From Ligula intestinalis (Eukaryota; Platyhelminthes; Cestoda; Diphyllobothriidea; Diphyllobothriidae), in assembly GCA_036362985.1 (NCBI GenBank), contig JAYGXS010000002.1:12047880-12111879 (forward strand): a DNA stretch of 64,000 bases, given 5' to 3'. Below the pieces are notes generated by a model. The model had not been told where the DNA came from, made no database searches, and saw only the letters and a list, made by a program, of their open reading frames with translations. This document shows, piece after piece, positions 1 to 64,000 of this stretch. The position numbers were made by a program, and so were the translations under genes. Each line of letters starts with the position of its first letter. Position 1 is the stretch's first letter.

Positions 1-520
1 ATCGATCGGCCTCTTGCATGCTCTCGGCAAAAGCGTGATTGCGGCTAGTAATTCGCGCAGTAAAACGTTAGATCATGCGCTCACCATTCTCCGCCCTTCT
101 TCTTCCTCTTCTTCTTCTTCTTAAAATATCTATCATTATCCAACAAAACTCCTGGTTTTTAAAGTTTTTTTCATCCCAAGCCAGCAACATCCCACAAGTG
201 TTTTGATTTTAGAAAAGACTTACTTCTAACATCAATTCTGTGTTGATAATGGGCCCCAGTTTACGTTAATTTTACGTAGACATTGCATGAACCTCGTTCA
301 AAGATATATAATTGAAAATTTACTCCTCCTCCTGATGGGAAACGAGTTGATAGGTGTAGAAAGTAAACTCGCGTAACTATAAACCTTTCACTGCCCTTCG
401 TATTGGGACCTACTTTCTCCTTCACATTACTCTAGAAACAAAAAAATAAGTGTTCAATGAAGACTGTGCTGGTGACCTGATAATGGACTTCAATTACTGG
501 CATACTGCCATATATGTGTA
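1..520. other. Unassigned non-coding sequence
   Basis: I see no gene. A pyrimidine-rich CTT/CCT tract lies near 100-123; similar CTT tracts follow the palindromic PLE-terminus elements elsewhere in the window, but no palindromic arm is visible here. Confidence 0.5.
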
Positions 521-521
521 T

Positions 522-700
522 ACAGTGGAGCCTCAGTTAACGAATTTAATCAGTCCCAGCACCGAGCTCATCATATGAAACACTCGTCTTGCGGAAAAAA
601 TATCCCCATTGAAAATAATGGAAAAAAAGTAACCCATTCCACCCCCGAAAAACATCCATATGAAATGTTATAATATAATTATCATATATGTAATTCTAAT
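522..700 (+). mobile_element. Possible DNA-transposon terminus
   Basis: The segment opens with ACAGTGGAGCCTCAGTTAACG after TAT, the style of terminal sequence found on some cut-and-paste transposons, and continues AT-rich. I could not find a matching inverted end within the next kilobase, so this is at best one truncated end. The family is not assigned. Confidence 0.25.
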
Positions 701-825
701 GAATGTTTTTTGAAACTGTTTTGTACTGTTTGTACTTTGCCTTATGAAGAGTCATTGCCGGCTTGAGGGAGATGATGGGAAGGTGCGGAGGAGGAGGAGG
801 GGGTTAGGGTTTGGAAGGTAGCACT

Positions 826-1235
826 TGCAGTGACTCCACCTCCGGTAACACGCCAAGCTTGAGGTCATACGATGATAGGCCCGGTCACCCGGCCTCGGTT
901 GCCGCAAACTGCGTCCAGCGCGCGATCTCTCATGGTGGCTAACGTGGCTAACTGGGTGCACACGCGCAGTAATGTCAGCCTATTCCGGTCTGGCCAATCC
1001 GCTTCCTGAGGCTGACTCACATAAAGGCCGCACAACCCCACGCCCTCACACTTCGGATGTCCGCCTCACGACCGGACGCAGGCCTGTCCAAGTGTCAACT
1101 TCTTTAATCCTAATCTCCAATCCTTCTTTGCAGAATAAGCTATTTCTTCCACTCTAGCCTGCCACTCCTCTCTTGGCCTGAGGAGCCGGGCCTGAAGATC
1201 GCAGCAGCTTGGGTATTCTCTATTAACACTGAGTC
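826..1235 (+). repeat. Solo or truncated LTR, CsRn1-like gypsy family
   Basis: It starts TGCAGTGACTCC, matching the TGTAGTGACTAGCTCC start of better copies. It contains the family's central GGTCTGGCCAATCC and CCGGACGCAGGCCTG blocks and ends with GCAGAATAAGC, a pyrimidine-rich stretch and GGGCCTGAAGATCGCAGC. The final CGATA of the family is degraded. No internal retrotransposon sequence lies on either side, so I read it as a solo LTR. Confidence 0.75.
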
Positions 1236-1889
1236 GAGTGGGCCCTCGCTTCTTGTGAAATTCATCCCACTGGGACCGTATTATAGTTCCCTATTATTTT
1301 CCCGTATTTTAGGTACCTTTCCGAAGAAGGTATCTATTGACAATCGCTTTGTTTTCGCCTAACGTTACCTCTAAAATGGGACAAGAAACTGTCCTTAAAC
1401 AAATTCACACACATTGTGCAGCTACTGCCTTATCAAGGTGATGCTTTTCCAGAAATGCGTACACTCCCTCCAGCATTCCAAACACCTTGAGTTCACTAGA
1501 AGAGGCTGTGTGGCAGCCTGCATTCGGATGCTGTGTTGATTCGTCACCTTCTCACTCAACAAACCTTTGTGTACCCGCGCTTCCAGCGATGACTCACCCT
1601 CTTGTCTCTGCGCCATCTTGTACTTTGGCCCCCCTGCTGTCGACGCGCGTACGCTCGAAGTTAATCGATACCTCGCGAGCTCTGACTGATGCCAACAGCT
1701 GCACCCTTTCCTGATTGGCTTAGCACACATTTCACTTTCAGGGCTTCGCAGTAGCGGACACTTTTACACCGACTCGACTGGCTTCTGTGTGCGGCACTTG
1801 CAGCAGCTATAGTAAAGCTTCTTGAACTCAGTAAAGTTGTTCCAGTTAATTTCGCCTTCCCTGACTTGTGATTTGGGGATCCTTCTGTT

Positions 1890-2114
1890 TTAGATGCAGC
1901 AGCTAGCCATCGGTAGCTGCATCCTATCCTCCTTATCCGCGTTCTCGAGCAAACGTAAAGCACCGGGGATATTGAAGTGCTCTTTCCCAAATTTTGTAAA
2001 ATTCAGCTCTTTGTAGTGGCTATCAAATAAATAAACGTCGCCAACAAGACCTTCATGTAGAGCTCGCGCCTTCGTAATCGGCTCGCTGCTGAAGCCACGC
2101 GAGTTTTGGCACAA
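1890..2114 (-). CDS. Unassigned open frame, possible exon
   Basis: A 74-residue open frame with a more protein-like composition than most frames nearby (acidic and aromatic residues balanced, ending in SCCI). I do not recognise it. It is not part of any repeat that I can match within the window. There is no supporting splice signal that I trust. It could be a chance frame; RNA evidence would decide. Confidence 0.2.
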   Translation of the reverse strand: MCQNSRGFSSEPITKARALHEGLVGDVYLFDSHYKELNFTKFGKEHFNIPGALRLLENADKEDRMQLPMASCCI

Positions 2115-2595
2115 GCCTCGCGAGAGAACTCGTAGCCAATCAGACTGTATCAGTTCACTGGTTGGTTACAGGTGACCGACGAATCCAAGCTCTGGGAACA
2201 GGATTCGACGGCGAACGACAGTTTGACCTAGCAACCTCCTTTTCCGTGAGGTTCATATTTGGATTCTGTGGCTAAACCACGCCACATTTCTGCGTGCGCG
2301 TTTGCCCAACTGGCTCTGTCCAAACTGATCACAATCTTGCTCGAAGCGCCAGGTACACGGGATGCAGGTCTATAGCTAGGTTGAGTGTGCCAATCGAGGA
2401 CCAAATTTCGAGCATTAGTCTGGTCAATGCGTTGTCGATGGGCTGTAGCAGAACTGTGAAGAGGGAGAAGGAGTGACGTTGGTGCTGCGAATGTCTTAAC
2501 CACAAATCATGCGCAAGTCATTACGAGCTCTGCCAGCAATGGGGATAGTATTCCCGCTTTATGGACGAGCTGGCGTGTATGAACTGAACTTCAGA

Positions 2596-2943
2596 CTAAC
2601 TTGCACTAGATTTGCGTCCAAAATAGTATTTGACAATCAAAAGCGGAGGGTGACTTCTTACGCAATTAAAACACTTTCTGGTGGTATACCTGAGTCCACC
2701 CCCATCTCTACTAGGTCGGTTTGCCGGGCAGTCTTCTCTGACATCACAACTTTCCAAAACATGACCAGTTTCGTTTCCATGGCAGTCATTCTGTTCAGGC
2801 TCTTGTAAAGCATACATTGGTGTTAATACGAAACAGTCTTTGTCATTTAAAACTTTCCACCCCTTCTCTCTTGTTGTTTCAGATGCTTCTTTTTCTGCCA
2901 TTTGTAACGAGCAGTCAGTCGGTTTCGTTTGGGTGGAGACCAT
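2596..2943 (-). CDS. Unassigned cysteine-containing open frame
   Basis: A 115-residue open frame with seven cysteines and a hydrophilic N-terminal half. A possible donor site (CAG followed by GTATAC) occurs inside it near the glycine triplet. I recognise no domain. It lies on the same strand as the frame at 1890-2114 but nothing ties them together. Chance is a serious alternative. Confidence 0.2.
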   Translation of the reverse strand: MVSTQTKPTDCSLQMAEKEASETTREKGWKVLNDKDCFVLTPMYALQEPEQNDCHGNETGHVLESCDVREDCPANRPSRDGGGLRYTTRKCFNCVRSHPPLLIVKYYFGRKSSAS

Positions 2944-3396
2944 TCAACATGCCTAACACAGGTTGTACTCTCCAAATAAATGCTTAGATGATGATCAGCC
3001 TGCAAAAGTACCCAAAAGTATAGAAGTTGGAAGTTCATTACTGCCGAATTAACAGTGCGTGGATTCCGAAACTTTCGCACTTTATCCTAAAGAGGTGCTC
3101 AGCCGAAGCGGATTGTCGCTATCTGGTTTAGTTTCTAGTTAGTTTCGTGTTGTTTATTTTTAGTTCGGCAAGTTATGTTGCAATAAGCTACGCTGTTGCA
3201 TATAAACAGCCCTTAATAACTTGGCTTTTAAATGCTAGCAAGATCACTCGCAAGTACTTGCTCAGTAGAGTTGTTTTCCTTTTTTTCAGTAGAAAAAACC
3301 AGCCAACTGGGACCCAAAATGCTCCGTTCTTTACTTAATATCTGGAACATCATGGTCACTCAGATGGATGAATCTGAAGCTGCTGGCCCCCTAAAA

Positions 3397-3785
3397 GTGG
3401 TGACTAGCTCCATACGAAGTGTGCTTGTGAACGCGTCGTGGCTACCTCAAGTCGAAGTGCACCTTGGGAACGTTTGCTTCCGGCTTCTGTAACAGCCAAT
3501 CACAGGCTGACTCACACAGACCTCAATGCGGTGTCTGCCGTTGGGCATTCATCTGGATTCCGCCCCGTCAGGGAATGGTCGTTGGCAACGTTGTCAGCGC
3601 CACTGATGACCCTGCACTCTCAACGTTAGACGTCTGCCAATCCGAGTCAAATCTCCTGCTATCTATTGTTATATTCGTCTGCAGAAAAAACTCTTCCTAC
3701 CACTCTGGCCTTCCCATGACTCCTCTCATCTCCTAAGGAACCAGGCCGTTAGGATTAACGTTTATTAGCCCTAACACATCCGATA
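3397..3785 (+). repeat. LTR, short CsRn1-like subfamily
   Basis: Begins GGTGACTAGCTCCATACGAAG and shows the subfamily's duplicated 5' unit (two variants of GTGACTAGCTC...GAAGTGCACTT). It has the GCCAATCACAGGC block, the TTCCTACCACTCTGGCC block and the 3' end GGCCGTTAGGATTAACG running to CCGATA. The next bases do not resemble a primer binding site, so this is a solo copy. Confidence 0.85.
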
Positions 3786-3789
3786 AGCA

Positions 3790-4515
3790 GGCCTAAGCGA
3801 CTGTTTCTTACAGGCAGGAAATTTAAGCGTCGAACTGTAACTAGGGCGACGCGCGGACTTTAAATTCAGTCCCCCTAACCGCACTTCTAGTCGAACTGGT
3901 AACTTCGAAAATCGGCAGAATGAAACTGAAATGAAACCTGAAAATAACAAATTAGGCATGGTACTCACTTCAGGTCAGACCCAGCGCCCTCGTAGGCAGC
4001 ATGCAGGTTGACCTGAAAAAAAATGCGCTGTCTCTCAAGCTAACACCAGTTGGCGTCTAGTTTCAGTCCCAAGTGTAAGATTTGACTTCAGGTTTCACCC
4101 TTTGTCAGGACGGACGAGTTTTCTCTCTGACCGGGCATTATACCGGTGCACAACTGACCCCCTCCCTTCATCCTCTTTTCCACTGGCATCCGTTATTTCA
4201 GGCTTACGATAACTGGAGCCTCCAATTTCCTTGACTGTCCCTAGTATCTGAATGCACTTACAACACCACTGAGACTCGACCCGCGTGGACCCAAATATTT
4301 CACATGGTAACTATTTTCGTAATAATTTACATACTTCGTTGTTTTCGGTCATTTTTAGATTTGACTGTTGGTGACGGGTAAACTTAGAGCATTGGTGACT
4401 TTTTCCGACTTTACACATTTTTCTTCTCATGCACCTGTACCTTGTTGGGCTCTCGAACCATTTTATTTTGCCCTCATAATAACCAATCCAAGTAGTCCTG
4501 TCTCTGTTAATTCCG
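3790..4515. other. Unassigned stretch
   Basis: No recurring repeat or credible coding frame seen. It leads into the gag remnant but I could not recognise further gag sequence here. Confidence 0.45.
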
Positions 4516-4519
4516 TCAC

Positions 4520-5150
4520 AGTGTCTTTGCCTGAGTTGTGGCAACAGGAACAAGAACTTTATTACTTTTCGCATCGAGGCATCTTTTGACGCTGCGAAGA
4601 TCAGGGAAGAGACTGAAAATCTTTATATGTTGGTGAAGACTCTTCCTCCACTATTTTAGCTCAGATTCAGAAGCTCTTGAGCGAGCCTCCAGCGGCGAAC
4701 CCATACAGAAAACTTAAGTCAGAGCTTTTACGCTTGATCTCCGTTTCTGATCATCAGCGTTATCATGCTCTGGTGAAAAAAGAGACTTCAGGTGATCGTA
4801 AGTCATCCGTATTTCTCTGTCGGATGCATTTCTCTCTTGGTGACATGAGCATTGACACAAATATGTTTTTCGAGCTACTACCATCGTCTATTCAAACTAT
4901 TCCGGCTGCTGGATTAGACGATGGTGATGTTGTAAAGCTCGCTAATATGGCAGATGAGATGATGGAGGTGAAGCGTTTCTGTTCCAACCACATCTCTGAA
5001 ACTTACAGAGATATACGTGGAGAACTGGGTGATATTTCTGCATATATTCCCATTTTACAATTGAGAAGTCATCCTGACAAACACGTGTTTTCAACAATTC
5101 TTCGTCAGACCAATATAGTTGCAGGGCCTAAAATGGTCAGTTATATGTAG
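4520..5150 (+). pseudogene. gag: Gag remnant of a Ty3/gypsy retrotransposon
   Basis: Gag is the RNA-packaging structural protein of LTR retrotransposons. The main open part (4677-5150) reads like the capsid-region gag of metazoan gypsy elements: a helix-rich stretch with a SDHQRYHALVKKE segment, a GDRKSS segment and a final ANMADEMMEV segment, in the order seen in CsRn1-type gag. Related sequence continues upstream in another frame (about 4520-4655, including LPELW and DAAKI), so at least one frameshift lies near the T-run at 4655-4660. No LTR directly abuts it. The call rests on family resemblance, not on a catalytic motif. Confidence 0.6.
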
Positions 5151-5159
5151 TGCTTAAAT

Positions 5160-5531
5160 AGTTCTCAGGGTAGGCGGAGGGTGTGTGATATTTCCAAATT
5201 GTTCAGTAGAAGTGAAGAAAAGTGCACTCTTTTATGGCAGATTTGAGCATCTCATAAAGATGTAACACACACCCAGAAAAAAAGAGCATTTAATGTGAAA
5301 CGGGCTCGAACTGCAGCAGCATCGGTGACGGGGGCGTTTTACCTTTTAAGTTCTCGTTTCCACGCTCGCAATATGTGTGAAATCGGTGCGATTACTTCTT
5401 TCCGTCTAACTTACAAAGGTAGCCTAGTTGTACTTGAAGCGACTCTTACACCAGTGTCACAAGATGAATCGTTTGTGTTCAGAGATGAAGAGCGTCGACT
5501 TCGTTCTTATCAGATTTATAATGAAAAATGA
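5160..5531 (+). other. Possible downstream gag or protease remnant
   Basis: The frame 5295-5531 (78 residues, with RARTAAASVTG near its start) follows the gag remnant on the same strand and could be the degraded gag-protease junction. No DTGA-type protease active site is visible, so this is only suggested by position. Confidence 0.25.
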
Positions 5532-5532
5532 T

Positions 5533-5555
5533 GATCAAAAAATGATTTTTTGATC
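5533..5555. repeat. Perfect 23-base palindrome
   Basis: GATCAAAAAAT and its exact reverse complement are separated by a single G. As RNA or single-stranded DNA it would form an 11-base-pair stem. It sits between the gag and integrase remnants; no terminator-like or replication role can be assigned. Confidence 0.7.
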
Positions 5556-5559
5556 GTCC

Positions 5560-6080
5560 AGACGATTTAGCAGAGGACAATTTATTCGTTTAGTTAGCAA
5601 CATGAAGTGCCGGCAAACCCAAACTCACGATATAGGTAGGATGAAATTATCGCTAGGACAGGTGATGGGTGGTGAGTGGATGACGACATACCTGAGGTGC
5701 CTGGTTGTAAGTTGATGAGAACTGGACTCACGTGCACAGACGAAAGCCATAATCCTCGATTCGAAAAAAAAGATTGGCCGGGGGGGGGGCAAAGGAGACT
5801 CGCTCAAAAAACTGAAGCAACAACGAGTTTGAGTAAAAAACGTGGACCTCAGAGATTAGTATTGCCAAGATGAACATAATAATAGCTTGATTTCCTGCTT
5901 GAAGTTGGCTGCAAAAAGTAGTACATTCGCACACACAAACAAAGAACAGCTCACTGAGAAGCAGAAACCAACAGCCAATTCTTCTGAAGAATAAGCTGAA
6001 TGCCATAATACCGAAGAAGTAGCAGCGAAAAAGGCAACAAAAGCACAAGAGTCAGCAACAGAAGCGGCAAACCAGGGGGA
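5560..6080. other. Unassigned stretch before integrase remnant
   Basis: Contains a nine-base G-run near 5779. The end of the segment is A-rich and in frame with the integrase remnant, but I recognise no domain in it. Confidence 0.4.
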
Positions 6081-6084
6081 CGAA

Positions 6085-6328
6085 CATATATCCAAATACG
6101 GCATCACTACAGAAGTCATGACGGATACCGGCACTCAATTTACGTTCCGGCAGTTGCGCCAGAAATGGGAACTCCGACATAAGACGCCACCACCATTTCA
6201 TACCAAACTGAACGGTCAAGCAAAACGTTTTATTAATACCGTCAAGAGAGCTGTAAGGAGGATGTGGGACCCAGGCGTCCAAAAGAGTCACCGAAAAATA
6301 CAACCGCCTAAACACTTCATCGTGGACC
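6085..6328 (+). pseudogene. pol: Integrase core remnant of a Ty3/gypsy element
   Basis: Integrase joins retrotransposon cDNA to host DNA using a D,D-35-E core. The frame 6118-6348 begins with MTDTGTQFTFRQL, the segment around the second catalytic aspartate, followed by KTPPPFHTKLNGQAKRF, the segment where the catalytic glutamate normally lies; here the position after QA is K, so the active site looks lost. The region upstream (KYGI) is also integrase-like. Zinc-finger and first-aspartate parts are absent. The remnant is interrupted at 6328 by a solo LTR in the opposite orientation, and the frame stays open beyond it (about 6757-6830) once the LTR and one GACC are set aside. Confidence 0.85.
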
Positions 6329-6752
6329 TATCGCAGGAGGTTAAGTAAGGTGAACCCTAGCAACTGCGATCTTCAGACCATGGTTACTTGGTGGAGGAGA
6401 AGTCAGTGGAGGCCAGATTAGAAGGAAAAGTTTTTTGTGTACACAAAGGAATGAAGAATAGATGGAAAGAAGTTGGACTTCGGAGCACACGTCATTCCGC
6501 TGGAGTGTCGTGGTCCCAAGTGATGCCTGGCGGCCGAGGATCGGGAAAAAGGAATCTGTTCGAGTAGTGCTTGGGCAGCCGCGAGAACCTAGAGGCACGT
6601 GTTTGTGTGTCCGAGTGGAAGTAGGTCAAGTTACTGCAGGTCAGCGCGTCTGTAAGCGCTGAATGAGGTATTGGATAACCTTGAGGCAGCCGGCCTTGAA
6701 CAATGACGCCAGACAAAGCAATGGAGGGCGTCGGACGGCGGAGACCACTACA
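6329..6752 (-). repeat. Solo LTR, long CsRn1-like subfamily, inserted in integrase remnant
   Basis: Read on the minus strand it starts TGTAGTGGTCTCCGCCGTCC and ends CCTCCTGCGATA, as in the plus-strand copy at 37430-37856. It is flanked by GACC on both sides (6325-6328 and 6753-6756), a 4-base target duplication as expected for gypsy-type integration. A complete element that recombined to one LTR is the simplest explanation. Confidence 0.9.
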
Positions 6753-6890
6753 GACCCAAGCAGGAAGAATTATGAAGTCCGTTTTTCAAGAGCGAGATGT
6801 GTTATAGGGACGCGAGCGGCAACGCACTCAGAGCCTACGGCCGGAAGCTCATACCAGTTGAGTCATGCGCGCAGACAAACAGCGAACGCT

Positions 6891-6986
6891 AACGACCGTT
6901 CACACAGCGTGAGGAACTATCGATCAGCGTGCATACGTAACGACCACTCACACAGCTTGGCAAATTATCACTCAGCGGCAGGCCAG
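6891..6986 (+). repeat. Two imperfect 48-base tandem units
   Basis: AACGACCGTTCACACAGC and AACGACCACTCACACAGC start units of about 48 bases each, followed by similar A-T-rich middles and TCAGCG ends. It lies just after the integrase remnant. Confidence 0.65.
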
Positions 6987-6989
6987 AAC

Positions 6990-8190
6990 ACCGGTCACAT
7001 GCAATAGACCAGGAGTACTCTAGAAGGACCAGAGCCTTAGAAATAGGCTGTAGTGGACAAGCTAAAGATCCGCTGTCTCTTTGCTGTCCTGAATAAAATC
7101 TCCTGCTATCAGATCCGAATCTTTGCCTTCTTCTGCCTATTAGTACGGGACATGACATACTGGATGATGCAATAAACTCGAAACACTGTCACTTACTCCC
7201 AAATCTGCTCTTAACCACAAACGTCAGCCCGATCATAAACTGAACCCTCACCTTAATTCTGAATATAATTTGATCGGAATTTGACGCAAACATGCAGGTA
7301 TTGTGAATGGTTGCTGTTTTCGTGTCCTGCTTAGGCGGGGCCATGCAAGTTATCCTTACCGTCGTACAACTTGTAGCACGCCTTGAGAAGGTTCAAACAC
7401 GTCAGATTTATAATATTTGGGAATGCTTTGAATAGCCACAAGGAGACTTTCCACGCTATCGCCTCACCCTGTTTCCACCTGATCCTGCCTTTCAGGTACG
7501 ACTTGCTGAGGAGGCGAAACCTGGCCTGAAAGCCTTTGCTTATCACCTACTGCCTGCACACACAAAAACAAATTGGGTAACTACTGCGTCATTAGTGAGT
7601 AGAACTGTAGAGATCACGTGTGAACAATGGGTGACCCTAATGTGTGTACGAATACGACTGGAAGTATCCACGCTTTGGCCTAACAGGTGATATTGAAGTG
7701 TTAATTGACGTGTACGCACGCATGACCAAGGAATCCCGTGTGCTGCACAAACATCATTGGGCTGTGTTGTCGGGGTGGGAAGGGGGGGGGCGTGATTGAC
7801 GGGGTAAGGTGGGCTAACGATGCAGGTACTGGCTGTCCGGTCACGCGGCGATGAATTGGTATACACACCTAAACCGGCTACAGCCTGCTTCGTGCAGGCG
7901 CGCATGTCAAGACCTGACGTCAGAACTGTCCATATCGTCGAGGAGAAGTGATCGCTGGAACAGAAAGTTTGTTTATCCATCAACGTTTCAGTGACGGACG
8001 CGCATATAAGAGTAATAGATGCACTTTTTATGTGACCACATAAATATCATAATACATAGCCCCCCGCGTTCACCCCTAGCAGGGATCGTACTTTTCACCC
8101 TCATCTGAGCCGTTAGTTACCGTACTTTTATCTATTACCAAGACGGCGATCCCTTCACTTTTATCATATTCCCTATCTCAAACGACAAAC
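6990..8190. other. Unassigned stretch
   Basis: No gene recognised. A G-run of nine lies near 7785-7794. The end of the segment (about 7948-7975) weakly recalls the GATCGCTGG-ACAAT terminus of the palindromic elements, but not enough to call. Confidence 0.4.
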
Positions 8191-8192
8191 TA

Positions 8193-8400
8193 ATGAACCC
8201 GTGGTGCATTGGTAGATTATTTTGCTCCATGACCAAAGTCCGGGTTCGAATCTCGGGTGCTCCCCACCTGAGATTGGGTATAACTGGCCGACGATGACCA
8301 ATAAGCTAGAAATGGCTGCTGGATTCACTTTGTCCTATTCTATAATTTGCTATGCGACTGTCTGCGAGGGCTCTAAAGGGAGTTCCAGGATTCACTTCAG
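8193..8400 (+). mobile_element. tRNA-derived SINE, family 2
   Basis: The head is tRNA-like: an A-box-like GGTGCATTGGTAG and a B-box-like GGGTTCGAATCTCG, about the spacing of an RNA polymerase III promoter. The body follows with GATTGGGTATAACTGG and a GAAATGGC segment. The same body occurs inverted at 8745 and 57950. The acceptor arm does not close, so this is a SINE and not a tRNA gene. Confidence 0.75.
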
Positions 8401-8620
8401 CGATTTCTATGGACATTATAGTCGAAGACAATCGACCCTAAAAGGTCATGTTCCATTCACCTAGCTCCAGGTCATGCAGCACCAAACATAGATTCCATTT
8501 TTGTGCTACCACGACACACATGTGCAAATAGGGAACTCAAAGGCAATCTACCTACATATCCCCCAATAAACTGATAATGAATACTAAGTACGAGGATATT
8601 TCTAAGAAAAATAGAGTAAT

Positions 8621-8690
8621 ACTTTGACACTAGTTGACGAACGTTCAGTTATAGCTAACGGAATTCGCTCATCGCACTCTACCTTTTGGC
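8621..8690 (+). repeat. Short dispersed repeat, copy 1
   Basis: A 70-base segment with TAGTTGACGAACGTTCA and CTCTACCTT matches 8896-8964 as a direct repeat with clear divergence. The second copy follows the inverted SINE, so the repeat may belong to the sequence into which SINEs inserted. Confidence 0.6.
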
Positions 8691-8744
8691 TCATTCCCGG
8701 GCCCTGTCAGCAGCCGCACAACGACAAGTAACTTAGGCAGACAG

Positions 8745-8875
8745 TTTTGCCGGCGAAGACAATAAAGACAGGAATGCGGCCATTTCTGGCTCATTAGCCA
8801 TCATCAGCCAGTCATACCCAATCCCAAGTGGTGCACCACACGAGGCTCGAACTATTGAGCTACAGGCTCGTCGTC
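8745..8875 (-). mobile_element. tRNA-derived SINE, family 2, inverted copy
   Basis: Minus strand gives a degraded tRNA-like head followed by GGGATTGGGTATGACTGG and AATGAGCCAGAAATGGCC, then CATTCCTGTCTTTATTGTC. The last block is shared with the copy at 57950-58128, which defines the 3' body of the family. Confidence 0.75.
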
Positions 8876-8895
8876 TTGCGGTTTGGACCGGAAGA

Positions 8896-8964
8896 TCTTG
8901 ATACTCGTTGACGAACGTTCACTGGCCGCGAACAGAACTCCCTCGTCTTGCTCTACCTTGAGGC
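8896..8964 (+). repeat. Short dispersed repeat, copy 2
   Basis: Direct repeat of 8621-8690, with CTCGTTGACGAACGTTCAC and GCTCTACCTTGAGGC conserved. Confidence 0.6.
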
Positions 8965-9235
8965 AGTGAGTTAAGTTAATAGGCAAAACCCTTGCCACTG
9001 CGAACTTCAAGTCCACTGTCATGTGGGAAGAGACGAAGTTGGAAGCCAAGTAGGCGAAATAGTATAGTCCGTACAGAGTTAGTGGTAAATAGATAGGGGA
9101 AGTTGACCGTCCGACGAGTGCACGGCCAGCCACGAGAAGGCCGCATCCGAAGAGTGAGAAAGCGACAGTCGTCACAGTGAGGTCCTGTGGGAGTCGGCTT
9201 TGAAGGTGATTAGCCAGACCGGATTGGGGACACAC
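8950..9235 (-). repeat. LTR fragment, minus strand
   Basis: The left end has the inverted 3' LTR end (a degraded GTGAGTTAAG...ACCCTTGCCACTGCGA); the central part has GAGGTCCTGTGGGAGTCGG and ends near a GGCTAATC-type block. The 5' LTR start is missing because a plus-strand LTR fragment follows directly. Confidence 0.65.
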
Positions 9236-9530
9236 TGAAGCGAAACCTACTTATGCGCCCACGCGTGATCCAATCAATGACCTTCAAGGCTGCAGCTAAC
9301 GGTGGCTGCTCGAATGTCTGCCCCCAAACATCACTCCGGACCTAGCTCACCTCGCGACTAGACGTCTTCTGTCACAACCAATTCTTCTATCCTTCTGCAG
9401 AACAAGCTATTCCTAACATTTTGGCCTTCCCAAGACTTCCTTCACATCTCCTAAGGAACCGGGCCTGGAAGATCGCAGCCGGAAGGGTTAAACCTTCTTA
9501 GCCTTAACGGACCTCGATACCTCTTCTGCA
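9230..9530 (+). repeat. LTR fragment, plus strand
   Basis: It enters with CCAATCAATGACCTTCAAGG and CCCAAACATCACTCCGGA, shared with the copy at 21518-22018, and ends with the family 3' block CCGGGCCTGGAAGATCGCAG, TTCTTAGCCTTAACG and CTCGATA. With the preceding fragment it forms a head-to-head LTR junction. Confidence 0.75.
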
Positions 9531-9534
9531 ACTT

Positions 9535-10665
9535 ACTCCGACAATGCAGTCAAATGTAAATTCGAAAATTCAGGCCAATAAATGTCTTATGTCAGCATCC
9601 ACATCATCTTCATCGTAGTCCGTATATGCTCCTTTTACTGACAGATTTTTCTAAAAATTTGTGCCATACAAGCTTCGCGGGATAATATCACACCCAACTT
9701 ACACCCAACGCCCGTCATATACCATCGTCCACATTAGGCACGTATGCAATGGCCATTTACGATGTGCACTGTGCAGTTGAGTTATGGCCTTTATTTCTGT
9801 CTGGACAGTGAAGTAACTCTACAGGATATCTTTTTATTTCCAGTTGCTACCACCATGGTTTCCTATTGGTCGGGCTGGAGCGCCAACATTTTTATTGTCG
9901 GAAGGGTGGCACGGTCACTGAGTTTCCGTGCCAAATGAGTTGGCCGAGCTGAAGTTAACAGTTTTACAAGTTGCAAAAGGTAGGGACAAAATTTTGCTTT
10001 CTCCTCAAACCACCCTCTTCAACTTGCTCTTAGACTCCAGGTAAGTAAAGTGAATAGGAAGGATCAAGAGCTTCTAAACATCTTTTAGCAAAAGCAGTTA
10101 ACTGAAAGATTTCTTAATTTGCTGTACATAGATCATGCTGCCAGAAGTTTTGAATCTTTTCATTGTGTAATCTACTTCGTGATGGATGTTGGGAAACCAA
10201 TTATTTTGAGGATGATTCGGTAGTATAGTTATCGTAGTTCTTAAACAACGAATGCCAGTGGAAAAGAAAATGGTGACATTGACGTGAGCTGAACACCACG
10301 GTTAGCTGGTGGACAGTGTGTTTCAACAGCATCATTTTGGATCACCTGTTCTAACTCCCCTTCTCCTTGAACCGGTAAACAGGGCTGGTTCTATCCAGAA
10401 TTTCTGAGTTAGAGGGAGAAGTTGAAAAAACTAAAACAATAAATTTATTCACCTGATGTTTAGCATCCTCCCTCGGTCCCATGATGATGGTGATTATCAT
10501 CATCATGATCATCGTTATCATCTGCAACAGTCGCTAATGGTGGGTCCGAGTGGGAATCGAAACTTCAGGCCAATAAGATTTTTAACCTAGCACGCACTTC
10601 GTTTTCTTCTAACTCACATTCGTTGAGTTCGCAGTGACAAACTCTACCATGGGTCATACCTTTTA
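9535..10665. other. Unassigned stretch
   Basis: No recognised gene. A low-complexity ATC/GAT tract at about 10484-10524 is partly self-complementary. The sequence 9840-10060 contains short open frames without any recognisable domain. Confidence 0.45.
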
Positions 10666-10669
10666 TAAG

Positions 10670-11680
10670 TGGACAAAATACAGTAAATTGAGTATCTCAT
10701 GCAGTAGCTGCCGGAATTCTGAAAATTGGAGCATATTAATTGCGGATGGTTGTAATAGAGATGATCATGCAAACTACTCTCAACATATTTCAGAAACTCC
10801 AGGATGCTTGCTTTCTAACGAGCTTCTTTCTGACCACCAAGACAAAGCATGCACTATAAAAAGTGACTACTTAAGTAGTATGCCTTTTTGTAATTTATTT
10901 TGACTGCCTTTATAGATTCAAATATGTATTTTGGAAAACATGCACGAAAAAATTATTTCTTGTACTCTTTTGGTAGAAAATAACGCTTTCTTCAAATTTT
11001 ATACTTAAAGAAAGAGTATCGTTCGGTTTTTAAAAAGTTTCTAAATTTCCGAATAATTATGAAACCTAGTGACCGCTACACTGGAATTCAAGGTTTACGA
11101 ACTGCGCACTGCGTACATCCTGTTTAAGGAAAAGGACATTTTCGCCTACAGCCTGACGAAGATCTCACATAGTTCACATAAAATGTTGGAATAGATGTGG
11201 AGCATGCTTTATCAGTAAAGGCAGCATTAACAAATTTCGGATACGATGTTCGATGAATGAATACCTGAAAATAGTAAAAAAGCTCATGATTAGAAATTTT
11301 GTTAAAACCAAAAGATACCCTTCCTTTAAGCATAAAATTTAAAGAGGGCGCAATTTGCTACCAAAAGACTACAAGAAATAATTTTGCGTGCATTTTCTCC
11401 AAAAATATATTTGAATCTACAAAAGCAGTCGAAATTAATGACAAAAAGGCATACTACTTAAGTAGTCACTTTTTAATAGTACGTGCTTTGTCTTGGCGGT
11501 CAGAAAGAAGCTCGTTAGAAAGCCGGCATCCTGGAGTGTCTGAAATATGTTGAGATTAGTTTGCATGATCATCTCTATTACAACCATCCGCAATTAATAT
11601 GTACCAATCGAAAAATTATTTCAGAATTCCGGCAGCTATTGCATGAGATAGTGAATCTACTGGACCTTAAGTGGTCTGAG
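10670..11680. mobile_element. Foldback (long inverted repeat) element, copy 1
   Basis: The left arm (about 10670-11045) and right arm (about 11290-11680) are reverse complements along roughly 370 bases with moderate divergence: for example CTACTTAAGTAGTATGCC on the left and GGCATACTACTTAAGTAG on the right, and CTTTCTAACGAGCTTC against GAAGCTCGTTAGAAAG. A 245-base loop separates them. A second, shorter copy lies at 30365-31135 with a homologous loop in the opposite orientation, which shows this is a dispersed family and not a chance inversion. Autonomous partner and superfamily unknown; short inner palindrome CTACTTAAGTAG is conserved in both. Confidence 0.85.
11075..11194 (+). CDS. Conserved frame in the foldback loop, unassigned
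   Basis: Forty codons in the loop align without gaps to the loop of the second foldback copy (minus strand, about 30725-30845). Shared segments are ATLE, YILF, YSL and SSHK. Some differences are synonymous but many are not, so selection is not shown. The frame stops at TAG (11192-11194) here but continues in the other copy. It could be a captured exon or a small coding relic; I recognise no domain. Confidence 0.25.
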   Translation, partial: ATLEFKVYELRTAYILFKEKDIFAYSLTKISHSSHKMLE

Positions 11681-11859
11681 CTGCATATGGAAGAGATTGG
11701 TAGGATGGGTATTATTTCACGGACTGTCTGGTGTGCAGACACACACGCCCACTGGACACCCTCATTTGGTTCAATCTGCAGATCATGACATAGGTGTTGC
11801 CAGTGTGGTTAGCACGGCATTGAGGAGCTGGGCGCCGGGATGGGGTGAAGTAGAAGTAT

Positions 11860-12380
11860 CCACCAGGCCCTCTGATACTTTCAGTGGTGTATCACATATA
11901 ATGTCTAAACTGCCCTCGAAATTGCACAGGACAGACAGGACGCATGCTTGGATTGCGCATACACGAACATAAGCTGGATGTGCGGCGGGCTGATACATTA
12001 TCGCAAGTGGCTGCCTACACCTACGAGACGGGTCACGAGTTTAACTTCGCAGCTGCGAGGATAATCACGCACGCCGACAACAAGAAAGGCCGCGAATTGA
12101 TTGAAGCCTGAGCCTCGAATGAGAACTCAGTGAATCGATTTATCGACCTGGCGCCCGCATACATCGCCCTGCACAGGCATCTCCAGAGTGATGGCACTGG
12201 AACTTGATTTCCTCCCTCGCCCCTGTCTCCCATAGCTGTTGCTTGTCTTCCGTTGGCATCTTTTACCTGTGACGATGGACTCCAGAAAACACCCGAAAGC
12301 TCTGACGAGAAAAAATATGATTCTGCTGATCGAAAGGTCTTCTCCCTCTCTATCTACTGTCAGTGTATTGAGGATACAAA
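11860..12380 (+). pseudogene. PLE GIY-YIG endonuclease fragment and 3' region
   Basis: PLE proteins fuse a reverse transcriptase to a GIY-YIG nuclease that nicks target DNA. Here a GIY-YIG-type stretch (NCTGQTGRMLGLRIHEH, about 11910-11960) is followed by TYETGHEFNFAAARIITHA and SVNRFIDLAPAY, a C-terminal region that recurs at 36.2 and 40.9 kb. A stop interrupts the start of the domain and another falls near 12108. The reverse transcriptase part is missing. The 3' untranslated part contains a TGACGATGG...CGAAAGC module at 12270-12299. The PLE type, with a Cys-bearing GIY-YIG start, differs from the element at 24.3 kb and recalls Neptune-like PLEs. Confidence 0.8.
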
Positions 12381-12384
12381 TGAA

Positions 12385-13265
12385 AATGCGAGGTCCAGGA
12401 AGCAGTGGAGAAGGAGTAGACGTGAACACCTTAGCGAAATTCGTGCAATTCAGCGGTGTTTGTGACTCGTTGGGTGGTTGTTGTGGAGGTAGGTCCGGTA
12501 CGTGCATCGTTGTTGCCACTTTCCTGACCACGTTGGTCATTAGGTCAGCACAATATTTTTGCGACAGATGAGGACATCCAAAAAGGCCAGCGGGTTGTTT
12601 TCATCCTCCCTCCTCCCCTCTACACCATGTACTTCTTCTAGTCACTGGTGTACTGCTTCAAAGTACTTGCTAACACCGAGGTCGTGATGGTTCCAGTCTG
12701 CCTGCTGCGTGCCACGTATGCTACTTAGGCCTGCTGTTCATGATTTGCTGACGGTGTACTTCTGCACATCGAGAGTGTTTTTCACTTGATTTGCTCGTAT
12801 GAAGTTAAGCACACAGCGAAGTTGCATAACCTCCAGGGTCCTTTAGACCGCTTCTTTAAAAAAAAACACCAGGCCTCAATGCCAACAAGTGATTAAATGC
12901 CCAATAACATGCGGGCAAGAGAAGAATTCAGCAGATAAAACTTATTCAGAAGTGAGTGACCTAATTTATGTCTAATAAGCCTCAGGAATTTTCTTCGTCC
13001 TTAATGCCTTTAGCTCTGATTACAAGGTTCATTCAATCGATAAATAAGTATCATTTGAAATCTCGTTCCAAAATAATTGAAAGCAATAAAGTTGGTCTAC
13101 CACCTTAGAAACACCTAATCACAGAATTCTGTCTAACAGGGCTGGTGGTATTATTTTAATCTTACTTTTATTATAGTTTAGTTTTTACTTTAGTTAGATT
13201 TGTTGAGTTTAGCTTAGTTTATTTACCAACACAAGCGAACATGCGAATCCCAGGAATAAATTGAG
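12385..13265. other. Unassigned stretch
   Basis: No gene seen. The flank 13235-13271 (ATGCGAATCCCAGGAATAAA) is shared with the left flank of the palindromic elements at 38.25 and 59.41 kb and so belongs to that family. Confidence 0.4.
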
Positions 13266-13271
13266 AATAAG

Positions 13272-13546
13272 ATGACTCGATCGCTGGAACAATACTTTTA
13301 TTCGCCTGAGGTTTCTAGATCCGTCGCGGATTCGCCACCAGAAACATAGTCATAGAGCAGTAGCATATGCACACAGGTTTGCAATATTGATAGGATACAG
13401 TCATTACTGCAAACCTACAACGACAATTAACGGTAGTTGCCTTCTTGCTTGTTGGTAGTTTGTTGAACAGCAAGCGGGTCAGAGCCCGCGACGGATTTCG
13501 AAATGTTAGGTGAACAAAAGTATCGTCCAAGTGATCGAGTCATCTT
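13272..13546. mobile_element. Palindromic short element with PLE-type termini, copy 1
   Basis: Left arm GATGACTCGATCGCTGG...TTTTATTCGCC and right arm GAACAAAAGTATCG...GTGATCGAGTCATC are inverted copies of one 70-80 base unit. Inside each arm lies a small hairpin (ATCCGTCGCGGAT on the left) next to a GAAAC-type motif. The spacer is about 115 bases. Two further full copies (38284-38478, 59405-59680) and one single arm (55345-55420) establish the family. Confidence 0.8.
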
Positions 13547-13549
13547 CTT

Positions 13550-13900
13550 CTTAGTTTATTTAGTTTATGATATAGTAGTTATTTAAGTATGTTTATCTAA
13601 CGTGGGTGGTATCTAACTAAATTGAAATAAAAATGATAAACTAAAGTAAAACCAATAAAACTAAAAGTAATCACAGGACTAGGTGGTCTCAAAGGTGGTA
13701 AACCAACTTTATGATCACCAAAAATCCTTAAAGCATCAAGAAAGCCGACAGTCGTTTTGCAATCAAAAAATCTCTAGTTGTCATATTTTCAAGAAGGTAA
13801 CCAAACAACCGTGTGCCTCCATGGCGCTTTTGGCTGCTGGGGAAAGTTAAATAGCGGCATTAATAAAAGAACAAAATTCAGTTGACCTAACTTTGAAAAA
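13550..13900. other. Unassigned AT-rich stretch
   Basis: Rich in TTTAGTTTA-type words; no gene or shared repeat found. Confidence 0.4.
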
Positions 13901-13904
13901 TTCG

Positions 13905-13995
13905 CAGTATCCGTAGAAGTCGAACCCACACAGCAGAGAAGGCTTTTACGCAGCCAACGCTGTACCACTGAGCTACGAGTCGAGTGTGATTACAT
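13905..13995 (-). mobile_element. tRNA-derived SINE, family 1, minus copy
   Basis: On the minus strand CTCGTAGCTCAGTGGTAC forms a tRNA A-box-like block and GTGTGGGTTCGAC a B-box-like block. It faces the next copy head to head. Confidence 0.75.
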
Positions 13996-13999
13996 TCAC

Positions 14000-14165
14000 G
14001 TTTCATGGGGAACCTCGTAGCTCAATGGTAGAGTGTTGGCTGTGCAAAAGCCTTTCCTGTTCTGTGGGTTTGATTCCCACGGAGGCCGTTTACTTTTCAC
14101 AACTGGGACAGTCATCTTTCTGTATCTGTAACGGTGGATTCCATACAAGCAGTAGGTGTGATTAA
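14000..14165 (+). mobile_element. tRNA-derived SINE, family 1
   Basis: CTCGTAGCTCAATGGTAGAG (A box) and GTGGGTTTGATTCCCAC (T-arm hairpin with B box) are spaced as in a tRNA. The tail TTTTCACAACTGGGACA is the family's signature. A free acceptor stem and CCA processing site are not evident, so I do not call a tRNA gene. Confidence 0.8.
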
Positions 14166-14169
14166 ATTC

Positions 14170-14440
14170 GCGGCCGACGATGAACCTTGTAGCTCAACAG
14201 GTAGAGTTTAGTCTGCGCGCAAAAGCCTTCCCTGTTATGTGGGGTTCGACCCCCACCGAGGCCGCGATTTTTTCACAATTGGGTCAACGGATGTATTCAA
14301 ATCTGCCAAACCCTTCTGATAAAAGGACAAAAGTTGCGCACGTGTTTTTTGCCATGGGCGGACAGATTGAGCAACGAGAAACAGGTGCGTGGGCGGCTCT
14401 GCAGTGCCTACACAGAAGTGCATGCTTCTTGTAGAAGAGC
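14170..14440 (+). mobile_element. tRNA-derived SINE, family 1, long copy
   Basis: The tRNA-like head (TTGTAGCTCAACAGGTAGAG and GGGGTTCGACCCCCACC) is followed by the full body: TTTTTTCACAATTGGGTCAA, AATCTGCCAAACCC, GGACAAAAGTTGCGCA and ACGAGAAACAGGTGCGTGGG. The body recurs at 15699-15890. Confidence 0.85.
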
Positions 14441-14444
14441 CATA

Positions 14445-15250
14445 GGCAACAGTAGTTTAGGTAGTACACCTCATTAGCCCCTAGTCGTAGCATTTGATCC
14501 TACGGAAACGATGGTTTTAAGGGTTTTATGGGTGGGGAATTAGGCTAGGCAGTTGAATATACTTTAATACCTGTTATATTCATTTTTATTTTATTTAGAA
14601 ATGTTGTTGATTTATATTTGTAAATTTTCCTAATCTGTAGTACCGTTTAACGTATTGCGGAAACACCCGATTATCAAAATGCAGGTTTCTCAAAATTCCT
14701 GAAAAAAAATAGAAATGGTGGTTAGGAGGTCGTCTATTTCAACTTACCTGAGGTCCAACTTACCATTCTGAAGTTAGATTAGTATAGTCCGCGACGCAAA
14801 GTGCCGCGCCCACCCTCAATTTACATGCGGAACAACTTACTCCCATTAGCCGCGGGAAATAAATGCCACTACCTTCTCCCACTTTGCACTTACTTCTACA
14901 AAGTTACCTCATTATCTATCATATTTCTCCAACCTTAAAAACCCTAAAACCACCGTTTCCATAGGATAAAATGCTGGTGCTAGGGATATATGTGGTGCAC
15001 TACTTAAACTACCGTTTTTCATAATAAAAATTTGATATTATCCAACGCCGTGCGCTATGAGATGCACTGCCAGGCAGCGTAAGGACCTCTTATTACGTTG
15101 GGAGATACAACTATTCGAAAGATCTTAGTTAGCATTAGACGTGCAAAGCGTCAAGTATTTCGATTGCGAGAACCACTGCCACAGTGCTTAGGGTCATTTG
15201 CAAAAAAACTGTTGTGGAAAAATGGAACAGTGTGAATTTTCAAAAAAAAG
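14445..15250. other. Unassigned AT-rich stretch
   Basis: No credible gene or shared repeat. The phrase GTTTTAAGGGTTTTATGG near 14514 and AACCCTAAAACC near 14938 are near-inverse, hinting at a diverged palindrome of about 450 bases. Confidence 0.35.
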
Positions 15251-15254
15251 AGAG

Positions 15255-15890
15255 CACTAAGTCACTTGGGGCAACAGGTAGAGCGCGTTGGCTGCGTGCA
15301 AAAGCCTCCCCTTACTGGCGTGGGTTTGATCCCCACCGAGGCTGCGTTTTTTTCACCTTGGGTGGTCAACTGCGCTTTCGCGAAGGCGGGAGCATACCTA
15401 GCGAGATGGCTGTGTCAAGTGTTCGCGTGTTGAGTGTTTATCGCGCCAGCCACTTATTGACTTTGTCTTCACACCGGATGCGGAAGTGGGAGTGGCGAGC
15501 AAGGGGGTGGATACTGCGCAAGTCTGCCTAAGCTCCTGTTTTCTCTCGTGCTAGTTATCTGTGTTGCCCTGCTTGGTGTAGCCTTCGTGTCGCTTTCTTA
15601 GCTTGCCTCAGTGTCTGTTGCGGCTTGCTTCAGCGTTTGCTGCGGCTGTTGGAGCGCGTGGTGATCATCGTCGAAATCGACGGGGGAACTGTCGTGTCGG
15701 GTGGTCAACTGAATTAGTAAAAATCTGCCTAACCCTCCTGCTATGAAAGGACAAAAGTTGCGCATGCGTTTTCTGCCGTAGGCGCTCGCACAGATCGCGG
15801 CGACACGAAACAGGTGCGTGGGCGGGCTGCTGTGAGGACAGATCTCTGCGCCCACACACAAAAGGGCGTGTTTCTTGTAGCCGAGCCATG
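15255..15890 (+). mobile_element. tRNA-derived SINE, family 1, interrupted by an insert
   Basis: The head (CAACAGGTAGAGCGCGTTGG and GTGGGTTTGATCCCCACC) runs through TTTTTTTCACCTTGGGTGG to 15372; the expected body resumes at 15699 (AATCTGCCTAACCC, GGACAAAAGTTGCGCATGCG, ACGAAACAGGTGCGTGGGCG). The two parts overlap in the 13 bases GGGTGGTCAACTG. Confidence 0.85.
15373..15698. mobile_element. Unknown insertion with 13-base target duplication
   Basis: A 326-base segment lies between two exact copies of GGGTGGTCAACTG (15360-15372 and 15699-15711) inside the SINE. It has no poly(A) end and no obvious terminal inverted repeat. Its last part, ATCGTCGAAATCGACGG, recurs at about 33967-33984, together with a diverged GCGCAAGTCT block, so it is a dispersed repeat. 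A 13-base duplication fits a LINE-mobilised element, but a local duplication is not excluded. Confidence 0.6.
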
Positions 15891-15939
15891 AATCAGCGAC
15901 GTGCTTATCAGTTTTGCGTGGAGATTTAATACATACCTC

Positions 15940-16110
15940 AGGCATGCGCAGGTTTCCTCTACATGTAAAACTTATGTTTATCTTGTATGCCTATTTTCCA
16001 TTTTTATGGAATTGACTGTTTTTTCTTCAAAAAAGCCGATATTTTTAACATAACTTTATATGAAAAGAAAGGCGATCTTCGGAAAATCGAGTTGTACTCG
16101 TGAATTTTCC
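15940..16110 (+). repeat. Dispersed repeat V, copy 1
   Basis: TTTCCTCTACATGTAAAACTTA, AAAAAAGCC-ATAT and ACATAACTTTATATG are shared in order with 55790-55915. No coding potential seen. Class unknown. Confidence 0.5.
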
Positions 16111-16202
16111 AACAAGTATCACATGTTCGTCGTCAGACTTAATTAAAAGTGAGGGCTGGAAATGTCGCACTAGATGATTTGGAGGCAGAGGTTACAACGG
16201 AC

Positions 16203-16225
16203 GGGGGAGGGATGGGGGGATTGGG
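16203..16225 (+). other. G-quadruplex-capable tract
   Basis: Four runs of three or more G separated by one to three bases (GGGGGAGGGATGGGGGG then ATTGGG). It satisfies the simple G3N1-7 pattern. The C-rich complement is typical of PLE 3' untranslated regions here, so it may be a PLE relic. Confidence 0.6.
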
Positions 16226-16339
16226 TGGAAAGATAATGTTGACGTGACACCCGCGGCGATAGGTTGTGCTAGTGAAGGGAGAGGGGGTGTGTTAGCGTTT
16301 GGACTATGGGCCACGCTTCTTCCCTTTTATTCTTCTTTC

Positions 16340-16420
16340 TTCTGTGTACACAAAATACTGTTCCTACTATTCTGGCCTCTACCGAATTCTCTGAAGATCG
16401 CAATTGCGATAGGATCGTAA
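16340..16420 (+). repeat. LTR 3' fragment
   Basis: GTGTACACAAAATACTG, CCTACTATTCTGGCCTC and CTGAAGATCGCAATTGCGATAG match the 3' third of the long LTR subfamily. The 5' part is not recognisable. Confidence 0.6.
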
Positions 16421-16424
16421 ACGG

Positions 16425-17040
16425 GTAGTTTCCGGAATCCAGCATCTTTCCAACTGTGGGGCGGGGGGGGAGAGAATAGGACAGAAACAGTTCAGAAGCC
16501 GGTAGCAGCCAGCATTTTTTGCGTGCACCGGAGCGAATCGGTTAAGGCGACATGGTGATCGGCGTTGAGAACTTTCGTCAACCCGCCGGGTTGAGACACA
16601 CAAGAGAAACTGCCGGTGTTAGACCGTCCAAATGGGTGATCGCGAGTACGCTTACAAGAGCAGGGCCCCCACTTCCACTCTCATCCCTCGTCCCCTCCTC
16701 CCACCCACCGCCATCTCGAGATCCTGCGCGGAGGGCAACAGCGAGTCACGCGTCGTTTTCCCACCAAAGCCGCCTCGGGTGTCTAAGAAACCGGTCTCTC
16801 AGGAATGTACCGATTGCCGCCGCTGAGATGGCTGGAAGGAGTGTACCGTCTGCAAGCTGACTGGTAAAAGTACAGTATATGTGGCGCCTTAAACAGGCTA
16901 GGAACCACTCGTAATACAGTCGTCTTCACGCCCAATTCAAAGAAAAATATGGTTAGATGTATAGTAAGGAGGGAAGGTTTATACTTATGTTTAAGGCTTG
17001 TGTTACGACAATGTAAGTTTCAGTTTAGGGTTAAAACTAA
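16425..17040. other. Unassigned stretch
   Basis: Overlapping open frames of up to 102 residues (16552-16860) are arginine- and proline-rich and look like GC-driven chance frames. No repeat match found. Confidence 0.4.
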
Positions 17041-17044
17041 GGTT

Positions 17045-17665
17045 CACTTCAATTGCAAGTTTAAGGGGGTTTAAGAGAGAGAATGCTTTACTTTGAAGGT
17101 GATATTCAAAATCTGTGGCAAAATATGGCTCCATTCACGGAGAGCATGGGATAAGGTAAAGTAGGGGTCATGATAAAAGGTCAAAGAATACAAAAAGTTA
17201 AAGGTTTACAGTACGTCAACATCTGTTATGGAGACAGGTCGGCTGCATAACTTCTCAATTTCCCTTCCTTCACAGCTGAGGTAGCGTGCTAGGAATAGGA
17301 GTATAGATTGCTGATATGCCCATGTACGGCAAGACAAATGATGAAAGCTTCGGCGCATAGTACGGCGGGAAGACTTCGCAGCCCTTAGTTCAGAGTGGAG
17401 AAGGTGAGCAACCTCACTATACACGCGATCTGCAAATTGCTTGACTGGTTTAAAATGTCGCCATATTTTAATGTCAGCTAAAACAAAACATAGGAAATAC
17501 GGGCGGCTGAAAAAAGCCTTCGGAGGATACGTTTAAAAATGACCAGGTCTTTCCTGAAGTAAAGGTTGAAAAATAACTGGAGAGCAGTAAAGAATGAGAG
17601 GAAGAATGCAGGTATCTATGATTCGCCAGATTAGGGCTTGCAGTGTGCATCAGCCAATTAGAACA
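17045..17665 (-). pseudogene. CR1-type LINE, 3' part of ORF2 and 3' UTR
   Basis: On the minus strand the order is the same as downstream of the reverse transcriptase at 27.4-28.5 kb: the segment with AGACCTGGTCATTTTTAAACG, then a frame with AKSSRRTMRRSFHHLSCRT, then CTGTCTCCATAACAG and an A/T-rich 3' UTR. The shared frame represents the C-terminal region after the polymerase domain. The element is 5'-truncated before the polymerase, as is usual for LINEs. Confidence 0.8.
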
Positions 17666-17924
17666 CGCATTTACCTACACCGAACCAGCAGGACTGAATG
17701 GTAGGACCTTGGCTACGCTGCTATGTGGCTTACTCACGAAAAAAGGGGAAGAAGAAGGAGGAGAAGGAGTCATCTTCGTTGTACGTGAGCCTGAGTATAG
17801 TTTTTAGGGAAACTAATAACAAGTCAGCCAGTAGCCGGGTAGCCAGCCAGTCCGTGTTTCAGCCGGTGGGCGACAGTGAAGGGCCGGTGAGTAAACCCAG
17901 AAAGGAAAAAAGAATGAAACGCAA

Positions 17925-18261
17925 AATTGCCCTAACAGCTGCGATCTTCCAGACCCGGTTCTTTAGGGGATGAGAGAAGTCCTGGGAAGGCCAGAGTGGT
18001 AGGAACAGTATATTCTGTAAAGAATAAATGGGAGAATAGGCAGAAGAAAATTGACTTTTAAACGTCCGTACAACGACAGACCACCGGACGGCTTCTGAAG
18101 TGATGTCTGCTTGACAGTGGTCACGTGAGGTCCTGTGTGCGTCGGCCTGTGATTGGTCGTTCCAGAGGCCGGAAACAGCAAGCGTTCCCAAAATGCACTT
18201 CGACTCCAGCTAGTCACGACAAGTGTTCACAAGTGCACTTCGTGTGGAGCCAGTCCCAATA
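17925..18261 (-). repeat. LTR, short subfamily, minus strand
   Basis: Carries the inverted 3' block (CAGCTGCGATCTTCCAGACC), GGTAGGAACAGTATATTCTG, CGGCCTGTGATTGGTCG and the duplicated 5' unit (AGTGCACTTCGTGTGGAGCC). The LTR 3' terminus beyond GTTAGGG is lost. Confidence 0.85.
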
Positions 18262-18264
18262 TGT

Positions 18265-18855
18265 GAGTATTTTTAGGTGGCTTCCCTTTTAAGGTTCGTC
18301 ATCGACAGCTGATTTTCGGTTTCATTCTTTTTTGCTTCCTCCTTCGCCTCTTCCTTATTTTTATTAGTTTTGTCATTAAATCAATCTCTCTGTCTCACTC
18401 CTTCTTCCCTTTTTCACTACCTTCTTCACTAGCCCATTTTCACCTTTCTATTTTCATTCTCTTTCCCCTCATTTTTGGATGATCATTCACCGTTGACCAT
18501 AGCGATGAATATTTCAGGCACTTTTATTACTTATACAGATAGTTAATCTCGATTTTAGCAAAGATCTGTCTTTCTAATTCTGCGCCGTTTTACGTCTACA
18601 GGCAGCTTGAGGGCCGTTGATGTCTGATACATTTTATAAGTACACAGTCTGCATAGGTTCCCTCGGGCTACATTCCACATGATTCACCTATTTCCGGCGG
18701 ATGCTATAAAAACTGGGACACTACTAAAAAACCACTGGGGTTGGGAAAGATGAGCAGAGCCCGACTGTGTCAGAATCAACAAGGCATTCAAATAATTTAT
18801 AATTAAGACGAGAAAGGCTTGTTTGGGAATGTTAAATCTTTAGTGCGTCAATATT
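18265..18855. other. Unassigned stretch
   Basis: Pyrimidine-rich 18300-18470. CAGAATCAACAAGGCATTC at 18772 recurs near 20607, so this edge belongs to the neighbouring PLE repeats. Confidence 0.4.
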
Positions 18856-18859
18856 TGAG

Positions 18860-19400
18860 ATAGGTTCCCCTGCTCGTCTTCAAAACTGAGAAGATGCGCA
18901 AAAAACAATTAAAAATATTTAAATGTCCAGAAAAATCAATAATTGACACGATTATGCCAGTCTGCGCCAGTAGGCGTTACGTAAATTTCGTCATTCTGCC
19001 GTGGTTGGTCGCGCGCATTGAACATGACCTTGAGGTAATTATAACTAGCGTCCAAATCAATATGCCTGTTGATGCATGGCTCATCTGAGTGCATTGCCTT
19101 CACAAATTCACAGCCTTTTCTAGGTGGATAGTTGTCAACAAACCATTGGTTCGCCTGTGTAAATTTGTGGCTGGTTTCCACCTTAGATGGTCTCGTCTTT
19201 TGACCGCTGCTTGATGTTGTTGTATGCGGGTTTAGGCGCATTTCCCTTTTGTTAACAATAAAGTGCATCACAATTGGCACACGGTACCTTGTAGACAAAA
19301 CATTTTCTTTCAAGGTAGGCAACACTGTCCTCAGAGTGTACAAGCTGTGATCGTAAGGTGATTGGCTGGCAATTGATTTAAGCCTGGGCCTCCAATGAGA
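18860..19400 (-). pseudogene. PLE GIY-YIG C-terminal fragment and 3' UTR
   Basis: Minus strand: a degraded GIY-YIG start (VYKVPCANCDALYC, about 19267-19308, followed by a stop in that frame) and then, in another frame, a C-terminal region with CINRHIDLDASYNYL and ARDQPRQNDE. The same tail occurs at 19.9-20.5 and 39.3-39.45 kb. The 3' UTR contains TTGGGAATGTTAAATCTTTA-type sequence in inverted form. Several frameshifts and stops; reverse transcriptase absent. Confidence 0.8.
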
Positions 19401-19889
19401 GTTTAGCCAGTCGGTCTATCGAACTCGCGCCAGCATCCAGAGTCCTGCATAGTCACTTCCAGTCTAGCGTCACTGGTGTTTGATTGGCTCATTCCTCCTC
19501 TAACCCTTTCTTGTTTTCATTGCCACCTTTATGGACTCGAAAATTCAGACGAACAAGCCCATAATTCCAGCGTTAAGGTGTCTGCTTCTTCACTTATACG
19601 CACGCCTGGAGTGCGAGTATTCTACACAATTCACATAACTCTGGCCCTTGGGCAATATTCAGATGGATGCTTCATTTTCTGGATCATAATATATTGTAGG
19701 TACGACCACAGAATCCCAACCCCCCAGAATGCTGTTATTCGGGACCGATAGTGATGGCAGTTAGATAGGAAAGGCATTACGCGGCCGCAGGGAAGAAAGC
19801 AGAAGAAATATACGAAACAAAACAGGAAATATAACGTAAAACTATTGAAACACGGGCATCCCAAGATATTTAATTGAGAAGAGTAAGGC

Positions 19890-20505
19890 TTCTTTGGGAA
19901 ACTTTAATGCTTACCTTTTTGAAGGTGGTTCCCCGGCTCGTCAGCAGATTATGGGATGCGTACAGGAACAATTAATTCACTTAACGGTGTCTAACAAGGT
20001 ACACTACAATAAGCTGAAGTCTGTGCCAATAGGCATTGCATACGGTTCGTCATCCTGCCGTGGTTGGCCGTGCTCGTTGCTCTTTGGCCTTGAGATAACC
20101 ATAGCTCGCGTCCAAATCGATATGCCTGTTGACGCACGCGTCATCTGATCGCATTGCCTCCAGGAATTTTACGGACTTTAATGGGTGAGCAAGTGCCAAC
20201 AATCCTACGGGAATTTGTGACCGGTTTCTAGTGTGGGCGTGTCCACCTGGAATAAGTTTTCTCGTCTTCTGACCGCCAAATAATGTTTGTGTATGCGGGT
20301 TGAGGCAAATGTCCCAGTTTGGTCACAATAAACTGCATCACAACTGGCGTACGGGATCTTGTAGACAACACCTTTTCTTTCACGATAGCCAACCCTGTTC
20401 TCAGGGTGTACAAGCTGTGAGCGTAAGGTGGTTTCGGGCTGGTGTGCCACTTGTATCTGATATTTACTTAGTTGCATTTCGATAAGCTCGGGCACATTTT
20501 TTGCG
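19890..20505 (-). pseudogene. PLE GIY-YIG fragment, second copy
   Basis: The minus-strand frame 20205-20495 reads VVYKIPYASCDAVYCDQTG then TRIHKHYLAVRRRENL and LETGHKF, the GIY-YIG layout of Neptune-like PLEs (the usual Y-V/I-G of the second box is degraded to Y-C-D). The C-terminal tail ACVNRHIDLDASYGYLKAK follows after a frame change. It lies 0.5 kb from the previous fragment on the same strand, so the two may be a tandem pair. Confidence 0.85.
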
Positions 20506-20740
20506 TCTGAGAGAGTTCGCCAGATTAGTGTTTTCGATAGCTGGTCGGCCGTATCATTTGAAATGCCCTTTTATTTACCTTGGATTTTTGTCGTTTTATG
20601 CCCTGAATCAGAATCAACAAGGTATTCAAACACTTTAAAGTATATCCATATAATAGTTGTGTCTGATTTATCGGTATAAAGGCTTATTATTTAAAAGGAC
20701 TGCAATTTATAGATTCTAGTGCTTATTATTTACCTATGAT

Positions 20741-21175
20741 TTTATCTGAAGTAGCCCCACTCTTAACTGCTGTCAACCAAGCACATTCGTCCATTAAGTT
20801 TACGTTGGAGGAAGAAACGTCAGGTTCCTCTCTCCCTTAGACTGCTCTTATCGACTTCTCCCCTACTCGCACGACTCACTTGTACGAAAACACGAACACC
20901 TTTTACCTTGTACTCCGTTCTCATATAAATGTACTGGTCTGACGAGAATTTATCGAAGTTATACGTACGCTCGCCAATCTAGTCTTCTGAAGTAGAATAA
21001 CAAAGTCTTTTGGCCAACTAGGGCCCTACCTATACAAAGAGACGCAGAAAAAACCATTGGCACTGTAAATGAAGTCTTCTTAAGGCTGGGGTATTCCGTT
21101 CAAGTAAATGACAAGTGCTTGATTGACACCAGCACCAGCATTGCGCCAAATAAAACCATTGGTGATGCAGTTGTG
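20741..21175 (+). pseudogene. Degraded PLE reverse-transcriptase-end fragment
   Basis: Scattered frames resemble the part of PLE proteins between the polymerase and the nuclease: VNQAHSSIKFTLEEET (compare AHPSIQFTLKMET in the element at 24.9 kb), a segment with PFSYK and EVFLRLGYS. Multiple frame changes. It is opposite in strand to the adjacent fragment at 19.9-20.5 kb. Confidence 0.55.
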
Positions 21176-21369
21176 CATATTTGGAAGCCGTAGGCCATCT
21201 TGGCGTACGAGAATAATTCTTTTATTCAACCAGGGATCGCCTGTCACTGGATGTAATTCGACATCCTCCTCCTCAGCCAGTTATTCTCCTCCGCTTTACC
21301 TGCTTCTGCAGTTGGTGAGCGTATAGTGACCATGTTCCCCGTGCAGCGCCAAAACTTTGATCTCTCACG

Positions 21370-21517
21370 ACGGGGCGCAAATGCGCACATATAGGCATAA
21401 CACGGTCTGCTCTGGCCAATCATCTCTCTGACTCTCACAGAGGCTGCTTTGTAGACGACTATGAAGACCCCACACTCTCCCACTTCAGAGACCGGCCCTC
21501 ACGGCCGGACGCAGGCC
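21370..21517 (+). repeat. LTR middle fragment
   Basis: CTCTGGCCAATCATCTCTC and CACGGCCGGACGCAGGCCTG match the middle of the LTR at 826-1235. It stops exactly where a new LTR begins, suggesting that the second LTR inserted into this one or that the two recombined. Confidence 0.55.
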
Positions 21518-22018
21518 TGTAGTGATCGCTGCTGTCTGACGCCCTCCTAATTATTGACGCCACAGACGAGGCCACTCAGACGATAGGACTTCGCGCGAAG
21601 GCTGTTTTCGGTGTGCCTCGGGCCAGACGCACTGACGCGTGACCTACTAACACGCCCACGCCGGTGCGTTACCTCGCGCGGTCCAACCAATGACCTTCAA
21701 GGCCGCATAAGACAGGCAGCCAACGGTGGCCATTCGAAGGTCTGCCCCCAGACATCACTCCGGATTCCGTCCCCGAGCGAGGCGGACGCAGGCAGCGTCG
21801 TTGGCCGCTGTGACGAGCCCACGGTCACACACGGCCCTCACGGTCGAACACCATGCCAGACCGAGTGGTAACTTCTTCCTTACTCTTATTTACACAATGT
21901 ATTTTTCCTACCACTCTGGCCTTCCCAAGACTCATCTCTCTCCCCCACCTAAGGAACCTGGCCTGGAAGATCGCACTGGCAAGGGTTTTGCCTCTTAAGC
22001 TAACCCCCCCCTGTGATA
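21518..22018 (+). repeat. LTR, longest copy, CsRn1-like
   Basis: Starts TGTAGTGATCGCTGCTGTC, contains AATGACCTTCAAGGCCGC, CAGACATCACTCCGGATTCC, CACTCTGGCCTTCCCAAGAC and ends AAGATCGCACTGGC to CTGTGATA. About 500 bases. No direct 4-base duplication at its borders. Confidence 0.85.
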
Positions 22019-22019
22019 A

Positions 22020-22510
22020 CAGCGCCATGTGAATGGAGGTTTTCTTCAGCCTGTATCTTTGACCACGACGGTGCAGGAAATTCAGGTCTTGAAGATTAGT
22101 CACCGTGCAGCGTTCTCAAACCACTTCTGAAATTTTCAGGGTACAGGTATGGTAACTTCAGCGGCCGTCGCGGGACAAGCATCCCACCAACTTTTCTAGC
22201 TGTGCTGAATATCTCTATCCAACAGCAGCAAAATGGGTTCAGAGTTCGGGGTTCGGCTTTTTGAGAGTTCTGATCTGCTTTCAATCATGTTCCGTCTTAT
22301 CGTCATCGTCAGCTTCATTAGAGCCGTTGTGGTGCGTTCCATCACTGGCGCCCACGCCACGCAAGGGGTAATTTGAGCACAACCTGCTTCTCGGACAACC
22401 AATCCCAGGCGTCCACAAATTGCCATCACCCAAGTAAATGATCAAGCGGCCAGTGACTCGCTCTCGCATGGCGTTTATTGATTCAGGTCCTCATCACCCC
22501 GGTGGACAGA
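22020..22510. other. Unassigned stretch
   Basis: No gene or shared repeat recognised. Confidence 0.4.
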
Positions 22511-22512
22511 AG

Positions 22513-22697
22513 TGTAGTGACTAGCTCCACACGAAGTGCACTTGTGAAGGCTTACCGTGACTAGCTCAAGACGAAGTGCACTTTGGGAACGCTTGCTGCT
22601 TCCGGCGTCTGGAATAGCCAATCACAGGCCGGCTAACACAGACCTCAATACGGTTTCTGCTATGAGGCATCACTCCGGACTCCGGCCCACCTACAGT
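22513..22697 (+). repeat. LTR 5' half, short subfamily
   Basis: Starts TGTAGTGACTAGCTCCACAC and shows both copies of the 41-base 5' unit before AGCCAATCACAGGCCGGC. It is cut off soon after CATCACTCCGGACTCC. Confidence 0.85.
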
Positions 22698-22969
22698 TCA
22701 AAGTTCGCCACTCACGAAAAATTGGGTCGGATTGAGTAAAACGAATTCAACCCAAAACCCTGTCAGAAGGAGTTCATTGGCTTTGCCCTCTGTTCCCGGT
22801 AACGTGGCCGATGCCAATCGACAGGAATCAGTTTATCTGTCTTCAGAATGAAATACAGAACCTTGCTTGCTATTGTACGGACACAGGCGTTGTTAGTAGG
22901 GAAAAATATTGCCCAACAGAGTGAACGACTCAGTGAGTCAATCGTTTGTGTAATATTGGCGTGAAGTCC

Positions 22970-23357
22970 TATTGCGAGGGGTTAGGTAAACAAATTAAAC
23001 CCTTGCCGGTGAGATCTTAACGTCCGTTTCCTTAGGAGAAGCGAAGATGGTGGGAGGCCAGAGTTTAAGTGAGAGCTCATTCTGTACAGAAGAAGTGGGA
23101 AAATAGCTAGGAGGCAGTTGACACTCGGACTGGCATGCATCCGACCGTCGGGGGGCCTGCCTCCGAGGTGTGAGAGCGCGGGCTCTTCACAGCAGCCAAC
23201 AGCGCTGCCTTTGTGTGAATCAGCCTCGGGAGCTGATTGATCAGACCAAACTGGGGTAGGCTGACATCGGGGCGCACATGCCCACTGATGCCCGAGGTCA
23301 GCGTATGAGCGTCAGTGTTTGCATGCATTGGACGGAAGTAGGGTTAGTGTCACTGCA
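22970..23357 (-). repeat. LTR, minus strand
   Basis: Minus strand starts TGCAGTGACACTAACC and ends CCTAACCCCTCGCAATA. Central blocks CTTCTGTACAGAATGAG and AAACGGACGTTAAGATC are diverged. The flanks GTCC (left) and GTCT (right) could be a decayed 4-base target duplication. Confidence 0.75.
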
Positions 23358-23359
23358 GT

Positions 23360-23750
23360 CTCTGTTATGACAAATCCGTACTGACGGCGAAAGTCACCCC
23401 AGTATTGTTACGGTCTTCCTCGCGAAGGCTGCCCTGAAAGACAGTGCAGTCTGTGCCTATTTCTTTCGGCTCTAGTTTTTGAGAGCCAAATCTCGCTGGT
23501 GGGGTCTAGATCCCTATAGTAGGGAGGGGGCGAGGCTGTTGTCTTATACAATGTTGCAACCGTACGTTTAGTGCCTTCGAGCCACGGCCGGACTCGGGAA
23601 GACAGCATAATGGCCCACGGTTATTGAGGTCTCACCTTCTGTCCTCTTCCACAAGGCGGGAGGTAAGGAGGATGGTTTTTATGACCGCTCAAACAGGAGC
23701 GGAAACCAGGAGCCGCCCACAATACATGTGGTTGTGCACCAAATGCCTCG
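23360..23750. other. Unassigned stretch
   Basis: No gene seen. Contains the short inverted sequence around GATCCCTATAGTAGGGAGG. Confidence 0.35.
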
Positions 23751-23754
23751 GAAA

Positions 23755-23945
23755 TAAGGTTTAGGATTAAGGTGAGGATGGTGGTTCCGTATAATGCTAG
23801 GTTGGGGTTAAGGTCAGAGTTGGGGGTTAGGGTAAGGAGTTTGTTGAGGCTTGAGATTTGGGTGCGTGTTAACTGTGAGGTCTAGAGTTAGGGTTTGAAT
23901 TAAGGTTGCAGGTTAGTGTTATGCTAGACGTAGGGTTCAGACACA
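23755..23945 (+). repeat. Degenerate TTAGGG/TTAAGG-rich tract
   Basis: The segment is full of GGTTAGGG-, GGATTAAGG- and GTTAGGGTTTGA-like words without a strict period. Flatworm telomeres are TTAGGG, so an eroded interstitial telomere-like tract is possible; simple GT/TA-rich drift is the alternative. Weaker similar sequence occurs near 16975-17050 and, inverted, 38010-38090. Confidence 0.35.
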
Positions 23946-24154
23946 GGAATGTTTATCCTGTAATTAATCGCAAGGTTGACTAAGTTAGGTAAGCAGGACA
24001 TTCCATTTCCCGTGGTTAGATATTTAATTTAGGTCCCATATCCCGACAAGCCCACACAGGTAGCCTGTTCTGCCCTCATATGGTAGCAAATCGGATCTTC
24101 ATTAGAGTTTTTACTTGAAGTTTCGAAATTTTTTATATTTATGAAATTTTAAGA

Positions 24155-24205
24155 GTAATTCGCGAGCATACGTATACTTTCAATAAATTCTCATCAGGCC
24201 ATTAC
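24155..24205 (-). ncRNA. Candidate hammerhead ribozyme at a PLE end
   Basis: On the minus strand the order is stem I 5' strand GTAATGGC, core CTGATGA, a two-pair stem II with loop (GAATTTATT), core GAAA, stem III GTATACGTATGC (four pairs around ACGT), then TC (the cleavage dinucleotide) and the stem I 3' strand GCGAATTAC. Stem I gives two pairs, a small internal loop and five more pairs (GTAAT with ATTAC). All invariant hammerhead residues are present. The flank 24206-24305 looks like a PLE 3' UTR in minus orientation, so the motif would be in the sense of that element. Published work reports hammerheads in PLEs. The weak stem II is the main doubt. Confidence 0.65.
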
Positions 24206-24305
24206 ACTTATATGGGAAGGGCGTAAAGCGTAAAAGGTAAATTGTAGGTAAATTACGTTCAGCGCTACAAGCAAATTAGTCCAGGGGATAGGGGATCGCA
24301 CAGAA

Positions 24306-25990
24306 GAAATAGAGGCCCAATTGACTGACTGCTTACGAAGACTCCACACGGGAGGTTTCATAAGCGACTGGGACTTCGAAGGCCTCCAACCAGTAGGCAC
24401 GCACATCCCCGTTTATATGGTCTACCAAAGATCCATGAGGATGGCCTGCCAGTTCGTCCGATTCTGGACATGCGCAATTCACCGTATAATGGGAAAGCGA
24501 AATGGTTGGCGGCGAAATCCAAGCCTTTGCAGCATCAACTGGTACCACGGAGCTATCGAGACACGTTTGAATTTATCGATGATATCGATGATGTGAACTT
24601 AAACGGCACGAGAATGTTCTCCTTAGACGTCTCCTCGCTGTTCACGAACGTCCCGGTTACCGGGACAGTCGAAAACATCTGAAATTCCTATTGAGCAATA
24701 AACTAGAACAAGGAATACCGACGAATGCACTAAAGGAACTACTACTGAAGTGCACAATAAATGTGAAGTTCCGTTTTGACAGCCAAATATACAGACAAAT
24801 CGATGATGTTGCCATGGGCTCGCCTCTGGGGGCTCTCCTGGCTGACATATTCATGGGCAAGCTGGAAAAACGTCAACTTAGCGATCAGATCCGCAAGTTA
24901 AAACAGTACGGTCACTAAGTGGATGATATCTTCATGATCGCCACAAACGAAAACGATAGCGACGCAATCTTAAGCGCGTTCAATCAAGCCCATCCATCCA
25001 TACAGTTCACGTTGAAGATGGAAACAGCAGGTTCTCTCCCCTTCCTGGACGTCCTCCTTAGTCGTAGCCCCGACGGAAGCGTCCGAAGGAGCGTGTGTAT
25101 AAATAAAACCTGGTCTGGACAACATACGGACTTTAACAGTTTCGTACCCCTCCAAAAGAAGCGAAATCTAGTTCGCTGCTTGATGCAAAGAGCTAGAAAA
25201 ATTTGCTCTGAAGACACCATTGAAGAGGAACTCAAGAAAATCCAGGACTTACTGCGTGAGAACGGATATCCTGAGCAATTTATTACCAAGAATAAAGCTG
25301 CCAAAAAAATAAAGCCCACAACACTCACTGAAAAGAAGAAAACATTATTTCTCAAAGTGCCCTTTCAAGGAGACGCGACAGGTGAACTCCTGAAAAGACG
25401 CCTTGATGAGGCCGTGTCAAGAACTTTCCCTGCAGCGAGATTTCGGGTACTATTCTCAAATAACCCAGTCTTCCATGGGGAAGGTAAGGGCAGGTTACCG
25501 ACTCAGACCACCTCCATGTGCATCTACTCCTTTGCTTGCTCCTGCGGCGCAGGTTACATTGGTCACACGAGTCGGCGCCTATCCAAAAGAATAAAGGAAC
25601 ACGTCTTGCAATGGCTATGGAAGGGTGAATTCAATACCACCAGAACCATCAACAGCTCTATTCTAGCGCACATGGTGGATTCCGGACATCAGGTGGACCC
25701 CAACGAAGCCTTCAGGGTGATCTACAAGGTCCCACCAAGCTACCCTAAGTCACTGGGTCAGCTCCTGCTGGCAACAGCAGAAGGAACTGCTATCCGGTTG
25801 AGGAAGCCAATTTTGCGCGCGCAGAAGAACCTGCTGCAAGCCCCAAGCTTAGCATGGCCAACAGCCACCTAGCTACCGGCATTTTTCCCCGAGCTTCCTC
25901 TCTTCCTTCCCCCCCTTCTCCCTAAGTACCGCTTAATTAGCCCTTGTTATCACCTCACCCCCTCTCCTATCCATTGGACTAACGTAATTT
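24306..25990 (+). pseudogene. Penelope-like element: reverse transcriptase and GIY-YIG nuclease, inactivated
   Basis: The best-preserved coding remnant in the window. Motifs in order: LYGLPKIHEDGLPVRPI (24411-24462), the palm motif DVSSLFTNVP (about 24625-24655), MGSPLGALLADIF (about 24813), the YVDD box with the first residue changed to a stop (24916-24918), then a 317-residue open frame (24919-25872) with SIQFTLKMETAGSLPFLDV near its start and the GIY-YIG domain from residue 200 (CIYSFACSCGAGYIG, RIKEHV). The start of the protein is missing, single-base losses shift the frame near 24410 and 24681. A C-rich 3' UTR runs to about 25990. Family: the Penelope/Poseidon-like group of PLEs common in flatworms. 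Confidence 0.93.
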
Positions 25991-26029
25991 AACGCTGCGA
26001 AAATCCCCATTCGATAATTCAGAAGGACA

Positions 26030-26095
26030 GTTGGCGAGCATACGTATACTTTCGATAAATTCTCTTCGGGCCATTACATTTATATGGAAGGGGAA
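26030..26095 (-). ncRNA. Decayed hammerhead-like motif, second copy
   Basis: Same layout as 24155-24205: GTAATGGC, stem II with a better G-C closing pair (GAATTTATC), GAAA, stem III GTATACGTATGC, TC and GCCAACTG, which pairs four bases with ATGGC. The catalytic box is CCGAAGA instead of CTGATGA, so activity is not expected. It directly follows the 3' UTR of the minus-strand PLE fragment at 26115-26452, as the PLE model predicts. Confidence 0.6.
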
Positions 26096-26114
26096 GGTAC
26101 AGGGTGACAAGCAA

Positions 26115-26452
26115 TCAATTAATTATCGTTCTAATCAACTTAGTCTTGGGAATGGGGGCTTGGGGTTTGGGTTGATAAAAAGGGGGTAGTGACAGGGTAA
26201 TAAGAAGAGGCAGGGGGGAAAGAACGCGTCAAAAATGCTGGTAGTTCTGTGGCCGTTGGCCATGGTAGGCTTGGGGCCTGAAGAAAGTTCTTTTGCGCGC
26301 ACAACACCGGCTTCATCAGGCGAATGGCCGTGGCTTCTGCTGTTGCCAGCAGCCGTTGACCCAGGGACTTCGGGTAATCTGGTGAGACCTTGTAGATCAC
26401 CTTAAAGGCTTCGTTCGGGTCAACACGGTGTCCAGAGTCCACCATATGAGCT
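26115..26452 (-). pseudogene. PLE nuclease C-terminal fragment and 3' UTR
   Basis: The frame 26140-26445 reads MVDSGHRVDPNEAFKVIYK, LLATAEATAIRL and APSLPWPTAT, nearly the same as the end of the plus-strand element 0.5 kb away. It begins at the equivalent of the last third of the GIY-YIG domain and is cut by a LINE fragment. Together the two PLE pieces form an inverted (tail-to-tail) arrangement. Confidence 0.9.
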
Positions 26453-26454
26453 CA

Positions 26455-26975
26455 TATAGTAAAAGGTCATAGAATACTCAAAGTTAAAACTTTACACGGC
26501 ATCCACATCTGTTATGGAGACAAGTCAGCTTTAAACTTCTTAATTTCCATTTCTTCACACGTGAGGTCGCGTGCTAGGAATGGGAGTTACAGAGTGCTGG
26601 TATTCCGAGTTACGGTGGCAAGGTATACGGCAGAAGTTTCGGCGCATAGTACGGGAGGAATTTGCAGCCATTAGTTCGGAATGGAGAGAGTGAGCGACCT
26701 CACTAAGGATGCGGTCAGCAACTTGCTTGACTGTTTAATAGTTGCTGTTGTATTATAATGTAAGCTTAGAAATATAGGAAACAGCAGCAGCTGAAGAGAG
26801 CATTCGGAGGATGGGGTAAAAATGACCAGTTCTTTTTTCATTAAAGCTGGAATAATAACTGGATAGGAGTAACGAATGAGGGGGAGAATGCAGGTATCTA
26901 TAAAAAGGGCTTACTGTGTGCGAGATGAACGCAGACGGCGGATATGATACAAAAGTTTACAGATTTTAATAAAAT
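26455..26975 (-). pseudogene. CR1-type LINE 3' fragment
   Basis: Minus-strand copy of the same C-terminal region and 3' UTR as 17045-17665 and 27990-28480 (CATTCGGAGGATGGGG, GGTCATTTTTACCCC, CTGTCTCCATAACAGATG). Frames are broken throughout. Confidence 0.8.
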
Positions 26976-26977
26976 GT

Positions 26978-27044
26978 CAATTACTGTGTCCACCTCTTAG
27001 TCAAGAATGGACCATTGCTTTTTGTGGGCCGCGTTCACAGTCTG
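26978..27044 (+). repeat. 65-base duplicated LINE segment, first copy
   Basis: AATTACTGTGTCCACCTC, GTCAAGAATGGACCATTGC and ACAGTCTGTT repeat at 27325-27388, where they lead into the LINE reverse transcriptase frame. The two copies flank the 280-base repeat D. Confidence 0.65.
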
Positions 27045-27325
27045 TTTTGGCCAGCGACTGCCGCCATTGTGCCTTTGTTCGACGCCACGCGCACCAGGGT
27101 TATCCGTCTTCACTGCGAACACTCACAGCAGCTAACGAGGTGTCCTTACAGGCTGAGCAACCGCATTGGCCGACTGTCACCGGAAATCTATGGTTGACCT
27201 TGCATCAGGTAACGCGACTCAGTTGCCTCTGGGCGCATGAGCTTTGTTCTTGTACCGATAAATCCATCAAAACAGCGGGCAACTTTTACTCGCTGTCTGG
27301 TCTACCAGAACTTCTCCTAACCGGG
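27045..27325 (+). repeat. Repeat D, copy 1
   Basis: GCCATTGTGCCTTTGTTCG, GGTGTCCTTACAGGCTG, GACTGTCACCGGAAAT and CGCGACTCAGTTGCCTC recur in the same order and strand at 28495-28805. Class unknown; no coding frame is shared. Confidence 0.75.
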
Positions 27326-28480
27326 TGAATTACTGCGCCCACCTTTTTGTCAAGAATGGACCATTGCTTTTTGTGAGTTGCATTGACAGTCTTTAATACG
27401 ATCCCACGCCATATTCTTCTTAATAAAACTTCTGCATGCGGCTCTCCCGGCTGGGCTGTCTCTTGGCTTGGGGACTGCTTCACTTCCCGCCCTCAGTTCG
27501 TTCAGGGTGGTAAGCGAAAATCCACGCTCCTCCCCAACATCTATGGAGTCCTCCAAGGTTCTACATTATCCCCTCACCTCTCCTGCCTCCAAACTGGCGA
27601 CCCAGGATCGCCAAATGAATGTTTTTACGTTAAATCTGCTGATGATATGGCTGTTGGCCATCCTCTCAAGGGTCAGATACATCCCCAAGTACTGAAGGAT
27701 GGCCTGGACCACGTCTCAGCATGGGCGTCAGCAAATGGCCTTCTACTTAACGACCAGAAGTCAGTCCGATGTGTCTTTCGATTGCGGCTCTCCTCCAGTC
27801 ATGAATCCACTGACATTCCGCCAAATGAGGTATCCTCTTTCCGGTACCTTGGTGTTACTCTAGCATCTAAACTCTCACTTGCTCTTCATATTGAAGGCCT
27901 TTTTATTAAAATCCGCAAATTTTTATATTATATCCACCGTTTGCGTTCATATTGCACACCGCAAGCCCTAATCTGGTGATTTATAGATGCCTGTGTTCTC
28001 CCCCACATTATTTACTGTTATCCAGTTATTCTTCCACCTTCTTTAAAAAAGACCTGGTCATTTTTAAACGCATCCTCTGAATGCCCTCTTCAACTACTGG
28101 TGTTTCCTATCTTTTTTAGGCTACAGCGACACTTTGAAGCGGTCAAGCAATTTGCTGATCTCGATAAGGTCGGTCACCCTCTCCACTCCAAAATAATGGC
28201 CGCGAAGTCTTGCCGTACTACGCGCCGAAGTTTTCGTCCTATGTCTTGCCGTACATCGGCATATCAGCACTCTGTATTTCCATTCCTAGCATGCTACCTC
28301 ACATTGAAGAAACGGAAATTGAGAAGTTGAAAGCCTGTCTCCATAATAGCTGTGGGTATCGTGTAGACCTTTAACTTTGAATATTTTATGATTCTTTACC
28401 TTACCTTGTGCCTTGCAAGCCGTGAGTGAGCCATTTTTTGCTGAAAATTTCGGATATTACCTTTAAAATAAAGCCTTTCT
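27326..28480 (+). pseudogene. CR1-type LINE: reverse transcriptase palm to 3' UTR, inactivated
   Basis: The 198-residue frame 27383-27979 starts at FNTIPRHILLNK and contains GVLQGSTLSP (residues 55-64) and SADDMAVGH (residues 85-93, ADD retained, the preceding aromatic residue replaced by S), then LLLNDQKS and SSFRYLGVTLAS, the order of LINE polymerase motifs. A TGA at 27977-27979 ends the frame while similarity continues (FIDACVLPHI) and shifts frame before 28100-28330 (CRTTRRSFRPMSCRT). N-terminal endonuclease and fingers are missing. Three minus-strand relatives lie within 11 kb. Confidence 0.88.
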
Positions 28481-28494
28481 TACTTTGTCACGTT

Positions 28495-28805
28495 TTGGCC
28501 GGCGGCCGCCGTCATTGTGCCTTTGTTCGACGCCAGGCACACCAAGGTTACCCATTCGCCTTCACTGCAAACACTCGCAGCAACTGACGGGGTGTCCTTA
28601 CAGGCTGGCCAACCGCTTTGGCTGACTGTCACCGGAAATATATGGTCGACCTTGCCTCATCACCTAATGCGACTCAGTTGCCTCCTCTGAGCACACGGCC
28701 TTTGTTCTTGGTCCGATAGACCCACCGGACAACTTTAACGCGCTGTCTGGCCTACACGCACGAAGACTCAGTCATGCCAAAACTTGTCCCGATCGGGTCA
28801 GCGAA
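28495..28805 (+). repeat. Repeat D, copy 2
   Basis: Direct repeat of 27045-27325, diverged, beginning right after the LINE 3' UTR. With copy 1 it brackets the LINE. Confidence 0.75.
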
Positions 28806-28844
28806 CACCTTCACTTGAAGGAACAGGGCAAAGAGAGGGACAGA

Positions 28845-29224
28845 GAAAAATGCTCTTTATTTTGGCATTGGTATCCAAAATTTTCAGCAAAAATAACCAA
28901 GGGCTACCTTAACAAAATATTCCGAAACCTAGAGGTCTTCCAAGCATCCACACATATTATAGAGAAAATTTTAATCCTAACTCCTGGATTTCCGTTTCTT
29001 TTTACGTTATGAAGCGTGCTATGAATAGGAGTACAGAGTGTTGATATGCCGATTTACTGCAGGAAGCTTCGGGGCATAGACTTCGCAGTAATCAACTAAG
29101 AGGGGAGCGAATGAAAAAGTACATCAAGAATGCGATCAGCCAATTGCTTGACCGTTGCTTAGTTTTGCTGCATTATAATATCAACTGAAAATCATAGGGG
29201 AGTTTAGTTTTTCTGCAGCTGAGG
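28845..29224 (-). pseudogene. CR1-type LINE 3' fragment, left piece
   Basis: Minus strand: the 3' UTR (GCTGAAAATTTTGGATACC) and part of the C-terminal region. Homology breaks at CTGCAGCTGAGG and resumes at 29703 after a solo LTR. Confidence 0.8.
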
Positions 29225-29241
29225 CGCCTCGGACGAAGTTA

Positions 29242-29702
29242 CGTCGTGACAATCATAGCCGCCCAGTCGCGCTCGAGCCAGCGTAATGGCCCATGTTCGC
29301 GTGCGACGCGCAACCTTTGCCCTCGCGCGCCTGGGGTGGACACACGCACTCCAGACTGGTCGGGCCAATCACCACCCTCAGGTTGACGCACACAAAGCCC
29401 CTTTGGGTCCTCGTGACAATTTCCACGCTGACGAACATACCGGAATCCGCCCCGACCGGTAGCAGACGCAGGGATCGCCGTTGGCCGCTGTGACGACCTC
29501 GCATTCTCGCACGGCCCTCACGGTCGGAAGCCATGTCAGACCTAGTGGCAAATTCCTCTTAACTATTTTCCAATCCTTTTGTACTGAATACATTGTTTCT
29601 AACAATCTGGCTTTTCCAGGCCTACCCGCTTCTCCTAAGGAATCGGGCCTGGAAGGTCGCAGCCGTTAGGATTAACCTTATTAGACTTATAAGTCCTCGA
29701 TA
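29242..29702 (+). repeat. Solo LTR inserted in a LINE
   Basis: Starts CGTCGTGACAATC, has GGGCCAATCACC, CGCTGACGAACATACCGGA and CACGGCCCTCACGGTCGG blocks and ends CGGGCCTGGAAGGTCGCAGC to CTCGATA. An extra 17 bases lie between the LINE break and the LTR start; no clear target duplication. Confidence 0.85.
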
Positions 29703-29895
29703 AGAGCATTCGGAGGGTGCGTTTAAAAATCAACAAGTATTTTTAAGAAAGGCTGGAAAAATAACCAGAGAGCAGTAGAGAATGAGTGAGAGGGGATTGC
29801 AGGCATCTATAAATCGCTAGATTAGGACTCAGGGTGGGTGTGGTATGAACGTAGAAAACGAATTTTACGAATTCTAATGAAGAGGGTTTCAATAT
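29703..29895 (-). pseudogene. CR1-type LINE 3' fragment, right piece
   Basis: AGAGCATTCGGAGGGTGCG and TTTTTAAACGCACCCTCC-type sequence continues the fragment at 28845-29224 as judged against 26770-26900. The fragment ends near 29895 with AATCTAGCGATTTATAG on the minus strand. Confidence 0.8.
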
Positions 29896-29899
29896 GACG

Positions 29900-30360
29900 A
29901 GTAGAGGGTCGTAATCGGAAAACGCACAAGACGGCTTTCTGGCTGATCAGGTCAGATTTTTATATGGAGCATGCATCTCGTTATGGTGTTTTCTGTATAC
30001 TTCTCATGGTTGTAGCGTCTTCCACTTCGGCCGTCAGGCCGCGCAGGAGATCACGCGATCACACTTCGCGACCTGCCAATCACAGGCGTGCACAGACTTA
30101 TCGACAAATCAGCTGATCAAGCAGCCAGTGACTCACTGTTGCATGATATGTACGCATTCACGCCCACACGACGCGAGCGGACATACGCTCGCGCATAGCC
30201 AGACATTGCCACACTACCGGCTACTTAGTTTCTGTACAGATTACACTTCGACCTAGAATTCGTGTAACATGCCGACATATGCGAAATATTGATACTTTCT
30301 TGCTAATCGGCGTTGAGTGAGGTTGAAATACTGATTACCGTGTTGTCTATTTTGAAGTCA
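29900..30360. other. Unassigned stretch
   Basis: No gene recognised. CGCATGATTCACG-like and GCGTGTGCACAG words recall LTR middle parts (30040-30240), but no LTR end is visible. Confidence 0.35.
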
Positions 30361-30364
30361 TTTC

Positions 30365-31135
30365 AGTGTCGAAAGGATACCGGCTTTTTAACGAGCTTCT
30401 CTCCGACCACTACCAAAACGTATGTGCAATAAAAAATGGCTACTTAAGTAGTAGACATTTTTATCATTGCTTTTGATTGCCTTTATAAATTCAAATATAT
30501 TTTATGGAAAACATGCACGAAAAATGTTTATTGTACTCGTTTGGTAGGAAATTACGCCTTTTTTGCAATGTTTACTTAAAGAAAGGGTATAATTCGGTTT
30601 TGAAAAAGTTTCTAATTATGAGCTTTTTACGATTGTGAGGCCTTTATTAATTATAAATTACATCCGTAAATTTATCTATGTTGCCTATAATGCATACAGT
30701 ATGTTCCACATCTGTTCCACATCTGTTGCAATATTTTATGAGAACTATATGACTTCTTCCTCAAACTGTAGGTGAAAACATAATTTCCCATAAACAGGAT
30801 GTACACAGCGTGCATTTTGTTAACCTTGACTTCAAGTGTAGCCGTCAGCAGGTTTAAAATTAATTGGCAATTTAGACACTTTTTTAAAACGGAAAGATAC
30901 ATTTTCTTTAAGTATAAAATGTGAAGAAGGCGTAATTGACAAACAAATGGGTACTAGAAAGTATTTTTTTCGTGGAATTTTTTCCATAAAATATATTTTA
31001 ATTCTCAAAAGGCGTCAGCATCAGGGATGAAAATGCTTTTACTATGGTAGCCATTTTTTACAGTACATACGTTTTAGTAGCGGTCAGAAAGCAGCTCGTT
31101 AAGAAGGCAGCATCCTATTGTGACTGAAAGGTTTT
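30365..31135. mobile_element. Foldback element, copy 2
   Basis: Arms about 30365-30630 and 30880-31130 are inverted copies (TTTTTAACGAGCTTCTC against CAGCTCGTTAAGAAGG; CCTTTATAAATTCAAATAT against ATATTTTAATTCTCAAAAGG). The loop (30640-30870) is homologous to the loop of copy 1 but in reverse orientation. The inner CTACTTAAGTAG palindrome is kept on the left arm and eroded on the right. Confidence 0.82.
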
Positions 31136-31139
31136 CAGA

Positions 31140-32945
31140 ATCGACTGCATGCTAATGAGTGTTAAAACCTTACTTAATGCTGATTAACGAAAGAGTATCA
31201 ATCGTTCGCATATATCGGCATGATACACGAATTCTGGGCCGTACTATATTGGTGCCGTTCCACTTCTCTTCCTTTACGGCACTTGACGGGACGATTGTAG
31301 CATGCAGAGTACAAACACTGCTTAGAGCGACTACGCTAGAGAGTAAGCTGGACTCGATGAGCTGGACAGGTGATGAATGTACGTCCGCTGTCCTTGCCGC
31401 TGTCTTTTCTGCATCGTCGGTGTGTGCCCCCAATGGGCCGGGCAGCGTTTCTCTTGCAGTAGATACAAAATTGTTGGGCCAAGACAACGGGGACCTGTCA
31501 CGTGGGTTTCTCTGGACGTTTTTATTCACATTGTTGCAACCGAACAGAAACCCCTATGCTTTGCTGGATGTCCTTGCACAATGTGTGTGTCTAACGGGTG
31601 TGTAATAGGAGCTGGTCGGAGATCCAGGCCCCGGTACTTTGTCTACGTTGCAATGGACTCGCAGTTGACGGATCGGACCAGCGCCTGCGGTTGTAACGTT
31701 TTTATCGCTGTTGGCATTAGAAGTCGTTAATAGTTTTACAGCTTTCCTGTTGTAACGGTTGTGGAGCTGTCTAGTCAGAATAAACAAGGTGGGCAGCGTG
31801 GGGCAACAGTGGGGAAAAATGGTTGTAAACTGTGCTCTAGCGAAGTTGGACCGCTGGGCGTTTTCTCTAGGGATCTCTTGCAATCCCCCACTCGTATCCT
31901 GTAGAGAAGGCTAGCGAGTAAGATTAGAACCAGCCCCCCTTTACGAAATGAGCAGCCGACGGTTTCTTCTTAGATTGCGGAGTGATGTTTGACCAGGATC
32001 CTGAGGGTCTCAGGAAATTGTCTCAAAAACTTTGATTTTACCGACAGTCAGCTGCATCTTCTGGATCGAGCAGTGGCACGATCCCTTTGGCTTGTGTTCC
32101 GCGGGAATGCTCTGATGACCGCAAAGAACTTCCTTATTTCACCGCGGTCTGGATATCGTTGAGTTTCCGCCGCCAAACATTTTCCATCTACTCTGTTGCA
32201 ATTGACTGTGGCCCAGGAAGAAGCCGACTATTGTTAAATCGGTCCTATTTCTCACGCAGGGCTGGTCTAATCCGTTCGTCCTTGAGAAGAGACATTTGCT
32301 TTTTTTGCGGATGTCTTCAAAATAATCCAATTTCAGATGATCATTGCCGGCCACGGTTGAGAGCGTGTCATCGGAGGTATTCTTGTGAAAAGCACGAACT
32401 TTGAGCTACCCCAGTTGTTACCCCGAGCGCCGGCACGGGAGAACAAGAGAATTCAATCGGCCTGGTCAAGAACTGCATTCATACAGAGCATGTAAAGGCA
32501 ATAAGGGGAAGTCAGAGCAAGTCGTTCTCAAAAAAGGCTGCAGGGCATTTATTCAGTCAGCTTGATGAGGGAGTGTTGGCGACAATGGACCAATTAGCTA
32601 TGAGGAAAAATCGATAGACACGATGCGTGCTCTCATGCCCGGAGCGTGGCAACTGCGTTCTGACGCCTTTCTGTGCTGTGACTCATCGTGGGAATGGACG
32701 CATTCCCAACACTTTCCCAAACAGCAATCGCTTGCCTAAAAATATGAAGAAATTTTAATAGTGCTGAAAATTCGATTCCCATTTATTTCCTATAAAGAAA
32801 TTGATGGTATGATCGGCTGACGCGCCTCTTAGTACTGTCACTAAACAGTTTCCTTGTCTTTTGTAAGATTCCAAGCCAGAAGTCTTTTTGTCGGATACAT
32901 ATGAGGCAATTCTTTGCTATCGTTTATCTAAACGCAACTTTATGC
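31140..32945. other. Unassigned stretch
   Basis: Overlapping frames on both strands (up to 148 residues at 31159-31605 plus and 119 at 31170-31529 minus) cover the same bases, and neither resembles a known protein. No repeat shared with the rest of the window was found. Confidence 0.4.
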
Positions 32946-32948
32946 ATA

Positions 32949-33339
32949 CAGGGTGTCCCAAAAGTGTGTACATACTTTAAATAATTGTAAACTTTGTGTT
33001 TATGCTAATTTTATTATTTCAAAAGCGTAGGAATATTTAGAAGTATCATTTAATTGTTTTTCACTGTATTTGACTATTGCAACAATGGCTGAATTGGCAG
33101 AAGCCATTGAACATGAATGCGCCCGACTACCAAGGGATATTTTTCATGGTGTGTGTTAATCCATTGATCCGCGTTGTCAGCAGTGTAGTGATAAAAATGG
33201 ACGTCAGTTTGGGAACATTCAGTGAAAATAACCAAAAATGATACTTAATATATCTTTAAATTTCTCTAATAATGAAATTACGATCAACACCAATTTAAAA
33301 ATTCTGTAGAATGTGTACACATTTTTGTGGGGCACCCTG
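32949..33339 (+). mobile_element. Internally deleted mariner-like transposon
   Basis: Terminal inverted repeats of roughly 25 bases (CAGGGTGTCCCAAAAGTGTG at the left, CACATTTTTGTGGGGCACCC then TG at the right) flanked by TA on both sides, the duplication made by Tc1/mariner transposases. The interior (33085-33230) keeps a C-terminal transposase relic: AIEHECARLPRDIFHGVC, a stop, then SIDPRCQQC. The catalytic part is gone, so this is a 391-base non-autonomous remnant. Confidence 0.9.
33085..33230 (+). pseudogene. Mariner transposase C-terminal relic
   Basis: Frame starting at ATG 33085 with MAELAEAIEHECARLPRDIF and, past a TAA, SIDPRCQQC and GRQFGNIQ. This matches the final helix and RCQxC-type tail of mariner-family transposases. 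The TAA stands where a sense codon is expected between C and S. Confidence 0.75.
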
Positions 33340-33569
33340 TAGTTATTCAATTTATTAGTCATTTCACAAAAATCGTACTTGTGTATGTTTTTTGAAGTTT
33401 TTTTTTAAGCGGTACACACCAACCGGTGTGAGTCTCGGTATCATTGTCTGACTTTCTACCCATCGCCTTTGTTCCTCACCGGAGGGCTTTGTCAGCTTAG
33501 TCTATCTTGGTATGACTATTTTGTTTGCCTTATCTCAAATTCAGCGATGATACCCATGTAAGCATTAAG

Positions 33570-33770
33570 GAAGTCAAGTTAAGCGAACGAACGTTTTCGA
33601 TTAATTCATAATCAGGCAATACAATCTCAAATTGTTATAAGTGCCTCCTAAACAGGCCACGTACTAGACGCGCTGAACAAACAGAGAAGAAGGGGGCAAG
33701 TCGGGATGTGACAGACGTTATTAGGGTTGCGCACCGAACATGGGCGGGGGGAGGGGGGTGTGAGGGCACA
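33570..33770 (-). mobile_element. PLE 3' terminus with hammerhead-like motif
   Basis: Minus strand: a C-rich tract (complement of GGGCGGGGGGAGGGGGG at 33742-33758), then GTATTGC, CTGATTA, a small stem, GAAA, stem III ACGTTCGT, TC and GC. Layout equals that at 24.16 kb, but position 8 of the core is T. No coding frame is left. It is a different subfamily from the 24.3-kb PLE because stem III has another sequence. Confidence 0.5.
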
Positions 33771-33779
33771 CGTAGGGGT

Positions 33780-33990
33780 GGCTTCGGTCGTGCTAGCCCC
33801 TGCTACTGATCCCGTCTCCGTTCTTCTTGACTGTGTCTTGATACCGGGCTCAGATGGGTGAAGGAAGAAAGAGTGTGTTAGATGCGGCGCAAGTCTACTA
33901 TCACTTAAAACTACTTCACACGCAAGTCACCGTCCTTACACCACCCTGTTGTGAAGCATGAAGTGGACATCGTCGAAATCGACGGTCAAA
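33780..33990 (+). repeat. Dispersed repeat W
   Basis: GCGGCGCAAGTCTACT and ATCGTCGAAATCGACGG correspond to parts of the insert at 15373-15698. The rest is diverged. Confidence 0.45.
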
Positions 33991-33994
33991 TTAA

Positions 33995-36070
33995 CGATCA
34001 TCTTTAATCGCCAAAAATACAGTCATACAGTTCAGGCATGCAGAGTTTTTAGTTTAACAAGGATCCGGAGGAAAACATGGCTTGACAACCATAGCCAAAC
34101 GACTATCCCGATGCCATAACACATCAGCTTACACGCACTGCAAACATGGATGGCAATTATTTTGGGCCCGTTTAGATTCAGAACAGCCCAAGCAAAACTT
34201 TGAAACAAGGTCTTTGTCTGTCCGAGTGCCTTTGTCTGGGGTCATGATCAGTTTTCAAATTTCCCGTTGCAAAAGCGTACCATACAATTTTGACGCCTTA
34301 AAATGCCTAATTTTACAGTGGAATCTTCTACTGAAGAAGTACTAGTAAATAGATGAAGGAAACTTGAACCGTCCTTTTTGGTCCATTTGCCGTGGTCGGG
34401 TCGTCAGTTTCTGAGACCAGGCCGAATAAGCAGGAGGTTTTGAACCTGAGCCGATTTATACTATAGGCTTCAAGAATATTCCTTCACAAAAGTGTGCGTT
34501 CGCCAATACCCCCTACCCACAGAACGGTATAGGCTTGCTTTAGTTTGTCTCATGCCGAGATTTTTTAGTTTGATACTTGCGAGCAAGTAAAGCATTATTT
34601 TTGCTTCAATTTAAACTCTTTAGGAGTTTGGAAATATTCCACAGTATCGACCAACATTTGCATGAACTAAGAATCTCATGACTACTGCGATGTGTGCACT
34701 CTGATAATTTTTTAGCACTGATCAATGTTAGCGGCGAAAAGCCACTAATAATCGATATGGTCGATACCCTGTTCGTGAGAAATATTTTTGTCTGACCTAG
34801 TGGTGATCTGGTGATAGGCTGGTGATGATATGGTGATATGGCATGCCGATGATTGGACCGCCGCCGTCGAATTGCATCTTCACAGAGTGAACCTAAACAC
34901 AGCACTATTCTTAGGATGATTCACCATACTGCTGGCATGGCTACTGTTTGAAAGCCCAGATGGTTGATCCGCAGACTTTTTTGCCTGTTTGCAGCCCATT
35001 AAGGAGTTATTCTATCAAATCTTGTGGTGTTCCGCCTGAATATTCATATCCACCTTTGAAGTGGTTTCGCCTGAGGGAGTTGCTCCAGGTCGGCACTGAA
35101 TTTTTGAGAAAATTAAAAAAAATACTGAAATAGAACCATTCAGTCCGATGTAAGGTTTCATTGTCTACCAAGTAAAAAAGTCCCGCTTCAATCTGCTCAA
35201 ATTCGAGATCTCCGTGAGGATTTTGACTAGCCATGGAGTCAGAATTTACCATTCGTGGGATTTGCCTTTTAAGAGTTTAAGACCAAAAAAGTGTAGACTT
35301 CTCACTTCGCAAATAGTCGAAGTTTAAAGTTTCTGGGTGATAATTTGAGAATGAGACTTTAAAAGCCGTTAGAGCAAGCCTTTCCGACCTTTAAAATCCA
35401 TCGATTTAGCCATACAAATGAAGTATGTGCACGTATGTGATGAAGTTTCAGGAGCCAACCACCACCACCACTGCGACAATGTAAGCGCCGTTTGTGTGCA
35501 TTGCAAGCCGAAAACTCCTTGAACTCCTGCTCAGGTCTAAAGTCTAAACTCTCACTGTGTGTGAAACGTGGTGGTGCAAGTGATCCCTTTCTTTGGACCT
35601 GAAAAATAATGGAGAAAATGTGACTTAGACATCTAAATGACTCAGCATTCACCCTGTTAATCGATAAACATCAAAACATTCCACCAGGGTGTATAGGCAT
35701 ACCACGGGGTTAAACAAAATAGCACAAAAGGGCATCAGCCAGGCAGATGAGTTAGTAAAAAGGCGTGCAGCATACTGGTGGGCGTTCTGATGCGTTCAAG
35801 TATTGTATTTTGTAATATATTATTACAGATTTTTTTACGAACTTTTCTGAATTATTTTTTTGTTTTTTTTTCTCAAAAGGACGCAATTCTAAAACTGTTA
35901 TTTGTAATATAACCACATACACATTTCCCGTAGCCTGACTATCCATCGATTTTTTTTCTTTTTTTGTCGTGAAGTACGTCTAACAACTGAAAGAAAACCC
36001 ATCTAAGGCTTCATGTAAGTTTCTACGCAGGTTAATTAAAGGCGTGCTCGGGAAGTATAGCGTAAATGAA
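33995..36070. other. Unassigned stretch
   Basis: No gene, RNA or shared repeat recognised over two kilobases. Short frames below 100 residues have no recognisable motif. Confidence 0.45.
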
Positions 36071-36074
36071 TGAA

Positions 36075-36350
36075 AACGTTCGCGTTACAGGTGTTTGTGT
36101 AAATGAGGAAGAAGGATTGTCGATCACCGGATCAATTTTTGAATTTTTCTGAGAAATTCGGGGTCTTGCAGGCGTCAGCGATAAAAGCGTCCACGAAAAA
36201 CAAGGGGGAGGGGTCGAGAACTCATCAATCACCAGTGTCTGCCGTGCAAATATGCCCGCGTCGGGCGATTTGTGCCGGCGCCTGATCTATAAATCGATTG
36301 ACTGAATTCTCATCCGAGGGGTAGGCTTCAATCTATTCTCGGCGTTTATG
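36075..36350 (-). pseudogene. PLE C-terminal fragment and 3' region
   Basis: Minus strand carries SDENSVNRFIDQAPAQIA, the C-terminal segment also seen at 12.1 and 40.9-41.0 kb, followed by a diverged 3' UTR. Nuclease core missing. Confidence 0.65.
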
Positions 36351-36354
36351 CCGT

Positions 36355-37425
36355 CCGCCTATTCAGAAAAATGCTGTAAAATAGGGTACAATAAGGGCCC
36401 ACCTAAAGAAATTTAGCTGCTTAAACATGACGAATTGTCAAAAAGGTTCTTTTACAAAATTGAACCACAGGCCCAATTAAAGAAAGGCCTATATTATTTC
36501 GACGTACGGCAAACAAAGTAAGGGTTGAAAAGCAGAAGTTGTGTGCATTCCGAGGTTATATGATGAAAAGAGTTATTGCTTTCTGCCGCTTGTATATTTG
36601 ACTGTCAAACGCCGGAAACTTTAACTCCGACGTGTGAGTACCGAAGGGAGATCAAATGGAAGGAATCTTCTAGAAAAGCTCTGTTGACCATAATGAGGGT
36701 GAAAAGTATGAAGCAACAAGATTTATATATTCCAGGCTTGTTACGACATTATTGGGGGCAAAAATGCGAGCAACTATCAGCAAATATTTCCTGCAAAACG
36801 TGGCAGCGAATCTGAAAGCCATGATTGTCAATGATGGCAAGCGAGATATCGGGGCAGCAAACCCCACTGACGATTCAGAGCGATAAAACTCCTTGCTTGC
36901 CTAGCAGAGTCTAGTCAGGCAAAGGTGAAGTCGTCTTCTGTCTGGGTGAAAAAGCTCGGTGCCTTGAAAAATCCTGCCGCATCTTTTTTCAGTCGCCTGA
37001 TATCTAAATCCACGAGGCGGTTATGCTAACGCCGCTAATTTACATGATCACGCAAACAGACACGTGGTGAGGGCCTCGCACGCGCGAAGATGAAGTTATC
37101 TCGTTGTGACAAGCGGCGTTGGAGTGACCGATGGATAGGGGGTGGGGCAGCCTATTGCTGCAGGCACGCAGAGTGCCGAGCAAGCCCAAGCCGGCTCAGC
37201 CCTGGCAGCGGTTAGTTCTTAGCCAGCAGATCTGGTGAGATCTGCTACCAGGGATGTTAAGGGTGACTTTTATGACCACCTTAGCAACACGACACGGGAA
37301 TTGCAGTGCCCCCCACTTAAAATAGGCAGGCTTGGGATAAACTTCAGAAATTGTGAATATTTCCAAGTCTTTGCCTTGAGAATAACCCGAATATAAAACT
37401 AAAATGCAACCCCAATCGTCCCACT
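36355..37425. other. Unassigned stretch
   Basis: No gene or shared repeat recognised. Confidence 0.4.
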
Positions 37426-37429
37426 AGTA

Positions 37430-37856
37430 CAGTAGCGGTCTGTGCCGTCCGACGCCCCTCTATTGCTTTGTCCGGCGTCATTGTTCAACGCCAGCTGCCT
37501 CAAGGTCATCCAATCCCTCAGTCAGCGCTTACAGGCACGCTGACCTGCAGGGGCTTGACCTACTTCCACTCGGACACACAAACACGTGCGTCTAGGTTCT
37601 CGCGGTTGCCCAAGCACCACTCGGACATGTCCCTTTTCTCTCCACTCTCGGCCAGTAGACATTACTTAGGACCAAGGCGCTCCAGCGGAATGACGTGTAC
37701 TCCAAAGTCCAACTTCTCTCCACCTATTCTTCGTTCCTTTGTGCACACAATAAACTATTCCTTCTACACTGGCCTCCACTGACTTTGCCTCTACTAAGTA
37801 ACCATGGTCTGAAGATCGCAGTTGCCTGGGTTTAACTCACTTAACCCCCTGCGATA
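37430..37856 (+). repeat. LTR, long CsRn1-like subfamily, with internal edge
   Basis: CAGTAGCGGTC followed by GCCGTCCGACGCCC marks the start; GTCATCCAATCCCTCAGTCAG, CCAAGCACCACTCGG and the AATAAA-containing CACACAATAAACTATTCC block lie inside; the end is GAAGATCGCAGTTGCC to CCCCCTGCGATA. It is the same subfamily as 6329-6752 and 57327-57759. It is the only LTR in the window followed by a recognisable primer binding site, so it is a 5' LTR. Confidence 0.9.
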
Positions 37857-37857
37857 T

Positions 37858-37876
37858 TGGTGACCGTCCGACGTGA
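37858..37876 (+). other. Primer binding site for tRNA-Trp (gypsy element)
   Basis: TGGTGACCGTCCGACGTGA begins one base after the LTR end. The 3' end of metazoan tRNA-Trp (ending in GGGGTCACCA) is complementary to TGGTGACCCCGACGTGA, so the match is complete apart from a two-base insertion. CsRn1-type gypsy elements of flukes are known to use this primer. It fixes the orientation and class of all LTRs of this family here. Confidence 0.85.
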
Positions 37877-37879
37877 TCT

Positions 37880-38250
37880 CTACACACAACTTCTGATGTG
37901 GTCTGCTGTCCCTGCATTGTTATCCCTGCGAGAATACGCTAGTGGCAAGGAGGTGGGCTGTAGCACTGCTACCGTACTACCCTGAGCCTAAATCTTTCAG
38001 TTCACAAGAAAACTAACACCTTAATCCTATTAAAAAAGTCCTTATCTCAACCTAAACTCTGGCATTAAAAAACCGACCTTTGACCCCAACCCACAGATCA
38101 CAGGTATTGTGGGATGCTCCTGTTTCCGTGTCTTGTTTATGAGGCCTTTTCAGCCACGACTCTTCAGGGCTCTACTGTGTGTGTGTGCGGTGGGATTTGC
38201 TCCTCGCACCTAAGAAGAATGTTGCCTTATTGAAGCTACAAATACAAGAA
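37880..38250 (+). other. Remnant of gypsy internal leader, then unassigned sequence
   Basis: The first bases follow the primer binding site, but no gag frame appears; the sequence 38010-38090 is A/C-rich with degenerate CCTTAATCC and CCTAAAC words. Confidence 0.35.
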
Positions 38251-38283
38251 AAACATGCGAGTTCCAAAAAGTAATTGGGGAGA

Positions 38284-38478
38284 AGACTACTCGATCGCTG
38301 GGACAATACGTTTATTCGCATGACATTTCGATATCCGTCGCGAATTCGTCATCAGGGACATAGTCAGACCTGTATCTGCTACTATTATCTGACTATGTCT
38401 CTGATGACGAATTCGCGACGGATGTCGAACTGTCATGCGAATAAAAGTATTGTCCCAGCGATCGAGTCGTCTTCTTCT
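38284..38478. mobile_element. Palindromic short element with PLE-type termini, copy 2
   Basis: The most symmetrical copy: about 82-base arms, GACTACTCGATCGCTGGG...ATAGTCAG and CTGACTATG...CCCAGCGATCGAGTCGTC, around a loop of about 24 bases. Each arm has the unit CTGATGACGAATTCGCGACG, then GAAA or GAAC, then GCGAATAAA. The left flank AACATGCGAGTTCC is shared with copies 1 and 3. Confidence 0.88.
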
Positions 38479-38544
38479 TCTCTGAAGTTATAAAGTTGAA
38501 TGAGAGGAAACATGCATTTTGACCACGTAGCACCTCTTCCAATT

Positions 38545-38885
38545 CCCGTGCCACGCCACGCATGAAATCACGTGATTGCAGTTCTCGGTCTGCCTCTGGG
38601 ACAGTTGTAACCTGTGTGTGCAGCTATCTGTGTTTCTTACGGCTGCTAGCAAGTGCGCGCATGCGCTGATGTCTGCCCTAAACCAGTCAGGCCAATCATC
38701 TTTAAGGCTGAATCACACATAGACGATTGCCGCGCACACACACTTCGGGCGCGGCTTCTATCGTGGCCAGATATACGTTCGTTCGAGTGTCAACTTTCTC
38801 CAACTTTTTCGCTACTACTGTTGTACAGAATAATCGATTCCTGCCACCGGGCCTGAAGACTGCAGGGGCCCTGTGATAGACATTA
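38545..38885 (+). repeat. LTR-like repeat, diverged
   Basis: CAGTCAGGCCAATCATC, GGCTGAATCACACATAGACG, GAGTGTCAACTTTCTCC, GTACAGAATAATCGATTCC and CCGGGCCTGAAGACTGCAG follow the order of the LTR at 826-1235. Ends are unclear. Confidence 0.65.
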
Positions 38886-38889
38886 GCAT

Positions 38890-39085
38890 CGTCCTTACCC
38901 CTAAAATTGATGTGCTAGTGATCTGAGCGATTTTCCGCCAGGATTTCAGAGAAAACCTCATAAACTGCCAAACTAAATCGATTATAGGACAGACGATTGA
39001 CGTAGTCTGTCAGATAGGCTAAGAAATCAAATTAATCAGAATTTCGGAAAGCGCATACACATCAGAGGCGGTGTGCAAGGCGTTC
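38890..39085. other. Unassigned short gap
   Basis: Nothing recognised between the LTR-like repeat and the PLE fragment. Confidence 0.4.
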
Positions 39086-39088
39086 CTT

Positions 39089-39490
39089 CTAGTCAATCGT
39101 CAACACTTGAGAAGTATACGTGCATGAAGGAGCATATCGAAATAAAAGTAGACAAGTGAAAGACTTCTTTGGGAAGGTTGAATCTTTAATCGATACATTT
39201 TCGAGACAGGTTCCCCCGCTCGTGTTCAGACCTACGAAAATGTGCAGCACACAAGTAGAATTGTAAATGTCCAAAAAATGAATAATCACCTGACGTGCAG
39301 GACTATGCCAGTCTGCGACAGTAGGCATGACATGCATTTCATCATTCTGCCGTGGTCGGTCGCCCGCATTCAACTTGGTCTTGATGTAATCATAGCTGGC
39401 GTCCAAATCTATATGCCTGTTGACGCATGCCTCGTCTGAGTGCTTCTGGGTATTCAGGGATAAGTGCCAACCACCCATGTGTTCTTTCAT
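39089..39490 (-). pseudogene. PLE C-terminal fragment and 3' UTR
   Basis: The minus-strand frame contains ACVNRHIDLDASYDYIKTK and GDRPRQNDEMHVMPT, the tail also found at 18.9-19.1 and 20.1 kb, then runs on into 3' UTR sequence (CCTTCCCAAAGAAGTCTTTC). Nuclease core absent. Confidence 0.8.
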
Positions 39491-39499
39491 GTGAATTTG

Positions 39500-39990
39500 T
39501 GGCCGTAAGATTTATCACAGTATAAACTATCATCGGTCGGATACCCTATGCACATCCAACTGCAATCCATATTCTGGAAAACAGTAATATATGGATCAAA
39601 AAACGATGTAAGATTAGAAGTTCAATTTATTCTTTAGAATTCTTTAGGTGTATCAACAACTGCGGTACTCAGTCCCCCAGATGGACTTTAAATTGTCTTA
39701 CAATGATGACGATGATAATGAGGGTTGTACTTCCCTCATGAAATTATGTGCAACATCTCATTATATTCTTCGAAACTAACCTTACTGGTTTCAGTCTGAA
39801 GGCTAGTATGCGTATCTGAGATAAATTTAATCGAAATCAACAGAATAACCCAGTCATACTAAGGGCAAAAATTTAAGAAGCAGTAGGGTAACCATACTGC
39901 CAGCACAGTCACTAGTTGAGAACCCCGACAAAACTTTCACAGACTGTCTGCTGTAACATGACATAACTAGGTGGCGACCACTCCGCAAAA
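39500..39990. other. Unassigned stretch
   Basis: No gene or shared repeat recognised; a short ATG/GAT-rich tract lies near 39700-39720. Confidence 0.4.
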
Positions 39991-39996
39991 ACTGTT

Positions 39997-40353
39997 TATC
40001 GCAGGGGGCTTAGCAAGTTAAACTCTGGCAACTGCGATCTTCAGGCCCGGTTCCCTAAGAAGAGAGAGAAGTCACGGGAAGGCCAGAGCTGTAGGAAGAG
40101 TATATTCTGTAAAGAATGATTGGGAGAAAAGGCAGTAGCAAATTGACTATTAGACGACCGCACAACCACAAGACAGCGGACCGCGTCTTAATTGAGGTCT
40201 GCTTGGAAGTCGTCACATGAAGTCCTGTGTGAGTCGGCCTGTGATTGGTCGTTCCAGAGGCCGGAAGCAGCAAGCGTTCCCAAAGGGCACTTCGACTCGA
40301 GCTAGTCATGACAAGCGTTCATAAGTGCACTTCGTGTGGAGCTTGTCACTGCA
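39997..40353 (-). repeat. Solo LTR, short subfamily, minus strand
   Basis: Minus strand starts TGCAGTGACAAGCTCCACAC, shows two 5' units, GGAACGACCAATCACAGGCC, GAATATACTCTTCCTACAG and the 3' end GATCGCAGTTGCC to CCTGCGATA. No target duplication is visible. Confidence 0.88.
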
Positions 40354-40354
40354 A

Positions 40355-40780
40355 ATCTACGTATTACATGTGTGTTGAAGTCTTTTTCTTTCCTCCATAA
40401 TGCCAGGGCATTGCGCGGGGACGAGGTCGTGTTTGTGGTACGCGTAGCCGGGTTGTTTGGTTATATGACCTCGAAACTGCTTTTGGTCGTCCTGGCAATG
40501 TCTTACCATCGGTGTCTGGGGGGTGAGAAGGGCGGGGCAGCTACAGTAGACGTTAGGTCCGTTTGCTTCACTGCCAACTGCTTAACACACACACGCACAA
40601 GTCATTAATTCCGCGCCCGCCCCGTAGCTCACGATAGTCGGACTGTCAATGCCAAAAGCATTTTAAATGTTGGAAGGCAAATAAATTGCACCTAGAGGCG
40701 CGTTTCTGTTACGTTTTGTAACGAAGAAGCACTACATCTAAGACATTTGTACGTTCATGTTTGGAAGAAACAAAACATAG
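40355..40780. other. Unassigned stretch
   Basis: No gene recognised. A G-rich segment (GGGGGGTGAGAAGGGCGGGG, about 40528) could form a quadruplex and may be PLE-derived. Confidence 0.35.
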
Positions 40781-40784
40781 TTTC

Positions 40785-41095
40785 GGGAATTGAGGCCATT
40801 GTTCGAATCCCAGATATGTGTGAAGATGGAGAAGGAGAAGGCGTTTCGATCACCGGAATCATAATTTTACTCGTCTGTGCTTTCGGCCTCTTTCTGAAGT
40901 CCATCGGCAGAAATAAAAGGAGTCAACGAAAGAAAGGCAACAGCTATAGGAGGCAGGAGCCAATCATTCACGGGTGCCATAAGTCCGGAGATGCCTGCGC
41001 AGGGCAATGTATGCCGGTGCCAGATCGATAAATTGATTGACTGAGTTCTCATCCGAGGTCTAGGCTTCACTAAATTCGCAGCCTGTCTTTTTGCC
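40785..41095 (-). pseudogene. PLE C-terminal fragment and 3' region
   Basis: Minus strand: SDENSVNQFIDLAPAYIALR, a stop, then the 3' region shared with 12.2 and 51.4 kb, including a CTGCCGATGG...CCGAAAGC module (40880-40910, core residues changed). Confidence 0.75.
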
Positions 41096-41099
41096 GGCT

Positions 41100-42105
41100 T
41101 CTGGTACTATGGGTTGTGAATGAACTTACAACCTTCTTGTCTAGAGCTTTATTATCATTGAAAATAAATTGAAAATTGGAACAAATTAAACATGAATTGG
41201 AGGGAAAATTCTTACCTAAGCAGTTCCAGAAACTGCAAGCCTGAGAGAAAGAACTGCTTGCTGGCATGCGCAGCATCGTGCCGATGAAACTGTACTGACA
41301 AACTTCCTACAGTGAATATTTACCGAAATCCCTTCCGACTCTAATGGAAAAAAAGTATTTTACGAAAATTGAAAGAGGAAATCGCTAAATTTTATCTACG
41401 GAGATAAGATTATCTGATTAAAAATCTGTTTTTAAAATTGTTGTATAGTGTCAGTTTCGCTGGGCAAGTACGCAGGCCATTTTGACGCAATTTAAATCAG
41501 GTGATTTCATTTGAATGCAAATGACCTTGAAACCGCAAATGCAGAGGGTAAACTACGCTTGCTAGCTTTTAACCACCCTACCGCGTGACCACAGGACACG
41601 CAGTTGTGTTGATTTAGCAATCGAAGTGCACTGTTATTTCCGTGTGACGGCACGAGTGGTGTGAACATATCATGGGATCGCATCTTAAGGAGTCACATTT
41701 GGAAAGTCCGTAGCCATAATGAACATCTGCGATCCATCGGTAAAAACCAGAGAAATAAAGGCCTGACTGAATTTGCTAAGCAGGATGTTATTCAAAAAAA
41801 ATCTTCGTTACCTCTAGGATTTCGGTTGGGGCCATTGTGATCGCAGGCAAGAATTATATCCAGTAAAAAAGGCAATTAAAGAAGTAGGCATTTTAACTTA
41901 CTGTTGATGCCTGCTGAAACCCAACCACAAATTGTTGAGAAATACGTAAAAATATCCTTTCTGTTACTTATTTTGCAGATAATAACGTCTTTAGTTGTTA
42001 CTCGGAAAATTTATTGCCATTTGATATTGTTATTTTAACCTCAACCATTGGATACACTGCCTTTCGGAACTTCAACATGACGTTCCCTTTTTAAAACGTT
42101 TCCTT
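41100..42105. other. Unassigned stretch
   Basis: No gene, RNA or shared repeat recognised. Confidence 0.45.
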
Positions 42106-42111
42106 TTATTC

Positions 42112-42213
42112 AGCTGGTTTGGCAGATTTAGTTGACCCGCCGAATGCCGCAAGTTTTTTTCACAATTGGATCAACTAAATTAACCAAATCTGCCAAACCA
42201 ACTGAATAATAAG
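42112..42213. mobile_element. Rearranged SINE family 1 tail forming a hairpin
   Basis: The SINE tail occurs twice in inverted order (CAGCTGGTTTGGCAGATTT and AAATCTGCCAAACCAACTG) around a short piece of the tRNA-like 3' end (CCCGCCGAATGCCGC). The 30-base arms would pair almost perfectly. Looks like a head-to-head SINE pair that lost its middle. Confidence 0.75.
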
Positions 42214-42224
42214 TTCAGCCTAGT

Positions 42225-42475
42225 AGTCATTCTGGTGGATTTTAGACGATTGCTTAGGAAATCCTGCTTGGGCAATCAACTTGCTGTCCCGTATTGGTGG
42301 CAAAGTTGGGCGGGTAATATCGATCTAAGTGTGATTAAACTCATGGCGTGAAGCGCGACATTCGTAGCTCAAGTAAGTAGAGCTTTGGCTTGCGTAAAAT
42401 GCCTCCCTCCTATGCGGGTTCGAATCCCGCCGAATGCCGCGAGTTTTTTCACAATTGGCTCAACTAAAAGTTTCG
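42225..42475 (+). mobile_element. tRNA-derived SINE, family 1, subfamily with 5' extension
   Basis: A 130-base leader (TAGTAGTCATTCTGGTGG, GGAAATCCTGCTTGGGCA, ATATCGATCTAAGTGTG) precedes the tRNA-like part: ACATTCGTAGCTCAAGTAAG (A box), GCGGGTTCGAATCCCGC (perfect T arm) and CGAATGCCGCG, which can pair with the start as an acceptor stem. Tail: TTTTTTCACAATTGGCTCAA. Because the same unit, with leader and tail, recurs, it is a SINE. Confidence 0.85.
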
Positions 42476-42479
42476 TTTT

Positions 42480-42990
42480 AGGTCACTAGGAATGTACTAA
42501 ATAGCGTCGCTAACCTTTTGCTGTAGAAATAAACAGTGAGGCAGCCTAATGGTGACAGGAGTTATTTTAATGGTGTAATTGCTCTATAGGCTTCCTTTTG
42601 CTGGCCCATAGGAGTTACTCTTGGTCTTTTTATATTCTTTTCACATGCTTTTCACCAATTTTTGCTTAGAGAGAGAGAGACAGATACGTTTTATTTTGGA
42701 AATATAATTCCTAAATTTTCAGCAAATATCGTCCTCCATTCAAAAAGAATAGAATTAGTCGCATACATTGAAAACACGGGATAGCAAAAGTAATCCATAA
42801 TCGCAAATAACTGCAAGTTTCGACTCTGTGGATAAATGGGCTAGGAAAAGTCGTCAAATAAAGGCCAAATTGGAATGTTTTTAAAACAACGCTAGCGTTG
42901 TGAACTCGTGCCCTCATTGCCTCATTGTACTTCAAATGAACAAAGAGGGATGAAAATCGATTTATGCTGGGCGAAGTAGGCCGCCAACCG
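42480..42990. other. Unassigned stretch
   Basis: A short GA repeat lies at about 42668-42681. The minus-strand frame 42711-43067 (118 residues) is phenylalanine-rich without any recognisable domain. Confidence 0.4.
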
Positions 42991-42995
42991 ACGCG

Positions 42996-43003
42996 TATAT
43001 AAG
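42996..43003 (+). promoter_or_regulatory. TATA-box-like sequence
   Basis: TATATAAG stands 37 bases before an ATG with a good context (AAAAATGG at 43040). The spacing would allow a start of transcription near 43025. There is no independent support for a promoter. Confidence 0.25.
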
Positions 43004-43039
43004 AAGACTTACATGCGAATAGAGGGCGGGGAGAGAAAA

Positions 43040-43252
43040 ATGGCGGCTCAAATTGAAATGTTCGCACAAGTACAACGATTTCAAACGAATTTTCTTCATT
43101 TCATACTGCGTACATGTCAGATATTTGAAACGCATTACCTGCTCTTTAATCAAGCATTAATCCTTTACCTACAAATTCCTTCACGCACTTCGGCTGGGAG
43201 AAGTTTGCAATTGGATGGCTCTACGATTCATCGCGTTCATGCTTTTCATTGA
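43040..43252 (+). CDS. Unassigned small open frame behind a TATA-like box
   Basis: A 71-codon frame beginning MAAQIEMFAQVQRF, preceded by GAGAGAAAA. No domain recognised. It could be a first exon or a chance frame. It is not related to the PLE fragment that follows on the other strand. Confidence 0.2.
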   Translation: MAAQIEMFAQVQRFQTNFLHFILRTCQIFETHYLLFNQALILYLQIPSRTSAGRSLQLDGSTIHRVHAFH

Positions 43253-43297
43253 CAAACGTTCGGGGGGTGGAGGGAATTAAGGTCAAAAGGTCAGTGT

Positions 43298-43957
43298 CTA
43301 GGCGCACCGGCGGCCAAGACAGGTTATACGGTGTGCGCGGTTGAATAAGGGACTTGTCCGTCCCCCGGGGTGACCAATTTCCGAGGCCAGTGATAAGCCG
43401 TGTGCGGTCGCGTTAGTGATTTTCGCCCATGGTAATTGCAGCGCCGTCACAAAGTTTTTTTTGAGCGCACAGCCCCGGTTTGCAACTGCTTCTGATGTAG
43501 CCAATAGACGCTGTCCAAGCAATTTTGAATAGCTCGAGGGCACCTTGTAGATCACTCGAAAAGTGCCTCTGGCATGCGCGTGATGGTTTGAGTCTACTAT
43601 ATGCGCTAAAATTGAACTGTTAATGGCCTTTACTTGGCCCTTCTCTAACCATGCCGGAAGGTGTTCGCGTACTCTTTTGGATAGATGCCGGCTCTTGCGA
43701 TCCATATATTCTGCCCAACAGGAGCAGGTGAATAAGTAGATGCACATAGAGGTGGTCTGGGCTGGCAGTTTATCCTTTTCCTCTCCGTTTAGGATGGACG
43801 TAGTTGAGAACGGTATATGGGCAATGGCTGTTGGAGAGGTTTTCGATACAGCTTGGCTCAGGCGCTTTCTAAGGGGTTCGCTTGGCGTGTCCCCTTTAAA
43901 CAGGACCCTGATGAAGATTCTTTTCTTCTGTAGGGTCGTAGGTTGTGCTTGTGCCTA
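43298..43957 (-). pseudogene. PLE linker and GIY-YIG nuclease fragment
   Basis: Minus strand, continuously open over about 220 codons: LFKGDTPSEPLRKRLSQAV, then KLPAQTTSMCIYLFTCSC, the GIY-YIG core (Y-M-D in place of Y-I-G), RVREHLPAWLEKGQ, SSILAHIVDSNHH and LLGQRLLATSEAVA. It follows the same order as residues 140-310 of the 24.9-kb PLE frame. A G-rich tract at 43260-43275 (C-rich on the coding strand) is the expected 3' UTR. Reverse transcriptase part absent. It belongs to the Penelope/Poseidon-like group, not the Neptune-like one. Confidence 0.9.
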
Positions 43958-44055
43958 GATCACTACAATCAGCAGGTCAAAATCCCCAGGTCGAAATCAC
44001 CAGGTTGAAGGTTAACAGGCAAGAGTCACCAGAATGAGAGGTTTATTGTATACAG

Positions 44056-44150
44056 TAGTCGCCGGTTATTAAACCTACCTGGGGCCCGGACCAAATTGTG
44101 CTTAATAAGCGGCTGGGCTTATTAGCCATGGGCTTAATAACCGGCGACTA
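44056..44150. mobile_element. 95-base MITE with 17-base perfect terminal inverted repeats
   Basis: TAGTCGCCGGTTATTAA and TTAATAACCGGCGACTA are exact reverse complements. The inside is itself partly complementary (GCTTAATAAGC and GGCTTATTAG), so the whole unit folds. Flanks read CAG and AAG; if TA bases belong to the ends, a TA duplication is possible. No transposase relative seen. Confidence 0.8.
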
Positions 44151-44154
44151 AAGT

Positions 44155-44715
44155 ACAGAACTCCCAGTTGCAGTCTCATGTGGCAGTGGCCACTGGCGAA
44201 GCCAGGGCTGGTCCTGACTGCGTCCAGCCAGGCCTGAGAGAGGAGACTGTCTGTTGTGTGGGGTGAGGACAGTTGCTTTAGTAGGATTGTGAAGCAAGTT
44301 CAAGTGGTCTGTGAGTGGTGCGTTGCAATTGCCCGATGAATGTTGCCTGCAAAGGCCCCCTTCTGCGTTGGCCAGAAGTGTCGCGTTAATTGACTCTTAG
44401 GAAGGTGCGCTTATTAAGCTGAGGTCAACTGTCCGGACTGCAGGAACGCCGAAAGGCGGGGGACGTTGACGCAGCTGTTATCGGTTAGCCAGAAGCAGCT
44501 GCGAGGTCAGGCCTCGGGGCCGGGGGTTTAGTGGCCCTAGCAGCCACTTGGAACCCAAGATCTAACGGATGACGCCTTTAACCTGCGCGCCTAATGCGGT
44601 CAGGCGCTACTTGCCAGCACCCCCTGTCCATTCTCGCTCAATCGTCTGAGCCACTTACGGACACACCCAGTTTCGCCTTGCCAGCCTTGCACTGTGCAAC
44701 CAATTACCACCAGTC
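44155..44715. other. Unassigned GC-richer stretch
   Basis: Some words (CTGACTGCGTCCAGCCAGG) recall LTR middles, but no ordered match. No open frame of note. Confidence 0.35.
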
Positions 44716-44719
44716 TACC

Positions 44720-44985
44720 GAGAGAAAGCGAGTATTTGGCGGCCACCCGAGATGACTGTGGTCAGAGGACACTTGGAATTGCGCGTCGCGCGTCGCGGTC
44801 GCGGCGACATTGGACTCAAGGTCGGACGCCTTGCAAGGCCAATTGGAAAATTTCCCCAACTCTGTAAACAATATAATGTTCCGTCTACTCTGCCTTCCCA
44901 AGACTTCTACTATATCTTGAAGAACCAGGGTCTGGAAGATTGTAGGTGTTAGGGTTACCATCTTAGCCTTGACACCTATAGGGGA
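44720..44985 (+). repeat. LTR 3' part
   Basis: CGAGATGACTGTGGTCAGAG leads to GTAAACAATATAATGTTCC, CTCTGCCTTCCCAAGACTTC, CAGGGTCTGGAAGATTGTAG and CATCTTAGCCTTGACACC, the 3' order of the family. The start is not recognisable. Confidence 0.7.
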
Positions 44986-44989
44986 GAGC

Positions 44990-46875
44990 ATTAAAACAGT
45001 TGTTTGTGACGACACGACTATGAGGCAGCGAGCCTTGAAGAACGAAGGGTAGGGGGGAGAATTATGGCACTCCGCCACACTTCTCTGCTGTTAGCACCGA
45101 TGGCTTTCGCGGTCTTTAGCCATGTTCTTGGCAATAAATCAATTAGGATACCCAGTTCATCGAAAAATGCTTGCTACAATTTTAAGATCTTCTTTGATGC
45201 TATCGATCGAGCAAATCCTTCTAGCTCTTTGTGCCAAACATCTTACTCAATAACATTTAAGGTTTAACTGTACGAAACTAGCAAAATGGGTACATTGGCC
45301 GGACCATATCTTCTTACGATAGACCCTACGTTGAAAACTCCAGTCCGGCCTTTTGCTCAAAAGTACATCGAGAAATGGGAGTGACCCAGGCTGTTCTTCT
45401 TCACGTGTAACTTTTATGGAAAATTGTGTATGATGTACGGTGTGCAGTACAGCTGTAATGTTGGTTTGTTCGGATGCAACCGCGAATATATCGTCTGTAG
45501 TACGTCAGATTACCTTTATCTGGCAAAGGTCTGGTGAGAATGTGTCGAAAACAAACGTATGTTGGACAATTTATCTTCTGACATGACAAAAGTGCAGAAT
45601 ATCTGAGACTGTCTTAGGATTTCGGCCAGCCACTATACCTTGAACCTGCTTATCGCCTGTCATATGGAGCGCGCTCGACATGTCTGATGACCTCGGGCCT
45701 ATTTAACAATGCAAATTGCTGAAAGTTCTCAGTTTGTCCTTGGGGAAATATGTGTGCAGCGTCCGTGTGGACGTGGCCGCTTGGTCTGTTTATGCAAAAA
45801 ACGCAACCTAGCACATGCGTACAAAAAGAATTCCTGGCGAAAAAAGATACGTCTGAGCCAACAAAAAAGAAGTTTGTAGAAAATGCTGCAATTGGGCGGA
45901 TTCACTAGATGATTTTCCTTGAAGTAAACCGCGGGTGCGTTCGCAGTCGGACAGAAAGTTTTCCAAAGTTTCTCTCTAAAGACGTCTATCATAGTGGACT
46001 CTTCAGTTTTATTCTGGAAATGTTTCCAGCATTTATAACATGCCAAACAGCGGTCTGTTGAACAGCGAAACACAACTCAAGAAAAGCACACACAGGGCCT
46101 CCATCAGTATGTGAACTTTGCAGATGTTAGAGATAAATTTTAGCGACACATGGGTGGACACTTGTTTTCAGCGGCGTCGAAGTGAAAATTGTGTGCGACT
46201 GTCGCTAAACGGCCATCCGCGTCATGCCAACCACTGGACCAAATCGTATCGTCAATCTGCGGCTTGACAGTGCTGTTTGCAACGTGCACTAGAGGGTGAG
46301 GTCGACCAGGTCATGGTTGGCACCAAATTGTGCTATTGTAAATAAACAGACGCGCTGTGAAATGCTCAAACTGCGCTAGGAGTCATGGCTTGGAGTGTGG
46401 CCAAATGGCTGCGATGATTCCTGCTCGACATGGTTATCATTCAGACACTCCGAGACCTCTTCCTACACTAGGCTACCTTTCGGTTCGATAGACCCCGTTT
46501 TTTCCTTATCAGCTCGAACACATTAGACGGCTACACGCAAAATATGTAAGGTAAACTCTATACTATTTAAAAAACCTAAATTACACGCGTTACTGTTCGC
46601 AGACAAGGAAGTCATCAAGGACTCCAATCATCTGAGTGCCTGATACAATACTACTTGAAACCGAATTTAAACCACCGAACAGGTTCTGCGCGGATTCGAG
46701 ACAAAAAAACGAGCAACCTATGGTTTTATGCTCCCTTGACATGTTTATGCGGAAACTGGCGAACTAAATCACCGCAATGAGTACACCAAAACTCAAGGAA
46801 ATGGTGCATATGTGGTTAGACCACTTTGTCCCGATAGTTTGCATATAAAATGCTACGAAAATATTATTGCGAAAT
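44990..46875. other. Unassigned stretch
   Basis: No recognised gene or shared repeat. TTTAGCGAC (46139) and GTCGCTAAA (46201) form a short inverted pair. The frames at 45064-45267 and 45729-46073 have no recognisable features. Confidence 0.45.
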
Positions 46876-46879
46876 TTTG

Positions 46880-47100
46880 ACAGATTTTGTTGATTTAGTT
46901 GATCCAATTGTGAAAAAACTAGCGGCATTTGGCGGGATTCGAACCCGCATACGACGGAAGGCCTTCTACGCAAGCCAATGCTCTACCTACTTGAGCTACG
47001 AATGTCGCGCTTCACACCGTGAGTTTACTCACACTTGGATCGATATTACCTGCTCAACTCTGGCCCTCGTATGGAATCCACCAATACGGAACAGCGAGTT
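46880..47100 (-). mobile_element. tRNA-derived SINE, family 1, minus copy of a head-to-head pair
   Basis: On the minus strand: ACATTCGTAGCTCAAGTAGG, GCATTGGCTTGCGTAGAAGG, GCGGGTTCGAATCCCGCC and AATGCCGCTAGTTTTTTC. The leader (GGTGGATTCCATACGAGGGC, ATATCGATCCAAGTGTG) runs to the centre near 47100. Confidence 0.88.
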
Positions 47101-47310
47101 TACTGCCCAAGCAGGATTTCCTTAGCAATCATCTAGAATCCACCAGAATGACTACTAGTCGATCCAAGTGTGATTAAACTCGCGGTGTGAAGCGTGCCAT
47201 ATGTAGCTGAAATAAGTAGAGCGTTGGCTCGCGAAGAAGGCCGTCCCTCCTATGCGGGTTCGAATCCCGCCGAATGCCGCGAGTTTTCTCACAATAGAGT
47301 CAACTAAATA
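47101..47310 (+). mobile_element. tRNA-derived SINE, family 1, plus copy of a head-to-head pair
   Basis: Leader GATCCAAGTGTGATTAAAC and GCGGTGTGAAGCGTGCC, A-box region TGTAGCTGAAATAAGTAGAG, T arm GCGGGTTCGAATCCCGCC and tail GAGTTTTCTCACAATAGAG. With the previous entry it forms a palindrome of about 420 bases. Confidence 0.88.
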
Positions 47311-47311
47311 A

Positions 47312-47455
47312 CGAAAATGGTTACAACCCGAAGTCTTGGTGTATACAGGAATAAAGTCTTAGAGATGTTGTCAGTGCACTCAAACACTAGGGGCAGTCGA
47401 GGAAAGTGGAGACTATAATGTTCAAGGTCACGAATAGTCCGGGACCTCGCCTCAC
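47312..47455 (+). repeat. Dispersed repeat Z, copy 1
   Basis: GTTACAACC, GTTGTCAGTGCACTCAAAC and AATAGTCCGGGACC occur in the same order and strand at 51052-51190. Class unknown. Confidence 0.55.
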
Positions 47456-47459
47456 ATAT

Positions 47460-48380
47460 TTCGAAAACTATCTGACCTGTAGGTCCGATGGCAGTATCGT
47501 GAGGAGAACAAACAACAGAAATCGAGCAACATTGACAAGTGCGTTCAGAAGTGCGTCGCAAAATACCACAAATGTCCTTATTTAAGAAGCATTTTGCTCC
47601 TAAAATTTTCAGATTATGAATTAAGATTAGTATTTCGTTTCCAACTTACTCGAGCTTATTTTTCAGAGAAATTTGGAAACAAATAACGGATGCTGAGGCA
47701 ATAGATGAGCTTTTACTGCCCCACCATGCGTGAGGGACAGAAAGATTCCGATAGATATTTTAGGACAGAAGTAGTTCTCTCACACTGGAGTCTGTGAAAG
47801 TGCCAAAAGACAGGCCCCTCAGAGTCACGTGTAACTAGGCCAAAGGAAAAACATGTTACAATCGGGCAAGTGAACTGTAGTCGCGCTGAAAATACACTGT
47901 TCTGTGACCTGCAACTACTGGGGTCATGGAGGCTTCACGGTTTTAGGCGCAGTCGCCCAGACTCTCGCCGATTACTTTCATGAAACGAACGCATCAATGC
48001 AAAGAGAGCGAGAAGATCCAATGATGCAAATTTGAGAAAGCAGACACTGGATTAGTTTTTAAGAAAAACATAGCGTACATAATCGACCCAAAGTGAAAAA
48101 GTTCTTTTTAGTTGCTGGCGGCTTCGTTGAAGCTGTTGTTCAGTAATATCGGTCGCATAAGTGTAGTTTTTGCTAACCTGATCATTACTTTTGAAAATGA
48201 AAAGGCATCCCTTCTTCAAGTAGGGAATTTAGAGAAACCATAATGTTCGACACAAATAAGCACGAGAAACGGTACTTTTGGGCGTGTTTTATATAAAAGG
48301 TATTGGAATTTATAAGCGCACTGAATACCAGAGGCGAAAATGCATGCTAATTAATTAGAAATTATGTACAGAGCGCAGTC
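47460..48380. other. Unassigned stretch
   Basis: No gene or shared repeat recognised. Confidence 0.4.
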
Positions 48381-48384
48381 TGCG

Positions 48385-48645
48385 CAGACGGCTGGAAATA
48401 TGCTCATCCGAAAGCCGGCATCCTGACTTGACTGAAATATCTCGGGACCATGCTGTACAGAAACTGATATTTGTGCATGTTTTCTGTAAAATGCGTTTAA
48501 ATTTAAAGGGGTGTCGAAAGTCTATGAAACAAATGCATGTTACTTAAATAGTCCTTGCTTACAGGGTGCAGATTCGGCGGGCTGAAAAGCAGCTCATCCT
48601 GAAGCCGGCATCCTGACCTGACTTAACTGTCTTGGGATTAAACTA
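48385..48645 (+). repeat. Two direct units related to the foldback arms
   Basis: GCTCATCCGAAAGCCGGCATCCTGAC (shortened here: AAAGCCGGCATCCTGAC, 48411) and GAAGCCGGCATCCTGACC (48601) head two similar segments. The same GCCGGCATCCTG block is in the right arm of the foldback at 11521. Probably two eroded arm fragments. Confidence 0.5.
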
Positions 48646-48775
48646 CAAGCTGGTTAATTTTACAATCCTACTTAAGTACTCGTTGCGAAACGAAAACAAA
48701 GTTCAGAATCGTTCGCACCATCGCCAAAGAAGAAGAAGGTAGGAGGACAAAGACCTAATTATATTGAGACCGATG

Positions 48776-48805
48776 TTTCGGATGCTTGCTCGGTTCCATC
48801 GTCAG
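48776..48805 (-). ncRNA. PLE 3' RNA-like module
   Basis: Minus strand CTGACGATGGAACCGAG then CATCC and GAAAC: the catalytic-core words of a hammerhead around a weak hairpin, just 3' of a PLE coding remnant. Stem III and the cleavage dinucleotide are not convincing, so it may be a relic. Confidence 0.35.
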
Positions 48806-48810
48806 GGTAA

Positions 48811-49715
48811 CTAGGTGGTTATCTCTGTCTGCCAGGACTGTTTCAGCCTTGCCGCATGCCTGGTATTATATCCGTGCTCGACGCACGAACTTTGACCTGC
48901 CTGTTCACTGCTGACTGACCGTGAGTTTGATCGCTGGTGGGTTCGTGTGACCTTTGCCCCTTTGCGGCTGTCGTAAGTCAGCGTACTGACCGGCCTGCCC
49001 CTCGTCGATCGACATACTAAGCAGTTGTTGCTGCCTCCGTGGGCTGATGGCAATATCATGGGATCGCCGGTGACGATGGTCACGTGGCTCCTGGCCGGCT
49101 CCTTCCAATTTTTCTCTGACGCGAGTTGTATTCCACTTTTGAATTTGCTTTGCCTTCCTATTGGCCTTGTTTGAACTGACTCGAGCCATGTGCGCAACGC
49201 CCGATAGGCATGATGAAGGCCTATGGCTCTGTCAAGTATGCCAGTCGAAAACCGACTTTCCAGCATGAATCTGGCCATCTTGTCATTGGCGAAAACGTGA
49301 TTCTTCTGCTGTGCGTAGTCATAAACCATAGACAGCTTATTCTTGCGGCTGATTGCCTGTTGATGTTCGTGAAACCTTAGGCGTCTGCCCATTTCACCAA
49401 CATACCTTTCATCATAGTTTTGGGCATGGTATGCTGTAAACCACAGCCGAGTGTTCTGTCAATGGTAGTGGATCTTTGGGCCTCGTGATCTGTTGTCTGA
49501 TGGTTGACTCCGGCTTATCAGCCACACCGATCCCGAATGGTTTCAGGATTCTTGCAGTCGCCTCTATTACGTTCTTCACATAAGGGATTGCGAGCCAGAA
49601 CTTAAGGTGCTCTACTTTCGACCGCTCAAGGTGGGGCTTCTTAAGACACTTGCGTACGAAGGACTTTGGATAACCGTTGGTTTGAAATAGGGCATGCAGT
49701 TTGTCTTAACGCGTT
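48811..49715 (-). pseudogene. Neptune-like PLE: linker, GIY-YIG nuclease and C-terminus
   Basis: The longest Neptune-like remnant. An open upstream frame (about 49415-49710) reads ALFQTNGYPKSFVRKCLKK, KPFGIGVADKPESTIRQQ and AVVYSIPCP, the first half of the nuclease. A one-base frameshift near 49410 leads into YDERYVGEMGRRLRFHEHQ (GIY-YIG second box YVG and conserved R/H region) and the 193-residue frame 48811-49392 with FSTGILDRAIGLHHAYRAL, a NNCLVCRS cysteine pair and a GYNTRHAARLKQS tail. Reverse transcriptase is lost. Apart from the frameshift this copy is relatively well preserved, suggesting it is younger than its relatives. Confidence 0.9.
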
Positions 49716-49719
49716 AAAA

Positions 49720-49955
49720 TTTCGGTTAGAATTTCATGCTATGGCTGCTAAGGTTTTTCGCTGTGATGGCCTGACAATCCTCTAATACACAGAAGGTTGA
49801 TCCCTCTATGTGACGATGCAGCGAACTCACTGGATAGGAATAAAAACTGAAGCTATTGCTAGGGGTGAGCTGTGAGAATTGGCAGGCAGGAACCAGTTGT
49901 CATGCAAACACTTACTGTGTAGCTAAACAGTGCTTCAAGAAAAAAAAGCGTTTTC
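49720..49955. other. Unassigned stretch
   Basis: No frame or repeat recognised. Confidence 0.4.
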
Positions 49956-49959
49956 AAGG

Positions 49960-50100
49960 GAAATTAACGCAGTACATAACAATTAAAATTTGAATAGGTA
50001 GAAAAATCAATAACTATCTAACACGGGTGCTGATTGGACAACGCAAACTATGTCAGTTTGCGCATGTAGGCCATGTCAGCGTTTTGGTTGAGCGACTGTC
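49960..50100 (-). repeat. PLE 3' UTR fragment
   Basis: AAAAATCAATAACTATCTAAC and TATGTCAGTTTGCGCATGTAGG match the 3' UTR edge of the fragments at 18.9 and 39.3 kb. No coding part. Confidence 0.5.
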
Positions 50101-50194
50101 GCCAGTTGGTAGGGGCAAAATCATATTGCCACCTGGTGTCGGTTTAGGCCATGGAAGTGAAAGAGCTTGTGTCAGAGTCTTCTGACAACACAGC

Positions 50195-50310
50195 AAACGT
50201 TTGGTCTGATGAAGAGTTGCTGAAAACAATTGTTTGCCATAAACTGACTTCTAATATTAACCATGGGAATATTTGCGGAACAAAAAAAGCGATTAATCAT
50301 GTCAATTAAT
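50195..50310 (+). repeat. Dispersed repeat with CTGATGAAGAGTTGCT, copy 1
   Basis: GGTCTGATGAAGAGTTGCTG, TTGTTTGCCA and ATGGGAATATTTGCGGAAC recur at 53108-53185. The CTGATGA...AAAAC words suggest another PLE terminus. Confidence 0.5.
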
Positions 50311-50314
50311 TTGC

Positions 50315-51050
50315 TCTACTGATAAGCTTAGCTGCAATAATTCAGAGGTACAACACGAGTCCCTAATTACGAGAGCCTATGCAAATGTTTAGACGAGGTG
50401 ATCCTCTTAATTCCAGTAGGTCACTTCGATAGAATGTTGCAGCTCTTAGAAAACATAGGTAGTACCACGTTGCTGATGCAGTATATATTTAAGCTGGCTG
50501 GTGATGGTGGTGAGTAGATACCAACAGCTCTTTGCATTCAACCTCAAGTTAATTTACTTTTGTCATTTACTCTTTACTAGGTTATTAGAGAACCGAATCG
50601 GTGTTGGAAGGTTTAAAGTCTTGGGCGGGATTGCCGCAGCAATTCACTCATTTCAACGTCGTGTATCACTTTTTCATCAGGACCGAAAAAACTTAGAAAT
50701 AAAGTGAATTTACACTAAATAATAATGTATAAATGCCACTGATTAGGATAAGCATTCACCAATCGGGACCTCGTCAGGCACAATCAAGGCCGACACTATT
50801 AAGGTTTGACTGCCGCATCTCTACATATACAAATATACCGTTATTTATGCAGTAGCTGTCATTGTATATTTTAAAAGTTAGCCAACTCGTTTGGGGTGAG
50901 TGCTCGACTCCAATATTTTTATTTGTCAATTATTAATTAACTGTTTCTCTGTGGCTGGAACACTTGGACTCGAAGAAAGTATAGCCCGTAACTAAAAGTC
51001 AGATATAAAAATGCCCAAAAACAACAAGAGTTCAAATGCATGTCAAATAG
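50315..51050. other. Unassigned stretch
   Basis: No recognised gene or shared repeat. Confidence 0.4.
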
Positions 51051-51051
51051 T

Positions 51052-51190
51052 ACGAAAATAATTACAACCTACATTCTTGCTGTACACGGGGGTAAAATCC
51101 TAGCGGTGTTGTCAGTGCATTCAAACAATAAGGACAGTAAAGGAAATTGGAGGCGAGAATATCACAAATAGTCCGGAACCCGGTAATTTC
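51052..51190 (+). repeat. Dispersed repeat Z, copy 2
   Basis: Direct, diverged copy of 47312-47455, about 70 per cent alike by eye. Confidence 0.5.
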
Positions 51191-51344
51191 AACCCTTCCG
51201 TTAACTGAGTGCAAGGCCACTTGTAGTGCGTAATGAGCTGTTTCTATATCCCCACGTCTGGCCTATAATCGCACTAAACAGTTTTCCTTGTAGACTGGTG
51301 AATCAGTTGTGTCTTTTTTCGTTATGCAATATAGTGCTCCCTTC

Positions 51345-51650
51345 CCCTACATATGTTGCTTGTTTTGTTGACGGTTAATTGGCCCCTTTCCCTGTAAATG
51401 TCGCTTGCTTTCGTTGTCGGATAATTGGTCCCTTCCGCCTATAAATATTGCTTGCTTTCGTTGAGAGGTAACTCTGACGATGGACTCCCGCAAGAGTTCG
51501 AAAGCCCAAACAAATAAAACTACGATTCCAGTGCTCGAAACTACTTCTTTTCCATCTATGCACATACCTGGGATGTGAACCTTTGCCTCAATTCGTGGAA
51601 TATAGTATCCATAATTTTGCGATTCTCATCAATACGGCAGCTGTCAACTT
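51345..51650 (+). mobile_element. PLE 3' region with well-formed hairpin module
   Basis: Matches the 3' regions at 12240-12370 and, inverted, 40785-40930. The module is CTGACGA (51474-51480), the hairpin GGACTC-CCGCAA-GAGTTC (six pairs, one G-U), then GAAAGC (51500). TTGCTTGCTTTCGTTG words are repeated three times upstream (51355-51460), forming a short imperfect tandem repeat. Confidence 0.6.
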
Positions 51651-51654
51651 GACC

Positions 51655-52035
51655 ACATACTTTCTTGTACATGGGCTCCAGGAGGACGCAAAAATACCTT
51701 TTTTTTAACATAATTCAATGAAGCTTACGGTCAGGCTATGGAAACTGTCACAAGTTCTCCAACGTCTGGACTACTCACAAAATTGTTACTGCAAGAGTTG
51801 GACACTGGAGCCTTCCAGAGAGAGGGGAAACACATGTTTTTACACAGTTACATCTCCGTCACCCCGAGACTGCTTCCTGCAACTCACCTTTCCTCCTTTA
51901 TCGACGGTTTCTCTGCTAACCTTGTGGCAGTCTGTTCTCCCGTTCGTAATTACTGCCGTGTTGCCTGCATGTGTTGTTTTTGCGGGCTAAGTTTCGCGCA
52001 CTCTAGCGTGACAACCTCCGCCCACGTTCAGTAGA
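51655..52035. other. Unassigned stretch with overlapping frames
   Basis: Two overlapping plus-strand frames (51718-51990 and 51738-52034) cover the same bases; neither shows a recognisable domain. Confidence 0.35.
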
Positions 52036-52039
52036 TTGT

Positions 52040-52960
52040 AGAGCTGATGGAGTGTGAAGAGCAAAATTCAACTGGGGGATTTAACACGCACATCTGAGTT
52101 TGTTTATTTTGTTCATTTCGTTGACTCAAAACACAAATAATGCTGTTTATCAGGAAAAAAAATCAGGTCAGATCAGGTGCAAATAGGGGCGGAATCGGGC
52201 CAAATCCAATGTTCGTTGATATCCAAATAATTTCCCATGTTTTTAAACTCTGCGGACCAAACATTCCTGTTTGTGCGTGTTGCACTTTAAAAGAACGTTA
52301 ATAACTGCCAGAAAAGTTTAAATTTTATGTGTTCAGGAGCAGATTTTGTTTTGCGCTCATTAAGTTGAGGTAATACACGTAAGAGATAACGCGTTATTTT
52401 CAGAAAAAGAAGTGCTAAGTTGGTTTACAAAGCTCTGTTTTGCAAATCCGTTATGTTTTGTGTCACAAAGTTAAATTATAAACTTATGGGACCTTTATGG
52501 CCAAGCGGCCATATACAAGCATGCATATGAAATATCAAGAAACGTCATCAGTTTTCTCTTTTACGGCGTATTTCAAAGATTTTCAATCATCTTCTGTCTA
52601 TAGAGCAGAATCAAGGGAACGAAAAAAATTGAAACGAAACTGGCAGAATATCATAAATTTTATCAAAATTATCATTGATATTCTAACTATGCTGTATTTT
52701 TTAATCATAGGGTGGAGTCTAGAAGTATACACATATACTGAAAACTGCTCCAGTATCCACAGAAAAGTGAATTCTTTCATTCTCAACAGAATATGTATCC
52801 CTTATTTTTATGAAAGTCCATATATTGGTCACAATTTCTCATTTTGATCTTGACTTAACCGTCAAGAAAGGTAAAATACACAGATATTCGTCTCCAAAAT
52901 ATCTACTCAAAGAGCTTTTTGAAAGGTTATTTTTTATAGAAAGTGTTTTAACTAATCTTA
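52040..52960 (+). repeat. Diverged segmental repeat, copy 1
   Basis: Ordered matches to 54030-54970: GTTGATATCCAAATAATTTC, GCAGATTTTGTTTTGCG, AGTCTAGAAGTATACACATA, AGAATATGTATCCC and TCCAAAATATC. Frame 52497-52847 lies in it but is not conserved as a frame in copy 2. Class unknown. Confidence 0.7.
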
Positions 52961-52964
52961 CGCC

Positions 52965-53105
52965 CAATGCCCACAATCTAAGCTAATTTCCTTCACTCTA
53001 AATGCTGATCTCGCCATACGGATGGCGTGAAAACGATGAGTTGTAATCAAAGAACATTCATTAACCCTGTCCAGCAGTAAAATTTTCATTATCCTTGCAA
53101 GGCTT
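52965..53105. other. Unassigned short gap
   Basis: Nothing recognised. Confidence 0.3.
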
Positions 53106-53205
53106 CTGGCCTGATGAAGAGTTGCTTAAAACATGTTTGCCAAATCGAGTTTTCAAATTAGACATGGGAATATTTGCAGAACTCAGAAAAAAACTAGCAA
53201 AACCA
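53106..53205 (+). repeat. Dispersed repeat with CTGATGAAGAGTTGCT, copy 2
   Basis: GGCCTGATGAAGAGTTGCTT, CATGTTTGCCAAATCGAG and ATGGGAATATTTGCAGAAC match 50195-50310 in the same strand. Confidence 0.55.
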
Positions 53206-53209
53206 CGCA

Positions 53210-54025
53210 GAGGGTGACTAGAAGTAGGAATCAGTTTAAATATCGCCAAGTAGATCTGTCGAGCAACCAACCGCAAGATTATTCGCTGCTGCAGAAATCG
53301 ACACAGTTATCAATAAATGACACAAGACGAAGCTGATGGACCAATCAAATGTAAGCAATCCGAGTCCTTGATACCGAGAACGGATCTAACGGCACAAGCG
53401 AATGAAGCCTTTTTGCTCAGCTGTCAACTCTTCAACCAGAACACAGCTGACATTTCTGGCAGTTGGATGCAATCTCGATGGTACTGGTGCGTTTCTTGTA
53501 AGTCTTTTTGAAAAGGGTATCAAATCGTTTTGTTCGCTTCAATTCGTTTAAACCGTTCGTTTGTGCTGAAAAACTCAACTAGTTGAAAATAAGGTTTGAG
53601 GCACCTGTTTATAATTCACCGCCAGAATAATTGTCCTCTTTTCCTAATCTATGCATGGTGCTTACCGCTGTCCTTTGTAGCATTTTGGCGTGGTTAAAAG
53701 AATTGAAGTGGCCATGCCACACACCCATCAAAAAAACGGGCGAGTACTGTCTTTGCAGACTTTTGGCAGTCCAGGGCAACTTCTGTAGCACAAATTAGGT
53801 TGTGTTTGTACTGCGCTGCACGCGCATGCGTGCGATCATCTGATCTTGTTTACTGGTTCTGTGCAAAGTCGAACCACCGGCAAAAAGCCGGAAGTTCTGC
53901 CCAAAATTGGCAGTTTTAAGTTCTGTGTTTACATTTACCAAATCCGAAAGCTATGACAGCCCTTTATGGGTCTTTTGAGTGTTGTCGGTTGGTCCTGAGT
54001 CAGAGGCAGCTTAAAAGTGTACAGT
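53210..54025. other. Unassigned stretch
   Basis: No recognised gene or shared repeat; several frames under 70 residues. Confidence 0.4.
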
Positions 54026-54029
54026 AGAT

Positions 54030-54970
54030 TAAATATCTGATGAAAGGTTGGAGATTGGGGGACTTAACACAAATTTGAGGTTGTTGATTCAGTTCATTGG
54101 GTTGACTTGTGGCGCAAAATGATGCTTACTAGAATTGAGTCACGTTCAAATCAGTATACTGGGGGAAAATAGAGGCGAAAGTGGGCGAAATCCAGCGTTT
54201 GTTGATATCCGAGGAATTTCTTACCCTATTAAACGTTGCGGAAAAGAACTTCTTGTCTATGCCTGTTGCACAATGAAAGAACATTCATGATGAGCAGGAA
54301 CGTTTTAGTTATATCTGTTCACAAAACGGAGAATTTTGTTTTGCGTGCATGAATTTGAGGTAAGTACTATTATGCGGTAGTGTATTATTTTTTGAAATAA
54401 AGAGCCAAATAAATTTAAAAAATTCTATTGTGCAAATATAGAAAGTTTTGTACCCTTAAATTGAAAAATAAACATTCTAAGGCTGTTACTTGCTAAACCC
54501 CATCTAAAAATTTATATTGTATATATGAATGTTTGTAGGCAAGGAATGCGAATGAGCACTTTATAAGTATAAAGTAAATAAATCGATTGTATACTCAATG
54601 TGACGTGGAAGACAGTTAACATAGCACACATTTGAGTGGGATGTCGCGAGACATTGCGATACAGTTTTCTCAAAAATCGCCTTTGATTTTATTGCTACTC
54701 TGCTCTGCATTTGTTATTTTAGAACTAAGCCTAGAAGAAACCAAATATATTGTAAACTCTTTCGATTTGGATAGAAAGGTTAGCCATCCCATTTATAAGA
54801 GAATATGTGTCCATAATTTTACGGGAATCAATAAACTGACCAAAATTTCCCGTTCTGATATCGACTTCATCTTAAAATAATAAAGTACGCAGACATCCGA
54901 CGCCAAAATATATAACTTAAGCTCTCTTCCAAGAGACAACATGCTGTAGAAAATTGTTTTATCAATTTCA
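54030..54970 (+). repeat. Diverged segmental repeat, copy 2
   Basis: Second copy of 52040-52960, about 2.0 kb downstream. GTTGATATCCGAGGAATTTC, GAATTTTGTTTTGCGTGCAT, AGAATATGTGTCC and GCCAAAATATATAAC are the anchor words. Insertions and deletions are frequent, pointing to an old duplication or two insertions of one unknown element. Confidence 0.7.
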
Positions 54971-54974
54971 GGCA

Positions 54975-55340
54975 TATTCATTCGTGAATTTTGTTGTAGA
55001 CCTTCATTTTTCTCGGAAATGATTTGGCACATGTGGGTGGTTCTGAATCCATGACACGCACAGCGAGCTGCATAAGAAAAAAATGTTTTAAAGCTCGTTA
55101 TTCAGGTAAATACTTTTAAGATATATCTTATATTGAAGGTTTTAAAAAGCACGTAGAATAAAATCATTATTTATTGTCAAAAGATTGAAGCCAGTGAAAA
55201 TCATAAAGTCCTAATTAGCATTTCAAGGAAGATCTGAACCTCTACGTAATGGAAATATCAAAATAATTACGGAACCATGTGGTGGAAGGCAATTATTCCT
55301 GGTGTACGAAAATGGTAAGATTACAGTTTTACCTGAACCT
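54975..55340. other. Unassigned stretch
   Basis: No recognised feature. Confidence 0.4.
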
Positions 55341-55344
55341 TTTG

Positions 55345-55420
55345 CTACTCATGTCTCTGATGACGAATCCGTGACGGATATAGAAACGTCAGGCGAATAA
55401 ACATATTGTCCCAGCGATCG
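55345..55420 (+). mobile_element. Single arm of the palindromic PLE-terminus element
   Basis: TCTCTGATGACGAATCCGTG, ACGGATATAGAAACGTCAGG and TTGTCCCAGCGATCGAGTC equal the right arm of the copies at 38.4 and 59.6 kb. The left arm is absent. The GAAAC word, lost in some copies, is kept here as AGAAAC. Confidence 0.8.
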
Positions 55421-55421
55421 A

Positions 55422-55461
55422 GTCTTCTTCTTCTTCTTCTTCTTCTTCTTCTTCTTCTTCT
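55422..55461 (+). repeat. (TTC)n microsatellite
   Basis: About thirteen uninterrupted TTC units, directly after the palindromic-element arm. The other copies have short CTTCTTCTTC tails in the same place, so the microsatellite probably expanded from the element's own end. Confidence 0.9.
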
Positions 55462-55464
55462 CAA

Positions 55465-55780
55465 TTTTATTTAAATTAATTATTCACTTACCAGCATGTC
55501 CGCAGGTGAGCTTAAGAAATATATTACTCCCGTGATCTCCGAATGGAGCATACCAATTGAAAACGTGGTTGCCTTAGTCCAGCATAGCTCTAGTGATGCA
55601 TAAACAGAAGAAACAACTAGCAGCTCTCGTGAAAACGTCTAAGAAGACATGCTCGAAATTTGGGCTGTTCGGTAACATTACATTGCACGTGATATTGAAG
55701 CATATATATATCCGAAAACTTGACAAAAAGATTATTTTCCAACGTAATTTTGCTTGTGCTGCTTTACTTACTCGATGGTT
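55465..55780. other. Unassigned stretch
   Basis: No recognised gene; short overlapping frames only. Confidence 0.35.
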
Positions 55781-55784
55781 TTGC

Positions 55785-56055
55785 ATGAACAGGCTTCCTT
55801 TACATGTAAAACATAAGTTTACCTAATACGCTCGATTTTAACTATTTCGGAATTTTGAACTTTGCTAAAAAAGCTGGTATTTCTATAAAACTTTATGTTC
55901 CTTCATATGTCACAAAATGCCCTTTTATGAAGAATAACCATTAGTTTATTGCTGTAAGACCTTGGGGGCTGCAGCTTGGGCTGTCTTTGAGTAAGATGGA
56001 GTTACTTCTCAAAATCGTTCGATTTCATGAGATAGTGAATCCACTGTACAATGAT
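55785..56055 (+). repeat. Dispersed repeat V, copy 2, with foldback-arm edge
   Basis: TTCCTTTACATGTAAAAC, AAAAAAGCTGGTATTTC and ATAAAACTTTATG match 15950-16070. Further on, CATGAGATAGTGAATCCACT (56026) matches the outer edge of the foldback right arm at 11642. This suggests repeat V is the outer part of the foldback family or lies next to it. Confidence 0.5.
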
Positions 56056-56059
56056 AATA

Positions 56060-56365
56060 AGGCTATCGCACGACTTAAAAGAGCTTCTTATTCTTCTTTT
56101 GCCCATACTGCCTATAAAATATGTATGTAGATTTTATTGGGGTAGATCCCGTCCTTCATAAGAGATAGAAGATCTGCGTTATGCTGCAGCGAGTGGGCGG
56201 ATAGTTGCTGAGGTAGGGGAGGGGAGAAAAGTCTCAACGGTAGCGCAACTTGAAAGACCAGATCGGTAAATACGGTGATAGATCACACATTTAGGCAACT
56301 AGATAATAAGGATATTCGCGCGGGAAATGGTCAGCAGTTTTCTTTTAGCGCGGGAACTAGGCATG
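56060..56365. other. Unassigned stretch
   Basis: No recognised feature. Confidence 0.35.
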
Positions 56366-56367
56366 TC

Positions 56368-56722
56368 TAACGCGTAGTGGTAAGGCTAGGAAGGTTAGCC
56401 CTAACGGCTGCGATCTTCTAGGCCCGGTTCCTTAGGAGATTAAAGAAGTCATGGAAAGGTAAAAGTGGTAGGAAGAGTTTATTCTATAGAGAATGAATAG
56501 GAGAATAGGCAGTAGGAAATTGACTACCGCTCAACCGCAGGCCAGCAGACGGCGTCTAAAAAGAGGTCTGCTCGGCAGTCATCAGATGAGGTCTTGTGTG
56601 AGTTGGTCTGCGATTGGCTGCTCCAGAGGCTGGAAGCGGCAAGCATTCTCAAATTGCTCTTCGACTTGAGCTAGTCACGACAAGTGTTCACAAATGCACT
56701 TCGTGAGGAGATAGTCACTACA
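56368..56722 (-). repeat. LTR, short subfamily, minus strand
   Basis: Minus strand: TGTAGTGACTATCTCCTCAC start, two 5' units, AGCAGCCAATCGCAGACC, TCTATAGAATAAACTC (with AATAAA) and GAACCGGGCCTAGAAGATCG to CCGTTAGGGCTAACC. The terminal CGATA is changed. Confidence 0.88.
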
Positions 56723-56869
56723 GGTGAGCGAAATCGAGTCAAAAGAAGAGCGTTATCTGACAGGTGATAGCAAAAATGTGAAAAGTGGCTGCACGTATTA
56801 GCATACAAAGATGCATGTTAACTCAGTTGGTTATAACAAGACCAAACTGGCTAGAGACTTTGATGGACA

Positions 56870-57260
56870 GCTTACAATGCTGTCCGGCCTCCTTGTTTAA
56901 TGCCTCCTGCCTGAACGTCAGGTAACTTAACAGAAACCAGGTGTTTCCGACTCACTGACCCGAAGATCCCTGACCGACTTCTCCACGCGCGCACACACGC
57001 GCACATCCAAATATTCGTGGTTGCCGAAGGGCCACTTGAACACACCATTCCTAGGCCGATGCAGCATGGGGTCTCTACATGCGATACCCCCTCGGACAAT
57101 GCAACACCCTCACCACTTGCATGCCACCTGAACTTGCTCCGCTATCACAACGCTGCTGTCTGACCCACTCTGAGACCTGACTGGACGCAGGCAACACTAA
57201 TCCGCAATTCGCCAGTGGCCACTGAGCCAATTACCCACGGTTTGGTGTGCAATAAATCCC
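56870..57260 (+). repeat. LTR-like sequence, diverged
   Basis: ATTCGTGGTTGCCGAAGGGCC, CGCTGCTGTCTGACCC and GACTGGACGCAGGC are middle-LTR words in the right order and strand. Ends not found. It stands head to head with the next LTR. Confidence 0.5.
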
Positions 57261-57326
57261 TCCCACTGGTGCATTCGGCCTTTTATCTACAATGCGGGGC
57301 TTAGCCTGATGAGGATTTACCGATCT

Positions 57327-57759
57327 TATCGCAGGGGGTTAAGTGAGTTAAACCCAGCAACTGCGATCTTCAGACCATGGCTACTTAATAGAGAAGAAGT
57401 CCATGAAGGCCAGAGCATTGGGAAGAGTATATTTTGTACACAAAGGAAAGGAGAATAGATGAACAGAGAGTTGACTTGGTGAGCCTACGACCAGCAGGAG
57501 AGCCAGCCGCGGTCCAAGTGTGGTTTTAGCAGCAGGCATGCAAGCGGCAGTGACAACGGTCATTGTCTGGTTGCCTCAACGGTTATTGGCCGGACAGACT
57601 GCAGCGATCAAGGCGTGCATGCGTCCTATTCCCCGTCGGGAGAGACCAGCATTTTCAGATCTGTGATTGGCTGTTGCAGAGGCCGCATCCAGTGCGGACG
57701 TACGCGTTACCAGCAGTGAGCCTTCGGACATGCTCGCCTATGTGGAGTGAGTCACCACA
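57327..57759 (-). repeat. Solo LTR, long subfamily, minus strand
   Basis: Minus strand: TGTGGTGACTCACTCCACAT start, GGCCTCTGCAACAGCCAATC, TTTGTGTACAAAATATACTC, CCATGGTCTGAAGATCGCAG and the end TTAACCCCCTGCGATA. No target duplication visible. Confidence 0.85.
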
Positions 57760-57949
57760 CTTCTCCCCGTCGAGACCATAGCGAGGATATTGAAAGAATC
57801 CGAGTGGAGGAAGAATAGTTAAGTTTGGTGAGAGACTTACGAACCAAATTGAAGTTGCAGAACAGCGTGGGCGTCTGTGGCTGGAATGAGCCAGGATGCA
57901 GAGTCACCACAATCTGAATACAGCCTACTTTGGCCCTACAAGTGTTTTG

Positions 57950-58128
57950 TGATTCAATGCAAACGTCACAAGCCGTAGCATGACCGACAAAGACAAGGGA
58001 GACTGGAATGACTATTTCTGCCTCATTAGCCGTTATCAACCAGTCATACCAAACCCCACGTAGTGCCCCATCCAAGGCGCGAATCCACGACCCATGGATC
58101 AGAAGTCCAACGCTCTAGCCTCGGGTGG
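57950..58128 (-). mobile_element. tRNA-derived SINE, family 2, minus copy
   Basis: Minus strand: GAGGCTAGAGCGTTGGACTT and GGGTCGTGGATTCGCGCC form the tRNA-like head, then GGTATGACTGGTTGATAACG, GAGGCAGAAATAGTC and CTTTGTCGGTCATGC. The clearest example of the family with head and 3' body. Confidence 0.8.
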
Positions 58129-58190
58129 CACGCCAACTGGGGGTTGGGTATGGGTGGGTGATGACAGCTAAGGAGCAAGAAATGGCCATT
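58129..58190 (+). mobile_element. SINE family 2 body, plus strand
   Basis: GGGTTGGGTATGGGTGGG, TGATGACAGC and GCAAGAAATGGCCATTCC repeat the body in the opposite orientation right after the minus copy, giving a head-to-head junction without the second head. Confidence 0.7.
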
Positions 58191-58194
58191 CCAT

Positions 58195-59290
58195 ATATTA
58201 AAAACGTGTCTGAACTCTGCACTCTAAGGCAAATAATTGTTCCTCTTAAGGCGGAAATTTATATTTCTGTTGCTTACAGTGTGGTCGAAACTTCATGTAA
58301 CATGGCGGAATTTGCGAAAGACTGATGATCACATGCAAACCGAAAATCAGAATGAGCAATCTTAGAGGGAATAAAGAGGAGCGTTCACCGGGAGAGGTTT
58401 ATTATAAGTCTGACGTTTTGAGTAGTAACCACCAAGTCTAATGTCGATCATGCTTTTGCGTGAATTATCCCCCCTACTGAACGCTTCCGCAGTTTAGCAC
58501 CCCAATGGTCTTATTTCTCCTGATGAGCAGCAGTGAATGAAGTGTAAGCAGAGAAAACTCCTATGAGATAATGGTCAGACAATTGTTTGGATAGAATGAA
58601 GGGCATCAATAGTCAAAGCAGTGCATCATCCCACTCGCAACGAAAATGTAGAGTACCAAAAACTACGCGTCGAATAATAAGCTCCCCTTATAAGCTAAAC
58701 AAAAAGAAGAAAATGTGCACATGTCACGTTCGGCCGAACCCAACGTACGTAGTTCGGGCTTTTGCAAAAATTGAGAGAACCTAAACAGTTTGCATCAGCC
58801 TTTCTGCTTACTTTCACACGGAAGCTTTACGGCCGGAAATCATGACCAATAAGAAAGTGGAAGGCACACAGCACCGACTAAGCCCTACCTAGCTATCCAC
58901 TTTCTTCGTGGTAGAGGCAGCAGGAAGCCGCTACAACATTGTTGTTTGCATTCTCACTGGGCTCTCATCTTGGCAGTGCAAATAAAAAGGTGAGAGGTTG
59001 TTCGTAAAATCCTGGCGGATTTTTTGACCTGCATCTAAAAAAGATAACTGGTAATTTTTGCGGAGTTTTACAAAAATCGAAACATTACGCGCTCTTTAAC
59101 ACAATCGCCTATGATTTCCTTCAGAGAAGAAGGTTCAAGCAAGCAAGCTTTTTATAATGAAGATGAAAAAAAGAAAGAAATGCGTTCACTTTTCCTGCAT
59201 TAATTAAAACTCGATCATAATGATTCCCAAATAGCTTCTAATGACAAAAAAAGAATGAGGGAAGAGTTCACAAATGGTATGACATTGGAA
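58195..59290. other. Unassigned stretch
   Basis: No gene recognised. GAGCGTTCACCGGGAGAGG with TTTATTATAAGTCTGACG (58380-58425) weakly recalls a PLE-terminus unit. Confidence 0.4.
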
Positions 59291-59294
59291 AAAG

Positions 59295-59375
59295 AAGCGA
59301 TCATTGGAACAAGAGTTTTACGGTCCTGACGTTTCGGATTCCTTCGGGAATCCGTTATCATAGGTGATGATAACA
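59295..59375 (-). mobile_element. PLE-terminus unit with perfect hairpin
   Basis: On the plus strand CGGATTCC-TTCG-GGAATCCG (59335-59354) is a perfect eight-pair stem with a tetraloop. On the minus strand it lies between CTATGATAA (degraded CTGATGA) and GAAACGTCAGG, the same order as in the palindromic elements. Confidence 0.65.
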
Positions 59376-59404
59376 CATTGATAGTCGTGCGCAGATAGAA
59401 GAAG

Positions 59405-59680
59405 ATGCGAACATGCGAGTCCCAGGAAGTATTTGACAAGAAGACAACTCGATCGCTGGGTTAGTTCTTTTATTCGCCTGACGTTTCGATATCTGTCGCG
59501 GATTCATCCTCAGGAACATAATCGCAGCGCAGTAGCAGGCACAGGTAGTGTATGCACAGGAAATTTGCCGTATAAGACAGTTTAAAGTTAAAGATGTGCA
59601 AAAATCGATTACTGTTTGGTGTGAGTGTCAGGCGAATAAAAGTAGCTTCCCAGTCATCGCGTCGTCTTCTTCTCAATTAG
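59405..59680. mobile_element. Palindromic short element with PLE-type termini, copy 3
   Basis: Left arm CAACTCGATCGCTGGG...TTTTATTCGCCTGACGTTTC and right arm GTCAGGCGAATAAAAGTAGC...CATCGCGTCGTC are inverted. The minus-strand left arm keeps CTGAGGATGAATCCGCGAC and ATCGAAACGTCAGGCG. The middle is longer than in copy 2. The left flank GAACATGCGAGTCCCAGG is shared. Confidence 0.82.
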
Positions 59681-59684
59681 AAGA

Positions 59685-60040
59685 AGTCTTTTTTGCCTTA
59701 TGTCAGCTTTCTTTTCCAGGCGGGAATATGGTAAAGGACAGATCGGGACTACTGAAAGGCATGTGAAAATGGATCCGAAGTCACAGGTACGTGGTATGGT
59801 TAAGTAAAAAAATCAAGCTTAAGCGTAACCATTGGTAGAATTTAGTTCTCTTTGAGGGGAAAACAAGAGAACTCAGCGTCCATTAGGCATAGCAAACATG
59901 CTTCAGCATGTCATTTGGCACCTTAATTTTACTCGAACACCATTTTCGACCGATACACTGGCTGCCCACTAAATGCGTTGGCCATTCCAAATCATCACGC
60001 GCTGACGGTTCTTGAAAGTCCCGATCGGTACAACAGGGTG
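59685..60040. other. Unassigned stretch
   Basis: No recognised feature. Confidence 0.35.
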
Positions 60041-60044
60041 TTCT

Positions 60045-60185
60045 CGAAAAAGGTATGTTTCACACCCCCCCCCCCCCCTATCTGAACAGCCTTCGTAGGC
60101 CAGTTTAACAATAAGTCCTCACGAGCCAGTAAATGCTCCTCCAAGATCAAAACGCGCCTCAGCAACTAGCGCAACATTCTTTCCT
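60045..60185 (+). repeat. Direct repeat pair, left copy, with poly(C)
   Basis: CTCGAAAAAGG, a run of about 15 C (60065-60079), CTGAACAGCC, TAGGCCA and GCTCCTCCAAGATCAAAACG match 60615-60745 in order. The two copies are about 565 bases apart. Confidence 0.65.
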
Positions 60186-60189
60186 CAAT

Positions 60190-60610
60190 CCCTACTAAAA
60201 ATTGGCGATTCAGTGGCGGACCTGAGATCCCCTTCTGCGTTCACACGTTTTCTTCGCTGTTGGGCTGTGCGCTGCCACCCGCGCGCTCATGGCCCATTCA
60301 CTGCAGCGTCCCACGTGACTCATCGTGCCGGTGGCCGCGACGCCTTGCAGACGCTCTTGTTCGAGCTGCCGTGAACGCCGTTCCGCAGTGCGCGTGACCC
60401 ATTTCCTGATTGGTTGTAGGACGGGTCAGGGGTCGCCTCCAACCCTGCACGAAAAACAGAACGCGGACACAACAACTGCTTTTTGTTACCGTGAGACGCT
60501 GTTTTCTACAGGGCCTTTTGTCAGCTCTTTTTCTTACAGTACACTGTCCTACCTAAGTGGTCTTTCTGACTGCTGACTTGGGGAACCTTCTCTACTCGAC
60601 TATCACTCCT
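60190..60610. other. Sequence between direct repeats
   Basis: GC-rich first half; no recognised frame. If the direct repeats were LTRs this would be a very small internal region, as in TRIM-type elements, but no primer binding site follows the left copy. Confidence 0.35.
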
Positions 60611-60614
60611 TTCG

Positions 60615-60745
60615 AGATGTCCTCGAAGAAACTTTTTTTTCACGCATCCCCCTCTGAACAACTTTTTTAGGCCATTCTTATAAAAAGCTCTCCCCCAGGA
60701 TCAGAATGCGACTCAACAACGAGCGCAATATCCAAAGCATGGTTG
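60615..60745 (+). repeat. Direct repeat pair, right copy
   Basis: CTCGAAGAAACTTTTTTTTC, CCCCCTCTGAACAAC, TAGGCCATTC, CCCCAGGATCAGAATGCG and CAACGAGCGCAATAT are shared with the left copy. Confidence 0.65.
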
Positions 60746-60749
60746 CGCA

Positions 60750-61050
60750 AAGGCGGTTACTTGCAAATTACCTACTACACTCTCTCTTCCCTCTGCCCGG
60801 TGGCAAGGCAGAAACAAGAAGATGGGAGATGAGATTGGGCGCAGGTAACTGGCGCAGCCGGAGCCGTCCCCATCTACACGTGCCACAACACCCCCTCCCG
60901 TGTGGACTGGATTCGGCAGGAAATCGCAACCAACATAATGCCTGCCGTGCCTGATACGGACTTCGTGTTGGTACAACGCATATACCACGCGGCTAGTTTA
61001 GGGGACATGCATCGAGTATTTACCAGGAAGCCCACAGGCAATACGGACAT
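60750..61050. other. Unassigned stretch into which an LTR inserted
   Basis: Open on the plus strand from 60902 (MDWIRQEIATNIM) until the LTR border, but without recognisable domain. Confidence 0.35.
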
Positions 61051-61054
61051 GACC

Positions 61055-61423
61055 TACCGAGGGATGCTAAGACTAATAAGATTTTATCTGTAACGGCTGC
61101 GATCTTCCAGGCCCGGTTTCTTAGGAGAGAAAAAAGAAAAGTCTTGGGAAGGCCAAAGTTGTAGGAAGAGTATATTCTGTAAAGAATAAATGGTAGAATA
61201 GGCAGTAGGAAATTGACTATCAGACGACGGCACAACTGCAAGCCAGCAGACGATGGCTGAGGTGAGGTCTGCTCGGCAGTCGTCATATGAGGTCCTGTGT
61301 GAGTCGGCCTGTGGTTGGTTGCTCCAGAGGCCGGAAGCAGCAAGCGTTTCAAAAGTGCACTTCGACTCGAGCTAGTCACGACAAACGTTCAAAAATGCAC
61401 TTCGGGTGGAGCTAGTCACTACA
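61055..61423 (-). repeat. Solo LTR with 4-base target duplication
   Basis: Minus strand starts TGTAGTGACTAGCTCCACCC and ends with CTTATTAGTCTTAGCATCCC and TCGGTA. It is flanked by GACC at 61051-61054 and 61424-61427. At 369 bases it defines the short subfamily's full length. Two 41-base units begin the LTR. Confidence 0.92.
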
Positions 61424-61429
61424 GACCCA

Positions 61430-62875
61430 CGGATGGGCCAACTTCCTCGTAGCTGTACAATACAGCACAGAATATCGGCAAAACACGCGTGTCTGGAGGG
61501 CTTTTAGCGTGTGCCTATAAATAATTAAGTAAGCAAACGAGCCTTTATGTCTTCCTCACATGGTTTCAAAGAGGTAGGCGGCAGCGTGTTATTGTTAATC
61601 ATTCAAGGTTCAGTCACGCATCGCAAATCTCTGTGCGGTAAAAAAAATTTCCGTCAACTAGCGTGATTACTGTGTTTTGTATGGTCTCAATTACCCTCCC
61701 CCAATTTTCAGTTCAGCAGTTTCCAAGGTGAATTGATTCCCCGTTTAAGGACAAAGAAGACACCATTTTTTTCCTATTTGGATTTTTCTGAAGCCCATGG
61801 ATGCAAAACCCCATTTGCGCTTCTACTTGTTGCGCGTTTTGTTCTAATAAATTAGCTCTGTGGCAAATGATTCTTCAGCACAGGCCTCAACTGTGAAACC
61901 TCAATGGAATGCAATGAGAAAAATAGGAGCAGCCCGTGCGCACTTCACATTAATCGCCTGGAAGTTGGTCAAAACATCGCCTGAGTCACGCCGACTAGTT
62001 CATTCCAAACGGGTAAGTGCAATGCAGATACCGATTCTGTGGTTTCAGAAAGCAGTTGATAGCATTTTTTCAATTGCGTTAATGTTGTTTTTAAGAAAAA
62101 TCATGCATAAGCATTTGACCTTGGCCTTCAACGTCCACAGTTATAAGATATTACCAGGAGCAAGGGAGCACTAGATTTATCTAAATAATGAAAAAATCTG
62201 ATAAGACATCATTGAATGAAATTGCCTTCATCAAATAGGCCTTTTATAACGGATATAAACTAAATGAGTAAAAGGGCTGTTCTTACTACACTCTCAGTTA
62301 ATCATTAAGATTTCGGTCACAGCATGTTATGATTCCAATCATTAACTGAGAGGAGGGGGAACAAATATTTTAATCAATAAAAGAGTTTCGATATTGCCAC
62401 TGATTCATTGGCTTAGCCTAACCCGTGATTGTAAGTGCTTTCGACTCCGTTGGCAATTGTAGGCCAAAGTAGCAACTGGCTAACGAGAGTCCGAGTCAGC
62501 TCGAATAGGTTTCTGCAAATTTTCTCCGTGGGTTTTTATTTTCAGCCTTCGAAAAAGAAGATTCAATCGTTGGAACAAGATTAATGGCCCACCGTTTTGG
62601 ATTCTCACTCGCACTCATCATCAGTGACAGCTTTTTGTAACTATTTGCTGATTAAGATCATTTTTTGCCGGCCTACCCCGCCAACCCATGTGTCTGTGCA
62701 TCTACTTTTAAAAAGAACAGCCAACCTTCATTTGTATTCATCAAAAGTCACAGTAGCGTTCAACGTTTTTTTCAAACGTCATTTGCAGCCATCATAGGGC
62801 TCCGAACAGACACCCCCTCCCTTGCAACTGTCACCACTTCGAAATCGCGACGACGCTGGCAAAAAAAGCGAAATT
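61430..62875. other. Mostly unassigned stretch
   Basis: TTCAATCGTTGGAACAAG with CACTGATGATGAGTGCG on the opposite strand (62560-62635) is another eroded PLE-terminus unit. Otherwise nothing recognised except the weak exon candidate listed separately. Confidence 0.4.
61880..62012 (+). CDS. Weak exon candidate
   Basis: An open stretch is bounded by a T-rich segment ending TTCTTCAG and by GGTAAGTG, a good donor-site match. The frame reads through (VKPQWNAMRKIGAARAHF). No domain recognised, no neighbouring exons found, so this rests on splice-site words alone. Confidence 0.15.
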
Positions 62876-62877
62876 GC

Positions 62878-63290
62878 GTAGAGCCTGCTAAATGTGAAGT
62901 GAGCTTTGACTGACTATGGACATGCGTTCACTCCACTTACCGGCAGACGTAGATGGTATACTGCGTTTTTTAGCTCCAGGGTCGTTTGTCTCTCTCTACT
63001 TTTCGAAGGTGAGTGCAGTCTCATAAATTTTCACATAGAAGCGAAAAAATACCTGAGTGCATTCAAGCCTGGCATCAAAATTCGTTTTTAGGCAATCAGA
63101 GAGGATAGAATAAATGCGAAGCTGCATAAAAAAACTGTACGCACTGCACATCGCGACTATTTCGGCTTAGAAGTGGTGTACCCTCACCTCCTCACCATCT
63201 TTAACCTGCATCATTTGCGATAACCGAGAGAATTTGCTTGTCGTTTTCCCCACCTCTTGATGAGGCTAACAAAAAGCAATACTGTGCCAG
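62878..63290 (+). repeat. Tandem repeat unit 1 (about 413 bases)
   Basis: AGAGCCTGCTAAAT, ATGCGTTCACT, CAGACGTAGATGGTATACTG, GTCGTTTGTCTCTCTC, GAGTGCATTCAAGCCTGGC and CATTTGCGATAACCGAGAG recur in unit 2 with the same order and spacing. Confidence 0.75.
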
Positions 63291-63700
63291 GAGCCTGCTA
63301 AATATCCCACGTGTTTGTTTAAGACAAAGAAGGAAGCGATCTATATGCACAGATTGAGCAAAATCATACCGGACACAGATATATGCGTTCGCTACCCTCA
63401 ATGCCAGATGCAAAATGGTATACACAGTTTTTTTCACCTCCGTAGTCAGTTGTCTCTCTCCGTCTACTTTAAAAAGGTGGATGCACTTTCGTGTATTTTC
63501 ACACTCAGGAGAAAATGTTCCAAACAAAATACATGAATGCATTCATGGCTGGCTCCGAAATTCGTTTCCATACGATCAAAGAATGCCAGGTTGCGTACAA
63601 AATAGGTTTACGTTGTGTGCATAATGGTTATTTCGGCTCTCACAACTCACCATCTTCAACCTGCGTTTTTGTGCTGATCAGAAATATTTTTAGCATTTTC
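63291..63700 (+). repeat. Tandem repeat unit 2
   Basis: AGGAGCCTGCTAAAT, ATGCGTTCGCT, CAGATGCAAAATGGTATAC, GTCAGTTGTCTCTCTCCG and AATGCATTCATGGCTGGC repeat unit 1 at a period close to 413 bases. Frames are not preserved between units, so this is non-coding duplication. Confidence 0.75.
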
Positions 63701-64000
63701 CTAATTTTTTATCACCCCTCTCGTTGTTTCAATAGAAAAAAAAACAACTCAGTGAAGTAAGGACGCTTGACGACCTTTGGAGGTAGGGAAAAGGTAAGCT
63801 CTTCTAAGTTCCGTAATAACAATTCTGTCATTAAACTGGAGTCAGGAAGGCCCAAGGGAGTTTCTTTGATCTATTCATGGAATTCTTTGTAATCACTCGA
63901 TGAGATACAATTGAGATTCCGTGATTAAGCCCTTCAAATAGAAGCAAGGTTGTGGTAGCCCTTTGCCATACTTATATTTATTGACAACTTTGTCGTACTT
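63701..64000. other. Unassigned right edge
   Basis: No recognised feature in the last 300 bases. Confidence 0.4.

Follow-up and report, generated by a model that had tools for sequence, protein, structure and literature searches.

Here, we report that a 64,000-nucleotide stretch of tapeworm DNA (the window) carries on its minus strand, at 24205-24155, every block of a hammerhead ribozyme in the proper order, and that this copy (c1) represents a small type I hammerhead family of Penelope-like elements (PLEs) in a diphyllobothriidean-like tapeworm. In our overall reading, to which we assign a probability of about three in four, the motifs of this family would cut with the help of dimer formation, the RNA copied into new insertions would be left uncut, and c1 itself would be a decayed, inverted copy. 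Four features of the family are established by sequence: its position, its core, a mostly paired stem I base and a covarying stem III.

A preliminary description of this DNA had noticed a complete block order at c1, and both the letters and a covariance model search bear it out (Table 1). The strand reads GTAATGGC CTGATGA GAATTTATT GAAA GTATACGTATGC TC GCGAATTAC. The type I hammerhead core comprises C3 U4 G5 A6 N7 G8 A9 and G12 A13 A14, together with A15.1-U16.1 and H17, and c1 has all of it; in this numbering we take the blocks to be stem I, C3-A9, stem-loop II, G12-A15.1, stem III, U16.1-C17 and stem I again. Stem II is as weak as had been suspected, a 2-bp stem whose only possible pairs (G.U and A-U) close AUUUA. 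Stem I had been described as closed; its base mostly pairs, but one G.G mismatch and one bulged A interrupt it, and GCC is the majority reading in the other aligned copies where c1 has GCG. The best predicted fold of the c1 monomer is not a hammerhead. We consider c1 a slightly damaged, decayed copy, whose own activity is unlikely because of the G.G mismatch. It also lies antisense to the adjacent PLE A, whereas the usual place of the motif is in sense, 3' of the ORF and 5' of the start codon. Another locus (L027) has the same arrangement, and three more (L012-L014) are longer head-to-head inversions with the motif at both outer ends; on this basis, we interpret c1 as a terminal fragment that sits, inverted, at the 5' end of a PLE that has been truncated.

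Table 1. Hammerhead copies, PLE parts and neighboring features of the 64-kb window (strand as + or -; E, covariance model).
Feature	Positions	Strand	Remarks
c1, focal copy	24152..24209	-	core intact; E 2.5e-15
c1 stem I, 5' strand	24205-24198	-	GTAATGGC
c1 core block	24197-24191	-	CTGATGA
c1 stem-loop II	24190-24182	-	GAATTTATT; 9 nt
c1 core block	24181-24178	-	GAAA
c1 stem III	24177-24166	-	GTATACGTATGC; 12 nt, palindromic
c1 TC	24165-24164	-	predicted cut 24164/24163
c1 stem I, 3' strand	24163-24155	-	GCGAATTAC
c2	26024..26081	-	core CCGAAGA (U4C, U7A); E 1e-16; 3' of a minus-strand PLE (C-terminal part)
c3	33572..33626	-	core CTGATTA (G8U); 10-nt stem-loop II; E 1.6e-7
c4	20927..20984	+	CTGACGA ... 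GAAG; E 8.1e-12
c5	45519..45576	+	CTGGTGA ... GAAA; G at cut position; E 1.6e-6
Copy with 8-nt stem III	50194..50247	+	type ACAATTGT; core intact; E 2.2e-18
Copy with 8-nt stem III	5067..5120	-	type ACACGTGT; core CTGACGA/GAAA; E 3.6e-15
Copy with G12 changed	53099..53150	+	TAAA; E 6e-12
PLE A, RT and endonuclease region	24270..25872	+	5'-truncated, frameshifted; start (~24270) placed visually in the three-frame translation
C-terminal part of another PLE	26248..26460	-	PLE A lies tail to tail with it; followed by c2 in sense
PLE B fragments	43298..45495	-	45495-45109 and 43945-43415 match PLE A
Second family	55357-55399	+	
Second family	59471-59513	-	
Second family	38313-38355	-	
Second family	~38401-38443	+	
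Second family	~13264-13347	-	
Second family	13486-13552	+	
Second family	59627-59673	+	
Third group	48768-48805	-	assigned by eye, not by BLAST
Third group	51474-51516	+	
Third group	~12264-12343	+	
Third group	~40787-40967	-	
tRNA-like stretch	42358-42438	+	
tRNA-like stretch	46924-47005	-	
tRNA-like stretch	47197-47278	+	
tRNA-like stretch	14011-14088	+	

The training set of the covariance model contained no window sequence, although it did include close relatives of c1 from other parts of the genome. The model found eight hammerhead copies in the window, c1 included, at E <= 1.6e-6 and two weaker matches (57304 +, E 0.004; 9555 -, E 0.08). The window contains four instances of CTGANGA-N9-GAAA, where 60 dinucleotide shuffles average 0.2, and three instances of the core together with stems I and III, where the shuffles average 0.0. 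Two related copies, c2 and c3, had been said to keep the layout, which they do, but not the full core: c2 has U4C and U7A, and c3 has lost G8 and gained one nucleotide ahead of GAAA. The different stem III of c3, ACGTTCGT, does pair, as the preliminary description had it. The c2 core is a subfamily state rather than a private mutation, since CCGAAGA recurs in 4 of 18 copies of its lineage chosen by ORF (see below). Like c1, c5 is antisense; it adjoins the first matched residues of the minus-strand PLE B.

PLE A contains an open frame at 24919-25872 (+) with 75% identity to a Sparganum proliferum protein (P0001). Its closest relatives are Sparganum proliferum and Spirometra proteins, at identities of at most 75%, and Schistocephalus and Dibothriocephalus proteins match it as well. 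Pfam gave no match for this window ORF; among its relatives, RVT_1 was found in P0001 and P0016, and GIY-YIG in P0016 only, under the Pfam cut-off (17.2 vs 22.6 bits). The residues YIG...R...EH were recognised by eye in P0001 and PLE A, and two relatives carry the name GIY-YIG from their source. An ORF for RT and GIY-YIG endonuclease, as in Penelope-like elements, is present, and so are the tandem and inverted partial copies with pseudo-LTRs. A PLE query against viral contigs returned no match. According to the passage cited, LINE/Penelope sequences make up 9.95% of the S. proliferum assembly (PMC8166898).

Genome-wide (644 Mb), CTGATGA-N9-GAAA is found at 4,751 places, compared with 344 for a reversed control pattern. 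Twenty loci (L009-L028) were fetched around the motif: 13 have it in sense 3' of a PLE ORF match (L009-L014, L016, L018, L019, L020, L022, L023, L026), two have only an antisense motif adjoining a 5'-truncated ORF (L027, L028), and five have no ORF match (L015, L017, L021, L024, L025). To avoid choosing by the motif, we also read the DNA 3' of the PLE ORF match in 28 flanks, hand-picked at uneven steps (20 of the 91 listed P0001 matches and 8 of the 106 listed P0005 matches). The motif follows the ORF in sense in 25 of these 28. Of the other three, L090 holds an antisense motif, while L103 and L093, the latter with a run of N, hold none. The claim that the motif stands at PLE ends is upheld in the rest of the genome; c1 itself is antisense to its neighboring PLE.

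CTGANGA/GAAA is intact in 15 of the 25 ORF-chosen sense copies, namely in 8 of 18 from the P0001 lineage (three with an 8-nt spacer) and in all seven from the P0005 lineage. Free mutation of the core among genomic copies, named beforehand as a point that would speak against a ribozyme, did not occur between lineages. U4C is present in 10 of the 25, all among the 18 of the P0001 lineage: five CCGATGA, four CCGAAGA and one CCGATAA, which has G8A on top of U4C. We observed U4C PLE subfamilies in which stems I and III are kept (L079, L080, L082-L087, L092, L094), several of them adjoining long open frames.

In tandem copies, the motif also stands just upstream of the ORF start, ATGGGAATTTTCGCAACCTTAAAACAATCCAAGGATCCC..., reading MGIFATLKQSKDP. 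In the c1 family, the ATG is at +26 from the predicted cut; the leader is therefore 25 nt long. Same-strand motif pairs lie ~2.7 kb apart in L009, L010 and L011, and head-to-head copies occur in L012-L014; one motif pair in L015 is 238 bp apart.

Stem III was aligned in 25 motifs (24 distinct), hand-picked from those with an 8-nt stem III among 87 unique N9 hits; other stem III lengths, many near-identical copies and N9 hits judged non-hammerhead by eye (L006, L008, L054, L060, L064, L068, L070, L074 and window 38167) were excluded. In the 24 distinct motifs, 95.8% of the stem III cells are paired, a percentage biased upward because the motifs were hand-picked. The paired cells, the cells changed on both sides and the covariation score each exceed all 500 shuffles, which ignore shared descent. 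By contrast, two counts, of pairs with changes on both sides (140/500) and of pair types (391/500), are not above the shuffles. With the partner strand slid by +2, the covariation score is equal and the pairing only 50%. Stem III covaries across families. Its inner pair is A-U in 19 motifs, G-C in four and absent in one; a hairpin would place its tetraloop at this position, so the pair speaks for a helix that is longer and perhaps intermolecular. Stem III or its center is palindromic in ACAATTGT, ACATATGT, ACACGTGT, ACGATCGT and the ACGT center of GTATACGTATGC; in some families (GCGTTCGC) the center is not self-complementary.

The covariation that had been expected of the stems is thus seen in stem III, on three measures, but not in stem I, whose base is 81% paired, mostly by conserved letters, and yields no informative covariation. 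Stem II has at most 2 bp, often opens with a mismatch and is never changed on both sides. For the whole 14-pair structure, shuffles reach the observed paired cells in 55/500 cases and the covariation in 32/500, and on sliding, pairing falls from 72% to at most 53%. RNAalifold returned no structure on the motif alignment. In nine single motifs, the best fold contains stems I and III in c2 only, and L002 (z -2.5) and L069 (z -1.5) alone fold clearly better than shuffles. For the c1 family with GCC in stem I, the best predicted monomer contains stems I and III, and a dimer joined via stem III is predicted, in raw energies, at -31.3 vs -15.4 kcal/mol for two monomers; the predicted L009 dimer is not a double hammerhead.

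The Rfam hammerhead models, from which a match had been hoped for, gave none at E <= 10, neither in the window nor in 10 loci with the core pattern. The lack of a model hit, likewise named beforehand as a point against a ribozyme, did therefore occur with Rfam. The models seemingly do not cover this short-stem layout, and an Rfam match is not a defining biochemical feature of hammerheads; this is a hammerhead family that Rfam scans miss. Across the genome, Rfam Hammerhead_1 has at least 57 matches, at least 22 of them over the cut-off, among the 73 candidates scored of 92,101; they are probably a set separate from the PLE family. Two pairs of these matches lie ~330 bp apart on one strand (G000:C9, 23468484 and 23468816; G000:C2321, 9550 and 9880), an arrangement like that of metazoan retrozymes.

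Copy ends bear on which RNA is copied. We measured 3' ends, as the end of the match to the tandem sequence, in 44 c1-family copies out of 51 rows; the other seven rows have another subfamily's leader (L079, L082, L084, L087, window c2, c4, and L027, for which the script gave +14). The ends lie past the predicted cut, at +13 to +25 in 22 copies (L035 among them, which may be an internal deletion), at +28 to +40 in five, at +45 to +51 in 13 and beyond +60 in four. None of the 44 ends at the predicted cut, although the BLAST choice of most measured copies disfavours copies ending there. The ORF-chosen sense copies run past the cut in 25 of 25 cases. The post-cut leader plus ORF start was found at 15 places: 12 have stem III immediately upstream with at most three mismatches, and in one further place (L045) the motif stands upstream. 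In one of the 12, C8:6823140, the mismatches cluster at GAA; this copy may therefore start at stem III, which is still on the upstream side of the cut. None of the 13 copies read begins at the cut. Judged from these insertions, which run through the motif and never end at the cut, the RNA template copied into them was probably uncut at the predicted site. The lack of any sign of cut RNA being copied agrees with the PLE of the lizard Anolis carolinensis (PAc, Poseidon), for which the cited passages report that hammerhead mutants did not affect insertion in vitro and that reverse transcription began inside the RNA (PMC11167929).

We propose the following model. The motif is located in the PLE pseudo-LTR, with its predicted cut, in the c1 family, just ahead of the ORF, and is repeated 3' of the ORF, such that tandem copies hold one motif per junction. 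Two hammerheads, from one tandem transcript or from two RNAs, may pair through their palindromic stems III, and the resulting double hammerhead would be able to cut. Such a cut would free, from tandem transcripts, an mRNA with a leader of ~25 nt, whereas new insertions would be copied from RNA other than the cut product. Cutting, the dependence on two motifs and the release of the short-leader mRNA are what we infer from these sequences; palindromic stems III and tandem copies, both features of dimer-cleaving PLE hammerheads, are present.

The U4C subfamilies are a natural challenge to the cutting mechanism. Changes of U4 lower hammerhead activity. U4 makes a contact in the core, and core changes usually lower activity (Perreault et al., PMC3088659). 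A different explanation, possible though doubtful, is that the fold itself is what the element retains, serving RNA dimerisation or the binding of the PLE protein and the start of reverse transcription, with cleavage dispensable or lost in part of the family. The U4C copies would fit it, as they retain stems I and III and several adjoin open frames of ~500 aa or more; so would the ORF-chosen copies, all of which pass the cut, the measured ends lying at least 13 nt beyond it, and the PAc hammerhead mutants, which still insert in vitro (PMC11167929). However, the exact core persists in those 15 of 25 ORF-chosen copies, the whole P0005 lineage among them, while spacer and stem III vary, and a mere binding fold need not retain G5, A6, G8, G12, A13 and A14. 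On a more speculative reading, held with low confidence, the hammerhead would leave the RNA to be copied unprocessed and may be a dimerisation-gated cutter acting only where two element junctions meet, tandem arrays yielding translatable mRNA and uncut RNA integrating, and the U4C fold may be a non-cutting site of dimerisation or protein binding.

A third explanation likens the motif to the HDV-like ribozymes of R2-type elements: the RNA to be copied would first be cut and then reverse transcribed up to its new 5' end, which the motif would define. The motif directly upstream of the ORF is the expected place for such a processing site. We disfavor this explanation and hold it to be improbable, as the ORF-start copies carry stem III upstream of the cut (stem III or motif in 13 of the 15 leader-plus-ORF-start places) and no copy read begins at it.

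The weakest explanation is a chance look-alike, in which a repeat family merely has hammerhead letters conserved by recent common descent. It could appeal to the negative RNAalifold and Rfam results, to the fact that conservation within a family proves nothing because its copies are nearly identical, and to an unrelated repeat (CTGATGACATGGTACCGAAA) that occupies 14 of the 100 places listed first among the 4,751 and shows that look-alikes exist. We reject it as very improbable on the pattern counts, genome-wide and in the window, and because separate PLE lineages agree in core and spacing but differ in spacer letters and in their self-complementary stems III, with the motif in a constant position with respect to the ORF end and the start codon. 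The look-alike repeat itself is not a hammerhead, being without a usable stem I in the single copy read (L008).

The window holds further hammerhead-like groups. A second family has the classical minimal PLE layout, CTGATGA, a 19-nt stem II region and GAAACGTC or a variant of it, without stem III; seven places are linked by BLAST, some of them partial, and (TCT)13 at 55423-55461 lies shortly downstream of one of them (55357-55399). A third group reads CTGACGATGGA...CGAAA; its member at 48768 is immediately 3' of the stop of an ORF (48811-49458), which looks PLE-endonuclease-like by eye and has no Pfam match. Inverted pairs of PLE ends form long hairpins (window 38281-38475 and L015 405-592) with sub-cut-off miRNA matches (mir-999, MIR841), and could give rise to false miRNA annotations in genomes of this kind. 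Four tRNA-like stretches, two above the Rfam cut-off, probably represent a tRNA-derived SINE; the two that are shown as alignments have the head ACATTCGTAGCTCAAGTA in common.

Hammerheads in PLEs were already known, as the preliminary description stated (PMC7761336, PMC6466107, in the passages cited). The minimal type I PLE hammerheads (Cervera and De la Pena 2014) are described there as short, weak motifs in pseudo-LTRs and tandem copies, usually without helix III (PMC6155905, PMC7229834, PMC7761336), and a 2020 review called their role unknown (PMC7761336). The tapeworm family shares the type I topology, the PLE pseudo-LTR, the tandem arrangement and the short weak motif; unlike those described, it has a short, often palindromic stem III and a stem II of at most 2 bp. 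Dimer cleavage is reported for a set of small hammerhead variants associated with PLEs (Lunse, Weinberg and Breaker 2016, as described in PMC6466107); PLE association, tandem copies, a palindromic stem III (loop) sequence and the dimer logic are common to both, but dimer cleavage is described for those variants and only predicted for the tapeworm family. The PAc hammerhead is likewise placed at a pLTR/ORF junction, its cleavage is reported to be protein-assisted, and reverse transcription starts inside the uncut RNA; its cut site, however, is 26 nt inside the ORF, compared with the predicted cut 25 nt upstream of the ATG in the c1 family (PMC11167929).

Each unusual stem feature of the tapeworm family also has a counterpart in earlier work, which reports hammerheads with a 2-bp stem II, a U10.1-U11.1 mismatch and a palindromic stem III in Aedes (PMC3088659). 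The section 8 text of that paper does not list U4C as a variant, and its cited passages do not name tapeworms. Metazoan retrozymes resemble the family in being type I hammerheads of animal repeats but are non-coding small tandem repeats, whereas the tapeworm motif belongs to a coding PLE (PMC7229834); a retrozyme with a canonical hammerhead is rejected for our family, as the element that carries its motif bears an ORF and has a ~2.7-kb unit. Searches by title or abstract (hammerhead ribozyme with cestode or tapeworm; Penelope with Spirometra) found no treatment of tapeworm PLE hammerheads. The genome offers a large set of copies, with several lineages, natural core variants and mappable copy ends, and therefore makes it testable which RNA is copied, whether two motifs are needed and whether U4C copies cut. 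As the literature already covers PLE hammerheads, dimer cleavage and 2-bp stems II, we consider the tapeworm hammerheads, as far as the cited descriptions go, a new family within the established class of PLE hammerheads.
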